This document shows, piece after piece, positions 1 to 64,000 of a DNA stretch of 64,000 nt. Where the stretch lies: IMG/VR virus record IMGVR_UViG_3300030329_005813, positions 62,001 through 126,000 of that record. The stretch is one strand, 5' to 3'. Both the position numbers and the translations under genes were made by a program. The notes below the pieces were generated by a model. That model was not told the origin of the DNA. It saw only the letters and a program-made list of their open reading frames with translations, and ran no database searches. The DNA comes from a virus. The stretch's first letter is position 1. Every line of letters begins with the position of its first letter.

Positions 1-2077
1 GATTGTCGGAGTATTTTGAGTTTTCTGCCGTATTATTAAAAACATAACTCGCGATTATATCCACCAAATCACCCAAGTAAAAAAAGTTAATTAGCAGAGT
101 AGATGGGTCACCAGGATCATATGAAGATAAAGATGTATAATCTTGCAACGAAGAAGCTACTTCACTAGCTTGCGCTGGTACTTGAGACGGTCCAAAGCCA
201 ATCTTTTCTAGCACACGAGGGGCATATTCAAGCCAACTATTTGCAGCTGCTGTTTTTTCTTGAGAATCTGTTATATAATTGTCTACCTCCCCTACAGGAT
301 CTCCCTCATATCTATTAATGTCCGACACGTTTACTAACCCTTCATCGCTAGCGGGGCGACGTGCATCGCTGAAAAGACTCAATTCTTCTTGGGTTATAGG
401 CAATGAATGTATTAATTTTTTTCCTGCATTGACACCACCGGGTGTTGTAGTCGAGGTGCGATAGCCGGTAGTTACCTTTTCACTCTCAAAACCTTTATAA
501 ATTGTTTCTGGATTCAACAGGGTATCTAACAGGAGAGTACGAGACCTTATCCTCAATTGATCTTTTAAAAGAATCATTTTATCTTTGGTTTTTTTAATTG
601 TTTCTTGCTTGTAAAAACTATCTTCGCATGAACCATTCTTTTTAAATTCATCTAATATATTTTGAAGCGCGGCAAGATCTTGAAAGGTCTGTGTATCAGC
701 TGACCCCATTCCCCCGCCGGATAACAGAATATTTGACTTTGGACTTACTAAAATACCATCCATTCGACCTCTATATTCAATTGATAATTCAAAAGTTCCG
801 TCCTCATTGATTGAAAACTCATGATTTTGTAAAGTCAAAAACAAAGGCACTTGATTAAATCTTAGTGAGTCTATTAAAGCCGGATCGGCGCCTCGGTAAT
901 CGGACCAGCCAACCACTGCTTTAATCTCATAAAATGACGAATCGTACTGACTACTACCGGGGCCACAAGTTTCTCCGTCCGGTTGATCCTGCTCAATATT
1001 GCCTGAGGCCTCTTTTAAGCCCCTATCGGAACGAAAATTGGGCGCCACAATTAAGTCTAAATAAGAATATGTTTCAGCTGTTTCGCCCAATATTGTTTGT
1101 CGATTTCTGATAAGCTCGTCCATACTTTGAAAGTACAACACTAGCTTGGCTGTAATATCATTTTCGATAGTGTCTGGATTTGTTGATATGTAGGCCCAAT
1201 CGAATGATTTTATGCCGACTCCCATTCTTCCCTGGGCGCCCCCGGGTCTTACCTTTGGATCAAGTACGGAAGTATCGGAATCAGACGCCCAATCTCTATC
1301 GGCCTTCGCTTTAGTAATTGTATGATTATAAAATTTAAAAGGTATTTCTCCTTTAACTTCGCCTTCATCGTTATAAATAATTTTATATAGATTTAATTTC
1401 GGCACCAATTCGGCCAATTGGCTTGTTTTTATGTCTAAAAGGCTTTCCGTACCGGGTCTCATTTTTAATTTTGGGATGACTTCAGATGGGTTACCGTCGA
1501 TTAAATGTGTTTTGTTATATGTAAATCGGGGAATAGGATTATTATCTCCAGCAATACTTGCAGGCACCATAGAATTTACATGCAGTGCAGCCAAGATAGT
1601 AAAGTTCCACATCAAATAACATTGCTCTGCCAATCTTGTTCTAGCTGCTAAAGCTTCTGGATCGTCTTGCTCATCTTGGCGATTTTCATCTTCACTGGCT
1701 TTGGCTTGCTGTCTTAGTGTTGCTTGCTTAACGGCCAAATCGTTTGCTTCATCTAAACTTTGATCTTCTAATATAACGCCTGCTGCTATATCTACACTAA
1801 CAGCGGCCTGTTCGGAGCGCGTCAGAAGACCAAATCTTTCCCTGTCTAAAGGGTCATATCCTAACGTTTCGGCCACAGGAGCAAGCCCGGTGGATTCGGC
1901 AATAAAAGCGCCGGCGGCCTTTACATATTCACCCTCTCGATAATAATTGTCTGAGACCGAGGCCGAATCTAAAATTAACGCATCTGTTGATTCAACGGTA
2001 ATCGCTTCGTTTACTTCTCTGGGCGTTTCTGATTTGTCTTCAGTGCCAGCGACAATATTTTCGTCCTCTTTTGCCAT
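1..2077 (-). CDS. Large virion (baseplate-region) protein, C-terminus beyond window
   Basis: An open frame starts at ATG 2077 and runs to the left edge without a stop (692 codons seen), so the protein is truncated here. It begins MAKEDENIV. An acidic, Gln-rich segment lies around residues 120-165, followed by beta-rich sequence containing a stretch similar in texture to tail-hub proteins (VPLFLTLQNHEFSINEDG). No enzyme motif is visible. It starts 11 nt after the LysM/gp53-like gene and is the most downstream member of the tail operon. I infer a large baseplate or hub-associated structural protein; the exact role is not recognisable. Confidence 0.75.
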   Translation of the reverse strand, partial: MAKEDENIVAGTEDKSETPREVNEAITVESTDALILDSASVSDNYYREGEYVKAAGAFIAESTGLAPVAETLGYDPLDRERFGLLTRSEQAAVSVDIAAGVILEDQSLDEANDLAVKQATLRQQAKASEDENRQDEQDDPEALAARTRLAEQCYLMWNFTILAALHVNSMVPASIAGDNNPIPRFTYNKTHLIDGNPSEVIPKLKMRPGTESLLDIKTSQLAELVPKLNLYKIIYNDEGEVKGEIPFKFYNHTITKAKADRDWASDSDTSVLDPKVRPGGAQGRMGVGIKSFDWAYISTNPDTIENDITAKLVLYFQSMDELIRNRQTILGETAETYSYLDLIVAPNFRSDRGLKEASGNIEQDQPDGETCGPGSSQYDSSFYEIKAVVGWSDYRGADPALIDSLRFNQVPLFLTLQNHEFSINEDGTFELSIEYRGRMDGILVSPKSNILLSGGGMGSADTQTFQDLAALQNILDEFKKNGSCEDSFYKQETIKKTKDKMILLKDQLRIRSRTLLLDTLLNPETIYKGFESEKVTTGYRTSTTTPGGVNAGKKLIHSLPITQEELSLFSDARRPASDEGLVNVSDINRYEGDPVGEVDNYITDSQEKTAAANSWLEYAPRVLEKIGFGPSQVPAQASEVASSLQDYTSLSSYDPGDPSTLLINFFYLGDLVDIIASYVFNNTAENSKYSDN

Positions 2078-2088
2078 TTAAATATACC

Positions 2089-2430
2089 TTAATAATACCT
2101 TAGATATTCCAAAACAGTTTGTAGAGGTTTTGGTATAATAATTGTGTCTCCAGTACTCAGCATATTTTCAATCGGTTTTTGATTATACCACGCTATAATC
2201 CACCAATATTTTGCTTCACCATAGTGTTCCGAGGCTAGTTTCCAATAGCGATCTCCAGTTTTCCACGTATGTTTTGTACGAACTAAATTTGTGCGTTCTA
2301 AGGCAGCTGGGTGTCTTAGTCTGGGAGTTTTATATTGATCTATGTGTTTCCGGTCTCTTTTTTCTAGAAACTCTTTATAGATCTTTGAAAAGTTTCTTAC
2401 TACTCTTCTACCTGTATATCTGGATGGCAT
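2089..2430 (-). CDS. Baseplate wedge protein with LysM-like domain (T4 gp53-like)
   Basis: This 113-aa protein has a basic N-terminus. A C-terminal LysM-like module occupies about residues 55-108: HTWKTGDRYWKLASEHYG, a W-W-I-I-A-W-Y-N core, then a G-D-T-I-I-I-P closing motif. T4 gp53 is a baseplate wedge subunit with a LysM-like fold that clamps neighbouring wedges; size, domain and position between tail genes fit that role. LysM in other proteins binds peptidoglycan, so wall contact is an alternative. The gene starts 10 nt downstream of the 272-aa gene and ends 11 nt before the next, consistent with one operon. Confidence 0.7.
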   Translation of the reverse strand: MPSRYTGRRVVRNFSKIYKEFLEKRDRKHIDQYKTPRLRHPAALERTNLVRTKHTWKTGDRYWKLASEHYGEAKYWWIIAWYNQKPIENMLSTGDTIIIPKPLQTVLEYLRYY

Positions 2431-2440
2431 ACTATACTTC

Positions 2441-3259
2441 CTATACGCTACCTAAAGTGCTAAATTTATCGGCATTATCATCTGCATCGGTGGTTGTGGT
2501 GGCTGGTTCGGGAGCTTGATCATCATTAATTTTAGGTGTGGCATATGGCCAAGCATTGCCTGTGCCGTCTGACCATTGAAGTTCGTCTCCGTCTTCAACA
2601 TCGGTCCAGCCCATCGTATGTTCGTGCAAAACATCAAAAGTAAAATTAATATTAATTGTTTTTGGGTACAAAGTGCCAGGAAGATCATAGAATCCGTCAT
2701 CTAGGACTGGAGTGAAGCTAAACCCGTTCATCTTTCCTAGTAATCCGCCTCCTCCCGGGCCTCCGTTTCTTATTAGGTTTGCAAATCTAATTCTCAGCAA
2801 AGGAGCACGAGCAATTGTTAAAGCGTTGTCACTTTCATTACCAGCGTAATAAGGATATAGTTTTCTTGCTAAGATGTTTATTTTGGTCAAGTTGCAGCGA
2901 GCACAATCTAAATCAAATGCCGGTATTGAAAGCGCCACTGCAATTTGTCTGGTAGTGTTTTGAAAAGTATATATATCATCCATTCTGCCATAGACAGGTT
3001 CGCTATTCCAATTGGATGTAAAGCTGTCTGAATAATCCGTTAAGATGGCCTTAAATTTCCAGGTTAGACCGGATGGAAGGTGCTCAATATATAAATAATA
3101 GTCTTTAGCATTAGCATACGCTGTAGTCTGGTCCGTTGCTCCCTGGGTGGCTGAAGCTTTACGTGAGTTTGCAAACTGCGGAAAAAGATCTTCGTACTCT
3201 TCATCGACAGTACGCTCAACCGCTTCAGCGTTAAGAGCTTTTCCCGCTCCTACAGTCAT
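2441..3259 (-). CDS. Tail/baseplate structural protein
   Basis: This 272-aa protein of beta-rich composition has conserved-looking blocks: a FTSNWNSEPVYGRMDDIYTF stretch (about residues 80-99), then IPAFDLDCARCNLTKIN, and near the C-terminus LYPKTININFTFDVLHEH. Acidic, Thr-rich residues form a flexible tail after residue 240. I recognise the general pattern as a tail-tube-like or tube-baseplate junction protein of large T4-like phages (the place of gp48/gp54), but cannot assign which. It lies between the tape measure and the gp53-like gene in the same operon, which supports a baseplate or hub role. Start ATG 3259 follows a GGAGGGTGT ribosome-binding site. Confidence 0.55.
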   Translation of the reverse strand: MTVGAGKALNAEAVERTVDEEYEDLFPQFANSRKASATQGATDQTTAYANAKDYYLYIEHLPSGLTWKFKAILTDYSDSFTSNWNSEPVYGRMDDIYTFQNTTRQIAVALSIPAFDLDCARCNLTKINILARKLYPYYAGNESDNALTIARAPLLRIRFANLIRNGGPGGGGLLGKMNGFSFTPVLDDGFYDLPGTLYPKTININFTFDVLHEHTMGWTDVEDGDELQWSDGTGNAWPYATPKINDDQAPEPATTTTDADDNADKFSTLGSV

Positions 3260-3305
3260 TTAAACACCCTCCAAAATTAAATAGGTTAAAAAAATAAATA
3301 TATCT

Positions 3306-5204
3306 TTATATATCAAAGGCTTTAAGCTTATTGTCGATCCTTTCATCAACATACTGGCCCATCTCTCTTCCATCAAGCAGAAACTTAATATTGTTGACAA
3401 CTTTAACGTTTGATGCTTTAGTTTGACCAGTTGCTGTTGCTGTTGGTCCCAACGTGGCAGTACCTATTTGCGCGACAGACTCATATGCTGCTGCGGAATC
3501 AAACACTGTTTTTAACATAACGCTTTTGGCAACAGGTAACTCAGTTATAGCAGCTGCCAACTGGGAGACTCCAGAGCTGGCTTTTATAAATTGATCACCG
3601 GATAGTTCAGCCAAAGAACCAGTCAGGTCAGACATAGCATATACAAGAAGTGCTATAGCGCCAGTTGCAATCGCAACGCCTGCTCCAATTGCCAACATAA
3701 CAACTGCTAGTGGTCCTAAGGCTGGTGCGGCCGCACCCAATGCGGTAAGCCCCGCTGCAAGGCCCCCACCACCAGCAGCTGCTGCACCAAGGCCAAGACC
3801 AGAAAATACTTTTACAAGTAACATTCCTGCTGCACCAAGACCTAACATTACTCCAATTGTTTTCCGAATTGGTTCGGGCAGGTTATTAACAAGGTCTAAA
3901 ATAAACTTGAAACCTTGCACAACTGGTAGCATTGTTACCGCAAACGCCTTCATTGTTTGGTCTAGTTCTTCCATAACAGAATTAAATTCTCTATTTTGAT
4001 TCGCTAAATCTAAATACTGCTGTTGATTCATTTCGGCCGAGCCGGCTAGGTGATCAAAATTTCCGGCCATCACAAGAGCCAGTTCGCCGGCGTCTTTAAG
4101 GCCCATTGCCGAAGCAATTGCTTGACGCTCATAATACTCCATATCATCAAAGCTTTTTCCAGCATCCAATACTGCACCTTGAAGCATTCGCATACGCTCA
4201 ATAGGATCTGTTGTGGAAACCATCTCTATTGTATTTAAAAATGGTCCTCCCAGAAGGGCGTTTAGTTCACCAACAGATTTAGCTGCCGAATCAAACTGAT
4301 CAAACTGTTCAATAATAGATATAAGTTGACCAAGTTCTATATTGCTTTTGTGAGCCGAGACTGCTAAATCTAGAAATACGTCAACCGACTGATCACCAAA
4401 CTTCATCATTGTGCTGCGATGTTGTTCAAACTGCCCTAATATTTTTGAGGTTGGCAGGCCAGCATCCTGTAAAAAATTAAACATTCCGGCCTGGAGGTTG
4501 CTGGCTGCTTCGGCACTCATATTCATTCCAGCGGTCATTAAGCCCAAGTTTGCACTGAGGTCAAAAGCACCACCAGTAAATTTATCTAGAACCGCGTTTG
4601 TATTTGCTATAGATTCTTGCTGACTAGCACTTAAATCGGTAAATTGTCCAAAGTTATTGGCCAGATCAGTATAAGATTGGCCCACTTGTCCTACCGAAAC
4701 CCCGAGGCCTCGCAGAGCGCTTTCACTGTTGGCCATCTGATCGGCAAATTTACTAGCCATTCCAGTTGATTTATTAAAAGCTACCGTGGCCTCATCTAAA
4801 GCCGTAGTAAGACTCAAGCTTGTTTGAATCATACTTGTCGTTAGGGAGCCAAGTGTATTGACGGCAACACCAGCTGCTGCACTACTTTTTTCTATTTTTC
4901 CTATGGCATCCGAATAAAGAGCAGCACCAACGGAACCCGATTTCCATTTCGAGCTAATACCAGTAAGAGCATCTGAGACTGCTTCTAAAGTGTCTAATAG
5001 GTCTGTATTGGCTTCTGAAACTTTATTAAGGGCTTCCTCTTGTGCTTTAAGCTCTTGATTAAGTCTAAAGCTGGCTTTAGCAAAATCTTCAGCCGACATC
5101 TCAGTTTCATCATAAGTTTCTTTAAGAAGTCGTAGCTCTTTTTGAATTTCTGCTATTCTAGCAAGTCGTTGGATTTCTTGTTCTTTTTTTGGTCCGTTAG
5201 CCAT
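3306..5204 (-). CDS. Tail tape measure protein (short, T4 gp29-sized)
   Basis: This 632-aa protein begins with a charged coiled-coil segment (about residues 1-70, rich in Glu, Lys and Leu heptads). A long Ala/Ser/Asn-rich helical region follows, then a very hydrophobic Gly/Ala-rich stretch at about 430-525 with several potential membrane-spanning helices, and a short polar C-terminus. This architecture and its place downstream of tube and gp26-like genes are typical of tape measure proteins, which set tail length and enter the host envelope. Using the usual rule of about 1.5 Angstrom per residue, 632 aa predicts a tail near 95 nm, close to T4 (gp29, 590 aa). No lysozyme or peptidase domain is evident. 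Confidence 0.75.
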   Translation of the reverse strand: MANGPKKEQEIQRLARIAEIQKELRLLKETYDETEMSAEDFAKASFRLNQELKAQEEALNKVSEANTDLLDTLEAVSDALTGISSKWKSGSVGAALYSDAIGKIEKSSAAAGVAVNTLGSLTTSMIQTSLSLTTALDEATVAFNKSTGMASKFADQMANSESALRGLGVSVGQVGQSYTDLANNFGQFTDLSASQQESIANTNAVLDKFTGGAFDLSANLGLMTAGMNMSAEAASNLQAGMFNFLQDAGLPTSKILGQFEQHRSTMMKFGDQSVDVFLDLAVSAHKSNIELGQLISIIEQFDQFDSAAKSVGELNALLGGPFLNTIEMVSTTDPIERMRMLQGAVLDAGKSFDDMEYYERQAIASAMGLKDAGELALVMAGNFDHLAGSAEMNQQQYLDLANQNREFNSVMEELDQTMKAFAVTMLPVVQGFKFILDLVNNLPEPIRKTIGVMLGLGAAGMLLVKVFSGLGLGAAAAGGGGLAAGLTALGAAAPALGPLAVVMLAIGAGVAIATGAIALLVYAMSDLTGSLAELSGDQFIKASSGVSQLAAAITELPVAKSVMLKTVFDSAAAYESVAQIGTATLGPTATATGQTKASNVKVVNNIKFLLDGREMGQYVDERIDNKLKAFDI

Positions 5205-5214
5205 TTAAACTCTC

Positions 5215-5559
5215 CTATTTAAACGGCCATATGAGACCAGTAACTTTTTCAAAACTTTTAACTGCACTATCAAGTTTTGCTTTGTTTTTATAAGTTCTGG
5301 GATTGTCTAATCCATAATCTCTTGCTGTTTTAATATATTTGGCTTCGCTGCCCAAAGCATTTTGAAAAGATTTAATTTCTCTTGGTGTGCCACGAACTTT
5401 AAGATTCATAGAAATAAAATTTGTACCAAACATATTATCCAATACCAATTTAATTCTTGAACCAAAAGAAGACCAATAATCTTCATTAAGTTTATTTGAC
5501 CTCAGATCTTCGAAATCAATTACTACTTCTTCTAGCTTATCTTCATTAAGGTTTTGCAT
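5215..5559 (-). CDS. Hypothetical small tail-operon protein
   Basis: This 114-aa soluble protein is rich in Asn, Lys and Asp. It carries no recognised motif, signal peptide or membrane segment; a mid-section reading GTPREIKSFQNALGSEAKYI is amphipathic. It lies between the frameshift region and the tape measure gene, ending 10 nt before the latter. A candidate late-promoter motif (5582-5592) and an intrinsic terminator (5608-5631) sit directly upstream, so it appears to begin a separate transcription unit with the tape measure gene. Function unknown; an assembly role in the tail is inferred from position only. Confidence 0.6.
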   Translation of the reverse strand: MQNLNEDKLEEVVIDFEDLRSNKLNEDYWSSFGSRIKLVLDNMFGTNFISMNLKVRGTPREIKSFQNALGSEAKYIKTARDYGLDNPRTYKNKAKLDSAVKSFEKVTGLIWPFK

Positions 5560-5581
5560 TGTAACAGTTCCCCTATCATAT

Positions 5582-5592
5582 GATAAATAGTT
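5582..5592 (-). promoter_or_regulatory. AACTATTTATA-type motif before 114-aa gene
   Basis: The coding strand reads AACTATTTATC, about 22 nt before ATG 5559 and just downstream of a terminator hairpin. It is one of twelve sites of a recurrent gap motif; a promoter role is inferred. Confidence 0.4.
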
Positions 5593-5631
5593 ATCAAAAA
5601 GAAATAAGGCTGAAAGTCTTCACTTTCAGCC
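5593..5631 (-). terminator. Intrinsic terminator after gp26-like/frameshift gene
   Basis: A perfect 9-bp inverted repeat (5623-5631 with 5608-5616, 6-nt loop) is followed on the coding strand by TTATTTCTTTTT. It lies immediately after the stop of the frameshift-accessed reading frame (5633-5635), as expected for a rho-independent terminator of the sheath-tube-gp26 unit. Confidence 0.8.
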
Positions 5632-5632
5632 C

Positions 5633-5869
5633 TTAGCTACCACGTTGTGGTCCGGCCGGTGGGCCGTCGCCAACTTCGTATGTTTGACTGCCCTTGGAGG
5701 CTTTTTCCATTTGTTCTTTTTCTCTTGTTAGTTGGTCGGCCAATCTTTGCAAAAACCATCTTCGGATTGTAACTGGAAGATTATAGGCTTCTGTAAAACT
5801 CCACCCACCGTGATATTTTAATAAAAAGAACTCTTCATAAACGTTTGCTATGTATTCATTGCTTAGGCC
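5633..5869 (-). CDS. Frameshift-accessed 78-codon extension of the gp26-like protein (probable tail chaperone module)
   Basis: An open frame without its own usable start codon overlaps the end of the gp26-like gene. It lies in the +1 (equivalently -2) frame and reads G-L-S-N-E-Y-I-A-N-V then a W-S-F-T-E-A-Y-N-L-P block, ending QRGS before TAA at 5633. In this frame the first in-frame stop upstream is a TGA about 27 nt before the T7 run at 5870-5876, with no ATG or GTG between. The sequence looks protein-like and abuts a terminator. I infer it is translated as a C-terminal extension after ribosomal frameshifting at the T run, as in tail assembly chaperone pairs of many phages. A homopolymer sequencing error joining one 360-aa gene is the main alternative. 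Confidence 0.65.
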   Translation of the reverse strand, partial: GLSNEYIANVYEEFFLLKYHGGWSFTEAYNLPVTIRRWFLQRLADQLTREKEQMEKASKGSQTYEVGDGPPAGPQRGS

Positions 5870-6704
5870 AAAAAAAGTCCGCTGTAAACGGAACGGTCAC
5901 CTCCTGCTCAAATCCACAAGAGCCGCAACTATATGTTTGCGTCATATCTACATTAGGAACAACTTTTTCATAAGCTGTCCTAAGGTATCTAGAATCTCTC
6001 GCTGGTAAGCCGTTAATGAATGTCTGGATGGACTTAGAGTCTGTATGACCGTTAACTGAAACAATTAACATTCTTAATTGATCTGTTAGGCTTGACTCTG
6101 GAAGACCTCTTTTCTTTTTATTGGCAAGATGCTTGGCCAAGTATATCTCATCTTTACTGGTTAGCAATCGCACTTCAACATCCACCTTGGTCTGTGGAAG
6201 TGTAATTAAAAACCGATCATCGGAATGCTTCTTGATGGCAAAGTCTTCCCACTCGTTGCCGGCATATACATTTAGCTTTGACAGATCATATGAAAAGTCT
6301 GAAGTTGTAGTGCAGGCTGGGCAGGTTGTTTTTGTCCTATATTCTTCGCCATATCCTGTAATGCGTGCAGCAACAAGGATTGCGTTTTTATCGCCGATAT
6401 ATAATGTATTTGTATCAATTGAACGATCAACAAATATATTTTGTAGAAAACGCTCAATCGCCAAACCTTTCTTTAAAAGTGTTTTGGACGAAAGAATGTC
6501 TTCATCTTTGGCAGTCATATACCGAATTTCAACTTGGCTTACGCCATGAAGTGGATGTCCTTCGGGATAATACTGACCACCAGTAGGCAATTCAACGAAC
6601 TCTGTTGGCGTTGAAAAAGAAAAAGTAGCCTCCGATGGGCCGGTGGTAGGAACTGGATCAGCGGCTGGACGTGCGCTGAGGCGATCCTGATTATTTCTAC
6701 TCAA
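5856..6704 (-). CDS. T4 gp26-like baseplate/hub protein with zinc-binding cysteines
   Basis: This 282-aa protein resembles the T4 baseplate protein family that includes gp26 (hub assembly): an L-P-T-G-G-Q-Y-Y-P motif near residue 39, then V-E-I-R-Y-M-T-A-K-D-E-D-I-L (58-71). Two Cys pairs, C128-x2-C131 and C260-x2-C263, could bind zinc. The start is TTG at 6704, preceded by AGAGG; the next in-frame ATG would remove the conserved LP motif. It follows the tube gene closely. Its 3' end overlaps a second reading frame through a T7 run, so a shorter and a longer product are likely. Known family role: assembly of the baseplate hub; the exact function here is inferred. Confidence 0.7.
   Translation of the reverse strand: MSRNNQDRLSARPAADPVPTTGPSEATFSFSTPTEFVELPTGGQYYPEGHPLHGVSQVEIRYMTAKDEDILSSKTLLKKGLAIERFLQNIFVDRSIDTNTLYIGDKNAILVAARITGYGEEYRTKTTCPACTTTSDFSYDLSKLNVYAGNEWEDFAIKKHSDDRFLITLPQTKVDVEVRLLTSKDEIYLAKHLANKKKRGLPESSLTDQLRMLIVSVNGHTDSKSIQTFINGLPARDSRYLRTAYEKVVPNVDMTQTYSCGSCGFEQEVTVPFTADFFWPKQ
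5870..5876 (-). other. Candidate programmed-frameshift slippery site (T7)
   Basis: The coding strand reads GAC TTT TTT TGG in the gp26-like frame. A +1 or -2 shift on the seven T residues leads directly into GGC CTA AGC of the 78-codon frame. A -1 shift hits TAA after two codons, so a P2-like -1 event is excluded. Confidence 0.6.
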
Positions 6705-6742
6705 TGTTACCTCTAGTTTTTATAGAATTAAATTATCGCGGA

Positions 6743-7312
6743 TTATCCGGTTGGATTAAGCTTGAAGAAGTCGTTTGTCGGGCCGGCAATACCGCTAGCT
6801 GGGTTCGCCGTAACACAATCAGCCCAATCGTATCGGAAAGTTAATGTAATTTCAACCAAACCATCTTGGTCGTATGCTAGGTCCGAATAGCTTACATTAG
6901 TAATAAAAGCTCCGTTAAGAGTCCAAGATTCTATGACTGCTCCATCAGACTGAATCATCTGAATCACAACACCGCCCAAAGCACTAACAGCGCTAGCTTT
7001 TGAGATAGTGGTGGTCTCTGTAAAGTTTCCAGGCGGTTTATAGCCAGCCCCCTGAATAATTGAAAGAGTGTTGGCTAATGCATCCGGAGAAACCGGGTCG
7101 ACCATAGTAACATCCACTGTGTTCCAGGTGACACGTCCGGGATAGTAAAAAGTATGGTTTAAAAACGCATGCTCTGAATGGTTAATCTCAAAGCTAGGTT
7201 TTTGTGCGCTTTTTGCAAACCACTGGGCTCCATCTGGCAAGTTACCTATAGTGACTAGAAATCTATATTGTCTTTTCGGATCCTGTCCAGTTGAGTCAGT
7301 CCAGAATGGCAT
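6743..7312 (-). CDS. Tail tube protein (T4 gp19-like)
   Basis: This 189-aa protein (T4 gp19 is 163 aa) has a typical tube-protein layout: an N-terminal DPKRQYRFLVTIGNLP strand, then FAKSAQKPSFEINHSEHAFLNHTFYYPGRVTW, and a C-terminal LVEITLTFRYDWADC strand. It polymerises into the inner tube through which DNA leaves the head. It sits directly after the sheath gene, the conserved sheath-tube order. ATG 7312 is preceded by AAGGAG at good spacing and by a gap motif at 7340-7350. I see nothing odd in it apart from its slight extra length. Confidence 0.9.
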   Translation of the reverse strand: MPFWTDSTGQDPKRQYRFLVTIGNLPDGAQWFAKSAQKPSFEINHSEHAFLNHTFYYPGRVTWNTVDVTMVDPVSPDALANTLSIIQGAGYKPPGNFTETTTISKASAVSALGGVVIQMIQSDGAVIESWTLNGAFITNVSYSDLAYDQDGLVEITLTFRYDWADCVTANPASGIAGPTNDFFKLNPTG

Positions 7313-7339
7313 TAGTTGTTACTCCTTACTCTTAGCTAT

Positions 7340-7350
7340 AATAAATAGTG
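7340..7350 (-). promoter_or_regulatory. AACTATTTATA-type motif before tail tube gene
   Basis: The coding strand reads CACTATTTATT, about 27 nt before ATG 7312, in the short gap after the sheath gene. It is one of the recurrent candidate late-promoter sites. Confidence 0.4.
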
Positions 7351-7378
7351 GTGGAGATAGAAAACTACCTCCTTTTAA

Positions 7379-10300
7379 TTAGTCGTCAAAAGAAGCGCCG
7401 GTGCGAGTAATCACAAAGTCAATCGCGATGTATTCGATAGCGCGGGCTGGTTTCAAGAAGATCTTGGCGTACAAGATATTTCTATCAATTAAATCTGGGG
7501 TTGTCGTTGTCTCGTCGAGAACAATCTTATACTCCGTTATTCCAAGTCTAGTCTGCACACTGGCCAAGAACGGGTCCACCTTGTTAATGAATCGAGTCCA
7601 AGTGGCCTGCACATTTTGGTCGAACAGGATCGTTGCAGCCATATAGGAAACTTCTTTCTTCAAGAAGATCATAAGGCGCCGAACATTAATTCTGTCTAGA
7701 GCCGATGGCGTAATCTGAAGTGTCTTCTGTCCGAAGACTACGATGCCTTCGGCCGGGAACTCGGCGATGGGGTTAATATTTGCTGTGTAGAGTCTATCAC
7801 GGTCCTTTCTAATCACTCGCTCGGAGACGCGTGTGACCGGAAGTCCACCAGCGCCATCAGTCAAACCACCTCTTGTAAAGCCAGCAGGCGCAAACCAAAC
7901 TTCTGATTTGGCTTCGGAGCTAGCATATGTTCCAAGCGCGATGACAGAGGGCGGTACCCAAAGAGTCTTAGCAGTATTAGGATCACGAACCTGAACCCAA
8001 GGATAGTACGTTGCAGCGTAGCTAGAGTTTAAGTCTCTGGTTCTCAAAGAATTAATAGCGCTAGTTACAGTACCCAGGTTGGCCTGAAATGATTTTGTGT
8101 TTTCCGTGAAGGGCTCATAGACATCTTCGATATCGATGACGGCCATAGCATCAGCGCGGGCCTCGCACGTATCAATAAGGTGCTTGGTGAGGTTCTTGGC
8201 AGTCAGACCAGGGATAGTCATCAAGTTAGTCTCAACAAACTCAGGATCGGCACAAGTATCAATTGCTCGCTTAACACTATTAAATGCATAGTTGTTATAC
8301 TGAGTATCTGTGGAAACTATTCTAGTATTTCTAAAAGGCTCTGCTTCGAAGATGTCAAAGCCATCAAAACCACCATACAGAGGCGAGGTAAACCGGTCAT
8401 AACCTTCAGTTAAAATCTGCTTATAAGAAGAACTCATAGCCGTAAGCGAGTCGCCATCTCTTCTAGAACCAGACTGAAAGAACGCAGACGGCGCGATATC
8501 GCCATCAATAACAGTTCTCACGTCGTCCAATGAAAAGACCCAAGAATACGCACGGTCAGTTGGTGGGCCGGCTAAAGTATCAACCTGTCCATAACCAGCT
8601 GGAAGGCGACGAAGATAGTCAGGATAGCCAGGATCGTAGTTCGCGTCTGTGTGCGACTTGCCTGTCTGAAGGCCAAAGTAGGCCTCCTTGGGGTCGCCCA
8701 TAGTACCGTCAGAAGCTGAGATTCGGAATAAAGTTCTTGGAAACTCATAGGATGCCGTGTACTGTGAGCAGCCGGTGGCGCCTTGATCCGAATGGACAAA
8801 GCTCTGCGGTCCATGCCTATCGTTATGAGATGCAACAAAGTCCTTGTCAAAACAGACGAAAGAAGAGCCAAGCTGCACACCTGCATTAAAATCAGTATTA
8901 TAAATCTGGGTGGCAGTTGCAACGGTTTTGTCTTGATTTCCAACATTTGTTTTGATTTGAATTCCGGTAGGTCGAATGGGTCCAAAGACGCCGAACGGAA
9001 GAAGCTCAGAATCAGACATTTGGCCCTGGGCAACAGCAGGGTTCATTTCAATTCTTACATACCTGGACTGGTTGACAAACTCACCATACTCACGAAGGCG
9101 ATTTGTTGAATAATCAAAGGCCATATACATATCACCAACTTTTGCAGCAACATAGTCGGCTGAAGCCGGATTTAAACTACAGTTAGTAAATTGCTCTAAG
9201 ATATCAAGTTTGTTGTCGCGATCTGATGCTTTTCTAATTTGTACTGTAAATGAACCAAACGGGTTAGATAAACTGGTCGGAGCCTTAATGTCAGCAATAG
9301 AAATCTTAATATTATTTTGCAACCACTCTCCGCTGTCCAAGCCGTGAAACTTAAACAACTTAGTCATACGCTCGGCGGCGTAGTGTGTATTATCGGTTGA
9401 AAGATCCTGTGAGAAGAACCAACCGGTTTCAGGATTCTTGAATCCCTCGCGGTGATCTTCATACCCGACAACGATACTACCGGATGAATTTTCAAAAGAT
9501 CCACTTGACAGTGGCGCGATAAATCCATAAGATTCGCCAGAGGTACCGCAAACATTAAACAAGTGGCTTTCAAAAGTTTCACCAAGAAAGTAATTACCCC
9601 TGCCTTCCGTAACAGTCGTTGAATCAACAACACTAGTGTTGGTAAGGATTGGATCGGTGTTGAAAACCTTGCGAATGTAGTTTTCTGAGTTCCTATCAAA
9701 ATTAAATTTTGTGGTATAAAGCGGGCTATATGACGTATCTAAAATTTGAGCCTGGAAGGTGTAGCTGGAGTCTTCGGAGTTAATCATAACAGCAGCGCCC
9801 GTAACAGCAGACACATCGGACTGGGGTTGTGAAGAAGCTTGCTTACCTTTAAGAACAATTGCTCCGTCTCGTATATACCAAACAGCTGCCAGAGAGCCAG
9901 TACCTAGTGAGACATCAGGACCAATATTGCCTGATGGGACAATAAATAAACCATAAGCACCACCATTATCGCTAAGTGTTTCCGATGGATTCTTAGCAGT
10001 TCCGGCGGCTGTTTCTGTTCCGGTTGTTGTTGTCCAGCCAGCTTGACCAGCGGTCGTGGCTTGATCGTGCTCATCACCAAGAAGACGAAAAATGTTTGCA
10101 GGAGCCACGCCGGCATTCAACCAAGCAAAAGCAGCGTAAGCAGCATACGTTGGACCGGTCTTATTTCCTTCACGCCAAGTATCACCAGAAGAAGCACCAG
10201 GGATTGGATTACCAAATGTCTCAACAAATTCAGCCAAAGAGCTAACCTTGTAAGGTCTCATCGCCGGACCTTGTGCATATCGTCCGATAATCGTTGGTCC

Positions 10301-10399
10301 CATAGCATCGGGAAGTCTTGGTAACTGTGAGTTATCAACTTCGCGAAGGAAGATGCCCGGGGATACGAATCTAAACTTTCTAGCTAATGATGATGACAT
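7379..10399 (-). CDS. Tail sheath protein (T4 gp18-like, enlarged)
   Basis: This 1006-aa contractile sheath subunit is well above the 659 aa of T4 gp18. The N-terminus (about residues 1-75: VSPGIFLREVDNS, then GPTIIGRYAQGPAM and LAEFVETFGNP) and the C-terminal third (QKTLQITPSALDRINVRRL, then the closing YKIVLDETTTTPDLIDRN block) match the sheath core. The middle carries several hundred extra residues that probably form surface-exposed domains. It is placed before the tube gene. ATG 10399 has an ACAGGAGAG ribosome-binding site and a long leader of about 65 nt after a candidate promoter motif that lies in a hairpin loop. Confidence 0.93.
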   Translation of the reverse strand: MSSSLARKFRFVSPGIFLREVDNSQLPRLPDAMGPTIIGRYAQGPAMRPYKVSSLAEFVETFGNPIPGASSGDTWREGNKTGPTYAAYAAFAWLNAGVAPANIFRLLGDEHDQATTAGQAGWTTTTGTETAAGTAKNPSETLSDNGGAYGLFIVPSGNIGPDVSLGTGSLAAVWYIRDGAIVLKGKQASSQPQSDVSAVTGAAVMINSEDSSYTFQAQILDTSYSPLYTTKFNFDRNSENYIRKVFNTDPILTNTSVVDSTTVTEGRGNYFLGETFESHLFNVCGTSGESYGFIAPLSSGSFENSSGSIVVGYEDHREGFKNPETGWFFSQDLSTDNTHYAAERMTKLFKFHGLDSGEWLQNNIKISIADIKAPTSLSNPFGSFTVQIRKASDRDNKLDILEQFTNCSLNPASADYVAAKVGDMYMAFDYSTNRLREYGEFVNQSRYVRIEMNPAVAQGQMSDSELLPFGVFGPIRPTGIQIKTNVGNQDKTVATATQIYNTDFNAGVQLGSSFVCFDKDFVASHNDRHGPQSFVHSDQGATGCSQYTASYEFPRTLFRISASDGTMGDPKEAYFGLQTGKSHTDANYDPGYPDYLRRLPAGYGQVDTLAGPPTDRAYSWVFSLDDVRTVIDGDIAPSAFFQSGSRRDGDSLTAMSSSYKQILTEGYDRFTSPLYGGFDGFDIFEAEPFRNTRIVSTDTQYNNYAFNSVKRAIDTCADPEFVETNLMTIPGLTAKNLTKHLIDTCEARADAMAVIDIEDVYEPFTENTKSFQANLGTVTSAINSLRTRDLNSSYAATYYPWVQVRDPNTAKTLWVPPSVIALGTYASSEAKSEVWFAPAGFTRGGLTDGAGGLPVTRVSERVIRKDRDRLYTANINPIAEFPAEGIVVFGQKTLQITPSALDRINVRRLMIFLKKEVSYMAATILFDQNVQATWTRFINKVDPFLASVQTRLGITEYKIVLDETTTTPDLIDRNILYAKIFLKPARAIEYIAIDFVITRTGASFDD

Positions 10400-10449
10400 T
10401 TATGGCTCTCCTGTTATCGTAGTCTAGCGATATAAAAATGATACTTATA

Positions 10450-10497
10450 TTTGGCCTTTCTCAATATAAATAGTATTTTAAAAGGCGAAAGACCAAA
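10450..10497 (-). promoter_or_regulatory. Hairpin with AACTATTTATA-type motif in its loop, before sheath gene
   Basis: Arms 10487-10497 and 10450-10460 pair over 11 bp (one G-U pair in RNA) around a 26-nt loop. The loop contains TACTATTTATA (10465-10475). The hairpin directly follows the stop of the 308-aa gene and lacks a T tract, so it is not a standard terminator. A role as processing site or regulatory element is inferred. Confidence 0.45.
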
Positions 10498-11424
10498 TTA
10501 GTCTTTATAAAAAGTCTTAACGCCTTTCTTGGAATTATGCTGTGGAACGTCACCCACAATTACACGTTCGCGGGGCATTCTAATCTGCACTGCATTCTCT
10601 CTAATGGCTATTTTTGGCCTCTCTTCATTAATGCCACCACCCAAGAGATATCCCAATATTTTAAACTGCATTTTTGCTTCATATGAACTCTCTTCTTCGC
10701 CAGTCACATCTAGAGACTGCTGAAACTCGTTTTGAATAAAACCCTCAAATCGATGACCTTCGTGATTAATAAAAAAGTTATTAATCTGTCCCGTAACTGT
10801 CATAAAGGGTGTTGTTATTTCATTTAACTGTTGTTGATAGTTTGTTCGAACAATAATATCATATGTAACCGATACATACACTGGCATTGGCATAGTAATA
10901 GTTTCATACACGACTTTACCAGGATTTGTAAATGGAAAGTTTTCTTGACCGTGACCAGTTGTAGCTGAACTGATTGTTCCAAACTTTCTTTTAGAATCTG
11001 CATTAACGAAGTTAGAAGTTTTTTCTTGATTGATTCTTCTTGCTACCGTTAAGGCTCCACCTCGTGGACCTCTTAGGCCATCATTCATATTTGGTATATG
11101 AGCGAAGGCCACGCCCTTAAATGCAGGATCTTTAACTATTTCTGTTCTGTTGACTATAAGTAGCGGAAGTTTAAGGACACCATTTGAATCTCTGAGGCTT
11201 TTATCGTTTTTAATTTGATAAGCTCTTTCGGCTGAGATCCAAATGACTGGGACTTTCTTAAACCCTTTGTTTGTTGTAGAGGATGGATTAATCACCTCAT
11301 CCACCCAATTAAAGAAAGCTTGGTCGATTGTTTCAATCGTGGATGGCATAAAAATAATTTCTTTTAACTTACCTGATGCGTCTTTGACCTCTGTATAATC
11401 TCTACTGTAGTTTTTACGTGGCAT
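10498..11424 (-). CDS. Tail terminator / sheath-stabiliser candidate (position of T4 gp15)
   Basis: This 308-aa protein is counted from ATG 11424, which has an AGAGGG site 8 nt upstream; a TTG one codon earlier is less likely. A segment around residues 45-65 reads KGFKKVPVIWISAERAYQIK; a Gly-rich GLRGPRGGALTVARR stretch follows, and the C-terminal half contains many beta strands. It overlaps the upstream head-closure-like gene by 11 nt and precedes the sheath gene, the place where T4-like genomes encode neck and tail completion proteins (gp15). Position argues for the tail terminator that caps the tube and sheath; I do not see a decisive sequence signature. Confidence 0.5.
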   Translation of the reverse strand: MPRKNYSRDYTEVKDASGKLKEIIFMPSTIETIDQAFFNWVDEVINPSSTTNKGFKKVPVIWISAERAYQIKNDKSLRDSNGVLKLPLLIVNRTEIVKDPAFKGVAFAHIPNMNDGLRGPRGGALTVARRINQEKTSNFVNADSKRKFGTISSATTGHGQENFPFTNPGKVVYETITMPMPVYVSVTYDIIVRTNYQQQLNEITTPFMTVTGQINNFFINHEGHRFEGFIQNEFQQSLDVTGEEESSYEAKMQFKILGYLLGGGINEERPKIAIRENAVQIRMPRERVIVGDVPQHNSKKGVKTFYKD

Positions 11425-11911
11425 CAAATAAACCCTCTCTGGCTCTTACACATTTGGCTGTAATTTCCATCTTATGATCAACTTGACCAAAGATCTGTCT
11501 TGGCTCCGATAAAGTAACTATCTCATAGTATATACTTCCATATAGTACAAAATCCCCTTCTCTAACAAATAGATCTTGATCTTCTGTTAAACGGCGCTTA
11601 TGAAAGTGGACCGAAATTGATGCGTCTTTGTCTAATCCAATATTTGTGTCAAACTTAGTTTGTATTCCTTCATATTCAACAAGCGCATACACTCTTACCG
11701 GTGGGAGAAAAGTTTTATTGATTGCTTCTCCATATAAAGAATGATAATTTGTTTTTGCCAAGTCAATGGGATAATAAACAACTTGTTGGCCGATGACGCG
11801 CTCAATAAGTTCATCATTAACTTGTTTAACAAGATCTCGCTCTTTCTTCCCCAAAAACAAAGGAGGAGGAGGTTGATTTGGCTGTTTCCATTTCTTTTCG
11901 TTCTCGGACAT
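11414..11911 (-). CDS. Neck / head-closure protein candidate (T4 gp14-like)
   Basis: This 165-aa protein has a Pro-rich N-terminus followed by helix and compact beta sequence: VIGQQVVYYPIDL near residue 40, then RLTEDQDLFVREGDFVLYGS and IYYEIVTLSEPRQIFGQ. A small beta-barrel ending in such a VREGD block is typical of head-closure or gp14-type neck proteins that seal the portal after packaging. It lies between the 436-aa adaptor-like gene and the presumed tail terminator. Family membership is a judgement from pattern and gene order, not a firm identification. Confidence 0.5.
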   Translation of the reverse strand: MSENEKKWKQPNQPPPPLFLGKKERDLVKQVNDELIERVIGQQVVYYPIDLAKTNYHSLYGEAINKTFLPPVRVYALVEYEGIQTKFDTNIGLDKDASISVHFHKRRLTEDQDLFVREGDFVLYGSIYYEIVTLSEPRQIFGQVDHKMEITAKCVRAREGLFDAT

Positions 11912-11916
11912 TTATA

Positions 11917-13227
11917 TTATCCTTGATAAATTGGAAGTGGTATTTCTTGGTAAACAGTATCAATAGCTGAGACCATTGCTGCATCTTGTTCAGCCAAAGC
12001 TTTATATGTCATTTGATCTAAGACTGTCTTAAGCTCATCCCTTAAAAGATCTTGTTCTGCTTTTGCTTGTGATAGAAGCTCACCAGCATTTAAAGTTACC
12101 GACTCTCCTGGGATGGGAATCGTGGCAAACTTTCCTCTTACTTGTCCGAGTATTTCTTTAGTCAATGCCAAAGCGTACCTACGAATCCACTGCTTTCCTA
12201 TAGAGTTAATATACTTATATGGTACGTTGGGGAAGGGCAATGTATTCATATTATTAATGCCGGCAACACCAGTTTTACGGTCAGCATCTTCTTCCCAAGC
12301 ATCACGATGCATTGTGAACGTAACCCACATTTTCGTTGGTATCTCGGCCTGAGGTATTGGAAATAATCTTAATTTATTATTATGGACCTCAAATGAGTAA
12401 TGTGATAATCTAGTATACAGGTGATCTTCGAAAGCCATAGCTTGAAGTTTATTTTGCCAAGTAGGAATAATTTCAAATGTTGTATCATCAGCAAACTGAC
12501 CATAGTAGTTTAAGTTTCCAACAACATTAAGACCACCATAATAACCATAGAATCTCCAGACTGAGGCTGGGGTTTTATAAAATACTTTACGAATCTTATA
12601 ATTACGATTCATTCTGTCTTGCTGATTAACTGTTAGGTCCACACCAGACTTTTCAAGGCTACCAGTTCCGTATGGATTTGAATCGTTTGTTGAAGAACTG
12701 GATATGATGGTTTGCAAATCATAATCTTGTTGTCCGGCGACAATACTAAATGATGCCGAATATTCCGTCAGATTACCGCCAACTCCAGCTTCTTCGGCCA
12801 ATCCATCAGCCACTCTTTGAGCATAGCTAAACTTATGTCTTGGATACTTAAGGTTAACCAAAGAGCCACTAACAGAATCAAGCTCAGAAGTTGTTGAGTG
12901 CTCACCTTTATGATCGAAGGCGCCTGTTGCCATACCCAGAAGTGATGACAGAACATTTTTGGCTTGATGAATATTAATTTGATAAGAATATTCTAAGCAC
13001 GCTTCTTCATAAGCTGCATAGACATTATCAGCTTTAATCTCAATATCTAATACATCTCCACCAAGCTTTTTATACGTGTATGCTACCTGTGCAGCGGCGC
13101 CGGACTTGAAATCTTCATCGACATATACGCCAAATGGAAGAGCAGCTACAACATCACTTGTGCTGCCAGTAGCCGGCAATATAACAGCACTAGTGGTGCT
13201 GCTTGGAGTTAACTTGGGAGTTGACAT
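11917..13227 (-). CDS. Neck / head completion protein candidate (T4 gp13-like)
   Basis: This 436-aa protein has an N-terminal Ser/Thr-rich leader, then a helical block (about 65-110: IKADNVYAAYEEACLEYSYQ, then INIHQAKNVLSSLLG) like that of head-tail adaptor proteins. Next come aromatic beta segments with YYGGLNVVGNLNYYGQ, and C-terminal helices ending in YQEIPLPIYQG. Adaptor and neck proteins bind the portal exit. It is the first gene of the neck-tail unit, just after a terminator and a candidate promoter motif, and is followed 5 nt later by the gp14-like gene. T4 gp13 identity is inferred from order. Confidence 0.55.
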   Translation of the reverse strand: MSTPKLTPSSTTSAVILPATGSTSDVVAALPFGVYVDEDFKSGAAAQVAYTYKKLGGDVLDIEIKADNVYAAYEEACLEYSYQINIHQAKNVLSSLLGMATGAFDHKGEHSTTSELDSVSGSLVNLKYPRHKFSYAQRVADGLAEEAGVGGNLTEYSASFSIVAGQQDYDLQTIISSSSTNDSNPYGTGSLEKSGVDLTVNQQDRMNRNYKIRKVFYKTPASVWRFYGYYGGLNVVGNLNYYGQFADDTTFEIIPTWQNKLQAMAFEDHLYTRLSHYSFEVHNNKLRLFPIPQAEIPTKMWVTFTMHRDAWEEDADRKTGVAGINNMNTLPFPNVPYKYINSIGKQWIRRYALALTKEILGQVRGKFATIPIPGESVTLNAGELLSQAKAEQDLLRDELKTVLDQMTYKALAEQDAAMVSAIDTVYQEIPLPIYQG

Positions 13228-13248
13228 GCATAAGGCCTCCTATTCATA

Positions 13249-13259
13249 TGTAAATAGTT
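13249..13259 (-). promoter_or_regulatory. AACTATTTATA-type motif before neck operon
   Basis: The coding strand reads AACTATTTACA, between the terminator at 13261-13302 and the AGGAGG ribosome-binding site of the 436-aa gene. It is a candidate start point of the neck-sheath transcript. Confidence 0.45.
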
Positions 13260-13260
13260 C

Positions 13261-13302
13261 CCAAAAAAACAAAACCCCCAACCAATAAAGGAAGGGGGCT
13301 TG
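13261..13302 (-). terminator. Intrinsic terminator after the 147-aa gene
   Basis: On the coding strand a CCCCC arm (13294-13298) pairs with GGGGG (13275-13279). An internal 2x2 TT mismatch and two more C-G pairs close the loop. A T-rich tract, TTTTGTTTTTTT, follows (13263-13274). It lies 22 nt after the stop of the 147-aa gene. Confidence 0.75.
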
Positions 13303-13324
13303 ATTAATAAATATGAGTAATTTA

Positions 13325-13768
13325 TTAGCTTAGCGCGGCGTCACCGAATGAACTGTCAGTTGCATCCACGATACCACCGTGTGCCACGTATCGATCACCT
13401 AAGCACACAATTTTGACCATCTCACCAGAGGTTGCGGCGCCTTCGTCAAAACGAATAAAGTCGTTAGAAGTTCCGTTCCCGATTGATGCACCGCCGCCAT
13501 CAGCAGCAGTCAAGATACCGGTGAAAAAACTACCATCAGCAGCGGTAATATTAACGTCCTTGTCAACTGTACCACCATCCTCTTCATCAATCATAACCTC
13601 GCACCACCAGCCAGCGCCAGCCGATGCTGGGGCGGGTAGAGTTAAGGTTGTGTCTGCTGTTGGGTTGATAACATACATCGTACCACACTCTGCTACTGCG
13701 GCTGTATGATCAGCTGTCAGCTCTCTAATTTTAATTCTATTGGCAGAATATCTTCCTAATTTAGCCAT
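13325..13768 (-). CDS. Small beta-rich structural protein (head decoration or fibre candidate)
   Basis: This 147-aa protein, rich in Ala, Gly, Thr and Asp, begins MAKLGRYSANRIKIREL. It then follows a pattern of short beta strands: YVINPTADTTLTLPAPASAG, then VDKDVNITAADGSFFTGI and VKIVCLGDRYVAHGG. The T-L-T-L-P then G-x-W/F pattern recurs in the C-terminal half of the 281-aa fibre-like protein at 20075-20920, suggesting a shared fold. It lies alone between two terminators directly after the capsid gene, as expected for an abundant virion protein. Capsid decoration is inferred from that placement. Confidence 0.6.
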   Translation of the reverse strand: MAKLGRYSANRIKIRELTADHTAAVAECGTMYVINPTADTTLTLPAPASAGAGWWCEVMIDEEDGGTVDKDVNITAADGSFFTGILTAADGGGASIGNGTSNDFIRFDEGAATSGEMVKIVCLGDRYVAHGGIVDATDSSFGDAALS

Positions 13769-13826
13769 TTAATAATTCTCCTTTATTTTGACCAGTCTAG
13801 TTGGGGCATCTGCCCTTGAACTCATA

Positions 13827-13837
13827 TATAAGTAGTT
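13827..13837 (-). promoter_or_regulatory. AACTATTTATA-type motif before 147-aa gene
   Basis: The coding strand reads AACTACTTATA, a one-base variant of the gap motif. It lies between the capsid terminator and the 147-aa gene, with a leader of about 58 nt to ATG 13768, and could give this small gene its own late transcript. Confidence 0.4.
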
Positions 13838-13852
13838 TGTTACGAATTCAAA

Positions 13853-13884
13853 AGAAAAAAAACCCCGCCTTTTTCAAGGCGGGG
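13853..13884 (-). terminator. Strong intrinsic terminator after major capsid gene
   Basis: A perfect 9-bp GC-rich stem (13876-13884 with 13863-13871, 4-nt loop) is followed by TTTTTTTTCTTTT on the coding strand. It lies about 30 nt downstream of the capsid gene stop. Confidence 0.9.
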
Positions 13885-13912
13885 CTACAGTCTTACTAAA
13901 ACTGTTTAGATA

Positions 13913-15778
13913 TTAGCTAGCGCCGGCTTCGCCGACAAGGCCACGACAGATAACAAGACCGTACATGTCAGGACGCACCATCTTCTTAGCGTAGCGAGTC
14001 ATGACGCCCTTACGCGGCACGAAGTCCTCGACACCAAAAATGGTCGGCGTGACCTGGAGCGGAACATACGGAGCGTAGACATAGCCCGACTCAAGGAAGC
14101 TACCACCCTTGCGACCAACGAGGATCACGTTACGCGGGAAGTAAGGATCGACGTACACGTCGAACTTCTTCGAAAGCGAACCGGTCTTAACAGCACCGAT
14201 AGAACCAGCATCGGCATCAACAGTGACGGATGCACGGAAACCAGCGGTGAACTCAAGGATAGAAGCAACCTCAGGTGAACAAATCACGAAGTTAGCACCA
14301 CCCCGCAGAGTCTTGCGGTGGATTCTCGCGGACACATCATTGATGGTCTCGATCAAGGTCTCATACCACTCTGAGACAGTACCGGTGAAATCCGGAGCGG
14401 CCGAAGACGCACCAATCTCAGCACCAGTCTCGCGGTTGACGAAAAGACCCGGCGAACGTGACCAGTAAAGAGTACCAGCAGTGGCACCCTGAATAAGGTC
14501 GTTCAGGATCTCGCGATCAATCTCAAGAGCAATCTGCTCAGAGAGAATTGACGTCAACTCAACCTCAGCGTCAAGGTTGTGGTAGGCGTTAAGGTCTTGC
14601 CCCAACTCCGGTGTCCACTTAGCCTTGAGCTTCTTGGTGACGGCGGTGACAGCAATACTGTCCACCTTGATGTCGATCTCGGGGATAAACGCTTCATCCT
14701 CAAGACCCCACTCCGACGCAGCAGCAACAACACCGACGTGATCCACCGAAGCGCGTCCAGCAGGATCGCCAGCGAAGTTATCAGCAAGCGGGAAGTGAAT
14801 AGTCAAGTCCGCAGAAACTGCGGTACCGGCGTCGCCAACCACTGTAGATCCAAACGCGGCATCAACACCAACGTAGACCAAGTAAATACGAGTCTCTGTT
14901 CCATCCCAAGAAGATTCAGCAGGGTGATGGTCCTCGCTGCCGAGCGCAGTTAATCGACGAACCTGTGTAGCACTACCAGCCTCGATAATTGTCTCGCCAT
15001 TGGACAACGTTCCAGAAACAGCAATAAGATTTCTCTTATTTAAGAACATTCCGCTAGAGGAAAGGTTCTCAAACTTAGACAGCTCGGTTGAAATAATGTA
15101 GGCAGAGTGTCCATCACCCAAGCCAAGAACATCAGGGTCATAACGAAGAACTTTCTTTGCATTTTCGCTAGGAGCATTCAGGTCAATTAATGCTGTACCT
15201 GTTCCACCACCGGGAGCGTAAGCATCAATATCCGCCTCGCCAATTGTAACAGAACCAGTCGGGGAAGAATAGCCGGTTGAAAGGTTGTAGAAACCAACAT
15301 CGATATCGGCATCGGTAATCGTACCAGCCGCGTTAATTGATTTGGAACCCTCATAACCGAGGTTAACACCACCAGTGATTTCTTGTCCAACCACGCCACC
15401 ACCGTAAACAGACTCGCCGGCGTCAACGCCGCTTCTTTGCCTATTGTGAGTGAAGTCGAGGAAAAAGATGAGGCCCGAGGGCAAGCTCATCGGCTGAACC
15501 GAGACAACATCGTTGGCCAACAGACCACCGAAAACTCGACGGACAAGGGGGAAAGCCACCGAGGCAAAACCCTCGACGTCTCCACCAGCCATTGTGGAAG
15601 CTTCTTTCAGAAGCTGTGACGCCTGATTCTCAAGCAGACGTGCCATGCCTTGACGAGTCACATCGTTGTCAAGGCCCTCAAGGAGACCAGTCTTTTCCCA
15701 CTTGGAGAGAAGCGCAGTGCCTTCCTTCTTAAGATCGCGTGCGACGATCCCTTCAGTTAATTTATCTAATACTGACAT
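13913..15778 (-). CDS. Major capsid protein (T4 gp23-like)
   Basis: This 621-aa HK97-fold capsid protein (T4 gp23 is 521 aa) has an N-terminal segment (1-90) reading LLSKWEKTGLLEGLDNDVTR, then QGMARLLENQASQLLKEA and later AFPLVRRVFGGLLAND followed by VSVQPMSLPSGLIFFLDF. This matches the gp23 pattern around the maturation cleavage and the start of the mature shell domain. Candidate gp21-type (I/L)-x-E cleavage sites are L-L-E50 and L-K-E59, near the T4 site at residue 65. Extra length lies mainly at about residues 120-290 (Gly/Ser/Ala-rich). A full-strength AAAGGAGGTGAT ribosome-binding site precedes ATG 15778, as expected for the most abundant protein. It follows the scaffold gene as gp23 follows gp22. 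Confidence 0.93.
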   Translation of the reverse strand: MSVLDKLTEGIVARDLKKEGTALLSKWEKTGLLEGLDNDVTRQGMARLLENQASQLLKEASTMAGGDVEGFASVAFPLVRRVFGGLLANDVVSVQPMSLPSGLIFFLDFTHNRQRSGVDAGESVYGGGVVGQEITGGVNLGYEGSKSINAAGTITDADIDVGFYNLSTGYSSPTGSVTIGEADIDAYAPGGGTGTALIDLNAPSENAKKVLRYDPDVLGLGDGHSAYIISTELSKFENLSSSGMFLNKRNLIAVSGTLSNGETIIEAGSATQVRRLTALGSEDHHPAESSWDGTETRIYLVYVGVDAAFGSTVVGDAGTAVSADLTIHFPLADNFAGDPAGRASVDHVGVVAAASEWGLEDEAFIPEIDIKVDSIAVTAVTKKLKAKWTPELGQDLNAYHNLDAEVELTSILSEQIALEIDREILNDLIQGATAGTLYWSRSPGLFVNRETGAEIGASSAAPDFTGTVSEWYETLIETINDVSARIHRKTLRGGANFVICSPEVASILEFTAGFRASVTVDADAGSIGAVKTGSLSKKFDVYVDPYFPRNVILVGRKGGSFLESGYVYAPYVPLQVTPTIFGVEDFVPRKGVMTRYAKKMVRPDMYGLVICRGLVGEAGAS

Positions 15779-15813
15779 TTTATATCACCTCCTTTATTAG
15801 TATGATTTTAGAT

Positions 15814-16917
15814 TTATAATTTATCAGTTTTTGAAATACCAGCCAAGCGTTGGAAACGCTCTTTCAAAAGGACATCCTTTTGAGTTTTACGAGTCTTCTT
15901 TCTTGGCACAGATAATGAAGGTCTTCTGATAGCTTCGCTCAGTGATTGCGGACCTCTCGAAGAGGACTCCACTGTGCTTTGAAGGGTCTCAAAAATAACC
16001 TTCGCTTCTTCAACTGAATCAGTTTTTTGAATAGATTCGACAATCTTATTTTTTTGTCGCTCATTCAGGGAGGCATTATTCAATGTCCGATTCATGTAAA
16101 GTAATTTAGCATTTGAAAGATTCACTTCTTCAAGCTTCTCTTTCATCGTAATAAGCATTTGCTTATATTTGTCATTTGACTCAGCTAACTCTTGTATAGC
16201 TGATTCAAGCTGCTCTTTCTGCTCTTTGGCTTCCGTAGCAGCAAGTTTTGCGAGTCGAATCTCTTTCGCATACTCGATATCTGAACCGGGGCGTCCAGCC
16301 CAACCGGTCAGTTCGTCGCCTGCGAGATCGACGATTAATTCCTCAACCAAGCTATCAAGATCGATACCCTCGGGAAGCATTACCTCGTCTTCTTCGACTA
16401 CTAATTCTTCTGTTTCAGAAATTTCTGTTCTTTCCTCTTCCTCAGAATCGGGGTACTCAAACAAAAGCTCCTCGTCAATTTCTATTTCCTCTTGCAATTC
16501 TAGAGGGATCTCAATATCCTCTTCCAGCATTGGAGACTCTTCATCACCTTCCTCAGCGCCAAAAACGGCTGCCAAGTCTTCTGCGCCTTCGGGGGCGACC
16601 TCTTCACCGGGCTCCAGTTCAGCAAGAGCATTTTCTAAGTCTTCTAAGTTGAACTCTAAGGTTACCACTTCTTTCTCATCCGGACAGGGACACGCGGTCT
16701 CGCCTTCAGTAGCGGCCAATGGTATTTCGTCCCCCATCATATCCTCTGTTAGTGGCGCAGCGTCGGACTCAACCTCCTCTTCTGCTTCCAATAAGCTGTT
16801 AATAGTGGTCTTTACCTCGGACGCATACTTCTCTAGTATGGCCGATTCGGCATTCTTAAGTGCTGCTTCTTTAAGCGCAGCGGCATCAATTAAAGCTTGT
16901 TCTAACATAGTTGACAT
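15814..16917 (-). CDS. Prohead scaffolding core protein (T4 gp22-like)
   Basis: This 367-aa protein is counted from ATG 16917 (MSTMLEQALIDAAALKEAA), which has AAGGA 9 nt upstream; an in-frame ATG at 16926 overlaps that site. The N-terminal helix is followed by an extremely acidic region (about 55-190) and then a charged coiled coil (about 215-300) and a basic C-terminus. This is the layout of assembly-core scaffolds that are degraded by the prohead protease; many (I/L)-x-E motifs are present. It lies immediately upstream of the capsid gene. Identity rests on composition, coiled coil and synteny rather than on a sequence signature. Confidence 0.8.
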   Translation of the reverse strand: MSTMLEQALIDAAALKEAALKNAESAILEKYASEVKTTINSLLEAEEEVESDAAPLTEDMMGDEIPLAATEGETACPCPDEKEVVTLEFNLEDLENALAELEPGEEVAPEGAEDLAAVFGAEEGDEESPMLEEDIEIPLELQEEIEIDEELLFEYPDSEEEERTEISETEELVVEEDEVMLPEGIDLDSLVEELIVDLAGDELTGWAGRPGSDIEYAKEIRLAKLAATEAKEQKEQLESAIQELAESNDKYKQMLITMKEKLEEVNLSNAKLLYMNRTLNNASLNERQKNKIVESIQKTDSVEEAKVIFETLQSTVESSSRGPQSLSEAIRRPSLSVPRKKTRKTQKDVLLKERFQRLAGISKTDKL

Positions 16918-16957
16918 ATTTAACATTCCTTGCAAGAAAATATAGTTTTGTCTCACT

Positions 16958-16968
16958 ATTAAGTAGTA
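16958..16968 (-). promoter_or_regulatory. AACTATTTATA-type motif before scaffold gene
   Basis: The coding strand reads TACTACTTAAT, a diverged copy of the gap motif, about 40 nt before the scaffold start. Confidence 0.3.
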
Positions 16969-17007
16969 TCTTACAAAGACAAAATCCGGTTAATTTAAAA
17001 ATGCTTA

Positions 17008-17319
17008 TTAAAGGTCTTTCTTTTGATTATCTTTTTTAATTGCCCTGAGACGCCGAATCGCTTTTCTTCTTCTCTTAACAGATGGCTTAATATAGTAATC
17101 AGTTTTTTCTCTATAAGTTTCTATGATTTTTAACTTCTTGCATTTCTTAAGAAATCTTTTAACAGTCCTTTCAGGGTGTTCGTTGTTACGTGGGACAACG
17201 GTTAGGTTGCTAGGACTTTTACCACAAGATATTGGTGGATGCTTTTGTCGATCTCTATTGCTTCTGTTGTTTCTATAATTTCTATCGTTTCTGTGTTTCT
17301 TGTTTCTATTGTATGACAT
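17008..17319 (-). CDS. rpsU: Phage-encoded ribosomal protein bS21
   Basis: This 103-aa protein is counted from ATG 17319 (TTGGAG just upstream; the preceding TTG is part of that site). Residues 1-40 form a basic Asn/Arg-rich extension. Residues about 40-97 show the bS21 pattern: L-T-V-V-P-R-N-N-E-H-P-E-R-T-V-K-R-F, then KKCKKLKIIETYREKTDYY and I-K-P-S-V-K-R-R-R-K-A. Cellular bS21 (about 70 aa) sits on the 30S platform near the Shine-Dalgarno duplex and aids initiation. Some marine phages are known to carry bS21; a phage copy could bias host ribosomes to viral mRNAs. Here it lies in the head gene cluster, upstream of the scaffold gene. The N-terminal extension is unusual. Confidence 0.85.
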   Translation of the reverse strand: MSYNRNKKHRNDRNYRNNRSNRDRQKHPPISCGKSPSNLTVVPRNNEHPERTVKRFLKKCKKLKIIETYREKTDYYIKPSVKRRRKAIRRLRAIKKDNQKKDL

Positions 17320-17361
17320 CAAATCTCCAAGTTATAATTAGTAAGCTAAACAACTTATATA

Positions 17362-18045
17362 CTAAACACCATTAATTTTTTCTATGTCTGCTGTTGCAAC
17401 ACCATCAACCTTCCCTATGTTGGCTGATGCAACACCATTTACATTATTTCCGTAGCCAGCAGTACCCTCGGTATAATCAATATATGGACGACGCGAAGCG
17501 TTTGTATTAGCCAGACTATTCCAGCCTGGACCAGATTTTGTCGAGGCTGCTGTTCCGTCATCATTGTAGTCTGTTATTGTAACAATGGCTAATTTAAATT
17601 CGCTTAGAGATCTCATATCTGAAAGTGCAGTAGAATTTAAAGTAATTGAGTTAAATACATTTCTTTGCCATGTGGTAGTATTAATAGTAATTTCGGCAGA
17701 ATATGCCGTACTCCAATCGATCTGATCAAAATCTCCATCAACAAAAGCGGCGCCCGAGGCACCGGTTGCACCAGCATTAACCTTCATAATAATAATATTA
17801 TTATTCACATTAAAACCGGATCCGCGCATTTTTAAAGTTGCGCTAGCGGGTGTTATAGAAATTCCACTAGTATCGTAGGCCTGCATAGAGCGATATATAT
17901 CATATGGCCCAGTTGCTGTGGCTATTTTTAAAACATGATTCGCCGTCGTAGATACAGTGGCAGAGGTAGCATCTCTGGCTGCATCCCAGCTAGCAGCATT
18001 GTCAACTTTAAAAATACCATCATTGCCTGGATTAATTGTTGGCAT
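17362..18045 (-). CDS. Fibre-like structural protein with C-terminal VNGVA-type repeats
   Basis: This 227-aa protein is rich in Thr, Ala, Asn and Ser, with beta-strand texture. A jelly-roll-like body covers about 1-195, with an I-D-Y-T-E-G element near 187. It ends in short tandem repeats of the form (V/I)-N/D-G-V-A-x-A-(N/D)-I-x-K: NGVASANIGKVDGVATADIE then KINGV. It overlaps the 90-aa gene by 14 nt, implying translational coupling. The low-complexity tail is typical of virion surface or fibre proteins. It is encoded in a block of fibre-like genes between protease and scaffold, so a head- or neck-attached appendage is an inference. Confidence 0.6.
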   Translation of the reverse strand: MPTINPGNDGIFKVDNAASWDAARDATSATVSTTANHVLKIATATGPYDIYRSMQAYDTSGISITPASATLKMRGSGFNVNNNIIIMKVNAGATGASGAAFVDGDFDQIDWSTAYSAEITINTTTWQRNVFNSITLNSTALSDMRSLSEFKLAIVTITDYNDDGTAASTKSGPGWNSLANTNASRRPYIDYTEGTAGYGNNVNGVASANIGKVDGVATADIEKINGV

Positions 18046-18304
18046 CTAATTCATTCACGGACAAGATTGTGCCGTGACCTCCTGATTCTAGTTCTTCTTC
18101 CTCGGTGAAAAAATATTCTAACAAAAATTCTCTTAGAGAATCGACACACTCAGTGGTTCTTAAAGAAATAGAATCTTGCATCAAAGTCAAAAATTCGTCC
18201 GCTGTTAGTGATCTTTGTCTCCAGTCGGGTCCAACCATATGAGGATAATACCAATGCTGGATATGGCCGTTGGCCCACTCAATTTGAACTTCGAAACGTC
18301 GCAT
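18032..18304 (-). CDS. Small protein downstream of the fibre gene (possible fibre assembly helper)
   Basis: This 90-aa acidic protein starts at ATG 18304; a GTG one codon earlier (18307) is equally well spaced from the GGAG site and would overlap the fibre stop. It begins with R-R-F-E-V-Q-I-E-W-A-N-G-H-I-Q-H-W and then a helical, acidic half (SLREFLLEYFFTEEEELESG). There is no membrane segment. It is squeezed between the 570-aa and 227-aa structural genes with overlaps on both sides. Small acidic proteins after fibre genes are often assembly chaperones; that role is only a guess here. Confidence 0.55.
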   Translation of the reverse strand: MRRFEVQIEWANGHIQHWYYPHMVGPDWRQRSLTADEFLTLMQDSISLRTTECVDSLREFLLEYFFTEEEELESGGHGTILSVNELDANN

Positions 18305-18306
18305 CA

Positions 18307-20019
18307 CTACGCAATCTCCACATGAGTTCCATCCGGATTAAAATAAATTAAAACATCGCCGCCATCGTCATCAATGGCGTATCCAACAACGCGAACAAAA
18401 TCTCCGGATGCTGATGGTGCTGTAAAGTCTAAGTGACCAGCGGTAGTAGAAACGTAAATAGGTAGTCCATCGACGGCGCCCGAGCCAGGAACATTTAAAA
18501 TTTCTGTTGATGGAATTCTTATAAATCCGCGAACAAACAATCCAATGCTCCTAGCATTTCCAATTCCAATTCCAAGTAGTTGTGTCGCCCCAGTTGCTAC
18601 TGCGTCAGCATCTGTTGAATTCCAAGTACCGTCAGTATGCAAAAAGTATAATTGGCCTGCGGTTAAAGTTTCATCGGCGCCTGGAGAATATCTTAGTATT
18701 TCGCCATTGCCCTGGCCGTCTGCAAATATGTTTTCAAAAGTTGAAGCATTAAAATCACTAACCGCTGTAAGTCCGTGCTTTGGATACTCAAAGTTAATAC
18801 CAACAGCATCTGTGCTAGCATCAACATAAATTTGATGAGTATTGTTGTCCGACTCGACGCGAAAGTCACAGTCTATGCCATCATCATTAACACACACTTC
18901 CGGTATGTCTGAGTTTGCTACATCTTCGCCACCAATTGAAAATAATGTATTTTGGCTAGCGCTCCCGGCTGTGCCGCCTGACTGAACCCTAAACTTTATC
19001 AAACCGCCTTCATCGCCGTTTGTAATGTCAGAAGCTTCTACTAGGATTGTAGCGTATACCAACTCGTTGTTACCAGAATCAACACCCTCAAATTGAATCC
19101 TGCCCAGATCCATATTATCTGCTTCTGCCGATGTATCGCTTCTTGTAAACTTTAATACAGCTTCGTTAGTAACCCCAGCATTTGTATTTTTTATTTCAAC
19201 TATGGGGCCAGTATCGGCGGCGCTAGATTCAACTAGCAGAATAGGATTATCTGATGATATTGCATCACTTTTAAGATGCATAACTGTAGTTCCGGTCGCA
19301 GCAGTATTATCGTTAGTAACTTTAACAAGAGTTCTGGTGCTTGTATCTGACGAATCAGAAACTAAGTTTAAAATACCACCTGTTGTGAGAGCATCTGCGG
19401 ACACGGACATCACGGCAGCGGTCGTTAATGCATCGGCTGTTACGCCTATAACGGCTGCATCAATGTTGGCAGCATTGATATCAAGGGCTATTTGATCTGT
19501 GTCATTTGAATTTAACTGAACAAGGGGAACGTTATATGCGCCGGCTGTCGCGTGATTCGTAACTTCTAAAGTTGCAGCGGGAGAATCTGTTGAATCCCCA
19601 ACACTAACTCTATTTGTGCTACCCTCAACAAAAATCATATGCGTTTCGTCAACCGACTCAACGCGAAAATCATTATCATTTCCACTTTCATTAAAGGTGG
19701 CTGAATCATCAACTGAAAAAGTTGTTCCATCGTATGTTATATTGGCCTCACCGTCCAGCTCGGTGGTCGTTGAGCCAATAGTTACCATACGATTTTCGGC
19801 CTGATTGTTAAGGGCAGTAATGGTGCCGCTACCGCCAGACACAGTTTGCCAACTGCAAGTGCCATCACCGTCTTCTCTTAAAAATTTAGTTCCACCAGTT
19901 TCGCCGGTTGAAGCTATTTCAGTGCCTTCAATCGGACGATAGACAGCTAGTGCTTTGGCTATTCTGGGGGCAAATACGTTAAGAGAATTGATAAATAAGT
20001 TTCGAAATTCTTTAGACAT
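18307..20019 (-). CDS. Fibre-like beta-repeat structural protein
   Basis: This 570-aa protein is rich in Ala, Asp, Ser and Thr. The N-terminus (about 1-70) carries a short helix and GTKFLREDGDGTCSWQTVSG, a pattern common at the base of phage fibre shafts. The rest is a run of short beta repeats. The block NDFRVESVDETHMIFVEGST near residue 110 recurs as CDFRVESDNNTHQIYVDAST near residue 385. A module at about 250-345 (GPIVEIKNTNAG then LGRIQFEGVDSGNNELVYA) is shared with the neighbouring 281-aa protein. The layout suggests a trimeric shaft or adhesin. It may be a head or neck fibre, given its place in the capsid gene cluster. Confidence 0.65.
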   Translation of the reverse strand: MSKEFRNLFINSLNVFAPRIAKALAVYRPIEGTEIASTGETGGTKFLREDGDGTCSWQTVSGGSGTITALNNQAENRMVTIGSTTTELDGEANITYDGTTFSVDDSATFNESGNDNDFRVESVDETHMIFVEGSTNRVSVGDSTDSPAATLEVTNHATAGAYNVPLVQLNSNDTDQIALDINAANIDAAVIGVTADALTTAAVMSVSADALTTGGILNLVSDSSDTSTRTLVKVTNDNTAATGTTVMHLKSDAISSDNPILLVESSAADTGPIVEIKNTNAGVTNEAVLKFTRSDTSAEADNMDLGRIQFEGVDSGNNELVYATILVEASDITNGDEGGLIKFRVQSGGTAGSASQNTLFSIGGEDVANSDIPEVCVNDDGIDCDFRVESDNNTHQIYVDASTDAVGINFEYPKHGLTAVSDFNASTFENIFADGQGNGEILRYSPGADETLTAGQLYFLHTDGTWNSTDADAVATGATQLLGIGIGNARSIGLFVRGFIRIPSTEILNVPGSGAVDGLPIYVSTTAGHLDFTAPSASGDFVRVVGYAIDDDGGDVLIYFNPDGTHVEIA

Positions 20020-20037
20020 CTGAATCCACTACCTGCC

Positions 20038-20048
20038 TATAAATAGTT
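20038..20048 (-). promoter_or_regulatory. AACTATTTATA motif before 570-aa fibre gene
   Basis: The coding strand reads AACTATTTATA exactly, about 18 nt before ATG 20019 and directly before a GCAGG stretch. It is a candidate late-promoter site. Confidence 0.45.
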
Positions 20049-20074
20049 AAAACTACCTATAGAAGCTTTATTTA

Positions 20075-20920
20075 TCAATCTGCCCAGGGATCATTCGGGG
20101 TACCTGTGGTGATCAAGTGCCCTTCTACAAGCCACTTGTCGGTTCCCATAAGATAACAATGAATAACTGAACCTGCCATTCGGCCTTTATTGTTAGCATC
20201 CAGTACTATTTTATCATGAGAGGAACCATCTGCGGGAAACGCATCGGATTTTGCCGCGGCTGATATTGAATGCATGCAACCAAGGAACAGATCGTTGTCG
20301 GCTGCTGTTTGAATCGTAAGGGTACCTGTCTGGGTCGTGCCTATGAATATTGTGCAGAAAAAACCGCCGTTAGCGCCTGCGTCATCGGGCAGTGTTATGG
20401 TCATCCCAGAACTAAAGGCGTCAGCCACATGCACTATCAGCCCAGAGTGTTCGGGCTGAAGAGTGAGCGTGGTCCCACTATCGAGAATGTAACGAGGGCG
20501 GCGATGACCCCAGCCCCCCGTCGCGGTCGTGCCCACCATTGGATTCGTTCTTGCGTTTTCAAGTTCGGCGCCTGAATCGCCTTGTAACTTAGTCGTAACG
20601 ATTATCGATGCGTTTTCGGAACCATCAGTAACGTTCATGGATTCGCATCTTATTCTGGACCATCGCAGTTCATCGTCATTACTATTTCTTCCATAAAAAT
20701 CAATAGAACCTAAAACATCAGATGCCTCAACCCCCGTAGCTGGACCGAGAGAAGCGTGGACGGAACCAGAGGGGCTGGAAGAGTTTTTTGTAAACCTAAG
20801 GGAACCTGGGGTTTCATCTGCGTTTCTATTTACTATTTTTACAATTGGCTTATCAGACTTTGCTGAACGAATTGTGGCGCCACCGCGAATAGATGATTTA
20901 GAACTTTGAAACCTACCCAT
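20075..20920 (-). CDS. Fibre-like structural protein sharing modules with neighbours
   Basis: This 281-aa protein has two parts. Residues about 25-125 align by eye with a module of the 570-aa protein: KPIVKIVNRNADETPGSLRF, then LGSIDFYGRNSNDDELRWSR and SENASIIVTTKLQGDSG. Residues about 145-281 follow the T-I-T-L-P, G-G-F-F, T-L-T-I-Q and I-V-L-D pattern also seen in the 147-aa protein after the capsid gene. No catalytic motif is visible. Module sharing among adjacent genes indicates duplication and shuffling of virion surface proteins. Role inferred: fibre or decoration. Confidence 0.6.
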   Translation of the reverse strand: MGRFQSSKSSIRGGATIRSAKSDKPIVKIVNRNADETPGSLRFTKNSSSPSGSVHASLGPATGVEASDVLGSIDFYGRNSNDDELRWSRIRCESMNVTDGSENASIIVTTKLQGDSGAELENARTNPMVGTTATGGWGHRRPRYILDSGTTLTLQPEHSGLIVHVADAFSSGMTITLPDDAGANGGFFCTIFIGTTQTGTLTIQTAADNDLFLGCMHSISAAAKSDAFPADGSSHDKIVLDANNKGRMAGSVIHCYLMGTDKWLVEGHLITTGTPNDPWAD

Positions 20921-20939
20921 AGCTTACACTCCTAATATA

Positions 20940-21461
20940 TTATGTTGGCTCGTGTGAATCAGTAATACCAGAGCCAGTCAAGTGGTACATTCTGCTTGTA
21001 GAAATATTAGTCAACTCGGCTAATACTTGATAAGTGCTGCTACCTGTTGAGTTTGAAATATAAAACTGTTTACATTTTACATCAAGCGTTATGCTTCCTT
21101 GTCCATCAGGTACCGTGATAAAGTGGTAACCAGATATTACATCAGCATCATCAGTAATTGCTTGCTCTCCCGTAAGACCAGGAGTCGTAAGAGCTGTAAC
21201 CCCAGAACCACTTTGGAAATGTATACGAATATCTCCGGAGTCGGCGGCAGTCGTATTGATGACCGTAAAAGATTTACTTACGAACGGAAACTGAATCAAG
21301 TGTACTTTGTTGGCCGCTGAAAAAGTTGAACCCGTAATGAACGGGTGGCCCGAGACCTGATATGAACCAACATTTCTTAGGCCCGGTTCATTAAACGTGT
21401 GTGCATAACCCGGGGCAGTACCCTGACCGTGATTTGCAACGTAACCTGTTTTATCTCCCAT
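20940..21461 (-). CDS. Beta-rich structural protein of the head gene cluster
   Basis: This 173-aa protein begins MGDKTGYVANHGQGTAPGYA and contains GHPFITGSTFSAANKVHLIQ, then FPFVSKSFTVINTTAADSGD and FYISNSTGSSTYQVLAELTNI. These are alternating strands without helices, fitting a jelly-roll or Ig-like decoration protein. It lies 28 nt after the core-like gene, with a candidate promoter motif and an AGAGAGAGAGGAG ribosome-binding stretch upstream, and begins the fibre-like block. I do not recognise the family; virion surface location is inferred from composition and neighbours. Confidence 0.55.
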   Translation of the reverse strand: MGDKTGYVANHGQGTAPGYAHTFNEPGLRNVGSYQVSGHPFITGSTFSAANKVHLIQFPFVSKSFTVINTTAADSGDIRIHFQSGSGVTALTTPGLTGEQAITDDADVISGYHFITVPDGQGSITLDVKCKQFYISNSTGSSTYQVLAELTNISTSRMYHLTGSGITDSHEPT

Positions 21462-21479
21462 AATCTACTCCTCTCTCTC

Positions 21480-21490
21480 TATAAATAGTT
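21480..21490 (-). promoter_or_regulatory. AACTATTTATA motif before fibre block
   Basis: The coding strand reads AACTATTTATA exactly, overlapping the last base of the upstream stop region and about 18 nt before ATG 21461. It is a candidate late-promoter site for the 173-aa and following genes. Confidence 0.45.
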
Positions 21491-21903
21491 CAACCCATTA
21501 AAGCTTTCCAGTTTTTTCCACCTAAAGCAACAATTCCTGAAATATCTACGCCAGGATCTCCTGGGGCGGTTGTTGCCAACGGGCTTGCGGCTTGCATTTC
21601 AGATAATTCGGCAGCTGCTGGTTTAGTGCCTTCGAATAAATCAACGCCGTTAAAAGCATCTCTTCCAATTTCATCTAATAATTTTTGTCTTTGCTCTTTC
21701 AGTGCCTGTGACTTTGCTGCAACTATATTAGGTTGCTCCACAATTGGGGCGGCAACTTCTTTCTGCTCTGATATAACTTGACCTCCCAATCCTTTTGCAA
21801 CTTCTGATACAATATTGGATAGGAGTCCGCTTTCAAGAAGAACTTCTTGTACACACTCTTTAACCATCGGTCTAATAATTTTTTTTAACTCTGCTCTTTT
21901 CAT
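21490..21903 (-). CDS. Prohead core-like protein following the protease
   Basis: This 137-aa protein has an amphipathic basic N-terminal helix (MKRAELKKIIRPMVKECVQE) that resembles, loosely, the leader of the small tagged proteins nearby. A Gln/Glu/Lys helical middle (about 65-90) follows, and a Gly-rich C-terminus ending VALGGKNWKALMG. It overlaps the protease gene by 4 nt (ATGA). T4 encodes small core proteins (gp67, gp68) next to gp21; position and helical composition suggest a comparable internal core or scaffold role. Several L-x-E motifs are present that the protease might cut. Identification is by context. Confidence 0.5.
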   Translation of the reverse strand: MKRAELKKIIRPMVKECVQEVLLESGLLSNIVSEVAKGLGGQVISEQKEVAAPIVEQPNIVAAKSQALKEQRQKLLDEIGRDAFNGVDLFEGTKPAAAELSEMQAASPLATTAPGDPGVDISGIVALGGKNWKALMG

Positions 21904-22517
21904 TTGTCTCTCAAGATATCGTTTAGTGCTCTAAAAATTTTATCTGACTTTGTAAAAATGTTTGGCTCTTTATGTTCTCGCATACCCGACTTGACTTTCA
22001 TAAAGGCGCCTGGGGTAGAGGGCTCGGAAACAAAATCAAAACAAATAAGTTGGAAATCATCTTCCACAATTGTCTGGCCCATATGCTCCCTTACAGACCC
22101 CAAACCTCTAGAGGAGATGCCAAGCGTAACGCCTGAACTGGCCAGCTGTTTGAGAATGTTACCAGAAGGAGTATCAAGAATCTCGACTTTTCCCATCAGG
22201 GCTGGTCCGTCCCACCACATATCAATGACAAGATGGGATGCATTTTTAAGATTAATAACGGAGTCATCAGGATGATCTAACTCGCCTAGGGCACGTCGCT
22301 CTCTTACAAGTTTCCAATAGTTCTCCACCTCTCTTTGAAGAATGTCTTTGGAATAGACCCTACCATTACCATTGGGCGTGTCAAACTTCTGCATACAGCC
22401 TGTCATATAGAACTTCTTGCCAGAAGCCATATCACGCTTTTCTTGCTCTGATAGCAGGTCTTGGCACACCCCTCCATCACAAAGGGCATAATATTCTCGT
22501 AATAGTTGTTTTCCCAT
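21900..22517 (-). CDS. Prohead maturation protease (T4 gp21-like)
   Basis: This 205-aa serine protease of the herpesvirus-assemblin-like fold cleaves scaffold and capsid precursors inside the prohead after (I/L)-x-E. Visible motifs are N-G-R-V-Y at 51-55, H82 in LDHPDD, S135/S136 in LGISSRGLG, and the closing D161-F-V-S-E-P-S strand. The best start is ATG 22517 with TTGGAG 6 nt upstream; an upstream in-frame TTG is part of that site. It lies between leader-tagged small genes and the core-like gene with which it overlaps. Two small hairpins occupy the gap before it. Its cleavage rule makes it the natural candidate to process the tagged proteins. Confidence 0.9.
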   Translation of the reverse strand: MGKQLLREYYALCDGGVCQDLLSEQEKRDMASGKKFYMTGCMQKFDTPNGNGRVYSKDILQREVENYWKLVRERRALGELDHPDDSVINLKNASHLVIDMWWDGPALMGKVEILDTPSGNILKQLASSGVTLGISSRGLGSVREHMGQTIVEDDFQLICFDFVSEPSTPGAFMKVKSGMREHKEPNIFTKSDKIFRALNDILRDK

Positions 22518-22539
22518 AATGATCTCCAAAACGACATAT

Positions 22540-22581
22540 GCGGGCGCTACCCGCGTGAGTTAAGAACCGCTGCAACAGCGG
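22540..22581 (-). other. Two adjacent small hairpins upstream of the protease gene
   Basis: CCGCTG/CAGCGG arms (22576-22581 with 22567-22572, 3-nt loop) and GCGGG/CCCGC arms (22550-22554 with 22540-22544, 5-nt loop) lie in the roughly 120-nt gap before ATG 22517. Neither has a T tract, so they are not typical terminators. They may form an RNA processing or translation-control structure. Confidence 0.4.
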
Positions 22582-22643
22582 CGAACTCTTGGAATATTTC
22601 TACGTCGCATTATTCTTCTCCTTTATTCTTTCTCTTCTTCCGC

Positions 22644-23201
22644 TTACTCTTTCTTTTCTTTTTTTGGAGCGCGGGCGGCTTGTCGGATCTTTCTAGAAAT
22701 CGCCACAGGATCATCTTCGTCGCCGGGTGCCCCACCATATGATGGCTTGCTTAGTGGCTTTGAAGTGACCTCTGCGGCCTGAAGATGTCTAATTTGATCT
22801 TCTAAGTTTAGAACTGCTCTCTCTAGTTGTGTAAATGCATCGTCGCCAAGCCCTAAAATTGATGCATCTTTCTGCACTTTTTTCAATAACACGTCAAGTT
22901 GCTTGTAAAGTTTTACAATTTTTTTACCGTGAGTTTTAGCTAAAGATCTTTTTGCTTTTTCTAAAGCAGCTTTTTCTCTTTCGCCGGCCTTGGCTGTCAT
23001 TTCACCAGCAGCTGTTTGAGCACCTAAGCCACTAGCAGCTTTGGCCCCAAGTCTTGACGCGGCAGCGCCAGCTTTAGAACCCAAACCAACTGCCCTAGCA
23101 CGCAAACGATCAAGAACTCCTTCGCTTAACTTACCTTGTTCAGCTAAAAGAATTAACTCTTCTTTGATAATTTGCTCAAGTTGTGCTTTGGTGATTTTCA
23201 C
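22644..23201 (-). CDS. Leader-tagged helical protein (candidate capsid-internal protein)
   Basis: This 185-aa protein starts at GTG 23201 (AGGA 8 nt upstream). It begins with the leader MKITKAQLEQIIKEEL shared by five other small genes here. The remainder is Ala/Lys-rich: an Ala/Gly helix (about 35-75), a basic helix (80-120), a helical pair (about 120-150) and a Lys-rich tail ending KKEKKE. Such basic helical composition suits a DNA-associated or core protein. I-K-E at residues 12-14 fits the gp21 cleavage rule. It lies just upstream of the protease. Packaging into the head is inferred; no family is recognised. Confidence 0.65.
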   Translation of the reverse strand: MKITKAQLEQIIKEELILLAEQGKLSEGVLDRLRARAVGLGSKAGAAASRLGAKAASGLGAQTAAGEMTAKAGEREKAALEKAKRSLAKTHGKKIVKLYKQLDVLLKKVQKDASILGLGDDAFTQLERAVLNLEDQIRHLQAAEVTSKPLSKPSYGGAPGDEDDPVAISRKIRQAARAPKKEKKE

Positions 23202-23213
23202 TGTGATGTTCCT
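23154..23213 (-). repeat. Leader-coding repeat, copy in the 185-aa gene
   Basis: It covers the ribosome-binding region and first 16 codons. AGGAACATCACA before GTG is identical to the sequence before the next gene upstream, so the duplication includes the translation start. Confidence 0.7.
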
Positions 23214-23456
23214 TTAAGCGATTTTAAAGTGGGACTTGGGAACATATTCATAGTTTCCATGCCCGATGACTATTTTTGCCTTGCCATCTTCACCTATTTC
23301 GAGGGTTCTTGTATCCCCGGCCTTAATTGTATTTTCGCCACCGGGTGTATCATAAGTAAAGTCTTTCGTAAACTCGATCTTTTTCTTTCCTTCGGCCAGA
23401 ACTCTTCCAAGCTCTTCTTTGATAATTTGTCTAAGTTGTGTCTTTGTGATTTTCAT
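23214..23456 (-). CDS. Leader-tagged small protein with compact beta domain
   Basis: This 80-aa protein begins MKITKTQLRQIIKEELG (ATG 23456) and continues as an SH3-like short beta domain: KKIEFTKDFTYDTPGGEN, KAGDTRTLEIGEDG, then AKIVIGHGNYEYVPKSHFKI. No cysteines, signal peptide or membrane segment are seen. Its ATG overlaps the end of the membrane-protein gene by 4 nt and its 5' sequence duplicates that of the next gene. The leader carries I-K-E at 12-14, a possible prohead protease site, which would release a domain of about 66 aa. Function unknown; capsid cargo is a hypothesis. Confidence 0.65.
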   Translation of the reverse strand: MKITKTQLRQIIKEELGRVLAEGKKKIEFTKDFTYDTPGGENTIKAGDTRTLEIGEDGKAKIVIGHGNYEYVPKSHFKIA

Positions 23457-23468
23457 TGTGATGTTCCT
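23409..23468 (-). repeat. Leader-coding repeat, copy in the 80-aa gene
   Basis: It covers the ribosome-binding region and first 16 codons. It shares AGGAACATCACA plus the MKITK leader codons with the copy at 23154-23213. Confidence 0.7.
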
Positions 23469-23767
23469 TTATCAATTTTTATACCTTCATCTCCGACGAT
23501 CATTGATAATAAATAAGAAGTTCCAGCTCCAACAAACCCGCAAATGAAAAAGTTTGCTATGGTGTAGTCAAAAGTAAATAGTTCTGTCCACTCGTTAATG
23601 GCAAATAAAAACCAACCTGAATGAAAACCAAAACATAGAGGGCAATGGAATAATTTTCCAAAGCCCCAAAGCCATTCTTTGCTTGGCCGTATTCTGTTAA
23701 AAATGCTTGCATATACGACAAGGAAAGTCAGGCCGTAACAAGCAAGTGTAAACCATAATAGTTCCAT
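23453..23767 (-). CDS. Small membrane protein with Cys/His motif (DUF1360-like)
   Basis: This 104-aa protein has hydrophobic segments at about 3-22, 45-60 and 70-92, predicting two or three membrane helices. Between the first two is F-H-C-P-L-C-F-G-F-H-S-G-W, a CxxC plus GxHSGW motif that I associate with the DUF1360 group of small phage membrane proteins. The function of that group is unknown to me. It overlaps the following leader-tagged gene by 4 nt and lies in the head operon, which is unusual for a membrane protein. Anchoring assembly at the membrane is one speculation. Confidence 0.6.
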   Translation of the reverse strand: MELLWFTLACYGLTFLVVYASIFNRIRPSKEWLWGFGKLFHCPLCFGFHSGWFLFAINEWTELFTFDYTIANFFICGFVGAGTSYLLSMIVGDEGIKIDKGTSQ

Positions 23768-23775
23768 ACTAAGTC

Positions 23776-24318
23776 CTACTCATAAGTATAGCTTTGATAA
23801 TAAGGTCCATAATTGTAGCCTGGGCGTAGTGTGCCCTTGGAATCTTCGTGTGGCACTTCGCCTAGCTCGGTCGACTCCTCTTCGGTTGGATCTGTAAGCC
23901 TATCTGTGTTCATCTCTTCATACTCTTCTATGAACTCAAAATAAGGCCGCTCTTCATCAATCCACTTACCGATATTAAGAATAGCCAAGTTTATGTTATT
24001 AAACTCTTGAGAAGGTAGAAGCTCTGCCTCAAGAGACCCGTAAATGGAGCCTCCAACTATTGAATCGATTCTAATCAAGCCTTTTTTTCTAAGAAATTTG
24101 TAAAGTCTATTCTGTGCGCCATATACCACTTCAGACATCATATCTTTTGGAAAAGAAACAATTTTTTGCTTCTCCTTCATTACTATGATGTCAATGTCAG
24201 CGTGATCAAAAATCATCACGTCACCATCTAAAGTTCTTCTCATATTTAATTCAACTTTAGATACTGGCTTGGACTCTGCTTGTGATTTATCTGATCCTAT
24301 CTTAATGGTAACGGACAT
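23776..24318 (-). CDS. Conserved-looking head-region protein of unknown function
   Basis: This 180-aa soluble protein has an N-terminal mixed region (TLDGDVMIFDHADIDIIVMK then KQKIVSFPKDMMSEVVYGAQ), a basic K-F-L-R-K-K-G-L-I-R segment, an SIVGGSIYGSLEAELLPS strand block, and an acidic helix followed by a Tyr/Gly-rich tail (GYNYGPYYQSYTYE). No catalytic motif is evident. Its ATG overlaps the stop of the 274-aa gene (TAATG type), implying coupled translation. Position directly after portal and its partner suggests a role in portal or prohead initiation; this is inference only. Confidence 0.6.
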   Translation of the reverse strand: MSVTIKIGSDKSQAESKPVSKVELNMRRTLDGDVMIFDHADIDIIVMKEKQKIVSFPKDMMSEVVYGAQNRLYKFLRKKGLIRIDSIVGGSIYGSLEAELLPSQEFNNINLAILNIGKWIDEERPYFEFIEEYEEMNTDRLTDPTEEESTELGEVPHEDSKGTLRPGYNYGPYYQSYTYE

Positions 24319-25142
24319 TATTCATTCGCCTCCTTAATCAGGCTTTGAATTTTTAATACTTTACTTATTAAGTCATCATCTATTTTTTTTGCGCCGAACG
24401 ATTCCAACAGATCTTGCAACTCTTTCATTCTGCTTACCATAACATCATCAGCGGCTACATCTTCTTTTAACATAAGATTTTCAAGTTCTTCCTTAAGAGA
24501 ACTAACTTCTTCGTTCAAATACATTTTAAATTCTAATCCATTATTTGAAAAAGATAAAATATATTTATTTAATAATTTTTGTTGGTTCTCAAGTAGCACA
24601 CCTGAATACTTGTTATTGTAGTTTTTTATAAAGCTACTTAGGGTTAAGTTATTTACGTGTGGCATCTTAGTCTCCACCAAGGGCTGCTTGGTGCCAACCA
24701 TAGTGGACAACAACTTTCTTTCTAACAGAATTAATTCTTTCGTTGTGTTCTTGTTGAGAAAAATTTGATATATGGTAGCTAAGTTTTTATAGTTTGGAAC
24801 AAAGTTATTAAAAGTTTCTTTTCCAATTGACTTGTTAATCTCGTTAATTAAGCTTGTCTGCTCATTAAAAACTTGACCTCGGTCCAACGCGTCAAAATCT
24901 TTCCTAGTCTCGTTAAGTAATCTTTCGGCTGTGTACAAATCAACGGCCACGGTTTCGTTAAGATCACGATATATCTTAAGCTCTTTTCCTAAGATCTTAT
25001 TGGTGCTGAAATATTTTTTAATTGTTTCAACAATAAAGTCTTTTCTTTTTATATTAGATGAAACAACTGCTTTTGTCAACTCTTTGATTAGAACTTCATA
25101 CAAAAAAGCGGTATTTCTTTTTTTATTATGTTTGAATTTCAT
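24318..25142 (-). CDS. Helical head-region protein following the portal
   Basis: This 274-aa protein is almost entirely predicted alpha-helical, Lys/Asn/Leu-rich, starting MKFKHNKKRNTAFLYEVLIK. A C-terminal coiled coil covers about 205-270 (VSSLKEELENLMLKEDVAAD, MKELQDLLESFGAKK). It overlaps the portal gene by 17 nt and the 180-aa gene by 1 nt, so the three are probably translated together. A core, portal-assembly or scaffold-initiating role fits the helical composition and location. I do not recognise a T4 counterpart. Confidence 0.6.
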   Translation of the reverse strand: MKFKHNKKRNTAFLYEVLIKELTKAVVSSNIKRKDFIVETIKKYFSTNKILGKELKIYRDLNETVAVDLYTAERLLNETRKDFDALDRGQVFNEQTSLINEINKSIGKETFNNFVPNYKNLATIYQIFLNKNTTKELILLERKLLSTMVGTKQPLVETKMPHVNNLTLSSFIKNYNNKYSGVLLENQQKLLNKYILSFSNNGLEFKMYLNEEVSSLKEELENLMLKEDVAADDVMVSRMKELQDLLESFGAKKIDDDLISKVLKIQSLIKEANE

Positions 25143-27081
25143 TCTTGTTTAACTCCGAATTATCTAAGTCTTCTATAAGGCTGGCGACTTCTTGATTAAT
25201 GCTAAGGATTTTACTTTCTTCTAACAAATCTTCTTTATCATAACTAGAATCTCGCTGCTCAAACATCCCTTTAGCCAAAGAATCTAAGCCACCATATCCT
25301 TTTTTCCCTGGAAATATTGTTCTTGGATCGACAGTTGCGCCGGCAACAGACTTTCTGTGACGTTTAACTGCTCCATTTTCGCGCTCATCCCTTTCAACTG
25401 GATAGTACACTTTTCCTTTTGCACCGGGAGTGGTGTATCCATCATCGCGACGTCCAGGTGGCGGGGTTTCAGGGGTAGCCAAAAGCATATCGTCTTCGCC
25501 TTCTGGTTCGGCGCCGGCAAGATCTTCGCCCCCTAACTCATCTCCTCCTAAATCACCACCCAGATCACCTAAGTCCTCATCGCCCAGGTCGCCAGTATCA
25601 AGACCAGCAAGGCCAGCAGCTTCTTCAGCAATAACTTCAGCGACAGCTGCCAGTTGAGCGTCGTACTTGCGATCATAGAAAAGCTCTCTTTGGTTTCTAA
25701 GGAACTCTTCATCTGACATACTAAACAAGTGCTCTGCGATCCAGCGCCGTGAGAAGAAGCCTTCTGTAGCAGAGGCTGCAACGGTAAACTTCTTATCCCA
25801 ATGTTCTAGCTCTTGTAGCTCGGCAATCTTAGATGGATTGTTAAGAGCTAGCTTAAAGTTAACAAGATCGTCTCCCCTAAACCCTAAAGTGTAAAGGTGA
25901 ATGATTCCAACTTTTTCTAGCTCTGAAATAGCCGATCTTTGAAGCCTTTGAATAGTTCTGGCAAATCTTATATCTTTTTGTGCCAAAGTAGTTTTATCTT
26001 CGTCTGCACCCTCACCACGCGACAGATAAGAAGCGGGAATTTTAAGTGCTGAGAATAGTTTATCTCTTAGATACTTAACATCGTCGATATCTCCAGTGAA
26101 TGCACCACCGGGTAAAGTTTCGACTCTAGAGCTTGTTCCGCCTCTTTGTGGAATGTAAATGTCCTCTTCGATGCTAAGAGGATTATAACGCAAATCAACT
26201 CGCCCAGTGCTTTCATCAACAATAGAGTTTCTTTTCATTTGAGTCATAACTTTTTGCATATACTGCTCAACTTCATTGGGAGGAATACTTCCCACGTCGA
26301 CGTAAAAGACTCTTCTTTCTGGAGAACGAACAATACGATATGCCATCATAGCATCTTCTAGTAAGATTAGTTGTCTCCATATTCTTCTAGCTGACTCCAA
26401 TACAGAAGTGCCATACGGGGCGTGCTTATCGTTTCCTAGAATTCTAAAGTGTGCAATCTGCCAGCTTTCAAAAGTCATGCCGGCGGTGTTCCACTGAAAC
26501 TGGACATAATCAGGATTTGTTTGGTCCTCTCCTTCCAATCTTTCAACTTCTTGAATTGGTAGACCAATACCACTTTTTATGCCGTGATTTTCGTCTAAGT
26601 CTAAGTATAAAAAGTAATCTCCGTACTTACACATTGAACGACACCAGCCAAAAAGATTAAATTCAATATTTAATACGTCGTGATACAAAGTGTCTAGTAT
26701 AGCCTTAATTTCTTCGTTCGAACACTTAATAGTTAACATTGGCTGGAGGGCTGAATGTGTGGTCATTTCGTCTGCGTAGATATCTAGGGCTGAAGCAATT
26801 TCTGGCGTATACTCCATCTGGTCAAAATCAACATACCGCTCTGTTCTGTTGTGGCCAGAGACAATTGATGGCTGCATATTGCCAAGTACATTAAACCGAC
26901 TTTTCTTAAACTCTTGGCCACTGGCAGAAAAAATACGATTTGAATACTTATCAAGTTGATGTCGCCGTAAACGACGGCCGGTTTGGCTTCTTCTATTAGT
27001 TAAAGGTCCAGATAAAAGCTTAGTTAAAGACTTAAATAACTCTGATCTTGGGTTCCTAGGATTTCTTGAATTCTTAGCCAT
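25126..27081 (-). CDS. Portal vertex protein (T4 gp20-like)
   Basis: This 651-aa protein (T4 gp20 is 524 aa) shows characteristic blocks: DQMEYTPEIASALDIYADEM near residue 90, a long central beta/helix region, and E-R-R-V-F-Y-V-D-V-G-S-I-P-P then EVEQYMQKVMTQMKR around 255-285, typical of gp20-type portals. The C-terminal extension (about 490-550) is a low-complexity acidic stretch of G-D-L-G-D/E repeats, unusual for a portal. The dodecameric portal is the DNA entry pore, binds the terminase and nucleates the prohead. The gene follows the terminase directly, as gp20 lies after gp17-19 in T4. Confidence 0.9.
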   Translation of the reverse strand: MAKNSRNPRNPRSELFKSLTKLLSGPLTNRRSQTGRRLRRHQLDKYSNRIFSASGQEFKKSRFNVLGNMQPSIVSGHNRTERYVDFDQMEYTPEIASALDIYADEMTTHSALQPMLTIKCSNEEIKAILDTLYHDVLNIEFNLFGWCRSMCKYGDYFLYLDLDENHGIKSGIGLPIQEVERLEGEDQTNPDYVQFQWNTAGMTFESWQIAHFRILGNDKHAPYGTSVLESARRIWRQLILLEDAMMAYRIVRSPERRVFYVDVGSIPPNEVEQYMQKVMTQMKRNSIVDESTGRVDLRYNPLSIEEDIYIPQRGGTSSRVETLPGGAFTGDIDDVKYLRDKLFSALKIPASYLSRGEGADEDKTTLAQKDIRFARTIQRLQRSAISELEKVGIIHLYTLGFRGDDLVNFKLALNNPSKIAELQELEHWDKKFTVAASATEGFFSRRWIAEHLFSMSDEEFLRNQRELFYDRKYDAQLAAVAEVIAEEAAGLAGLDTGDLGDEDLGDLGGDLGGDELGGEDLAGAEPEGEDDMLLATPETPPPGRRDDGYTTPGAKGKVYYPVERDERENGAVKRHRKSVAGATVDPRTIFPGKKGYGGLDSLAKGMFEQRDSSYDKEDLLEESKILSINQEVASLIEDLDNSELNKNEIQT

Positions 27082-27086
27082 CTATA

Positions 27087-28670
27087 TTACCCTTTTAAAA
27101 GCCAAACAAAATCGCCGTATTGTTTTTTAATGTTTCTCTGCTCATTGGTCAATCCTTGATGCACCACTTTGGCGCCTGGATTGTTTGTTTGAAATGTTTT
27201 GTTTTCTATCATCATTGAGTTAACCATTGCTTTTTTGTATTCTACGTCTCTTTGATTGGCTGTAAGTGCCGTGTCCCGTACCCAACAAGCTATAGCCAAG
27301 GCCATAATTAAGTCATCGTGGTATGATCTCATAGCTTGCGCTTTGTTATTATACCATATAAAAGTTTTAAACTCGTTGATAACCCTTGAAGAATATATAT
27401 TAATTAGTTTATTACGAATGAATTCTTCCAACTTAGCAATAATTAAAGGTCTAGTTTTGGTTGAAGTTGTAAAGCCGGGGACTGAATTTGATATTGATTC
27501 GGCCTGAACTTGCTCAATATATTCGTGAGTACCTTTTACAGAGTAGTATAAATTAGGATATTGCCTTTCTATTAACTTTTCTAAAATAGAAATTCCTAAA
27601 CTATTATTTTCGACAACTGCCAAGCAGCCGCCGTACTCTCTTCCTGTGCTGTCAATAGTTGAAGCAAACTGCTCTAAAGTTGGCTTCCCTTGGTATTCTA
27701 CTGCAATTTCCATAGTATTTAGATTTATAAGATGAAATACTGAAAAATCTGACCCATCGCCTCGGGCAACGTCAGCAACTAAAAAATATGTACACGATTC
27801 GTTATACTGTTCCCATATCCACAAATTTCTATCAAAGCCGGTTCTATATAGTGGATCCTTAATACTAGACACCAAATACTCTAAATCTTCAGAGTGGATG
27901 ACCGTTTCACCAGACGAGTTAAAGTTGCACTCAAGCTCTTGTGCTATTTGTCGGCGAGACATATTTTTGGTTTCTTTTTCAAACCATTCTATATCTCTCT
28001 CTGGATGCACATCCCAAGGCAAGTTAACTGGATGGAAGTCATTTGTCTGTTGTTCGGCTTCGATATATGTTTTATGAAACCAGTTTCCAACGCCGTTTGG
28101 TGTTGATAAGGCAATACAGCGACCACCAGTTGACAATGTAGGATACAGGCCGGTCCATAGCTCTTCAAGGCCATCAACGTGGGCGGCCTCATCGATAACC
28201 AATAAAGACAACGCTTCAGAACGACCAGCATCACCGGATGTTGAAGCGGCCTTAACCTCAGAGCCATTTGTTAAAACAAATGAAGTTCTATTGTCAATTT
28301 TAATCTCTGCGATTCTTAGCCAAGGAGGAACATTTTGCATAATGTTCTTTACTTTCTTGACTAAGTTAGCCGCTGTCTGAAACTTTGTCGCTATAACTAA
28401 AACGTTCTTGTCACGATGAAACAGCATTAGCCAGACAATATAGGCAGCTGTAATAGTAGAAATACCTAATTGTCTAGCTTTTAATATAACAGTAAAGCGA
28501 TAATCATTAAAATCATCCAGGAGGTCATCTTGATACGGATACGTCTTGAATGAAATTAAGCCCGAAAGAGGGTGCGAGATTTTTGTATAGTTGTTAATGA
28601 AGTAAGAAGGATCTTTACCGCATTTAACAATTTCCTTAATTGCTTCTTTTTTGGTGAGATGTCGGGACAT
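27087..28670 (-). CDS. Terminase large subunit (T4 gp17-like)
   Basis: This 527-aa packaging motor has an ATPase and a nuclease domain. The Walker A-type motif K-A-R-Q-L-G-I-S-T is at 64-72 (the variant form usual in T4-type terminases), Walker B L-L-V-I-D160-E161 follows, and the coupling motif L-S-T-P-N-G is at 188-193. The RNase-H-like nuclease carries D300 in FLVADVARGDGSDFS, E354 in AVVEN and the H-D-D near residue 460. It translocates and cuts concatemeric DNA at the portal. Its ATG overlaps the stop of the upstream 177-aa gene by one base. No small terminase subunit is obvious nearby. Confidence 0.95.
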   Translation of the reverse strand: MSRHLTKKEAIKEIVKCGKDPSYFINNYTKISHPLSGLISFKTYPYQDDLLDDFNDYRFTVILKARQLGISTITAAYIVWLMLFHRDKNVLVIATKFQTAANLVKKVKNIMQNVPPWLRIAEIKIDNRTSFVLTNGSEVKAASTSGDAGRSEALSLLVIDEAAHVDGLEELWTGLYPTLSTGGRCIALSTPNGVGNWFHKTYIEAEQQTNDFHPVNLPWDVHPERDIEWFEKETKNMSRRQIAQELECNFNSSGETVIHSEDLEYLVSSIKDPLYRTGFDRNLWIWEQYNESCTYFLVADVARGDGSDFSVFHLINLNTMEIAVEYQGKPTLEQFASTIDSTGREYGGCLAVVENNSLGISILEKLIERQYPNLYYSVKGTHEYIEQVQAESISNSVPGFTTSTKTRPLIIAKLEEFIRNKLINIYSSRVINEFKTFIWYNNKAQAMRSYHDDLIMALAIACWVRDTALTANQRDVEYKKAMVNSMMIENKTFQTNNPGAKVVHQGLTNEQRNIKKQYGDFVWLLKG

Positions 28671-29203
28671 TATTCCTTGCGCTTATCGTTATCTGGTCTA
28701 GAGCCCCAACCTCCCTGTCCTAAGAAGTCTTTAAACTTAGCATCAACACTATCTTTGCTGTCGCCGGCAATAACTTCAGTATCAGTGTCCACGCCACCAA
28801 TATCATAATAGCATTTGGCTTGGACGAATACTCTTACCTTGGATGTATTTTGAACAATGGCGTCCACCTCGCCGGTCTTCTTAAGAGAAAGAGCACTGCC
28901 GGTTACTTTCTTATATTCCTTTTTGATAAAAGAAGCAACACTTTCTATCATCTGCTCCAAGTCACTTTCGAAGCCGTTAGCATAAACATCTTTAAGCTTA
29001 ATCTCTGAGTGGTAGTGGATGCACAGTTGGGGACCGTGAAACGAAATTTTAAATCCGTCCATCACGCGTGAGTCTGTTATAGGGTTACCTTCTTCTCTTT
29101 TGAGGCCAACTTTAATTGGCTCCCCCTTATCATCCAAAGCTCCGTCATAGCTATTAGCCATAACTTGTGAAATGCCTCTAACGATCTCTAGTGTGGTTGC
29201 CAT
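28670..29203 (-). CDS. Unknown protein preceding terminase
   Basis: This 177-aa soluble protein begins MATTLEIVRGISQVMANSYD; a mixed alpha/beta core includes FKISFHGPQLCIHYHSEIKL and MIESVASFIKKEYKKVTG, with V-R-V-F-V-Q-A-K-C-Y-Y-D near residue 125 and a polar Gly/Asp-rich tail. No helix-turn-helix is apparent, so it does not look like a standard small terminase subunit, although its coupled translation with the large subunit (1-nt overlap) makes a packaging accessory role possible. I do not recognise the family. Confidence 0.6.
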   Translation of the reverse strand: MATTLEIVRGISQVMANSYDGALDDKGEPIKVGLKREEGNPITDSRVMDGFKISFHGPQLCIHYHSEIKLKDVYANGFESDLEQMIESVASFIKKEYKKVTGSALSLKKTGEVDAIVQNTSKVRVFVQAKCYYDIGGVDTDTEVIAGDSKDSVDAKFKDFLGQGGWGSRPDNDKRKE

Positions 29204-29605
29204 TTATTTATCTCCTGCTTGTTCAGGACGCCAGCCTGATCTCCAGCGCTCTTTACGTCCCTCGACCCATTGAATGTAGCAATTATAACAACAATCAAAT
29301 TTTTTCATATAAATATCATCCTTTAAATCAAAAGAATAAGTTTTACATACGGGACAAGTTCTGTTTACATCTTCTCTAGTAAGTAGTTTTTTAGGTATTA
29401 AAACACCATTAACTTCTATTTTCTCATTCATTTCATCCAATGAATCTTGTTTTTTATATAATTTTTGGATTTGTTCTTGATAAATTGCTTCTTTTTCATC
29501 GTTCCAAGACCCTCTTGGATTAGTTATCGTCTCTTCACCATACTTTTCAGATATAGCTTTTTCTAGTTTAGCGACGTAATTTGGATCTTTATATTTTTTT
29601 ACCAT
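29204..29605 (-). CDS. Small zinc-finger-like protein
   Basis: This 133-aa protein has a Lys/Glu-rich helical N-terminal half and a C-terminal treble of cysteines: C-P-V-C near residue 85, then F-D-C-C-Y-N-C about 20 residues later, followed by a basic W-V-E-G-R-K-E-R-W-R-S-G-W-R segment. The Cys spacing suggests one zinc-binding knuckle, perhaps for nucleic acid or protein contact. It stops just before the 177-aa gene and starts 2 nt after the lysis-cassette gene stop. No specific function can be assigned. Confidence 0.6.
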   Translation of the reverse strand: MVKKYKDPNYVAKLEKAISEKYGEETITNPRGSWNDEKEAIYQEQIQKLYKKQDSLDEMNEKIEVNGVLIPKKLLTREDVNRTCPVCKTYSFDLKDDIYMKKFDCCYNCYIQWVEGRKERWRSGWRPEQAGDK

Positions 29606-29607
29606 AG

Positions 29608-30051
29608 CTAGTCCACTACTTGTTTAATTGCATATGCTCCAGCAAAACCTAGAGCAATACCCCCAACAACACTAGCTACTATCACGACTGGCATATTAAC
29701 TTTACGATCTTTTTTAATTATCTTTCTTAGATCTTCAAGCTCTTTATCTCGCGTGTCTACCTCAACTCGATGACGTGCCAATGTCTCTTCAAGGGATATC
29801 CGTAAATTTTGTAATTCTAAGTCATAATCTAAAGTAAGTTTTTCTTTTTCAAAGTCACACTTATGTGATAGCTCCTGGGCTAAAAATTCTTTCCAGGTTA
29901 AAAGTTTTGCCGTGGCCACGTCATCAAAACAAGTTGCTTCGAATGGAACTTGGCCTCCCTTTGGTACCAGCGTAAAACGACCATCTTGGCCATTAGCAAC
30001 TGGACATATAATAAAACTTAAAACTAATAATTTAGTGATTTTACTTAACAT
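29608..30051 (-). CDS. Envelope-spanning protein, u-spanin-like topology
   Basis: This 147-aa protein is counted from ATG 30051. It has an N-terminal signal-like segment (MLSKITKLLVLSFIICPVAN, Cys at 16), a periplasmic-type region with two cysteines, a coiled coil (about 65-110) and a C-terminal membrane helix (VVIVASVVGGIALGFAGAYA). A lipid-anchor signal plus C-terminal membrane helix is the unimolecular spanin layout, but the residues before Cys16 (F-I-I) are a poor lipobox, and cleavage after A-N-G is an alternative. It overlaps the upstream i-spanin-like gene by 11 nt. Role in outer membrane disruption is inferred from topology and neighbours. Confidence 0.55.
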   Translation of the reverse strand: MLSKITKLLVLSFIICPVANGQDGRFTLVPKGGQVPFEATCFDDVATAKLLTWKEFLAQELSHKCDFEKEKLTLDYDLELQNLRISLEETLARHRVEVDTRDKELEDLRKIIKKDRKVNMPVVIVASVVGGIALGFAGAYAIKQVVD

Positions 30052-30418
30052 GCTGAAACCCAAACTCTTCTTCGATCCTACCAATAAGTCTTTTTGGATT
30101 TTCTGTTCGAAGAATAACCAACTCATCGACGCGTTCTTGCTTAAGGATTTCTACATTTTGCTTGTATTCTTCGTATTCTTCTTCAAGAATTTTAAGCTTT
30201 TCCTGATACTCTTGCAGGGCTAGATTTTTTCTTTGCGTTTCACGGGCGTGGCTTTCATTTAACAACCTAATTCTATCCTCATAGCTTTTTACGGACGCGT
30301 CATATGCTTTAACAAGAGACCCGTGATCCTGCCACCAAAAAAAGCTAACTACAAATAGCAAAACAGCTAATGCAACTTCTTTCCAGTGTTTAATTAAAAA
30401 AGCTAAAACGGCTTCCAT
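30041..30418 (-). CDS. Inner-membrane spanin-like protein (Rz-like)
   Basis: This 125-aa protein has one N-terminal membrane segment (about 14-28: VALAVLLFVVSFFWW, after a basic K-H-W-K) and a long charged coiled coil (about 35-105), the classic type II topology of Rz-type i-spanins. It begins one base from the end of the holin-like gene and overlaps the next gene by 11 nt, like other Rz/Rz1 arrangements. Spanins fuse or disrupt the outer membrane in the last step of lysis of Gram-negative hosts. No endolysin gene is visible in this window. Confidence 0.65.
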   Translation of the reverse strand: MEAVLAFLIKHWKEVALAVLLFVVSFFWWQDHGSLVKAYDASVKSYEDRIRLLNESHARETQRKNLALQEYQEKLKILEEEYEEYKQNVEILKQERVDELVILRTENPKRLIGRIEEEFGFQHVK

Positions 30419-30603
30419 TAAGCACCCTTCAACTTAACAATAGCGTCTATAACAGATTGGCCACCTATATACAAAGCTGAGATCATTACCCAGTCGGCGC
30501 TATCAAGAAATCCTAGTCCGGCTAGTGCTGTCGCAGTTGCCCACACAAGAAGCTTGCGTGAAACAAGCTTTTCCATACCTTTATCTAATAATGCTTTTGC
30601 CAT
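30418..30603 (-). CDS. Holin-like small membrane protein
   Basis: This 61-aa protein is counted from ATG 30603; a GTG two codons earlier (30609) is also possible after the GGAGG site. An amphipathic basic N-terminus is followed by two hydrophobic segments (about 18-33 and 38-58, with ISALYIGGQSVIDAIV) separated by D-S-A-D-W. Size and topology fit small two-helix holins, which time lysis by forming holes in the inner membrane. It heads a gene trio with an i-spanin-like and an envelope-spanning protein, which supports a lysis cassette. Confidence 0.6.
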   Translation of the reverse strand: MAKALLDKGMEKLVSRKLLVWATATALAGLGFLDSADWVMISALYIGGQSVIDAIVKLKGA

Positions 30604-30616
30604 AGTCACATTACCT

Positions 30617-30639
30617 CCAATACTATAAATAGTTATTGG
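30617..30639 (-). promoter_or_regulatory. AACTATTTATA motif within a short inverted repeat, before holin-like gene
   Basis: CCAATA (30634-30639) and TATTGG (30617-30622) flank the motif AACTATTTATA (30624-30634, exact consensus). The 3' arm touches the ribosome-binding site, so folding could mask it. It overlaps the stop of the SbcDC gene. Confidence 0.45.
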
Positions 30640-33600
30640 TTTATAAAAGCATAACCCTCTTTCTTTGAAATGTCAAGAGTAGTATCTACAACATCTTTCA
30701 AAGAATCTAGATGTGAAATAAGAAGGATCGTCTTAAAATATCCCTTAATCATATCTAATAGTTGTGTAAATGCTTGCAAGTGTTCTTCATCCAGTGCAGT
30801 CCCTGGCTCGTCCAAAACCATTATATCACTGGCTGGCAGATTAGATACCGCCAGGAATGCAAGTCGAATCGCCATGGCAGCCATTGTTTTTTCTGCTCCG
30901 GATGCCATAGATAGTGGACGTGGATCATATTCAGGGTGTTTAATAAAGATGTCTAGCCTATTTCCATTCTCTTCAAAGAAGACCTCAAAGGTTGTCAGGT
31001 TAGACAGCACTTTCGCAATCTCTTGATTGATAACTGGCAATTTCTTTTTAATCACATCATAAGCAATACCGTTAGGATGCATACAACGCATATAAAGGTC
31101 GTAGGCTGCAAACTGCTCACGAAGCTCAATGTATTCGTTTTTTTGTTCTTTAATATTTAAAACTTTCTGTTCCAGTGAGCCAACCATCCTGTGGTACTTT
31201 ATAATTTTTTCTTGGCACTTTGTAAAAGATCTCTGAATGGTTTTAAGTTTACTATCTAGCTCACCTTTCTTTGCTAACAAAACTTCAAGATTTTCAATAG
31301 CTTCTTTATTGTCTTCATAAGCTGTTTCTTTGGCCCTAAGAGTTTCTAGTTCGCCAGTTAGACGATTAATGGTATTTTTGTTACGGGCAATTTGAAGCTC
31401 GGTTGCTGTGACCGTCCTAGTGGTTTCATCTTTCTTTTCTATTAGGGACTTATACTTGCGAATGTTTTCTGCCACTACATCCGAGTCCAATGCGGTTCTT
31501 TCCTGCTTCTTTTCTTCTAGCAGCTTTTCTAGTGTGGGAAGATGAGCAAGCGCTTTTTCTGCTTCGTGGAGACACTTGCACCCCTTAATAAAACCCGGGT
31601 CGTCAAGAGTATCAATTTTCTTTTGAATCTCATACATCCCGCGCTCAAAAGTTTCCACATCTTCTTGTATATCAACATACTTGTCCCACTTATTATTAAG
31701 TTCCGCAATGTCGTAATTTTCAAGGAACTCATCAATCTTTACAACAAGCGACTTTTTGTCTTTTAACTCTTTTTTATCTTCAGATAGCTTTGCTTGTGCT
31801 GTAGTTAAAACACTTTGTTTTAAACTAATGTTTGATTTAACTTGTGCAATGTCGATAACTTCTGCTGGAATGGATTCAATTTTCGTTTCGATTTCGGCGA
31901 TCTCGGCAGTTAACTTTTCTATTTTAATCTTTAAGTCTTCACAAGCATCCTTTTGCTCTTCCAAACTTTGTTCACACTCGGCGTGTTCTTCTTCGGCCTG
32001 TTCAATTTCTACATCATATTCTATGCCTTCAAGGCGCTTAAGTGCGCCTTTTGTGTCGGCAGCATCTTCTTTTGCTAGCTTAAACTTCTTTTCAAAGATT
32101 TCCAAATCAAGAAACTTTGCAAGAATTTCTTTTCTTTTTGTGCTTCCTTCGCGAATAAATGAGAGGCTATCTAGCTGACTAGACATACTTGTAAGAAGAA
32201 AATCCTCGATTGTTCCAAACACTTTTCTAATATTCTTATCAGTATCATTCCTTGTTAAACCATTTAGGCTTATCTTTTCTCCGCTTTTATCGATCTTAAA
32301 AAATTCTAAATCGGTCTTAGCTTCAAGAGTTTCCTCTCCTTTTAGCCGGCGAACATATTTTGTTGAACTTCTTCTAATGTAATATTGGTCTTCTCCAATG
32401 GAGATTACCAGTTCCCCCGTTCCCTCTTCTCTATTCTGATTAATGATGTTGACATTTTTTCTTTCATTCTTAGAGGTAGTGTTAAAAATAGTAAAGAGCA
32501 GAGAGTCAATAATAGAAGATTTGCCTGAATAGTTTTTACCGAATATTCCAACTGTTCCATTTAGGCTGGAAAAATCAATGCGATTGCCCTCGCCATAATT
32601 AAATAAGTTGTCCCAACAGAGTTCTTTAACGTTCCATTTAATGTTTCTGGAGATCTCTTCGTTTTCTTCGGCTTTCTTGATATAAAGCGAATTCAAATCC
32701 AAGACTTTTTTCATTAAAGGTTCTTCGACTTGAAAATCTGTTAAGTACTCGCGTATTAATTCTTCTTGGATTGCCGGATCTCTCATATCATCCTGGCTAA
32801 TACCATCGGTAAAGTCTTTTACATTTCCTCTTTCGCCGGCTGCACGGTTAAGAAAGGAAATAGTATCAGGCTTGAAACGATGACGTGCGACTTCTTTTGC
32901 CTTACGCATCGCTTCAAGAGACAGATTATTGTTAGACACTAATCGTAACCGTGAACCCTTTTTCACAGTCAAGCCTTTGGGCATACGCCCGGTGGGGGTT
33001 AGATTTATAGTTATAAAAGGCTTGGGGTTAGGGATTACAATGTGCTCACAAGTAAAGTCATCTTTACCCTGGATATTCCATAGTAAAAATCCTTTGTCGT
33101 CCGTCTCTCCAAAGTTTTGTTGAACTGTGGAGCCTGGATACCGAACTTTTCCTTCATCATCTAACTTTTGGTTTGTTTTGTGAATGTCACCAAGAAATGC
33201 ATAATCAAACCCCTCAAAAATCTCAATGGGATGATCTCCGTGAGTCATTACCCAGCCCGTGTCAGTTTTAACACCGGATACGGATCCGTGGTAAAGAGCA
33301 ATATTAATCTTGTTTGAATCTGTTGGCTTGGTCCAGTTATCTTCATCGAATACAGAAAGCACATTAAGTGCTAACTTGTTGTCAATGATAACTTCCCCGG
33401 CATTCTTTAGCAGATGAAGATTAGAATGATTAAGCGCTTTTGCTATAGGAGTAATTGCATCCTGCCTATGCTCGTTCTTAAGGTTTCCATCGTGGTTCCC
33501 AAGAATAATATAGGTAGGTGCAATATCCGCTAAGTTTTTTAAAAATGAAGTTGCTAGATCAAAGTATTCAGGAGAAAGTTGTGTTTTTGTATGCGCTAAA

Positions 33601-33731
33601 TCACCACAATGAACAATACAATCAACTTTTTCTTTTCTTAACCTATCATAAATCTGATCGAAAATTGCTCGATACTCTTTATGATACTTATAGTTGCGAA
33701 TATGAGTATCCGCAAGATGTGCTATTTTCAA
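30633..33731 (-). CDS. SbcD-SbcC (Mre11-Rad50) single-chain fusion nuclease-ATPase (T4 gp47+gp46)
   Basis: This 1032-aa protein contains both subunits. Residues 1-355 are an Mre11/SbcD metallophosphatase: D8-x-H10, G42-D43, G77-N78-H79-D80, H-G-D near 163 and G-D-I-H near 180. Residues 361-1032 are Rad50/SbcC: Walker A G397-K-N-Y-S-G-K403-S, long coiled coils (about 560-900), signature S-G-A-E-K near 940, Walker B M-V-L-D-E-P near 971-976, and a late I-S-H-L. T4 gp47 and gp46 are separate proteins. The hook apex reads G-C717-K-C719, a CxC instead of the usual CxxC. The start is TTG 33731 after AGGGG. Known role: recombination, DNA-end processing and host DNA degradation. A sigma70-like promoter lies upstream. 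Confidence 0.92.
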   Translation of the reverse strand: MKIAHLADTHIRNYKYHKEYRAIFDQIYDRLRKEKVDCIVHCGDLAHTKTQLSPEYFDLATSFLKNLADIAPTYIILGNHDGNLKNEHRQDAITPIAKALNHSNLHLLKNAGEVIIDNKLALNVLSVFDEDNWTKPTDSNKINIALYHGSVSGVKTDTGWVMTHGDHPIEIFEGFDYAFLGDIHKTNQKLDDEGKVRYPGSTVQQNFGETDDKGFLLWNIQGKDDFTCEHIVIPNPKPFITINLTPTGRMPKGLTVKKGSRLRLVSNNNLSLEAMRKAKEVARHRFKPDTISFLNRAAGERGNVKDFTDGISQDDMRDPAIQEELIREYLTDFQVEEPLMKKVLDLNSLYIKKAEENEEISRNIKWNVKELCWDNLFNYGEGNRIDFSSLNGTVGIFGKNYSGKSSIIDSLLFTIFNTTSKNERKNVNIINQNREEGTGELVISIGEDQYYIRRSSTKYVRRLKGEETLEAKTDLEFFKIDKSGEKISLNGLTRNDTDKNIRKVFGTIEDFLLTSMSSQLDSLSFIREGSTKRKEILAKFLDLEIFEKKFKLAKEDAADTKGALKRLEGIEYDVEIEQAEEEHAECEQSLEEQKDACEDLKIKIEKLTAEIAEIETKIESIPAEVIDIAQVKSNISLKQSVLTTAQAKLSEDKKELKDKKSLVVKIDEFLENYDIAELNNKWDKYVDIQEDVETFERGMYEIQKKIDTLDDPGFIKGCKCLHEAEKALAHLPTLEKLLEEKKQERTALDSDVVAENIRKYKSLIEKKDETTRTVTATELQIARNKNTINRLTGELETLRAKETAYEDNKEAIENLEVLLAKKGELDSKLKTIQRSFTKCQEKIIKYHRMVGSLEQKVLNIKEQKNEYIELREQFAAYDLYMRCMHPNGIAYDVIKKKLPVINQEIAKVLSNLTTFEVFFEENGNRLDIFIKHPEYDPRPLSMASGAEKTMAAMAIRLAFLAVSNLPASDIMVLDEPGTALDEEHLQAFTQLLDMIKGYFKTILLISHLDSLKDVVDTTLDISKKEGYAFINQ

Positions 33732-33756
33732 GTTAACCCCTACTTGAATATATTAT

Positions 33757-33785
33757 AATATAGCATATATTTAATAGCTTGTCAA
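33757..33785 (-). promoter_or_regulatory. Sigma70-like promoter of the SbcDC gene
   Basis: TTGACA (33780-33785), a 17-nt spacer and TATATT (33757-33762) on the coding strand, about 25 nt before the TTG start. Perfect -35 and optimal spacing suggest host RNA polymerase use, probably early or middle in infection. Confidence 0.65.
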
Positions 33786-33788
33786 GTA

Positions 33789-34052
33789 TTATTTGCCAGC
33801 TTTGTGCTCTTCGGCTGCTTGAACGGCGACTGCCTTAACTTCGGCCGGATCCTTTAGGCCCACTGCTCTTTTAAGGGCGGCTAATGTAATTGTGCCCAAA
33901 ACAACCGGCGTAAAGTTATAAGCTAATTGTCCTAGGGCCTGAAGGATAATACCTAATTTTTCTGCATCTGTCATCAAATCTACGTCAACCTCTTGAATGC
34001 TTTCAAGCTCTTCCTTGATAATCTGTTTAAGTTGTGTCTTTGTTAATTTCAT
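33789..34052 (-). CDS. Leader-tagged small protein with hydrophobic segment
   Basis: This 87-aa protein begins with the leader MKLTKTQLKQIIKEELE. The body (about 28-70) is largely hydrophobic (LGIILQALGQLAYNFTPVVL then GTITLAALKRAVG), which could form one membrane helix or a buried helical hairpin, and the C-terminus is Ala/Glu/Lys-rich. Its ATG overlaps the stop of the preceding tagged gene by 4 nt. I-K-E at 12-14 matches the prohead protease rule. No family recognised. It is the last of four consecutive small genes before the SbcDC promoter. Confidence 0.65.
   Translation of the reverse strand: MKLTKTQLKQIIKEELESIQEVDVDLMTDAEKLGIILQALGQLAYNFTPVVLGTITLAALKRAVGLKDPAEVKAVAVQAAEEHKAGK
34005..34052 (-). 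repeat. Leader-coding repeat, copy in the 87-aa gene
   Basis: The first 16 codons encode MKLTKTQLKQIIKEEL. The DNA is clearly related to the other copies although the following codons differ completely. Confidence 0.7.
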
Positions 34053-34318
34053 TTTAACTCTCCTCGCTCTTCCATCGAATACGCGATGGCGGCTGCTTGT
34101 TCTTTGGATTTTCCCTCATCACCAATTAGCTTTGCAATTTTCTTGGAAACTCTTTCTTGACCGACTTTGCTTACCTTGGTCTTTTTTTCATCTTCGTCTA
34201 ACTCATTCAGCAAATCTTCAACTTCTTCGCCAAACAGTTCACCCGCCTCTTCATTGGTAAGAACAACTTCTAACTCTTCTTTGATCAGTTTTTTAAGTTG
34301 TGCTTTGGTGATCTTCAT
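34049..34318 (-). CDS. Leader-tagged acidic small protein
   Basis: This 89-aa protein begins MKITKAQLKKLIKEELE. The middle is strongly acidic (E-E-A-G-E-L-F-G-E-E-V-E-D-L-L-N-E-L-D), and the C-terminal 30 residues (ERVSKKIAKLIGDEGKSKEQ then AAAIAYSMEERGELK) form a helix-turn-helix-like small module seen as a short domain in various phage proteins. I-K-E at 12-14 could be cut by the protease. It overlaps the next tagged gene by 4 nt. Function unknown; its module may bind protein or nucleic acid. Confidence 0.65.
   Translation of the reverse strand: MKITKAQLKKLIKEELEVVLTNEEAGELFGEEVEDLLNELDEDEKKTKVSKVGQERVSKKIAKLIGDEGKSKEQAAAIAYSMEERGELK
34271..34318 (-). repeat. Leader-coding repeat, copy in the 89-aa gene
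   Basis: The first 16 codons encode MKITKAQLKKLIKEEL, one of five near-identical copies in the window. Confidence 0.7.
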
Positions 34319-34374
34319 TTTTAGTATTCTTCTCCATATTGTTCACGCTCACTGGGAGCACTCGTAAGACCCTT

Positions 34375-34608
34375 TTAGCGCCCCAGAGCAAGCACCTCAA
34401 GACGATACGCCGCAGCACCGAGATATCTATTCAATTCGCGATCATCAATGATTTCAGCTAATTTGTTCTTAATATCTCTAAGTTGTTTTAACAATTCTAC
34501 TTTTGTTGTATCGCGCCCTGCCGATGCATCAGCCGGCTGCGGACCCTCGCTTATTTTTTCTAACTCTTCTTTGATGATCTGTTTAAGTTGTGCTTTTGTA
34601 ATTTCCAT
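34375..34608 (-). CDS. Leader-tagged small helical protein
   Basis: This 77-aa protein begins MEITKAQLKQIIKEELE. A Pro/Ala/Ser linker (GPQPADASAGRD) leads to a compact helical unit (VELLKQLRDIKNKLAEIIDD then RELNRYLGAAAYRLEVLAL). No cysteines or membrane segment are seen. The leader-linker-domain layout is what would be expected if the leader is a removable tag. It lies 3 nt after the 113-aa gene and 56 nt before the next tagged gene. Function unknown. Confidence 0.65.
   Translation of the reverse strand: MEITKAQLKQIIKEELEKISEGPQPADASAGRDTTKVELLKQLRDIKNKLAEIIDDRELNRYLGAAAYRLEVLALGR
34561..34608 (-). repeat. Leader-coding repeat, copy in the 77-aa gene
   Basis: The first 16 codons encode MEITKAQLKQIIKEEL, one of five near-identical copies in the window. 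Confidence 0.7.
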
Positions 34609-34611
34609 TTT

Positions 34612-34953
34612 TTACTGATCCTTTTTGTAGTCGCCCAAAGCAAGAGCCAAGGCGCCGGCCAATGAATTAAGTTCAGCTGACCTCTCTTCACGCGGCATTC
34701 CACTAAGTGTATTAAGAAGCATCATCATAATTGCCCCGCCATCAGGTCTTATTTTATTTAGGGTCGCAACAAGATCATCAATCGATATATGCGTAGGATT
34801 TTCATCTTTTTGTTCTGGTGCGGCCGTCGAAGAAAATAGATCTGGAGTTCCACTAACCGCTGGGTCTCTACCTTGTGAAAAATCCAAAGGAGATAACGCT
34901 TCTTGAACCTCTTGTATAATCATTCGCTTGACGTCTTCCATTGTTATTTTCAT
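34612..34953 (-). CDS. Small protein with diverged leader
   Basis: This 113-aa protein starts MKITMEDVKRMIIQEVQEAL, which keeps the basic-amphipathic pattern, the MKIT start and an I-x-E motif (I-Q-E) but is otherwise diverged from the tagged family. A polar linker (about 21-50) leads to a helical region (SIDDLVATLNKIRPDGGAIM, then MMLLNTLSGMPREERSAELN and SLAGALALALGDY). It follows the primase gene by 11 nt and opens the run of four small genes. Function unknown; membership of the leader family is probable but weaker than for the others. Confidence 0.6.
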   Translation of the reverse strand: MKITMEDVKRMIIQEVQEALSPLDFSQGRDPAVSGTPDLFSSTAAPEQKDENPTHISIDDLVATLNKIRPDGGAIMMMLLNTLSGMPREERSAELNSLAGALALALGDYKKDQ

Positions 34954-34964
34954 TTGGTTATCTC

Positions 34965-35894
34965 CTAGATTGCCGAAAGCCTTTGCAGTAAATAGTTTTC
35001 TTTTTCAATAGGAGAAGCTTTTTTCTTTCTTAAATCGAACTCACTTTTTGTCATTTCGCCGACGTCTTCAAAATTAGACGTATCAACTTTATAAACCTCA
35101 ACATTATAGGACAAAAAAAGATTTGCTATTTGTCTTTCTTTGTTTTCTGCATCATCGTCAAGAGCAAGATAAACCTTTTGGCCGCTTTTAACAATGGCCT
35201 CAAATAACTTACTGTTTGGCCTAAGAGTTGAACCAAGAAGTGGTATGGCATTTCCTGCCTTAATGGCGTCAAAAACACCCTCTACAATAATAATATCCTT
35301 GTTCCAATCAATATAAAGATCATTAAAAATAATATTACGGCTAGCTGGGGGATTCTTATACCTTGGCCATTCATTTCCATACGAACGCGCAATAAAATAA
35401 TTTACATATCCATTAGAGTTGAAAGAAGGAATAACAACTCGACCAGCGTATTCTCCCTCCATACAATAGCCTATCTTCCACTTGAGAATGTCGGCTCTAT
35501 CAATTCCTCTTTTTTTAAGATAGTTTAAAGCCCTCAAAGAAGCTCGTGACGGCTTCTTATCCGTTAGGCTAGCAAACCCCTGCGGAAGTTCAACGCGTTG
35601 CTCTATGGGCGCTTCAGGCTCCTTAAAAAGGAAGTCAAAGTCAGTGATCTCAACTTGGTCTTCAAACTTGGACCATTCGTCTCGATCTTGGCGTGTGCCA
35701 AACTTTCGGACGATATAGCCTAAATTTCGTCCGGACTTATCGCAAATCCAACATTTAAAGACGCTTTTATCAACATTTACAGAAAGCTTCTTTTTGTGAT
35801 GATCGCAGAATGGACAGTGAAAAAGATACTCACCACCTGACGCGTAGCCAGATCCGAGAACGTTTTTTATGATTTTAAGCTTTTCTGCTCGCAT
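34965..35894 (-). CDS. DNA primase (DnaG/Toprim type)
   Basis: This 309-aa protein (T4 gp61 is 342 aa) has an N-terminal zinc ribbon (C27-x2-C30 with C48-x2-C51), a central region with NYFIARSYGNEWPRYKNPP, and a Toprim domain (E205 in IIIVEGVFDAIKAG; D246-D247-D248 in LALDDDAEN). It synthesises RNA primers for lagging-strand replication, normally with a DnaB-type helicase, which is not in this window. Its start overlaps the resolvase gene by 28 nt, so both are likely translated from the same transcript. All expected Toprim acidic residues are present. Confidence 0.9.
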   Translation of the reverse strand: MRAEKLKIIKNVLGSGYASGGEYLFHCPFCDHHKKKLSVNVDKSVFKCWICDKSGRNLGYIVRKFGTRQDRDEWSKFEDQVEITDFDFLFKEPEAPIEQRVELPQGFASLTDKKPSRASLRALNYLKKRGIDRADILKWKIGYCMEGEYAGRVVIPSFNSNGYVNYFIARSYGNEWPRYKNPPASRNIIFNDLYIDWNKDIIIVEGVFDAIKAGNAIPLLGSTLRPNSKLFEAIVKSGQKVYLALDDDAENKERQIANLFLSYNVEVYKVDTSNFEDVGEMTKSEFDLRKKKASPIEKENYLLQRLSAI

Positions 35895-36397
35895 ATTACC
35901 CCCGCCTTAGCAATCACAAGTGAGTCTGCTCTATCATAAGACTCAGGCTTTGGATTGCCGTGACGAGTATAATCTATCACGAAACTGGGTTCGTTGTCAA
36001 GTAAAAACTTCAAAACAACTGGTTTCGCTTTTTCGCCCCTAGGGATCTTGATGCCGCATAGTTTTCGAGCAGACGTTGCCGCGATATACTCTGGCTTAAT
36101 CTTAAAGTTATCAAAAACAAGCCAAGATATAATACCGTTAAAGCGAGACAGAGTTGAAAGAGTTTTTGCAGATGAAAAACCTGAACGGAACGATTGTAAC
36201 GATTGTTCAATATAGACTGCGACAATTTGCTTCCCATATTGCTTATGGATGTCTTCCAGGCCAGATTTAACATACATTACCTTTTCAAAAAAATCTTTAT
36301 ACTTTCTTGTATCCCAAGCACCGTTGAGGATTATTTTGTCTCCATCAAGGAGTGTATAGCCAGTTATACTGGTCGAAATGTCTAAACCTAAAATCAT
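35867..36397 (-). CDS. RuvC-like Holliday junction resolvase
   Basis: This 176-aa RNase-H-fold nuclease carries D6 in MILGLDISTSITGY, E64 in VAVYIEQSL, and the C-terminal D155-x2-D158 in E-S-Y-D-R-A-D-S-L-V-I-A. These are the acidic residues expected in RuvC-type enzymes. It would cleave branched DNA before packaging, the role that endonuclease VII plays in T4. Overlaps the primase gene by 28 nt. No ribosome-binding site is visible, and a sigma70-like promoter is placed so that transcription may start at the ATG itself (leaderless). Confidence 0.88.
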   Translation of the reverse strand: MILGLDISTSITGYTLLDGDKIILNGAWDTRKYKDFFEKVMYVKSGLEDIHKQYGKQIVAVYIEQSLQSFRSGFSSAKTLSTLSRFNGIISWLVFDNFKIKPEYIAATSARKLCGIKIPRGEKAKPVVLKFLLDNEPSFVIDYTRHGNPKPESYDRADSLVIAKAGVICEQKSLKS

Positions 36398-36402
36398 ATA
36401 TA

Positions 36403-37617
36403 CTATATATCAAGCTTAAGTTTAAATGTCAAGTCTCTATCTTCAGTTTTCTTAACTGGGGTGGCGACAGTGGCAATACCAATCACATTTTTATATTGAT
36501 CATAGATGGCGACTTTACTAATATAAGTAATTTTTTGGAAACTAGCCGTTGGTTCATTATACGAAGCACTCACGGTGTTTTTAATAATTGCGTCGCGCTC
36601 CACGTACTGATACGTACCGGTCATAGGGTTAGCAAACGAAGCGCTACTTTCCTGATCAATAAAAGTTGGATTATTCGAATAGTTTAGTTCACCTCGGGGG
36701 GCGTGAGCCATCATTGTAACATTTGGAACATAGTGAGTTCCGGAGAAAGCCATATAAAAACTAGCTGATGCTCTTGTTTGTGTTGAGGCTGTTTCACCTG
36801 ACGAGCCGGTAACACCATCGTTGGCACCGACACCAAAGTGAATCCATTTGGCAGAATCGACAGTTGTTCCGCCGGTATACTTTAATTGTCGATCATTAAT
36901 CGCCCAAGCTCCTGTTAAACACAAGAACCCTTCATTATAAAGTGCAACACCAGCAACTGAACCAGAATTTGGGGCGCCGTATGGGGCAACTTGTATAAGC
37001 TCTCCGTTTCTATTTACATCTCTTAACTGCCCAACCATTGTACCGGTTACATAAAATCTTAAATCAATGCTTCCTTTTTTAATAGAGGAGCCATAAAAGA
37101 TTGATGGAATCTCAACTAAGCCAAGTGCTTGAGAAGCCTTGTTGCCCATAGATGAAGAAAATTGATAATGCTTGCTGAGGGGTGTATAATGGTTTAATGT
37201 ATTCTTTAACGCGTCGACGTGTTTTCTTGTTGCGCTGGCAGCATAATAGCTTTTCTTGATTGATGCCGTTAGAGGATAGGAGCCGGTTATTTTTGCTCCA
37301 TAAGAAAACTGTGTCCTGTAATCGGAGTCTGATATGGTGCCTTTAGCACCACGAGCTATTACCTCAACTTCTCCACCCTTTGTTATTAAAGGGTATACCA
37401 GACCAGTATCGCCCGAAAGGCGATCAACATTTAGCTCATATAAGTTTATAAACCCAGGGCTTACGTTTGGTACACTTGGAGTAAATGAGCCTGACTTAAG
37501 AGAACGGTTGTTAAAATAGACTACAGAATCATAAATAAAAAATTCGTATTGTGGATGAGTCTTGAGACGATTATAAAACAAATCATCCGAAGCGAATTTG
37601 TATAAATTCGTGGGCAT
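36403..37617 (-). CDS. Structural protein, paralogue of the 360-aa neighbour
   Basis: This 404-aa beta-rich protein is full of Ser, Thr, Tyr and Gly. Its C-terminal part parallels that of the upstream 360-aa protein: GELNYSNNPTFI versus GDFNYSSNPTYL, then Y-I-S-K-V-A-I-Y-D-Q-Y-K-N-V-I-G-I-A and a closing DLTFKLKLDI versus ELTLRVRLDY. Gene duplication is therefore likely. Such proteins close the adhesin block and may form fibre or tip components. There are no enzyme motifs. The stop TAG lies within the promoter for the resolvase gene. Confidence 0.65.
   Translation of the reverse strand: MPTNLYKFASDDLFYNRLKTHPQYEFFIYDSVVYFNNRSLKSGSFTPSVPNVSPGFINLYELNVDRLSGDTGLVYPLITKGGEVEVIARGAKGTISDSDYRTQFSYGAKITGSYPLTASIKKSYYAASATRKHVDALKNTLNHYTPLSKHYQFSSSMGNKASQALGLVEIPSIFYGSSIKKGSIDLRFYVTGTMVGQLRDVNRNGELIQVAPYGAPNSGSVAGVALYNEGFLCLTGAWAINDRQLKYTGGTTVDSAKWIHFGVGANDGVTGSSGETASTQTRASASFYMAFSGTHYVPNVTMMAHAPRGELNYSNNPTFIDQESSASFANPMTGTYQYVERDAIIKNTVSASYNEPTASFQKITYISKVAIYDQYKNVIGIATVATPVKKTEDRDLTFKLKLDI
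36404..36432 (-). promoter_or_regulatory. Sigma70-like promoter of the resolvase-primase operon
   Basis: TTGACA (36427-36432), a 17-nt spacer and TATATA (36404-36409) on the coding strand. Only six bases separate the -10 box from ATG 36397, so the expected start site falls on the A of the start codon. The -35 lies inside the end of the upstream structural gene. Confidence 0.6.
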
Positions 37618-37632
37618 GCCCCACTCCTCCCT

Positions 37633-38715
37633 TTAGTAGTCCAGTCTAACGCGCAATGTAAGTTCGTTTGAAGGAGTTTTCTTAAGGGGCTCGGACAATT
37701 TGGCAACGGCTAACAATTCTTTATCAGCGGAATACAGTCCAATCGTTGTTATGTATGCAACCGGCTGATCTCTAGAAACCTCTTTTACTCTGATCTTACT
37801 TCCACTTAAATAAGTCGGATTTGAACTATAGTTAAAATCACCGTGGTTAGCACGGCAGAAGTAGATTGTACTATTAAGTTCTGTTGTATTGTTGAACTCA
37901 ATGTTAATCAGTCGTGTTCGGAAACCATCAGCAGAGGCTGAAATAGCTGTACCTGACATCACCGTATTAATATTTCTTGTGTCGGCTGATGTCGCCGAAG
38001 AGCCAAAGCTTGATCCGAAGTCGTTAGCGGCTGATGAGGTAAAAACTGATGCGGTGAGTACGCAGATTCCCGCTTGGTAATAAAGCAGCCCAACGCCAGA
38101 CTCTTCATTTGGGGTTGCAGAACTTGTATATAAAATTCCATATTCGCCAGCAGGTGAGTTGACCTTGTAAGAGGTATCCGCACCATAATCGCCAACGGTC
38201 ATAGAATTTAAGAAACGAGAGTTCCCTGCCGTACCACCAGTAGCAAATGACATTCTAAAAGTATTTTTTTGAATCTCATCTTTGGTAAGAAGACGCGCAA
38301 AAGATAAGAAAAAAGCTTCTTTAATTTTGTTGCCGCCTGTCAAGTCTCCATCACGATCAAACTGTCGGACAGCACCAGTATGGTCAAATCCGACAAGCAT
38401 CTGAGCCATCTGATTGTAGATGTTAATTTTTTTGGATTGCATCTGTTGAGCCAATGGAGATGAATTGGACATAGCAGAGTCGGCGGGGTACCCAACCGTA
38501 ATATCAAAAATATGGTTGGCTGAGGAACTTAAGTAAGGATAATCATAAACCGATTGAAACATACCATGGCTATAGTTTTTAATATTTGTTTCATTGGTTG
38601 TACCTTCGACGTAAGTACCAGAGACAATTGATCCAGTAATCGGAATCACCTCGTGCAGAAGTGTTCGCGTTGTTGCTAAATCATTATTGCTAAAAGTTTT
38701 ATATGTAGATGCCAT
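37633..38715 (-). CDS. Structural protein, paralogue of the 404-aa neighbour
   Basis: This 360-aa Ser/Thr/Asn-rich beta protein begins MASTYKTFSNNDLATTRTLL and has HIFDITVGYP near residue 70, an FLSFARLLTKDEIQKNTFRM block and a C-terminal region with GDFNYSSNPTYLSGSKIRV, V-A-Y-I-T-T-I-G-L-Y-S and ELTLRVRLDY. The C-terminal module is shared with the next gene. It lies between two other structural genes with gaps of 11 and 15 nt, in one operon. A tail or baseplate appendage role is inferred. Confidence 0.65.
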   Translation of the reverse strand: MASTYKTFSNNDLATTRTLLHEVIPITGSIVSGTYVEGTTNETNIKNYSHGMFQSVYDYPYLSSSANHIFDITVGYPADSAMSNSSPLAQQMQSKKINIYNQMAQMLVGFDHTGAVRQFDRDGDLTGGNKIKEAFFLSFARLLTKDEIQKNTFRMSFATGGTAGNSRFLNSMTVGDYGADTSYKVNSPAGEYGILYTSSATPNEESGVGLLYYQAGICVLTASVFTSSAANDFGSSFGSSATSADTRNINTVMSGTAISASADGFRTRLINIEFNNTTELNSTIYFCRANHGDFNYSSNPTYLSGSKIRVKEVSRDQPVAYITTIGLYSADKELLAVAKLSEPLKKTPSNELTLRVRLDY

Positions 38716-38726
38716 TACTTACCTTC

Positions 38727-39626
38727 CTATACCTTTTTAATAAATCTGACGGGAATATCAACTCTATACCCAGTTCTTTGACCGGTCACTCTTACAAACG
38801 TGTCGATTATATTACATGACACAGTTTCAATTGTTTTTGTAGAACCCAACTTAGTAAACAAATAAGTGCTTGATTCTAAATCAATTGAAGCTTTAATTTT
38901 GAATTGCAACATAGACCCTCTTGCACCAGCAATTACCTGCTGTGCTGTAACAACAGAAGTGTCTGGATTTGTTCGTACAAACCCGGGATTGCTATCAAGA
39001 GTAAGAAAATAACTGGCAATATTATCGTCGTCAATAAAAGAAACAGCAGCAGGCGATGTTCCATCTGCCGAATAAATTGTTCCCAAGCGATTATCAATCT
39101 CAATAATATATTGGGTCTCTAACAAGGAGCCGGCCAATGTTCTGTTGGCCGGTACAGCACTATTATCAATACCTTGATCTAATCTAAATCTTTTAGAATC
39201 AGCTAAATTTTCACCGTTGAAAATTCCAACGACATTATTTAAATTAGAATCATCTCTAGCTGTATTTTTGTCGACGGCGACTACAAATATATTATCTGTA
39301 GCGTAGCGCTTGCTATCGTTAGAAAATGATTCATTGAGCTTAACAACCGGCAAGTATAGAAGGCTTGGATTTGGAATTGTAATCAGCTTAGACTTCATAG
39401 AAGAAGCATTATTTGTAAAAGCCTCTAAGACCGGCGTTTGTAAAATCGATAAATCCTCATATCCACTAGAGGTAACCGCCGTATAGTTTGAGTAATCAAT
39501 CTCGTCGTCACCTAAAGCAAAAGAAACAATTCTAAAACTACCGTCACCCTTTGCTAATCTCATCCTTCCTGTGTCAGTTAATACAGCGTCCAGTATGATG
39601 TCGCCGCTATTATCTAAAAAAGCCAT
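38727..39626 (-). CDS. Structural protein with LTxxGRxxLxxG N-terminal motif
   Basis: This 299-aa protein has the N-terminus MAFLDNSGDIILDAVLTDTG and RMRLAKGDGSFRIVSFALGD, then D-E-I-D-Y-S-N-Y. This is a pattern found in virion proteins of marine T4-like phages and shared in diverged form with the 357-aa protein of the same block. The remainder is beta-rich (LQFKIKASIDLESSTYLFTK, then the closing YRVDIPVRFIKKV). ATG 39626 follows CAGGAG and a double copy of the gap motif, so it probably opens a transcript that continues to 36403. The role is structural; details unknown. Confidence 0.65.
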   Translation of the reverse strand: MAFLDNSGDIILDAVLTDTGRMRLAKGDGSFRIVSFALGDDEIDYSNYTAVTSSGYEDLSILQTPVLEAFTNNASSMKSKLITIPNPSLLYLPVVKLNESFSNDSKRYATDNIFVVAVDKNTARDDSNLNNVVGIFNGENLADSKRFRLDQGIDNSAVPANRTLAGSLLETQYIIEIDNRLGTIYSADGTSPAAVSFIDDDNIASYFLTLDSNPGFVRTNPDTSVVTAQQVIAGARGSMLQFKIKASIDLESSTYLFTKLGSTKTIETVSCNIIDTFVRVTGQRTGYRVDIPVRFIKKV

Positions 39627-39640
39627 AGTATTCTCCTGTA

Positions 39641-39651
39641 TATAAATAGTT
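39641..39651 (-). promoter_or_regulatory. AACTATTTATA motif before 299-aa gene (proximal copy)
   Basis: The coding strand reads AACTATTTATA exactly, 14 nt before ATG 39626 and immediately before the ribosome-binding site. Confidence 0.45.
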
Positions 39652-39660
39652 CTTTCAATA

Positions 39661-39671
39661 TCTAAATAGTC
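39661..39671 (-). promoter_or_regulatory. AACTATTTATA-type motif before 299-aa gene (distal copy)
   Basis: The coding strand reads GACTATTTAGA, two mismatches from the consensus, 9 nt upstream of the exact copy, giving a tandem arrangement. Confidence 0.35.
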
Positions 39672-39687
39672 AAGTTAAATAATTTAT

Positions 39688-42600
39688 TTATGAATATCCG
39701 CCGCCGCGGGACGGTGAGCCACTAAGTCTACGCTCTTGAGCAGTTGGCTGTGTGCCCTCAGCTCTTTCAAAACCCTGCTCGGTTAGGTTTGGCCCCGCTT
39801 TAGCTTCTGTGCCCCTTTGATTTTGAAGGCGACGGCTTCGGCCAATCTCTCCTAGGGCACGATTAAATCCTAATTCTTCTAGAACTCCTGTTTTTGGAAT
39901 TACTAAACCTTCATTTTCTTTTGGCTCTTGAAAATTAGTAACTTCTGGTGAGCAAAGCACCTCGGGGTTTTCTAGATGTTCGGTCTTAAAGTTAAGGTTT
40001 ATATCTACCATTCTTTTTGTTTTGCTAGATGTTAAGCGAAGTTTAAATTTCTTGCCCCACAGTTTTTGATCTCTAGCACCCAGTTTAATATCTCCGTCAG
40101 CAGCCGTTGCGCTAAAAGCCTCAGTTAAGTTAGAGCTTTTTGTATCGACAATCGACTGCAAATATTCTGGTCTGACCTGAATTAAACGCTCGGCTGATTT
40201 ATCTAAATCAACTGGCATTGGTTCGTCCGGCTCGTATATATTTACTAATGGGTACACTGCCCCGTCTGAGTCGACCACCTCCACTTCATATATAGGAGTA
40301 GGGTTGGAAACGTGTCCATGGACATCAACAGATCTAAAAATGTAATAATATTTTGTATTCGGAAGCACTTTCTCCACAAATGAAATAGCATCAACTTGTT
40401 GGCCTGGACGATCTTTAACCCGGGCAAGAATAGTTTTTACCGATGCATTTGCAAAATCTGTATACCTCTTCGGTCTTCTAGTGAGTGTTCGGACTTCAAA
40501 TTGTTGGACTGGATCGTCAGAAGAAAATTTAATTGTGCCGTCTTTTGATTTTTGTGCTCGCATTAGCGCGCTAAAAGACCTTGTATCTTGTGGTGTAATA
40601 GGTACTGGACGGTCATAATAATCACCGAGGCCGGCGCCGACCAGAAATAATAATTCGTTATTAACTGCTCTATATGGTGCTATTTCTACATCTGGCCCAA
40701 CAGGATGAGTATCTACTGCTTTGCCGGACCACATCATGTAAGGTATTTGATGAACCTTTAACGATGGAATAGTTGTTGCCAAAAACGTTTCTCTACAAGG
40801 CTCTGGGGGTGGGCACTCACACATTATTTCTGGTGTTTCACGGCCCAAGTAAACTGCCTCTAGAGACGAATTGGCAAACTTAACTTTATCTCCCATAGTG
40901 CGAGTCGTTTGACTATAAGTTTTGCCTTGTTCCCAATGGTCTGGGCAGCTTTGAATGCCGAATCGACCAACTTTAAAATTTGTTTTATTTGTAGACGGCA
41001 ACTGTATATTAGCTTTTTTTAATTTTGCTTTGAAAAGAGCACTAGAGCGACCGGGAACAACTTGTGCCTCCAGATCTTTTCTCAAACGCGCAAAGACAGT
41101 ACAGGCTTTAGTCTTATCGGGTGGTGTTGATGGCGGGGGTACATTTTCAAAAACTTCTTCAACCGTCCAGACAGTAGAAGGAGGAAGGTAATGATCGCAA
41201 TAAGATATAAATACAAATTCATACTCGCGAGTTGTTTGAACTTGTGGATTCAGCATTGCAGGAGAATTTGGATCTGGGCTGGTTCCGGGTGGACACACCT
41301 CAACGGTACCGGTAGTATTAGGTTCTTCTATTATAACTCGCCTAGATCTTTGAGCTATAATTATACCAGTGCCCTGCGTTTTAAAAGAGGGATCAAAGCG
41401 CTTTACATACTGGGCGACGCGTTGATATTTTTCATAATCTGATAGATTTTGATTTTGTATAATGCCGCCAATTGGCCTAACTTCATCTAGCGTATAAGGC
41501 CCAGACATGTCTACATTTCCAGGCTCAACAAGATCACAAGGCACTGGTTCTGGTTTTTTACTAAACTGTGAATAGAAGTACTCTGTTCCAACAGAAAGTT
41601 CATAGGCAGTTACTAAATATGTGTATTCTTTATTATACTTAATCTGAGTGTCAACATATTCCACTATGTCAATTGTATTAGAGTTTGGAATCCAAACATT
41701 TTGTATTGGTTGAATATTTTCTTGCTCAATAATATTAAACATTTCCTCTAAATTAATTGAAACATCAGATACATCAACTGGAGTTTCGCTTAGATTAGAA
41801 CTGCCAGGTGATCGTGTTCTAAGATTATGCCCAGTCGAATTAAAAGTCTCAGTTGCTTGAAGATTGGACCCTATTGACCGAGATGTTGTTGCACCGGTAG
41901 TGGTATCATTTTGCTGGTCTAGTGTGCTTCTAGTATCAATTACAGATCTAATATCACTAGTAGAATACTTAGATATTCTATACGCAATTGTTTCTGAATG
42001 GGGCGTGTCGCCTCTCATCATCTCTTGATAAGAACGTAAGTGTAGCTTAGATATGTTATTTAATTTTCCAGATAATATTAAATAATTGGCCAAAAGAGAC
42101 ATTTTTTGCTGGTATAGATTACCTCGCAAAGCAACATCTATTGAATCATTTGTGTTTCCTAAGAATATATGATCACCAGGAAGTGGAACGACCGAAGGTG
42201 GTATATCTGGCAAGCTCATTAGCCACTGATACAGATCAAATGTAACTAAGTTTCTAGAATATGGTCCAGACGGAACAGACTGCTCTGTATCAATTGTCGA
42301 TTGAAGTCTTTTTGCAAATCTAAAATTTAATGGTGCTTGGCCTTCTTCGCGAGGAATTCTTGTATCTTTAAGTGTTGACTCTGTGTAAGCTCTAGAAGAT
42401 GTATTGCCCTCAGGCGGGGTAACCAAAACTTGACCCTCTGAGAGTCTTCTAAGCATCATAGCTTCCATCTTGGAATCTTCCAAGGAGTCGGCTACAAAAG
42501 TATTTCTATCAGTACCAAAAGAAAGCTTGGCATCCATCGGAAACGAGGTTGCGTATATATTTTGGTTTTGCATAAATGGTAGCTGCCTAGCAGATATTAA

Positions 42601-43602
42601 ATAATCTTTATAGCTTCTTTGCAAAAACAGTTTGGAAAATTCTTTAAATCTACATTTAACATTATTTTGTAAATACACTACGTAGGGCACGGTACCGTCT
42701 TGGGCAGACGTAAAGTATAGATTTGGAATTTTTACTTCTGGCACCTTTGGGCTTAGAAGCCTTTCGTACTCTTCCATAAAAAAGTTATAATTAAATGATA
42801 AATCCGACTGTAAAGCTTTTTCTTTCCCTTCAAGTTGCTGGCTTTCTATTTCTGACAGAGGGGCGGCAACTTGAAACCAGATATCTCTAAAAAGTCTAAT
42901 TCCACCTGGCACAGGAGGACGTTGAATCATATAAATACTGTCTTCGGCGGCAGAATTATTGTCTACCTGACCTATTAAAGATAATAGGCCGCTGGATGCC
43001 ATCATGCTATCTAAGTTTTGTTCTGATACTGCGCCTTGGCCCCCGCAGGAAGATCTTGCAAAAAATGGATCTCTTAATTGCTTTATAGCGCCGCTAAATA
43101 AAGCTTTTTTATAGTTTTTAACGCGACGATCTGAGATTTTTTTCAATACTTCTGTTGGGCTACCTACACTAAAATGGTCGGTAAAATATCTTTCTAGATA
43201 TGAATCCCAATCAACACAATCTCCCTCGGAACTTGCTGATTCGCCAGATGGTGGTGTTGGCATAACAGGAGAGTTAGGGTCCGGATTGGAAGTAGCGCCG
43301 TCAAGAGTTATATATTCACTGCCGGCTGAGGCGGCGGGAACTATCGGAAACGCACCCTTATTGGCAGTAATAGATACTACTTGAGTTTTAACTGGTAGTG
43401 AAATACCATGAAAATAATCTTGCTCCCATTCTATAATAGGACCATAAGCCATATTAAATGGCTTTGGGTTAACTTCGTAACCATACTGTAGGCCCATATT
43501 TCTGCTCTCAACCCAAGCTCGGCCTTGTGTATTTCGAAAATTATCAGCGGTTAATGATTCACTGCATTGATGTACATAGATATATTTTTTTGATAAGCTC
43601 AT
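39688..43602 (-). CDS. Large adhesin/baseplate structural protein with FN3-like segments
   Basis: This 1304-aa protein has strand patterns ending in Y-T-Y-L-V-T-A-Y-E-L-S-V-G (about residue 665) and KYYYIFRSVDVHGHVSNPTP (about residue 1130), typical of the last strands of fibronectin-III-like domains, which are common in phage tail proteins that contact the cell surface. Polar, Pro-rich linkers separate the blocks, and the C-terminus is basic, Gly- and Arg-rich. It follows the 1276-aa gene with a 10-nt gap. There is no enzymatic motif. I infer a baseplate-peripheral or fibre component. Confidence 0.65.
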   Translation of the reverse strand: MSLSKKYIYVHQCSESLTADNFRNTQGRAWVESRNMGLQYGYEVNPKPFNMAYGPIIEWEQDYFHGISLPVKTQVVSITANKGAFPIVPAASAGSEYITLDGATSNPDPNSPVMPTPPSGESASSEGDCVDWDSYLERYFTDHFSVGSPTEVLKKISDRRVKNYKKALFSGAIKQLRDPFFARSSCGGQGAVSEQNLDSMMASSGLLSLIGQVDNNSAAEDSIYMIQRPPVPGGIRLFRDIWFQVAAPLSEIESQQLEGKEKALQSDLSFNYNFFMEEYERLLSPKVPEVKIPNLYFTSAQDGTVPYVVYLQNNVKCRFKEFSKLFLQRSYKDYLISARQLPFMQNQNIYATSFPMDAKLSFGTDRNTFVADSLEDSKMEAMMLRRLSEGQVLVTPPEGNTSSRAYTESTLKDTRIPREEGQAPLNFRFAKRLQSTIDTEQSVPSGPYSRNLVTFDLYQWLMSLPDIPPSVVPLPGDHIFLGNTNDSIDVALRGNLYQQKMSLLANYLILSGKLNNISKLHLRSYQEMMRGDTPHSETIAYRISKYSTSDIRSVIDTRSTLDQQNDTTTGATTSRSIGSNLQATETFNSTGHNLRTRSPGSSNLSETPVDVSDVSINLEEMFNIIEQENIQPIQNVWIPNSNTIDIVEYVDTQIKYNKEYTYLVTAYELSVGTEYFYSQFSKKPEPVPCDLVEPGNVDMSGPYTLDEVRPIGGIIQNQNLSDYEKYQRVAQYVKRFDPSFKTQGTGIIIAQRSRRVIIEEPNTTGTVEVCPPGTSPDPNSPAMLNPQVQTTREYEFVFISYCDHYLPPSTVWTVEEVFENVPPPSTPPDKTKACTVFARLRKDLEAQVVPGRSSALFKAKLKKANIQLPSTNKTNFKVGRFGIQSCPDHWEQGKTYSQTTRTMGDKVKFANSSLEAVYLGRETPEIMCECPPPEPCRETFLATTIPSLKVHQIPYMMWSGKAVDTHPVGPDVEIAPYRAVNNELLFLVGAGLGDYYDRPVPITPQDTRSFSALMRAQKSKDGTIKFSSDDPVQQFEVRTLTRRPKRYTDFANASVKTILARVKDRPGQQVDAISFVEKVLPNTKYYYIFRSVDVHGHVSNPTPIYEVEVVDSDGAVYPLVNIYEPDEPMPVDLDKSAERLIQVRPEYLQSIVDTKSSNLTEAFSATAADGDIKLGARDQKLWGKKFKLRLTSSKTKRMVDINLNFKTEHLENPEVLCSPEVTNFQEPKENEGLVIPKTGVLEELGFNRALGEIGRSRRLQNQRGTEAKAGPNLTEQGFERAEGTQPTAQERRLSGSPSRGGGYS

Positions 43603-43612
43603 CTATTTGGCC

Positions 43613-46600
43613 TTAACAACTTTCATTTACATTTGTAGTAATTTGTGATAGGTCTGTAAATTGTAAACGATTCATTTCGGTATTAATATAATTAGTTAGC
43701 TGCGCCTCTCTATCTACTACTTCTGTAGTAAAAGTTGTTTGCACAGTTGCTGGAGTGGGGCCGGCGGTCGGTGTTGGGGCGATAGACGGCGTTATTAGAA
43801 AGTTTTGATTATAAACTTCTGTCGTATCTCCCAAATCAGTTCCAATAGCAAACGTTGGATTAGTTATCGGCTGAATTCTGGCCAGTAATGGCTCACCTTC
43901 GGGGATTGACTCTAAGACCTCCAAAGTTAACGGTTCATATATCTCCATTCCACTAGAGGCGACGGTGGTTGTAGCGCCGTAGCCGACAAAATACTCTATT
44001 TGTGCTGTTTTTCCTTGATTAAAACGATAAATATTTCTTAAATCTGAGTCTTTCAACAAGTCTCTATCGTGATCCAACCAGTTTCTTGCACCACCATCTC
44101 TACTATCAAACAGAGCACGGACACCGGTTGGAATATTATCTATTTCTCTTTTCGATAAACCTGCTAATATATTGTCTTCTTTTTCTAAATCAAAGTTTTG
44201 TATCGATAAAGTAGAAGATAAATCACTATAGTTGTCTTTTACAGGTATTTCTTGATCACTATTAAAGGCGCTATCTTGAACTATGAGGCCCAAATCTAAT
44301 GCACTATCACTAATTGATGTTGCTATATTTGTGATTGTGCTAGCCACAAAAGGGTCGCTAGTATCAATTCCGCCCTCTTCGGCCAAATCAAAAGAATCTG
44401 ATATATTCCTACGATTAAAATTATTATTTCCAAATACTCCAGTAGTATCGTCAGTATAACTCTGTATTGGTTCGGACTCGTGCTCTTCATAGTAAACACT
44501 CAATCCCATATCGGCCAATAACTCTTCGGACATATCATCGACGCTAACAGCCTCACTGTGGGCTTCGTCTTTTGTCATACTAGCCTGCACAATTTTTAAT
44601 TTTATTTCATTATACTTTTCAATATTGTCTATTTCGGTATCTGCTCCAATAAGTTTCATAGAAGTTGGGCCGGCTTTTATCATAGCCGGCGTCATGAAGC
44701 TGTAGTCTCTGCCTGATGGTCGGGGTCTTCGGCGCTGATTTTGTCGCGTATTAGGCTTAGCCGAGGTGGCATCGCGAGCATAGAATTTTAATTTTTCTTC
44801 TCTAATTCTTTCTTCATACTCGGAAGCGTTAATACTTGGAAAAGATAATGTTTTTTTGGCACCAACATAATCATACCCAACATTATCTTTCTTATTACGA
44901 TTTACAAGAAAATTAAAATTCTTTTTGAACGTCAATACGCCAGAAGACGATCTTGATTTGCTTGAGATTTTTGATTTTGCATCGGCCTTAGCGCCGTGGT
45001 AAGAATCAATATTTAAGTTTCCTTCTAAAACTTTTAATAATTTTTGCTCTATTGATTCCATTATATTTACCAAGGATTCTAGGCCTTCTATGCTGCCACT
45101 TTGAAGACTAGCGATAGACATAAGGTAATAAACTGTTTTTCTTTTTTTCTTACCCTTAACAAGCTCTATAATATCGATTATTTTCATAATTGCATCGCGT
45201 ATTACTTTTAAGTGTTCCATACCCTTTTTGCTTCTATAGGAATCCCTAAATCTTTTGTTAACACGATCATAGCTTTTATTACTAATATTATAGGACACTA
45301 ACTCCTCTAGCTTATCTTTTGCTCGACAAAAACTCATTAGTTTTTGGTTCATATAATCGATAGTGGGATCTTTTACTTCTATTTCAACCGAATAATTAAA
45401 CTTGCCACTAGTAAATTTTGAAATTTCTTCGTCTGTAACGGAAAATACTCTACGATTTTTCAAATTAGCAATAGACACCTCTTCCATCGAGCCAACTGGT
45501 TCCTCGGGTACCCCATCGAAATTTTTATCTATTCTTCTGTTGTTTTTTCTTAGCTTTCCTTTAGAAGTGCGCGGTGATGACATGTTTTTTGTGCCAGAAC
45601 TTCTATCAGTTCCTGTATCTGATGAAAATACCACCAATTCTCTTTCAGCAGGCTGATTTTCTAACGTATCGTTGCTTACCTTGCTTGTTCCAAATCTAGA
45701 TTTACTTTTGGTATCTGTGCCTCTTTGTCTAAAAATTTGTATACTTTTGATTAATCCAGACTCATATATTGACCGGTCGCGAAGACCAGGAAATCTACTC
45801 TGAGATTTTATTAAATTTTCAGTATCGATGTGGAATAAAAATCTTGTTTTACCATCTGCGTCTTTAGATTCAATTGGTTCAGAAATATATGTAGCCGCTA
45901 CATTTTCAGGCGCAGCTGTTGTAAACAGATTATTGACTAAACTTGCTTGCCTGTTGACAGTAATGGGTGCCAAATTTAAATTAAGTATTTCTTTTTTTAT
46001 TGCATGATTTTTTATTTTAAGGTTTGGAACAGATTGCTTGACTAACCTAGCGTGGGAAAAAGGAGTATGCTTTGCGCCAGCCATCCAACCCATTTCCGGG
46101 TGGTAATGTACTGGTCCGTCCCAGGTAGAGCCGTCGACGACCGAACGAAAAATGTTTGATTCAATTACAGGCATACCATTCTCTATTATTTTTTCTGAGC
46201 TGGTTTTCATACTAAATAATTCTGTTCTCATACTGTTGTACAGGCTCGTCGGCATTTCAAAATCAAAATCCGATTTCATTCTTTCTATATCTAAATCCAT
46301 ATATTCTACAACTTCTAAATAATTTAAATTAGAGCCTTTAACTGGAACTGTTATGTTGTAATTAAACTTTCGAACTTGAGAGCCATCATTTTTTGTTACG
46401 ACTCTGGTATTATCTAAAGTTTTTGCAGAATGATTTCTGGGATCTATCGTATGTACTGTGGCATGTTGGTGGCGAACTGCTTCTTCTACAATGTCAGCAA
46501 TATTTGCACAATCTTCTTTTATTCGTCTTGAATACTGAGGGCTTGTAAAAGTTACTACTTTAATTTGCATATAGTTTATAGCACGATCTGTAATCGGATA

Positions 46601-47443
46601 GCAACACTCATCACAGTCATCAGAGTACCAACTAGGAGGCACCCTAGGAGGGGGTGGTTGGGGCGTCGATATCGCCGGTGGTTGGTTATTTAAAATTTCT
46701 TGAAGATTGGTTTCGAGAGTTTCATCCATCGTGTTCAAGGAAGATTGAATTGTATTTCCTATAAGGCCTCCTAAACCGGACGGTCCTGATGTTGCAGGTG
46801 GAACAAGATCTGGATCATTATAGCATACTAATTCTGTAACTTCGCCGCCGGCCGTTTCCTCTGTTGTGCGCTCTGAGGATCCAGGGCCGCCACCGGTACC
46901 GGCGGCAGCGGACATCATTCCGCCAGACATTGCAGCATCTTTTATATCACTAATTAAAACAGCCTGAAGAGTTGTTTCAAGAGTTTCCCCCATAGTTTCA
47001 ACAGATGTTGAAACAGCTGCCTCGATTAATCCACCAGCACCCAAAGGTGTTAAGCCGGTATCGTCTTCTTGTGACAATACAATTTCAAGGGTAGTCTCAA
47101 GAGTTTCGTCCATATTTTCGGCGGCGCCGGTGATTGAACTTCCTATAAGGTTTCCGAACCCAGACAGTCCTTGTTGTTCTTCTGCAACTTCTTGTAAAAT
47201 TTCCGGGTTTTCTTCTTCTGCCTGTTCAATTAATGCACGAGCTTCATCATAAGCGTCTAATGCAGCTTGAGCAGCAGCAACGGCCGCCTCAAAGTTCTCC
47301 AGGCTTTGATCAAAAGTTTCACCGCGAATGGAAAAGTCGCCGGCGATCAACCCTTCCAGGCTTTCCTGTGCGGCTTCAAGTTCTGCCAGCAGTTGATCGC
47401 GTTCGCTATAAGATGTATCATATGAAACTGATTCAACGGGCAT
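43613..47443 (-). CDS. Large structural protein with three N-terminal ETLETTL repeats
   Basis: This 1276-aa protein begins with an Ala/Glu coiled coil (about 15-90). Three imperfect 26-residue repeats follow at about 98-123, 138-163 and 227-252, each with G-L/N-L-I at the start and M-x-E-T-L-E-T-x-L-Q/E at the end, separated by Gly/Ser/Pro linkers. A Cys pair cluster (D-D-C-D-E-C-C-Y, about 280) and long polar regions follow, with a basic segment around 620-660. No family recognised. It is located between the 357-aa and 1304-aa structural genes and is probably part of the baseplate-adhesin assembly; the coiled coil suggests oligomerisation. Confidence 0.65.
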   Translation of the reverse strand: MPVESVSYDTSYSERDQLLAELEAAQESLEGLIAGDFSIRGETFDQSLENFEAAVAAAQAALDAYDEARALIEQAEEENPEILQEVAEEQQGLSGFGNLIGSSITGAAENMDETLETTLEIVLSQEDDTGLTPLGAGGLIEAAVSTSVETMGETLETTLQAVLISDIKDAAMSGGMMSAAAGTGGGPGSSERTTEETAGGEVTELVCYNDPDLVPPATSGPSGLGGLIGNTIQSSLNTMDETLETNLQEILNNQPPAISTPQPPPPRVPPSWYSDDCDECCYPITDRAINYMQIKVVTFTSPQYSRRIKEDCANIADIVEEAVRHQHATVHTIDPRNHSAKTLDNTRVVTKNDGSQVRKFNYNITVPVKGSNLNYLEVVEYMDLDIERMKSDFDFEMPTSLYNSMRTELFSMKTSSEKIIENGMPVIESNIFRSVVDGSTWDGPVHYHPEMGWMAGAKHTPFSHARLVKQSVPNLKIKNHAIKKEILNLNLAPITVNRQASLVNNLFTTAAPENVAATYISEPIESKDADGKTRFLFHIDTENLIKSQSRFPGLRDRSIYESGLIKSIQIFRQRGTDTKSKSRFGTSKVSNDTLENQPAERELVVFSSDTGTDRSSGTKNMSSPRTSKGKLRKNNRRIDKNFDGVPEEPVGSMEEVSIANLKNRRVFSVTDEEISKFTSGKFNYSVEIEVKDPTIDYMNQKLMSFCRAKDKLEELVSYNISNKSYDRVNKRFRDSYRSKKGMEHLKVIRDAIMKIIDIIELVKGKKKRKTVYYLMSIASLQSGSIEGLESLVNIMESIEQKLLKVLEGNLNIDSYHGAKADAKSKISSKSRSSSGVLTFKKNFNFLVNRNKKDNVGYDYVGAKKTLSFPSINASEYEERIREEKLKFYARDATSAKPNTRQNQRRRPRPSGRDYSFMTPAMIKAGPTSMKLIGADTEIDNIEKYNEIKLKIVQASMTKDEAHSEAVSVDDMSEELLADMGLSVYYEEHESEPIQSYTDDTTGVFGNNNFNRRNISDSFDLAEEGGIDTSDPFVASTITNIATSISDSALDLGLIVQDSAFNSDQEIPVKDNYSDLSSTLSIQNFDLEKEDNILAGLSKREIDNIPTGVRALFDSRDGGARNWLDHDRDLLKDSDLRNIYRFNQGKTAQIEYFVGYGATTTVASSGMEIYEPLTLEVLESIPEGEPLLARIQPITNPTFAIGTDLGDTTEVYNQNFLITPSIAPTPTAGPTPATVQTTFTTEVVDREAQLTNYINTEMNRLQFTDLSQITTNVNESC

Positions 47444-47444
47444 T

Positions 47445-48518
47445 TTATTCTTGTTCCTCGCACTTTTCAGTACCGGCTTTATCCTTGTGTGTAATAGTTG
47501 TTACAGGGCCAGTATAAATATCATAACGCGTTGAACGTCTTGTGTCCGGACAGTTAACATCCAATCCAACGCGTAATCTTTTCTTCTCAAACGTTGACTG
47601 TGCCTCGCATAAATCTGCTACATCTATTTCGTCGTCGACCAATACATTAAAATAATAATCTACCATTTTATCGTCCAAGTTAATTAAAGGCTCTGCCGGC
47701 AACTCATCTCTATCAAATAAAATATTGTTCTTTACTAAATTAGTCTTTTTCTTAAAAAATAATGGCTTAAGATTTTCTTTAATACTTCTATTTCCTGCTA
47801 AACCAGAACGAGCAGAAATCATATCTTCTTCTACTATTTCAAATATTTCCACCTCGACATTACTCTTATCGTGTTCAGTGTTTTCCTCTATAACTTCTAA
47901 CAATAAGTGATCCGGGTCAACGACAACATACGTTCCATCAGCGTAAACTTCACTGTTAAGAGCAGGATCTGGTACAATGGCTAGCTCATTTGTTGCCACT
48001 TGAGTATTAAATATGGATGTTTTATGCACTAAATCAACGTCAATTTGTGGAATCCTAAGTGTTTGATAGCTCGCTGTTAAGTGTGTGACTGAACCGCTTA
48101 TTTCGCCGTTTAATACTTTAATTGACCATTTTGGAGCAGCATCTGTTTCTGGTGAGCATGTCCCAAGCGGCTCGGTTGCTAAGAAAAGTTTCTGCTCGTG
48201 AGCCTGTTCAACTGTTGCCAACATTTGAGCTTTATCTGTGTAGGCTCCCAAAGAAATAGCCGGTTGATATATTTTTTTTAAATTATATTCACGACCAACA
48301 CGAGTGGTTACTGTTTTAAGCTGAGGGGTATTGTGTTGAATTCTGTCTTCTATGTCTTTAGAATATTCGGTTACATTAGCATAGTCACCATCGTAAAGAA
48401 TATTACTATCGTGAAAAGAATAATATACTGGACGTAGCTTGCCAATAGATAGCAAATATCTTCCGTGAGGCGTTAGTTGTATATCTAAGACTTCTTCTTT
48501 TTTGTTTGCAAAAAGCAT
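47445..48518 (-). CDS. Structural protein with LTxxGRxxLxxG N-terminal motif
   Basis: This 357-aa protein begins MLFANKKEEVLDIQLTPHGR then YLLSIGKLRPVYYSFHDSNI, paralleling the N-terminus of the 299-aa protein (D-x-x-L-T-x-x-G-R-x-x-L). The body is acidic with E-V-E-I-F-E-I-V-E-E-D near 220 and a C-terminal R-S-T-R-Y-D-I-Y-T-G. It lies between the 3117-aa and 1276-aa genes with gaps of 3 and 1 nt, so translation is probably coupled. The shared N-terminal domain may be a docking module for a common virion site. Exact function unknown. Confidence 0.65.
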   Translation of the reverse strand: MLFANKKEEVLDIQLTPHGRYLLSIGKLRPVYYSFHDSNILYDGDYANVTEYSKDIEDRIQHNTPQLKTVTTRVGREYNLKKIYQPAISLGAYTDKAQMLATVEQAHEQKLFLATEPLGTCSPETDAAPKWSIKVLNGEISGSVTHLTASYQTLRIPQIDVDLVHKTSIFNTQVATNELAIVPDPALNSEVYADGTYVVVDPDHLLLEVIEENTEHDKSNVEVEIFEIVEEDMISARSGLAGNRSIKENLKPLFFKKKTNLVKNNILFDRDELPAEPLINLDDKMVDYYFNVLVDDEIDVADLCEAQSTFEKKRLRVGLDVNCPDTRRSTRYDIYTGPVTTITHKDKAGTEKCEEQE

Positions 48519-48521
48519 ATA

Positions 48522-51500
48522 CTATTTCCTTGGCGGCAATTTAGATCTTTTTTTCGAGGGGCTCGCTTTTTTTTGAACTCCTTCCGCAACCTTTTCTTCA
48601 TCCGACTTAATAACTAGTTTAGAATCAATATCTTTATCGATAGGTGAAAATTTAATTTCTGACTCTAGTTTTATAAGCTCTATTAATGAAAAGAAGTCAT
48701 ATGGCCAGTTATAACTAAAACTTGTTTCAGCTGTTGCTTCTTTACTAGAGCGGCCGGCTTGAGACCTAAATCGATATCTTGGATCAGCATCCGTATCAAA
48801 TCCTGCCACTTTAGAATAATAGTTGTTATTTGCTTTCTGCTTAACTTTGAAAACCATCCATTTAAGTTTATCATTTATTGGCTCATTTGTTCTTTCGGCC
48901 ACATTTCCAAATATTTCGTTTAATAATAGTTTGTGACTTATTTTGGTCTCAGCCATTTTTACTATCTTGCCGGTAGGGGGCATTAAGTTTTGCCACATAT
49001 GTACTAAATCATTTTGTGTAAACTCGTATTCAAATTCAAAAATATACATAGAAATTGGATCTACTTTGTCTGGGAACGAAAGGAAGTCCATTGTCGGAGG
49101 AATAACAAATTTTTGCATAGAGTTAACTAAGCTTTTAACGGACTCTCCGACTAAATCAGTGTCCGGATTTTTAACAACTGCGTTAACGAGCCTTTTATCG
49201 ATATTAAAAAACTTTCTAGTACCGGCCTTCTCAATAAATGGAACAGCAACTATTCCCTCTCGTACTACTTTCTTATTGGCTGTTTGTCCGAGTTTAATTG
49301 ATTTTTCTTCAAAAGTAATCACATCAAGTAATGAATTAATTCCGCCGCCGGCACCATAATAGCTATTATAGTTTCTGTGATCGTAAGCAGATGCGTTTTG
49401 ATCAATTGTGTGGTTAGAGTCGCCGGCTGAAGATACATAAAGCGGTACTCGACCCTCAATAAACTCTGATGGAATTTCTGTAACTTCTAAAAAGATTCCC
49501 CTGGATGGATCCGTTGGAATTACGCCAAATTGATGCCACATGCCTCTGGAGACAGATTCAGAGTTGTTTGATGGATATGTTAAAGTTCCTACACTATTTT
49601 TAATCGGATGGACTCCAGTGTCTGAAAAATTATACATTGGTGTCTCAAACTTAGGCTGAATCACCCAGCTTGAATTTTCTGCGCCTCCGGGTCGAACGGC
49701 TTTTGGATTTCCATTTTCATCAAATTCGGCAACTGGTTCAATAACCTTTTGGAAGAGGTTAAAAGATGAACTTAGCTGCATAGCAAATCTATTAATATTC
49801 ATTTCACCATATGGATGTGTATTATTTGCTAATGAAAGGCCACCAGCAGAATGATCAAAGCGCCAATATATTTTTCTAGAAGTTGACAATATATCATCCA
49901 ATGTCACGAAACTTGAACTAGGACTAAACAAAACATCACACCAAGCTTCACCATCATAATATGGAGGGGTAAATCCTGGATTTACTCCCCTTAAGGAGTC
50001 GACTACTTTAACTCTATTATAGTAGTTGGCGGCGCCAATATCTTTTCCTCTTCCAGATACCGGTGGCCCGAAAGCTGATGGGCGACTATACATTGTAAAT
50101 GTTTCGCGCAGATCTCTTATGCTATAATCTAAAAGAGTATCTTGAGGAACAAAATATTTCCCAATTCGACTTCGCTGGCGTGCAATATTGTAAGATTTAC
50201 GAATTTTAATTCTCATACCATAAATTTCACCTTCCTTGAAGGCTTTAAATTGTTTTTCTGGTTTAGATTTAAGAGTGGTAAATTCTCCATTTGGTAAAAA
50301 GAATTCTGGTACCTCGGCTAAAAAGTTACTGGCCATCATCTTGTATAGATTATCGCCGCGACCATCCCAAGAGCTTGTTAATCGCATTGAGGCTGATGGA
50401 TGAGGTTCCATATCAACAAACTGTACATATGGAATATGATCTTCCGGTCTCACCAGTGTCTCGAATGGCACACGATAATCCCAACCAGATAGCTTTCCAC
50501 CAGAGTCTTTCGGTGCATTGGAACTAGTTGCCAACAGGTAGTAATCTGTAGTTTCCCCGTCTACATCTTTAGGTCGGTTAACTCTATAGGAAGAAGTAAA
50601 TACTGGATAATCTACGGCGATACCTGATTTAATTGTGTTAAATAGAATGCCCGGGGCAAACAATGGTGCGATTAAAGGCCTAAGGCGCGCATTTGCAAAC
50701 CCTTCATCGTTTGCACTACCCGGGGATGGGTTTGTTGTAAACGCAGCGTATGATTTGGAAAATTGCGTTGCTATCTCTACAGTTCTTTCTGCTGGATAAA
50801 ATCCATTATAAGGTAGAAATTTCATTGCCGCTTTACAAGTTAGTATCAACTCGGTGGGATTTGCAATTTCCTTATGATCTTTTCGTAGAGAAGCAAAGTG
50901 CTTTAAGAAGTCAGAAGTAGAATATACTGAATAAAAACTATCTTCTGAACTGTTTTGTGGCACACTTGAGCCAGTGGGGGATCCCTCGATTGATAATAAT
51001 TTAGGATTCTTAGCTAAGAAGTTACCTTGCTGCTGCTTCATATAAAAATCAATATGCTCGCTGATTCTAAACTCTGGCACTATTGAATAATCTTTGGCCA
51101 TAACTCGCAAGTCTTCAGCATAGTCATCGTAACTATCGTAAAATGGAGCAGCTGATGCGCTTACAAAAACCCCGTCGGCGTTAATCTTACCTGCTTGTTC
51201 GCCGGCTTCCCACTTAGTAATTCCACCATAAATTTTCATTCTTCCCATAGGATGGCCGCCAATTGGCGACACTGATGAAGTTGCTGCTAAATGAGGCCCT
51301 GTCAAAGAGCGCACAGAAGAAGTAGTTTGAATTAAATGTGGTCTTGCGTATATGCAAGAAGCTGTTACTGTAGTCTTATTGCCATGATGGATAAAGCTTG
51401 ATATATCTTGTAAAATGCCCACCGAACCAGTATCTGCCAAAACAGCTTTAACGCTATCGGAGGAAGCCGTAACGTAAGATCCCTCTCTCATACCATCCAG

Positions 51501-54500
51501 GTTCCAAGAACTTCTCTTAGATCCTGGACCTACTATCGCCGCATCTGTGGCCGGGTCATTGCTATCAGCAGTTATACCGTGCCAACTTAGTTTTGATTGT
51601 CCCAAAGCTCTTCTATCGACTTCTGACGTTCTCCAAAAGTTGTTTGTATACGAGTTTCTTTTCCTTGCTTTGTAAATATAAGTGTTTGACTCTCTCGGAT
51701 AAACACACTCTTTGTAAGAAAAATTAATAAAACTTTCAATAGGAGTGGAAGGGCTCTCTAATCCGCCTCTTAAATAATATTCTGAGACTGTTTTATATCC
51801 AGCGGGAGGAGACTTGGTAAATCCTCTGTCTCTGTCAAGTTTCTTATCGGTAAAGAACACAAGATCATTTCCATACGTTGAATTAATATTAATCGGACGG
51901 GTTGCTGTTACTTCCTTGCCACGCTCTTTAAAAGTAGTTCTAGTGCCTAATCTAAATCTAGTAGGATAATATTTAGACGATACAGGAGGCTCTGTAAAAG
52001 TCCTTAAGGCGCCAAATCTTTCAACTTTTTCTTGCCTTCCTCTTCCCATATCCTCTGTAACAAGATGACGGCCGGGAGTTTCATTATAGGAAATAATATT
52101 ATTTCTTCTTAAGTAACGACCAATACGAGTTTCACCAGTACGAATCTGTTTCCAAGTAGGATATCCGTATGGGCCATTTCTATTAAGGGTAAGAGAGTTT
52201 AAGACCGTAGCATCAATTCCTGGATTTCCACTAATCCCTAATGGCGTTGAAATAACCTCACCGGTTGATGAGCCAGCAAGAGTGTTGCCATACAAGAACA
52301 CAGCCCTGTCTGTTTTGCCAGATTGTGAACTACCAGTTAAAGTCAGAGTATTTGTATCGATGACTTGGCGTATATTTAAATTTAAACCTACAAAGTCAGT
52401 ATTAAGGAATCCCGTACCATAAGTTCCGTCATTAACAGATTTATCAAAAGTATTGGCATTACCCCAAACTCTCAAACCATTACTATCAACCTTTGTAACA
52501 TAATCACTAGCGCTTACAAAGTTATAAGCGGGTATAAATCCGGGACCAATAGAAACACCATCACGATACGTAAAAGAGACTGAACTAGAGTGCATACCAT
52601 CTGGATGGGGGTGTCCCAAAACAACGGTACGCTGACTTGGCTCATTATCAACTAAAGAAGCTGTAATCCAAGCATACTGTGTATCTGATTGCGGAATTTC
52701 GTGTGATATGTAATAGTTATCGCGGACGGCTTCTCTTACAGTTGTTTCAGACACTGTTCTAGAACTTGACAACTTGTATCTTAACGCAGAGTTTCTATTT
52801 GTCTTATGGAAAGCAGCAATTCCAGTATAATCGTCGCTGCTAACAGATGACCCTGAAGCAAATCCAAACTGACCGGCGTGTTCTCTTAAAAGTATTTTTA
52901 AGGGAATCCTAACAGTTAAGTTTCTATAGTTTATACTATTGTAGGGTGAATATTGAGCCGAAGCGTAGTCTAAGGCTGGTCCACCATTTGCATCACCGGC
53001 TGTTTCAGGGCCGCCGGGTGCAGAAAATCTTTCTACAAAAATATAATCTGTTCTTCCAACCGAGCTGGACTGGATAGAAAAGTCTGGCTTGGCCACATCG
53101 GCAAACTCACCTAACTTACCAGCTGGGTTAGCTGAGGAATATCCTCTTGCGCTTTCTGCCCCGTCGCCTCCAGGATTAAATTTGCCCGTACCTTGATGTT
53201 TGATAAACGCTCTCTTGTTAGTATCGCGATCCGTAACTTGCACAATTTCATAGTGTTTTGTAAAGTTACCAATACTGTTTAGCTTGCCGGAACCAGTTAA
53301 TTGTTGAATATTTCTAATATTAACAGGTCTTTTGGCCTTAACATTTCTATAAAAATCTCCTCTAGGCTTATCTGTATCTTGGCTAAGCACTTTGATACTG
53401 GTGCTTGAAACAGAAAGCTTCCAGCCCTCCAATCGGCTAGCTAGGGAGTCTAAATCGGTATTTAAGTCGACGTGACGATGAGGCAACCCACCAACGTATT
53501 TTTCTGTAAATGGCCCCTGCATTGATGCTTCGCCAGTTTCAACGACATCTTGATGCAAGTTATTGATTTCTAAAGTTCCAGCAGTAGAAAGACCTCCAAT
53601 ACTAACACTACTAAGGGTTGAAGCATAGCCTGTAGCTACACTTGATTTATATAGCGTAAAGGGAGCTATGCCCCCCTTAGAGGTTACTGCGGAGGCGTCA
53701 GTAGCCTGAAATATAAGTGGTGTTTTGTTGTTCGGAAGAGTTGGGTATGTTCCGGCTAAGGGCAGATGACGACTTTGAACACAGCTTTGTTCATCTTTAA
53801 TGTTTGAAATTTCTATAAACTTAGATGCATCTCCCGGTGTTGTCGAATTTCTCCAATACGTATACTTAGAATTTGGCCCACCTGCTGGGTTATGACCGGC
53901 GCCAATTTGACCATTCCAGGCGCCAATAATAGAGCGACTGCTCATTCCAATGCCCATAAATAATCGATAAACTCTAGAAAATCTATTATTAGGATAATAA
54001 GAGCCTGTATAAATCGGAATGTTATTTACACCAACTTTTGTTACGCCGGCTGTGCCTTGAAGCGCGGTGTGCTGTGGAACAGAAGCGGATATAAAAGAGT
54101 AGCCTTTTTTCTTATATATTTCTCTTTGCTCATCAATAATCGCCACCTGCGCTGCACTTCTATCTACAGATGCCTTATCAGAAGTAAGCGAAGCTCCTTG
54201 TCTTTCAGCTCTTTGCTTCCACCAAAGACAATTTTTGCCTTGGGGCTGTGGATGCACAACTTTGGTACCAGGATTATTTAATGGTGCGTGACCAATACGC
54301 CAGTTATACGTATGCTCGTAAAGTCCCTTAATTTGACCTTCTATTTCTGTCTTGGGAGTCCGAAGAGTTGGTAATTTATGACGATACTTATTTCTAGTTA
54401 ATACAGTATCCTCTACCATATTTCGTATATCGTCAGAAAATCTAGATGAACCTGGGACCAACTGCTGGAGCATTTGTCCTAAGGCTGTATCGAGCCATTG

Positions 54501-57500
54501 ATAGTATGAAAGATACTTGTCTAAGTCTGGAATATTTTCGACTCTTTCGTAGAATATCTGCCTCAGCTTAGACATGTCTTTATATTCATGCCTATACCTG
54601 TTGATTGGCTCACCAATAAGATTATTAAACTCTTCAATTCCAGCAAACATATTTAACATTTCTTCTGAGATAGCTTGATACATACTCTTTTCAAATGTAA
54701 AATAATGCTTTATCGGTCTGGTTTCTCTGGTAAAAAGAAGATCGTCATCGGTTCTAATTTCAACCATATCGTGACTATTCATTTCTTCCGGAAGTTGGTA
54801 TCTAGCGGAGCTAATGTAATTTGTATCAACCGCAGCAGTGGTATTTGTTTTGAAAAAATAACCACGAGCATTATATTGATTGTTAACTATGGGATCCATA
54901 TCCGGGTCACGAAATCTTCTTTTCGTTAGTGACCCAGAGGAAAAATCCTGTACAATAAACTCTCCGTCTGCATCTGAACCAGTGACGTTAGAAAAGTCCC
55001 AGTTAAGGGCTAGAGTTTCATATTCCGGGATCCACACACCAGTTAGCGCATTTTCTAATAAATACGCACTTCTTAGAGGATGACGGGCGCCATAGTTTTC
55101 GGTATCACGGGCATGTGCTTGTATAACTTTGTTGTCCAGATACATTTGCCAGTGTCGAAGGTAACCAACTTTAACACTAGAATACTCATTAATTGTTCCG
55201 CCGGTAACATTAGTTCTACGAGCACCAACATAATATCTTCTAGGTACTGTAATGTCAGAGTGAATCGCATTACCACTTAAAGCAAACTCTTCTACAACTT
55301 GATCGTATACTGTATGTACGCCGTAAAGACTAACTTCTACATGAGTACTAGGGCCGGTATCTCCTGGGCCGCCGGTTAAATAGGTACCTATATGACCGTG
55401 AGTTGAAGATGGATCGGCTGGGGTGATGGATGAAGTTAAAACATTTCTAGTTCTTAGTGCAAAGGTCCAGCGTTGATCGTCGTATACATCCATATACATA
55501 CTAGAAGTTGCTATTGTTACGTTATTTGATCGATCAATTAAATAGAAACTAGCGTGTTTAGATTCAGAATCTGGTCGAACAGCAAGGACTTGATATCCTG
55601 AACCGCCCGAAGGTTTAATAAAGTCATCTGGGTCTGGATCAGCTTGGTCCCAACCAAATATAGAAGAGGACACAAAAGTTAACTCGACATATCCAATATC
55701 AGCTGGTGATTTAATCCGTGGAAAAATAACTTCCGATTCTGCTGTAGTAGATATATCCTTATGAGAAGCTGAGATATAAGTTACGCCAATCGAATCAGAG
55801 TTTTTGGCCCCACCAGCCTGACTAGATGTCTGGTGTGTTACAACGGCATCTTGATTATCTGTTTGGTGAAAATCAATAAAATTCTTTTTTACAGCTTTTG
55901 GTCTGAAATTATTTCTCAGTAGTTGTGTCGTATTATCCGCGTAGAGGTTAATTCTTATGAGATCTTCATCTACACCAAAGCAACGTATTAAGTTACGAAA
56001 TGATTTTTCAGTTCCCTTTGATTTAAAAATATAAACTAAGTTGTTGTAGATATTCTTATAGATTAAATTCTTAATCTTATGCAGATCTTCGCTATACTCT
56101 CTTTTTGAGTCTAAGTTTCGAATTGCAGATATTACATCAGCGTTGGCAAATATCTCTGAATTTATGAAACCTTTGGATTCCAAGAGACGATTTGCAAACG
56201 GCAGTGGTTTTCCACTTGAAGTTTGATACGTGGTAGAATGTAGTGATGGTATTGCCTCTATCTGAAGATAAAGCGTATCAAAGTAATTACCAATAATCTG
56301 GGTTAGGTTTTTAAGCTGGCCGCCGGACTCTGTATCTTCATCAATAATCCAACTTGGAAGAGAATGATAAATAGAATTGCTATTTCTAATATCGTGATAG
56401 CTAGCTGAGGCCGCAAGATTATTTCTCAGTGTTTGTATATCTGGATGCGTATGGTATACTACAGGATCTTTGTACTCTGATTTATTAGAGCCGCTGGACT
56501 CTATGATAGCCGAGCCCGTGCTTCTTGCATCGGATGCATAACCAACCCAAATACCGTTTGACGTGCGACCAGAGTAGTCCAACACAACGGAGTCTAAAGT
56601 AGAATCAGTTGTAATCCCTTCGTTGAATTTATAATATACGCCCAGCTCAGCGTTTGATATGTCTGTATTTGTTCCGCCGCGAACTTGTGTAAAATAATTG
56701 TCTCTAATTTGTTTACTAGTTCTTTGCACTTTCCAATATCTAAACTCATCGATAGAGCCAGATAACTTGCCCCAGCCAACCATATTGTCGGATGGAGTAG
56801 TTGTAGACACTGGCAGATTAGGATGCGTCTGAAGGGCGCCGATAAATCCAATCAAAGAGCCTGTAACTTCGCCAGTTGTAGAGCCGGTGGCTACTGTATT
56901 GACAAGTTGGCCGTCGCGATAAAACTTAACGACGTTATTGGAGGCACCTTTTACAATTGAAAAAGCATAATGGTGCCATTTATTATCGGCCACTTTTGAA
57001 GTAGTTATAGTTGCGCCACCTAGCGGCAGGTTTTGGAAGCCAGCACCTGCACCGGTTGCAATTGCCCCGGAAACAAAAGTAAGGCGAAAAGGGTTCTCAT
57101 TAGATTCGGCAGGACCGGAAGCGGTAAGCTCAATTCTTAAACGGCCGTGCCTAGCATCCGAAGAAGTGACTTGGTTCCATAGATCAAAAATAACTTCCTT
57201 TTGTGTTTTGCTAGCGATAAAAGATTCTTTTTTAAGCCAAAATTCGACCGTGATACCATCGTCAAGGTTCATACGAAGGTTTGATTCATAAGTGCCGTCG
57301 CGGCCCGCTGGAGACGCCTTAGCGGCGCTGTAAATGTCTGTACTGTAATAGTTTGAACCAGTAAATGAAACTCCGAGCGAACCTGAGGGCATACCATACG
57401 ATGCGGTATGAGGGCCACCACGAACTTCAATATACTCTTTATTTGTGGGCTCACCATAGTATTGGTTTGCTGCTGCTGGAGATGTATCATTTGCACCCCA

Positions 57501-57875
57501 GCCGCCATTATCATCGGAAGTATCGTGAGGTGAGAAAGTAATATATCCTGTTGTTCTAGGATATAAGTTGTCAAATATATACCTATCAATATAATTTGAC
57601 TCATTGTGGTATTCGTTTATTTCAGCTTCTGAACCATCGTAAGGATAAGATCTAAGAATCCTATCAACAGCATCTACATAATACTTCTCTGCTAATCCGA
57701 ATCTGGCAAAGTTCTCAGGATTTGAAAAATCAACTTGAGGGATATAACGGTCGATATCGATAAATCTTTGTTTTATGTTTCTTTCTGATTCAGCGCCAGC
57801 ATCTAGGCTCTGGAGGTCAGTAGACGTAACAACTTTATCGGTCTTACCCTTGTCAAAAAGTTTCTTAATAGCCAT
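48522..57875 (-). CDS. Giant baseplate/adhesin protein with LamG-like domain
   Basis: This 3117-aa protein has a 9.35-kb frame without interruption. The N-terminal region (1-110) is helical. A concanavalin A/LamG-like domain covers about 165-435 (GSLGVSFTGSNYYST, D-G-I-T-V-E-F-W-L-K at 206-215, W-H-H-Y-A-F-S-I-V, then S-G-S-I-D-E-F-R-Y-W). A second region near 830-960 has the similar pattern DDQRWTFALRTRN. Long Ser/Gly/Tyr-rich beta regions follow, and the C-terminus is basic (KKRSKLPPRK). LamG domains bind glycans, supporting host-surface recognition. Placed after gp25, gp6 and the 533-aa gene, it should be a major baseplate or fibre component. Confidence 0.75.
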   Translation of the reverse strand: MAIKKLFDKGKTDKVVTSTDLQSLDAGAESERNIKQRFIDIDRYIPQVDFSNPENFARFGLAEKYYVDAVDRILRSYPYDGSEAEINEYHNESNYIDRYIFDNLYPRTTGYITFSPHDTSDDNGGWGANDTSPAAANQYYGEPTNKEYIEVRGGPHTASYGMPSGSLGVSFTGSNYYSTDIYSAAKASPAGRDGTYESNLRMNLDDGITVEFWLKKESFIASKTQKEVIFDLWNQVTSSDARHGRLRIELTASGPAESNENPFRLTFVSGAIATGAGAGFQNLPLGGATITTSKVADNKWHHYAFSIVKGASNNVVKFYRDGQLVNTVATGSTTGEVTGSLIGFIGALQTHPNLPVSTTTPSDNMVGWGKLSGSIDEFRYWKVQRTSKQIRDNYFTQVRGGTNTDISNAELGVYYKFNEGITTDSTLDSVVLDYSGRTSNGIWVGYASDARSTGSAIIESSGSNKSEYKDPVVYHTHPDIQTLRNNLAASASYHDIRNSNSIYHSLPSWIIDEDTESGGQLKNLTQIIGNYFDTLYLQIEAIPSLHSTTYQTSSGKPLPFANRLLESKGFINSEIFANADVISAIRNLDSKREYSEDLHKIKNLIYKNIYNNLVYIFKSKGTEKSFRNLIRCFGVDEDLIRINLYADNTTQLLRNNFRPKAVKKNFIDFHQTDNQDAVVTHQTSSQAGGAKNSDSIGVTYISASHKDISTTAESEVIFPRIKSPADIGYVELTFVSSSIFGWDQADPDPDDFIKPSGGSGYQVLAVRPDSESKHASFYLIDRSNNVTIATSSMYMDVYDDQRWTFALRTRNVLTSSITPADPSSTHGHIGTYLTGGPGDTGPSTHVEVSLYGVHTVYDQVVEEFALSGNAIHSDITVPRRYYVGARRTNVTGGTINEYSSVKVGYLRHWQMYLDNKVIQAHARDTENYGARHPLRSAYLLENALTGVWIPEYETLALNWDFSNVTGSDADGEFIVQDFSSGSLTKRRFRDPDMDPIVNNQYNARGYFFKTNTTAAVDTNYISSARYQLPEEMNSHDMVEIRTDDDLLFTRETRPIKHYFTFEKSMYQAISEEMLNMFAGIEEFNNLIGEPINRYRHEYKDMSKLRQIFYERVENIPDLDKYLSYYQWLDTALGQMLQQLVPGSSRFSDDIRNMVEDTVLTRNKYRHKLPTLRTPKTEIEGQIKGLYEHTYNWRIGHAPLNNPGTKVVHPQPQGKNCLWWKQRAERQGASLTSDKASVDRSAAQVAIIDEQREIYKKKGYSFISASVPQHTALQGTAGVTKVGVNNIPIYTGSYYPNNRFSRVYRLFMGIGMSSRSIIGAWNGQIGAGHNPAGGPNSKYTYWRNSTTPGDASKFIEISNIKDEQSCVQSRHLPLAGTYPTLPNNKTPLIFQATDASAVTSKGGIAPFTLYKSSVATGYASTLSSVSIGGLSTAGTLEINNLHQDVVETGEASMQGPFTEKYVGGLPHRHVDLNTDLDSLASRLEGWKLSVSSTSIKVLSQDTDKPRGDFYRNVKAKRPVNIRNIQQLTGSGKLNSIGNFTKHYEIVQVTDRDTNKRAFIKHQGTGKFNPGGDGAESARGYSSANPAGKLGEFADVAKPDFSIQSSSVGRTDYIFVERFSAPGGPETAGDANGGPALDYASAQYSPYNSINYRNLTVRIPLKILLREHAGQFGFASGSSVSSDDYTGIAAFHKTNRNSALRYKLSSSRTVSETTVREAVRDNYYISHEIPQSDTQYAWITASLVDNEPSQRTVVLGHPHPDGMHSSSVSFTYRDGVSIGPGFIPAYNFVSASDYVTKVDSNGLRVWGNANTFDKSVNDGTYGTGFLNTDFVGLNLNIRQVIDTNTLTLTGSSQSGKTDRAVFLYGNTLAGSSTGEVISTPLGISGNPGIDATVLNSLTLNRNGPYGYPTWKQIRTGETRIGRYLRRNNIISYNETPGRHLVTEDMGRGRQEKVERFGALRTFTEPPVSSKYYPTRFRLGTRTTFKERGKEVTATRPININSTYGNDLVFFTDKKLDRDRGFTKSPPAGYKTVSEYYLRGGLESPSTPIESFINFSYKECVYPRESNTYIYKARKRNSYTNNFWRTSEVDRRALGQSKLSWHGITADSNDPATDAAIVGPGSKRSSWNLDGMREGSYVTASSDSVKAVLADTGSVGILQDISSFIHHGNKTTVTASCIYARPHLIQTTSSVRSLTGPHLAATSSVSPIGGHPMGRMKIYGGITKWEAGEQAGKINADGVFVSASAAPFYDSYDDYAEDLRVMAKDYSIVPEFRISEHIDFYMKQQQGNFLAKNPKLLSIEGSPTGSSVPQNSSEDSFYSVYSTSDFLKHFASLRKDHKEIANPTELILTCKAAMKFLPYNGFYPAERTVEIATQFSKSYAAFTTNPSPGSANDEGFANARLRPLIAPLFAPGILFNTIKSGIAVDYPVFTSSYRVNRPKDVDGETTDYYLLATSSNAPKDSGGKLSGWDYRVPFETLVRPEDHIPYVQFVDMEPHPSASMRLTSSWDGRGDNLYKMMASNFLAEVPEFFLPNGEFTTLKSKPEKQFKAFKEGEIYGMRIKIRKSYNIARQRSRIGKYFVPQDTLLDYSIRDLRETFTMYSRPSAFGPPVSGRGKDIGAANYYNRVKVVDSLRGVNPGFTPPYYDGEAWCDVLFSPSSSFVTLDDILSTSRKIYWRFDHSAGGLSLANNTHPYGEMNINRFAMQLSSSFNLFQKVIEPVAEFDENGNPKAVRPGGAENSSWVIQPKFETPMYNFSDTGVHPIKNSVGTLTYPSNNSESVSRGMWHQFGVIPTDPSRGIFLEVTEIPSEFIEGRVPLYVSSAGDSNHTIDQNASAYDHRNYNSYYGAGGGINSLLDVITFEEKSIKLGQTANKKVVREGIVAVPFIEKAGTRKFFNIDKRLVNAVVKNPDTDLVGESVKSLVNSMQKFVIPPTMDFLSFPDKVDPISMYIFEFEYEFTQNDLVHMWQNLMPPTGKIVKMAETKISHKLLLNEIFGNVAERTNEPINDKLKWMVFKVKQKANNNYYSKVAGFDTDADPRYRFRSQAGRSSKEATAETSFSYNWPYDFFSLIELIKLESEIKFSPIDKDIDSKLVIKSDEEKVAEGVQKKASPSKKRSKLPPRK

Positions 57876-57883
57876 TTATTAAC

Positions 57884-59485
57884 TTATTCCACTCTAAATT
57901 TAAATGTTTCCGGTTGCTCATCCCAAGACCCAACGGAGCCATTATAGTAAGCCACTTTGATAGCATATGCGTATCCTGGTTCAAACAATCGCATATCAAC
58001 GTCAAAATAGTTTCCTGAAACGTCGTATGACATTTGTGTGTGTAGCAAACTACCGGTGCCGTGTGGAATAACTTCAAGCTCATCTATGACTCTGTAAAAT
58101 CTATAAGACCCACTATCAATAATATATGGAGTTGCCTCAACAGTGGCTTTAGTGTAAATAGTTGGGCACCAATCTTTTTGTCTGACATATAATCTAAAAC
58201 GAGCTTGTTCATTCGTGGAATATATTGATTTTAAATTCGTAATGCTAGAAGCATAAGTTGTAGATGGATTTAAAGCAGGAGTATCAAACTTCTTGGGCCT
58301 AAATGATGAAGTTAAAAATTCTATTCTGCCGGTTTGATTATGAACGCCTGTGTTTGCCCAAACAGCGTATACTTTCGTTATGTCAACTGTTGAGGAAGTA
58401 ATTGCAAAAGATGCAGAGTATATTCCTGTTGAAACATAACCACCTGTAATCACTGTGTTGCCAGCCGCTTGAACGCCGCCACCTTGAGGAAGCAAAATTG
58501 ATGATGTTGATGGAGATGTATTTCCTATAGATCCTGAATAGAGTTCTACAAAAAGAGGTCCAGTGCCGATGTCTGGAATATTTCTTAGTTGCCCTCTAAC
58601 GTAGTTATACATATAAATTGTATTTAAGTTTTCTGCTTGCGGGGCCAACGAGCTACTAAAAAATATGTTGCCAGTGTCGTCTTTAGTAGCGCTATTCCAT
58701 CGAGCCTCAAGGCAGGGACGCTTAAAGAAAAACTCAGTTCCCCTTGCAAAAAACTTCTTTGTATAGAACGAAGTAGTTGACCCAGTAAGATTATTTAAGT
58801 TTCCATCGTGGTCTGTTCCGGATGGATTTCCTTGAAAGTAGGCCTCTTGTGATCCTGTTAGGCGAACTATAAAGCCATGATTCTTTTTTGTGCCGTCAAG
58901 CCATTGTTCGACTAACGTTGTCACGTTAATTTTTAAATCCGCGGTTGGGCCGCTACCAGTTACTCCTGATACACCTGCACCAAAAGATGCCGTATATGTA
59001 GGAGACTGGTGGAAATTTCCACCTTGCCTATCCCACGCAACCCGAACTCCATTGTCACCATCTTCGGCATAAACCCAGTTACAACCACCATCTCCATTAG
59101 TTAGATCTGTATAGCCTTCCATATCTAGGCCTTTGCCTTCGGACCAATCTTTTTGTAGTGCCTCGATCACTAAAATTGCATTTTTTGGAAGAGTCTGACT
59201 ATGTTCAGCGTTATACAATCTTAAATAAAAATCTACTTGGTTTGCAGCAGGTAAATCACCATTGTTTCTATCGACTTTAATGGTATTTGCGGCGCCGGAC
59301 AAATCAAACTTGATTAGGGCTCGCGCAAGCTCTTGAGACCCGGATGATTCTTGCCCATAGATAGAAAATACTTCTAGTATATCAGATAAACCCATATTAG
59401 CACCAGTAGCTCGGGTTGTTAGATTACTTTGAAAAGCGTTTGTTATTGTGTTGTCTGCACTGGCATAATATCTCTTAATAGCCAT
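57884..59485 (-). CDS. Beta-rich baseplate/fibre protein (DNRLRE-like N-terminus)
   Basis: This 533-aa protein begins MAIKRYYASADNTITNAFQS with ARALIKFDLSGAANTIKVDR, F-Y-L-R-L-Y-N-A-E-H-S and A-I-L-V-I-E-A-L-Q-K-D-W-S-E-G, the strand pattern of DNRLRE-type jelly-roll domains found in surface proteins. Residues about 60-210 make up this domain. The C-terminal half (about 300-533) consists of further Ser/Thr-rich strand modules ending E-T-F-K-F-R-V-E. It overlaps the gp6-like gene by one base and is followed 8 nt later by the giant gene. A peripheral baseplate or fibre-attachment role is inferred. Confidence 0.65.
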   Translation of the reverse strand: MAIKRYYASADNTITNAFQSNLTTRATGANMGLSDILEVFSIYGQESSGSQELARALIKFDLSGAANTIKVDRNNGDLPAANQVDFYLRLYNAEHSQTLPKNAILVIEALQKDWSEGKGLDMEGYTDLTNGDGGCNWVYAEDGDNGVRVAWDRQGGNFHQSPTYTASFGAGVSGVTGSGPTADLKINVTTLVEQWLDGTKKNHGFIVRLTGSQEAYFQGNPSGTDHDGNLNNLTGSTTSFYTKKFFARGTEFFFKRPCLEARWNSATKDDTGNIFFSSSLAPQAENLNTIYMYNYVRGQLRNIPDIGTGPLFVELYSGSIGNTSPSTSSILLPQGGGVQAAGNTVITGGYVSTGIYSASFAITSSTVDITKVYAVWANTGVHNQTGRIEFLTSSFRPKKFDTPALNPSTTYASSITNLKSIYSTNEQARFRLYVRQKDWCPTIYTKATVEATPYIIDSGSYRFYRVIDELEVIPHGTGSLLHTQMSYDVSGNYFDVDMRLFEPGYAYAIKVAYYNGSVGSWDEQPETFKFRVE

Positions 59486-61281
59486 TATTCAATCGTTCCT
59501 TTGATATCAGCATCAGGATATTTAAGTTCCATACACACATTGTCTGGCACACTTACAAATCTACCGTCCGCTGATAACTGCTGATTAAAATTCATAGATG
59601 TGCTTGAGTAAGCACCCGTGGTGCGAGGCATTATTTTTACGTTTTTAACATCGATGATTCCAGGCACGTCTTTATTTAAAATATTGTATATATCAGTAAT
59701 ATATAATCTTTCTCCCATGTATAGAGGCTGAGCATACATCGCGGCAATTGCATTCTGGGCGGCTGCCAACACTTGAAATTTATTAAAACTTGGGTCTGCT
59801 ACGGCATGAAACTCAATTGCAAAATTAACTATTTTTCCGTCTAAAATATCAATCGTATCGTGAATCATTTTGTAGTTGTTTAACCACATTTTTAAATTTT
59901 CTTTCAATGTGTTATTAGCTTGAACAAGATAACGATTCTGATTTTCGGCTAAAACATACATATTTAAGTTTCTTTTGAAAGAGTCTGGGTCTTGTACCAC
60001 CCGAATTCTTTTAATTGTTCCAAATTTTGGCGGCATAGCGTATGAAATAGCCTCAAAATCCTGTAGTGTAACAGCGCGATTTTGTGTTGCGAAATGATCA
60101 TAAGCTCTTCGCTTGATTTCATCAGCCGTTGGGAAAGACACACTACCAACAATTGGCTCTTCGTTATATACTTCTATAGACTCTCTAATTGTTCTTTGGG
60201 TTGCGGTGGGCACCTTGTCAGGACTGTTGTAAGTTACAATGGCATTATCTACCTTATCTACAGCACCAATTCTAGCATTTGTATTTCTAGTTGTATTTTC
60301 TCTATAGGTAATCGTTAATATTGTATTAGATGGACCGACGCCAAACTTGTCGGTTTCTAATAGTTTTGCGGGATCAAAACTTGTATCACTAATAAACTCT
60401 CTACCGTGCATTTTTAATGCTATATTTGTTGGCTCCGCAACTGTTGTGGTTTTTAGCTCTGAGTCCGAACCATATCCAAATTGAAGATAATACTTTCCGT
60501 CTTCTCTTTCTACCACAAATCTTCTAGCGGCAACAAAAGGTTTCATAATTGCCGGGGTCGAATCTCCGTCAGTGCCTCTATTCGTTACGGATTTATAGAT
60601 TACATTTTGTGATAAATAGTCAACCTCGTGATATTCGTGCCCCTCTTCATCGACAACTGATACTATTTCTGTCAACTGTCGCGAAGACAATGGAATTTTT
60701 CTAAATTTTATAAAGTCTCCAATGGTTATTCGCTCTCTGCTGAACCCACCGGATATTATTTTACCATAAGCTTTTATAGCGTATGACGTAGGTATACCGG
60801 TTGAGTCGTTAACTCGTGCGGCCACAACTTCATTAAATGCATTATCAAATCGAACGTCTTCATCCAATATGTATTTATTACCGGTTTGAGACGAGACTGT
60901 TGTACCTCTTTTTAAAATAGGCTTATATGTACTATTCGGACCAAGACCAACATCATTAGCTGGTACAATACAGAAAAATGCTGCGACACCCACAGCCGAT
61001 GGAACGCCCCGATATTTAAATCCGAGTTGTTTCGATAATCTAACAACATTTGTAAACTCTGCTGTTGAGTCAAGAAATGATTCATTAACCTGATAGTCTA
61101 GATAAAAAGACATAATGTCGCCAACGTAAGCAACTGTATCTAATATTAAAGACCCAAATGAAGCTTGATTAAAATCTTTATATACTTCTGGATAATAACG
61201 CTTGGCATACTGTACCAGATCACTCTTGATAGTGTCGAATTCTCTGTTTGTGTATTTAATGGGTGTTTTTAAATTAGCCAT
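59485..61281 (-). CDS. Baseplate wedge protein (T4 gp6-like / baseplate J family)
   Basis: This 598-aa protein (T4 gp6 is 660 aa) has the gp6/J-type N-terminus IKYTNREFDTIKSDLVQYAK, then DFNQASFGSLILDTVAYVGD and IMSFYLDYQVNESFLDSTAE, followed by V-V-R-L-S-K-Q-L-G-F-K. Central beta domains are followed by the conserved R-A-V-T-L-Q-D-F-E-A-I-S-Y segment near 400 and a C-terminal region with MAAMYAQPLY-type sequence near 515-530. gp6 dimers form the continuous ring of the baseplate. It follows the gp25 gene, as in T4-type clusters. Confidence 0.9.
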   Translation of the reverse strand: MANLKTPIKYTNREFDTIKSDLVQYAKRYYPEVYKDFNQASFGSLILDTVAYVGDIMSFYLDYQVNESFLDSTAEFTNVVRLSKQLGFKYRGVPSAVGVAAFFCIVPANDVGLGPNSTYKPILKRGTTVSSQTGNKYILDEDVRFDNAFNEVVAARVNDSTGIPTSYAIKAYGKIISGGFSRERITIGDFIKFRKIPLSSRQLTEIVSVVDEEGHEYHEVDYLSQNVIYKSVTNRGTDGDSTPAIMKPFVAARRFVVEREDGKYYLQFGYGSDSELKTTTVAEPTNIALKMHGREFISDTSFDPAKLLETDKFGVGPSNTILTITYRENTTRNTNARIGAVDKVDNAIVTYNSPDKVPTATQRTIRESIEVYNEEPIVGSVSFPTADEIKRRAYDHFATQNRAVTLQDFEAISYAMPPKFGTIKRIRVVQDPDSFKRNLNMYVLAENQNRYLVQANNTLKENLKMWLNNYKMIHDTIDILDGKIVNFAIEFHAVADPSFNKFQVLAAAQNAIAAMYAQPLYMGERLYITDIYNILNKDVPGIIDVKNVKIMPRTTGAYSSTSMNFNQQLSADGRFVSVPDNVCMELKYPDADIKGTIE

Positions 61282-61300
61282 TCATTTCTTCCTTTCTTTT

Positions 61301-61311
61301 AATAAATAGTT
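61301..61311 (-). promoter_or_regulatory. AACTATTTATA-type motif before gp6-like gene
   Basis: The coding strand reads AACTATTTATT, about 19 nt before ATG 61281, in the gap after gp25. It is a candidate late promoter for the giant baseplate operon. Confidence 0.4.
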
Positions 61312-61313
61312 TT

Positions 61314-61703
61314 CTAAGAAGAAACAGATAACTCTAAAACGTCTCTTTCGTTAAAAGGTACTATTTTGTACTCAATTCTTAATCCCATAAAATTTTCAGG
61401 CAGGTCTGGATTGTTCAAAGGAGAATTGATGTATAATTTTTCTATTTTAACATATGGCAGATAAGTTGCCAATTGTTCTTTTATTCTACCTTTTAAATCA
61501 TTATATGTTATTTGAGTGTTTTGCCTAAATAAATATCTTTTTATTCCCACTCCAAAATTAATATCCATTATACGTTCACCAGGATTAGTAAAGATTAGCA
61601 TCTTTATATTTTGGGCGGCGACTTGCTTAATATCCTGTAATAGTTCATATGGACCATCTTCTAAAGAAGTATTTAAAGGTAATCTTGCTCCTAAACCTGG
61701 CAT
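61314..61703 (-). CDS. Baseplate wedge protein (T4 gp25-like / GpW-gp25 family)
   Basis: This 129-aa protein (T4 gp25 is 132 aa) has the hallmark L-I-F-T-N-P-G-E-R-I-M-D-I-N-F-G-V-G segment followed by KRYLFRQN near residues 40-60, then an amphipathic helix and V-K-I-E-K-L-Y-I-N. gp25 sits at the core of the baseplate wedge, contacts gp6 and helps start sheath assembly. A lysozyme role once proposed for gp25 is not supported by this fold. It lies 24 nt after the truncated 751-aa frame and precedes gp6, the usual order. Confidence 0.93.
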   Translation of the reverse strand: MPGLGARLPLNTSLEDGPYELLQDIKQVAAQNIKMLIFTNPGERIMDINFGVGIKRYLFRQNTQITYNDLKGRIKEQLATYLPYVKIEKLYINSPLNNPDLPENFMGLRIEYKIVPFNERDVLELSVSS

Positions 61704-61727
61704 TTTATTTCTCCTCTGTCTTAACTA

Positions 61728-64000
61728 TTAGTCTTCCGTAAAATCATCTTCTGGATCATAACATAAGTTTCCATCTTTATCGTATGGCCTATCAACTTTC
61801 TTTTGCCAAAGGCGCACATTAAATTTTGGCCAGGGCGGGGCCGTATCTTGCCTGAGCATTTCTTCCATCTCTGTGCTTGTCAATGACTCACTAATATATA
61901 GTGGGTTTTCTAAATTATATAGGTCCATAAAATTGTGTGCAACTATTCTTTTTGTTCTACTAAACGCGTTTTTAAATTCCCATCTCTTAAAATTAACGGC
62001 AAATGGAGACAGGTTTAATCCTCCACCATAATATTCACTAGGGGCAAATGGACCACTGGGTTTATACCAACCGTCGTTATCTTCGCCTTGGCCGGGGCGG
62101 CCATGAGTATCGACCCACGCGCCGGGAAATTCATATGGGCCTTCCATTGTTCCATCAGCACCCTCAGCCCCTGCCTTGCCAATAGAGGGCGGAAATGCGT
62201 TAATAATGTATACTGCTATGACTGACATAATTCTTGGCATATTAAAACAATATCTAAAAAGCATCTTGTACTCTGGACCACATACCAAGCCCTGTATTAA
62301 CGGGGCCATACCACCTATACCATCATATGAATCATACCAACTTGCATCAGCTAAATCTGTACCCATCGGCATAACTAACTCACTTTTTACTAGTGGTATG
62401 CTCATTGGATTTTCGTCTACATTAGAAGTACCTATGGAAAAAGCTTTATTATTTTGTCGTGTAGCAGCCGGATAATAAGAAGTTACTGTGCTGAGTAATT
62501 CTTTTAGATTAGAAGATTTTGGCAGTATGGATTCCGTACTTTTATTTGGTGGAACAAAAACAATTCTTAACCCATAGGACCAGGATTGCCATAAATCAAC
62601 TTTTTGAAGATTTAAAGGTTCAAAAATTGATGCCTTTGATGCTAACCAAGCTTGCCACTCTGAGGCCTTTACCACTCCGAATAAATGTGGGTCGCGACTC
62701 TGGACATGTTGCCGCCAAACTTTTGGTATTCCACTGGACTCAAGATCGCCATACTTAGACCTTAAACTACTAAGAACAGCCGTTGTATTTGCTGCGCCGG
62801 CGACAAGATTTACAAAATATTGCTCGTCGTAGTCCTCCACGTAAATATAACTCTCTAATACAAAAGGTGAATAACGATTTTTACTTTCATTGGAAGGTTC
62901 AAGAGCGCTTGGAGACATAGGATTTAAGCGCTCTTCGGCGTCGGGATTTGAGTATTTTTCAAAAAAGATATTAGAATCTCCCGCATAGCCCGATATCTTG
63001 GGGTTGACCGCGTTATGCACAACGGCAAAAGGATTTGCTAAACTAGATGGTTTTGCAAAAGTATTAAAATCAATATTACCATAACACCCATATGTTGAAT
63101 CACCCAAGAAAGCTTCATATAAAGTTTTGTACTCTGGTGGGATTCTTTTTGAAAACTCTCCGGAAATATAAGCCAACTCTTCTTTAATATATCTAGATAA
63201 TATTATTTCTGCGTAGGGCTCCACTTCTCTCATAAAGTAGTCCCACGATCTTTCTTTTAATTTTCTAGCTTCTTCAATACTAAGAGCATTGTCATTATTT
63301 AGTGGATTTAAAAATCCTTTTGATATATTTGCCAAGTGCTCACGAAATATACTAGGTGGCATTACTCTTTTTAGTTTTTCGCCGGTATTAGCATATGGCT
63401 TATCGCTTGTAAGTGTAGGATCTTTTTTCCATATACCTTGCAGACCGTTAATGATATCAACTGCTTCTTGTTCTTCTGTAGTGGCCTCGACCAAACCAGC
63501 GTCCAGCTTGCGACCAAAGTTTTGTACCGCTTGCTCTAAAAACTGAAAATAATACTCATCATTTTTTCTTCTGCCAAAACCCTTAACTGAGTATTGTAGA
63601 AATCCGTCTTTTAATGTCTGAGTTATATATCGAGCCAAAAGACTATCATAAACTTCATTAAAGTCGGCCTTAAACTTAACAAAACTTGGCATGCCTTTGA
63701 GGACAGCTTCAGTAATATAGATTCTTATTGTTGATTTAATCAAGCCCTCTATCATTGAAGCTGTCGATCTTCTCATTACTTTGCCGCAGGGAGGCTCCAA
63801 AACACAATGAGAACTTTGATTTATTCTTGGATCGTCAGCTATTTTTTTGTGAAACTCCATCACTTGCTTACCGATTTGTTTAAAATCAACAATATTTTTT
63901 CTTTTTGGGTCGCATGCATCAACTTCGGGTATCATTTTATCTGCTATTCCACACCATCCATTTCTATTTTGTGGCGGCTGCATATAGAATGATGGAAAAA
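61728..64000 (-). CDS. Large structural protein, N-terminus beyond window
   Basis: An open frame enters from the right edge; the first internal ATG is at 63983, but codons upstream of it (F-P-S-F-Y) are open to the end, so the true start may lie outside. At least 756 codons are seen. It begins with Cys-containing motifs (N-G-W-C-G-I-A, D-A-C-D-P, H-C-V-L-E-P-P-C-G), then a helical region (about 80-280) and mixed sequence with Pro/Gly/Tyr-rich patches near 600-690; the C-terminus is acidic (D-P-E-D-D-F-T-E-D). It precedes gp25 and is probably a baseplate or fibre protein. No family recognised. Confidence 0.7.
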   Translation of the reverse strand, partial: FPSFYMQPPQNRNGWCGIADKMIPEVDACDPKRKNIVDFKQIGKQVMEFHKKIADDPRINQSSHCVLEPPCGKVMRRSTASMIEGLIKSTIRIYITEAVLKGMPSFVKFKADFNEVYDSLLARYITQTLKDGFLQYSVKGFGRRKNDEYYFQFLEQAVQNFGRKLDAGLVEATTEEQEAVDIINGLQGIWKKDPTLTSDKPYANTGEKLKRVMPPSIFREHLANISKGFLNPLNNDNALSIEEARKLKERSWDYFMREVEPYAEIILSRYIKEELAYISGEFSKRIPPEYKTLYEAFLGDSTYGCYGNIDFNTFAKPSSLANPFAVVHNAVNPKISGYAGDSNIFFEKYSNPDAEERLNPMSPSALEPSNESKNRYSPFVLESYIYVEDYDEQYFVNLVAGAANTTAVLSSLRSKYGDLESSGIPKVWRQHVQSRDPHLFGVVKASEWQAWLASKASIFEPLNLQKVDLWQSWSYGLRIVFVPPNKSTESILPKSSNLKELLSTVTSYYPAATRQNNKAFSIGTSNVDENPMSIPLVKSELVMPMGTDLADASWYDSYDGIGGMAPLIQGLVCGPEYKMLFRYCFNMPRIMSVIAVYIINAFPPSIGKAGAEGADGTMEGPYEFPGAWVDTHGRPGQGEDNDGWYKPSGPFAPSEYYGGGLNLSPFAVNFKRWEFKNAFSRTKRIVAHNFMDLYNLENPLYISESLTSTEMEEMLRQDTAPPWPKFNVRLWQKKVDRPYDKDGNLCYDPEDDFTED

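What the first reader, a model, noticed from the sequence alone, without database searches (positions are those of the whole stretch)
5633..6704. Hidden reading frame and probable +1/-2 frameshift in the gp26-like gene
The gp26-like frame ends just after a run of seven T on the coding strand (5870-5876). A +1 or -2 shift there opens a 78-codon frame (5869-5633) with protein-like content that has no start codon of its own and ends right before a terminator. A -1 shift would stop after two codons. Frameshifted tail-assembly chaperone pairs are well known (lambda G/GT at -1, Mu reported at -2), but the gp26-like host gene and the T7 context are unusual.
Basis: partly seen in the sequence, partly recalled or inferred. 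Interest (0 to 1): 0.75.

Follow-up and report, generated by a model that had tools for sequence, protein, structure and literature searches.

The report
Frameshift makes two tail-assembly chaperones
A large marine virus of bacteria appears to make a short and a long version of one tail-building helper protein from a single gene by skipping one base at a run of seven Ts, a trick that hundreds of related viruses keep and that sits right after a small RNA hairpin whose role is new and testable.

Summary
On the minus strand a T4-gp26-like gene (5856-6704) ends four codons after TTTTTTT (5876-5870). The +1 frame then opens a 78-codon extension (5869-5633) that has no start codon and stops at a terminator. 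It is not a sequencing error: 79 of 80 fetched close relatives keep the junction and the +1 extension.

Among 294 distinct gp26-family 3' ends, about 213 carry the extension in +1 and about 75 in -1. The +1 members keep a P-site codon that can re-pair one base downstream (UUU-U, UUU-C or CUU-U). Two relatives that switched to -1 have gained canonical -1 heptamers.

This is the T4-type tail assembly chaperone pair (short TAC-N, long TAC-NC), lying between tail tube and tape measure. The extension is homologous to 'gp51' of cyanophages and, through it, to the C-terminus of T4 gp51. That T4 gp26/gp51 are TACs is published (Vladimirov 2022, title seen only). I found no report of the +1 version.

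New here: a hairpin directly 5' of the slip site, maintained against synonymous change in +1 lineages and absent in the -1 lineage. Ribosomal +1 slippage is favoured; hairpin-driven transcriptional slippage is the live rival; -2 is unlikely. Nothing here is experimental.

The parts
5856..6704 (-). gp26-like gene, zero frame (TAC-N, 282 aa, TTG start with AGAGGT upstream); stop TGA at 5858-5856
   Evidence: Pfam PF12322 T4_baseplate 54.9 bits, cut-off 24.5, E 1.2e-14; PHROG 150 baseplate hub, E 8.5e-16; only PF12322 match in the 172-kb record
5878..5892 (-). RNA hairpin UCCGUUUACAGCGGA, 1 nt 5' of the T7 run (candidate stimulator)
   Evidence: -5.5 kcal/mol; for this single sequence shuffle z only -1.26. 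Family signal: 91 sequences, -4.81 vs -1.53 kcal/mol synonymous control at the slip site, other windows sd 0.28
5870..5876 (-). slippery run TTTTTTT; proposed P-site codon UUU 5873-5871 re-pairing to UUU 5872-5870
   Evidence: 154 of 210 +1 sequences have TTT TTT TGG; the others keep UUU-U, UUU-C or CUU-U
5633..5869 (-). +1-frame extension (78 aa, gp51-like C-terminal domain of TAC-NC), no start codon
   Evidence: hhalign to cyanophage -1 extensions Prob 96.7, E 3.7e-10; shuffle control; three helices, pLDDT 89-97 over residues 1-60
5606..5633 (-). intrinsic-terminator-like hairpin at the end of the extension
   Evidence: 12 bp stem then ATTTCTTTTT
6743..7312 (-). tail tube protein, directly upstream (context)
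   Evidence: PHROG 4542 tail tube, E 8.5e-22
5215..5559 (-). 114-aa protein of unknown function between the extension and the tape measure gene
   Evidence: No family at E < 0.04
3306..5204 (-). tail length tape measure protein (context)
   Evidence: PHROG 1533, E 2.4e-6

Best explanation
[quoted passage not shown] Most ribosomes stop at TGA 5858-5856 and release the short form (gp26-like, TAC-N, 282 aa). A minority slip +1 when tRNA-Phe in the P site re-pairs from UUU to the overlapping UUU within U7, next to a hairpin just 5' of the run, and continue through 78 more codons to give the long form (TAC-NC, 356 aa). As with lambda gpG/gpGT, many short and few long copies would coat the tape measure protein, and the long form's C-terminal domain would recruit tube subunits. 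Supported by comparative sequence evidence: the gene family, the homologous extension, its coding constraint, its linkage to the gene by frame only, the position and the maintained hairpin. Inferred: that the ribosome and not RNA polymerase slips, that the hairpin stimulates it, the product ratio, and the chaperone mechanism in this phage. My probabilities: a programmed frame change making two forms 0.95; ribosomal +1 as the main route 0.65.
For: Extension kept in +1 in 79/80 close relatives. 294 distinct 3' ends: 210 classed +1 automatically, plus L191, L223, L233 on inspection; the +1 members keep a re-pairing site (TTT TTT TGG 154, TTT TTT TAC 26, TTC TTT TGG 10, TTT CTT TGG 5, TTC TTT CGT 3 and rarer ones). 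CUU-U is the RF2 shift site, and UUU and CCC are described as the next most slippery codons there (PMC10274946). Members with the T run broken keep frame and extension, and 8/8 distinct TTCTTTTGG contexts keep a hairpin of -3 kcal/mol or better. Polarity switches to -1 gain canonical heptamers: L035 U_UUU_UUU, L217 A_AAU_UUC; at least 4 changes on a 162-row tree, 3 forced by starred branches. 68 cyanophage-like sequences use -1, nearly all at U_UUU_UUC or U_UUU_UUA. No separate gp51 paralogue in the record. +1 extension homologous to the -1 extension, and that to the T4 gp51 C-terminus. Cultured phages with the same +1 arrangement: Mel-JY01, immuto, SP-15, LIS04, GXN1, RM378.
Against: No peptide, reporter or RNA data. 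The A-site codon is UGG, not a stop codon, and I found no SD-like stimulator at RF2 spacing. TTT is favoured at the first Phe codon too (66/72, binomial p 5e-4, not corrected for phylogeny), more than a single P-site slip needs. A hairpin directly 5' of a U run is also the layout of stem-loop-driven transcriptional slippage (PMC5009743). About a third of T7 members have a weak or no predicted hairpin.
Confidence: 0.65

Rival explanations
1. Hairpin-driven transcriptional slippage. The nascent hairpin 5892-5878 pushes RNA polymerase forward on T7, a fraction of mRNAs has U6, and normal translation of these gives the long form.
For: Same layout as the Roseiflexus IS630 case: stem loop directly 5' of U5C5, transcripts lacking one base (PMC5009743). 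Hairpin maintained in +1 groups: -3.28 kcal/mol below the synonymous control in the window group, -2.15 and -1.41 in the two next groups, and absent (-0.10) in the -1 group. Both Phe codons prefer TTT.
Against: Members without a T run longer than 4 (TTCTTTTGG, TTTCTTTGG, TTCTTTCGT) keep the +1 extension; forward slippage there would need an rC:dA mismatch, which the review calls prohibitive. These same members all keep a ribosomal re-pairing site.
Confidence: 0.25
2. Ribosomal -2 frameshifting at U7, as reported for phage Mu; the long form would have one extra Phe.
For: -2 re-pairing UUU to UUU is possible on TTT TTT T and gives the same frame; Mu precedent (PMC5009743).
Against: TTC TTT TGG and TTC TTT CGT members would re-pair on UCU, which tRNA-Phe cannot read, yet keep the extension.
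Confidence: 0.04
3. The extension is a separate small gene with its own start, or is reached by translational coupling.
For: Public annotation calls it a separate ORF in several phages; some relatives have ATG/GTG/TTG in frame.
Against: No start position is conserved; 12 of 72 distinct sequences, the window included, have no ATG/GTG/TTG between the last in-frame stop and the conserved part. It would not explain why the slippery codon is kept and swaps with canonical -1 sites when the frame swaps.
Confidence: 0.02
4. Sequencing or assembly error: the run is really six T and the gene is one continuous frame.
For: Homopolymer runs are error-prone; a six-T version would be one open frame.
Against: Same arrangement in dozens of independent assemblies and several cultured isolates, including versions with the run interrupted by C, which are not homopolymer errors.
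Confidence: 0.01

Closest known systems
T4 gp26 and gp51 (hub assembly chaperones; identified as T4-type TACs by Vladimirov, Gautam and Davidson 2022, Virology 566:9-15, seen as a citation in PMC12846349 and PMC10274946)
   Same: Same Pfam family PF12322; gp51 is a gp26 paralogue with a C-terminal extension homologous, through cyanophage intermediates, to the one here.
   Different: T4 has two separate genes; here one gene yields both forms by a frame change.
Cyanophage and other T4-like gp26 followed by annotated 'gp51' (P-HM1, S-RIM8, S-SKS1, Melnitz, Milchi, phiAS5)
   Same: Homologous gene and extension, linked by frame only, in the same order.
   Different: -1 shift at U_UUU_UUC or U_UUU_UUA (U_UUU_UUU in Melnitz), and no 5' hairpin signal in the cyanophage-like set tested. 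PMC12846349 says poly-T -1 sites of T4-like TAC-N genes are already known.
Lambda gpG/gpGT and other G/GT chaperones
   Same: Short and frameshift-extended long form, encoded upstream of the tape measure gene.
   Different: -1 at a canonical heptamer in lambda; no sequence similarity was tested.
+1 cases: RF2 prfB (CUU_U stop), Listeria phage PSA tail and capsid genes, haloarchaeal myovirus HSTV-2 (TAC, very likely +1)
   Same: +1 access; in RF2 the P-site tRNA re-pairs one base downstream.
   Different: RF2 uses a stop codon in the A site and an SD-like stimulator; here the A-site codon is UGG or UAC and a hairpin lies just 5'.
Roseiflexus IS630 stem-loop-dependent transcriptional slippage
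   Same: Stem loop immediately 5' of a U-rich slippage motif; access to the +1 frame by loss of one base.
   Different: RNA polymerase slips there; members here with broken runs do not fit its mismatch rules.

Membership tests
T4-type tail assembly chaperone (PF12322) | Score above the curated Pfam cut-off over most of the model | tested here: met
   54.9 bits vs 24.5, positions 7-219 of 219
T4-type tail assembly chaperone (PF12322) | Encoded between tail tube and tape measure genes | tested here: met
   Tube 6743-7312 upstream, tape measure 3306-5204 downstream; same order in Mel-JY01, immuto, SP-15 and LIS04 by annotation
[quoted passage not shown]
   Comparative sequence evidence only
TAC pair of the G/GT kind | Both forms made in a fixed ratio, absent from the virion, binding tape measure and tube | not testable with these tools
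   Needs proteomics and binding assays
T4 gp51 C-terminal domain | Extension homologous to gp51 residues after the PF12322 part | tested here: met
   Via intermediates: +1 to -1 extensions score 48.8, -1 to gp51 C-terminus 52.0; column-shuffle maxima 16.1. The direct comparison of +1 extensions with gp51 is not significant
Pfam DUF6760 (PF20546) | Score above the curated cut-off | tested here: not met
   21.6 bits vs 27; 18 of 56 relatives match at E <= 0.01
Canonical -1 programmed frameshift | -1 frame open after an X_XXY_YYZ heptamer | tested here: not met
   -1 frame stops after two codons in the window; met in the cyanophage group, L035 and L217
-2 frameshift as in Mu | P-site tRNA can re-pair two bases upstream in all members | tested here: not met
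   TTC TTT TGG and TTC TTT CGT members land on UCU
RF2-type +1 frameshift | P-site re-pairing one base downstream | tested here: met
   UUU-U, UUU-C or CUU-U available in the +1 sequences; for LIS04 and LR756508 via the preceding Phe codon
RF2-type +1 frameshift | Stop codon in the A site | tested here: not met
   UGG in most, UAC in 27 sequences
Stem-loop-driven transcriptional slippage | Stem loop directly 5' of the slippage run | tested here: met
Stem-loop-driven transcriptional slippage | RNA can realign one base forward without an rC:dA mismatch | tested here: inconclusive
   True for T7 members; false for TTCTTTTGG, TTTCTTTGG and TTCTTTCGT members
Stem-loop-driven transcriptional slippage | Transcripts one base short | not testable with these tools
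   Needs RNA sequencing

The most novel reading that the evidence does not exclude
The 5'-adjacent hairpin is the driver of the frame change: either a ribosomal +1 stimulator standing where an SD helix stands in RF2, or a nascent-RNA hairpin that makes RNA polymerase drop one U. Either would be a decoding signal not, as far as I found, described for phage tail chaperones, and it is gained or lost with the direction of the shift.
Probability: 0.55. Interest if true: 0.72.

Novelty: new variant of a known kind. Interest (0 to 1): 0.57.

Why it matters
Tail length and assembly in long-tailed phages depend on a short/long chaperone pair. [quoted passage not shown] Here a widespread T4-type lineage makes the pair from one gene by a +1 shift, while cyanophages do it by -1 and T4 with two genes: three solutions for one protein pair. 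Natural switches of direction within the family, together with gain or loss of a hairpin beside the slip site, give a ready-made set of natural variants for asking what sets frameshift direction and whether ribosome or polymerase slips. Practically, public records split or truncate the long form into spurious small ORFs.

Tried and rejected
Conserved RNA structure downstream of, or spanning, the junction: none by consensus folding; the hairpin was missed there because its register and sequence differ between members. Column-wise covariation in one fixed register: not significant. Direct hhalign of the extension with T4 gp51: not significant with shallow alignments and still not with deep ones; only the route through cyanophage extensions works. 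DUF6760 in whole genomes and in plasmids, as a way to bacterial contractile systems: nothing; that link stays untested. Foldseek of the modelled extension: no PDB relative; best viral hits include P-HM1 gp51 (prob 0.98 but E 0.28) and two annotated tail/tape-measure chaperones, too short for good E-values. Predicting the fused protein: the tool does not accept the four-letter reading used, so only the extension was modelled. Chance open frame: most long off-frame extensions at other gene ends in the window reach into a downstream gene, so length alone is no evidence. L191, L223 and L233 were classed -1 by length and re-read by hand as +1.

Full report
What is there. On the minus strand the gp26-like gene 5856-6704 reads ...ACA GCG GAC TTT TTT TGG CCT AAG CAA TGA. 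A +1 (or -2) shift at the T7 run 5876-5870 opens 78 codons to 5633 without any start codon; a -1 shift stops after two codons. A terminator follows directly. The window is part of a 172,361-bp virus record, with only one PF12322 gene.

Which gene. The zero-frame product matches PF12322 T4_baseplate well above its cut-off. T4 gp26 and gp51 both belong to that family. The gene lies between tail tube and tape measure, the place of lambda G/GT and of tail assembly chaperones (TACs) in general. [quoted passage not shown] A 2022 paper by Vladimirov and colleagues identifies the TACs of T4-like phages; I could not read it, only its title and what two papers say of it (PMC12846349, PMC10274946).

Conservation. 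The close relatives keep the junction: 79 of 80 with the extension in +1, and L035 with it in -1. By codon position in the +1 frame the extension diverges 0.29/0.15/0.55, so it is coding in that frame. The second Phe codon is TTT in 72/72 distinct sequences against 76% elsewhere; taken as independent this has p 2e-9, but the sequences share ancestry. No start codon position is conserved.

A wider set. With loci from further searches and annotated phages, 294 distinct 3' ends were classed automatically: 210 as +1, 79 as -1, 5 cut off or unclear. On inspection three of the -1 calls (L191, L223, L233) are +1, and L280 is unclear. The +1 members re-pair at UUU-U, UUU-C or CUU-U; for LIS04 and LR756508 only the preceding Phe codon does. 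The -1 members are mainly cyanophage-like and use U_UUU_UUC or U_UUU_UUA. Their extensions are annotated, from an internal start, as 'gp51 baseplate hub assembly catalyst'. On a quick tree of 162 proteins the direction changed at least four times, three of them forced by starred branches; some deep branches there are long and unsure. Two switches are clear from sequence: L035 has U_UUU_UUU and has lost the stop that blocks -1 in its relatives; L217 has TTC TTC in place of the +1 site and A_AAU_UUC before it.

Homology of the extension. Profile comparison links +1 extensions to -1 extensions (Prob 96.7, E 3.7e-10) and these to the C-terminal part of T4 gp51 (Prob 97.1, E 6.6e-11), both far above column-shuffled and reversed controls. 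The E-values are for single comparisons. AlphaFold2 gives three helices at pLDDT 89-97 over the first 60 residues. One relative matches PHROG 634, 'baseplate hub assembly catalyst'. T4 gene 26 itself has no such extension; its stop overlaps the start of gene 25.

The hairpin. A terminator-like hairpin, UCCGUUUACAGCGGA at 5892-5878, ends one base before T7. For the window sequence alone it is unremarkable (shuffle z -1.26). Across the family it is not: the 20 bases before the slip site fold to -4.81 kcal/mol against -1.53 for synonymous recodings in 91 sequences, while windows further upstream differ by -0.15 on average with sd 0.28. The Mel-like and immuto-like groups show it too (differences -2.15 and -1.41), the small SP-15/GXN1 group only weakly (-0.97, sd 0.41), the -1 cyanophage group not at all (-0.10). 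Many different structures and sequences serve (87 structures). All 8 distinct TTCTTTTGG contexts have it at -3 kcal/mol or better; L217 has none and L035 a weak one. The control keeps amino acids and gene codon usage but not phylogeny; the neighbouring windows share that phylogeny and serve as the comparison.

Mechanism. A hairpin directly 5' of a U run is the layout of stem-loop-driven transcriptional slippage in a Roseiflexus IS, which drops one base (PMC5009743). For T7 members this cannot be excluded. Members whose run is broken by C keep the +1 extension, the hairpin in most cases, and a ribosomal re-pairing site, while polymerase realignment there would need an rC:dA mismatch. I therefore favour ribosomal +1 slippage with a 5' hairpin as stimulator (0.65) over transcriptional slippage (0.25). 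-2 is disfavoured because TTC TTT members cannot re-pair. How a hairpin so close to the P site acts is inference; it would occupy about the place of the SD helix in RF2.

Novelty. Known: frameshifted TAC pairs with -1, -2 or +1 in different phages (PMC5009743); T4-like TACs and their poly-T -1 sites (PMC12846349). Not found in the literature held here: the +1 version in the gp26 family, the switches of direction within it, and the upstream hairpin. The ten paper searches covered open-access full text only. Verdict: new variant of a known kind.

Noticed in passing
L035:4001-5743 and L217:1501-2400: Two relatives carry the extension in the -1 frame with canonical -1 heptamers (U_UUU_UUU; A_AAU_UUC) inside otherwise +1 clades: natural switches of frameshift direction.
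   Followed up: yes
L107, L108, L109, L110, L111, L106 (phage records): Annotated 'gp51 baseplate hub assembly catalyst' or 'baseplate hub assembly' ORFs of 40-60 aa look like the 3' part of a frameshift extension of gp26, not separate genes; PHROG 634 and perhaps PHROGs 20255 and 28244 may be made of such fragments.
   Followed up: partly
L103 (LR756511, 595-kb uncultured phage) and L105 (Xanthomonas phage XacN1): gp26-like genes with a -1-frame extension after G_GGU_UUU and U_UUU_UUU respectively; L103 groups with +1 phages on the tree, a possible further switch, though its branch is long.
   Followed up: partly
L112 (Ackermannviridae) and L113 (Vibrio phage D506): Extension lies in the -1 frame but without a clear tandem heptamer; in L113 an ATG overlaps the gp26 stop (TAATG), so reinitiation is possible there.
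   Followed up: no
window 5215-5559 (-): 114-aa protein between the extension and the tape measure gene with no recognisable family.
   Followed up: no
window 7379-10399 (-): Tail sheath of 1006 aa, longer than the PHROG 23 sheath profile (496 positions), which matches only its C-terminal third.
   Followed up: no
L275 and L276 (NHDW01000006.1, 305,838 bp, labelled Methylococcaceae MAG): The contig has gp26-like matches near both ends; it may be a phage contig with duplicated ends binned into a bacterial MAG.
   Followed up: no
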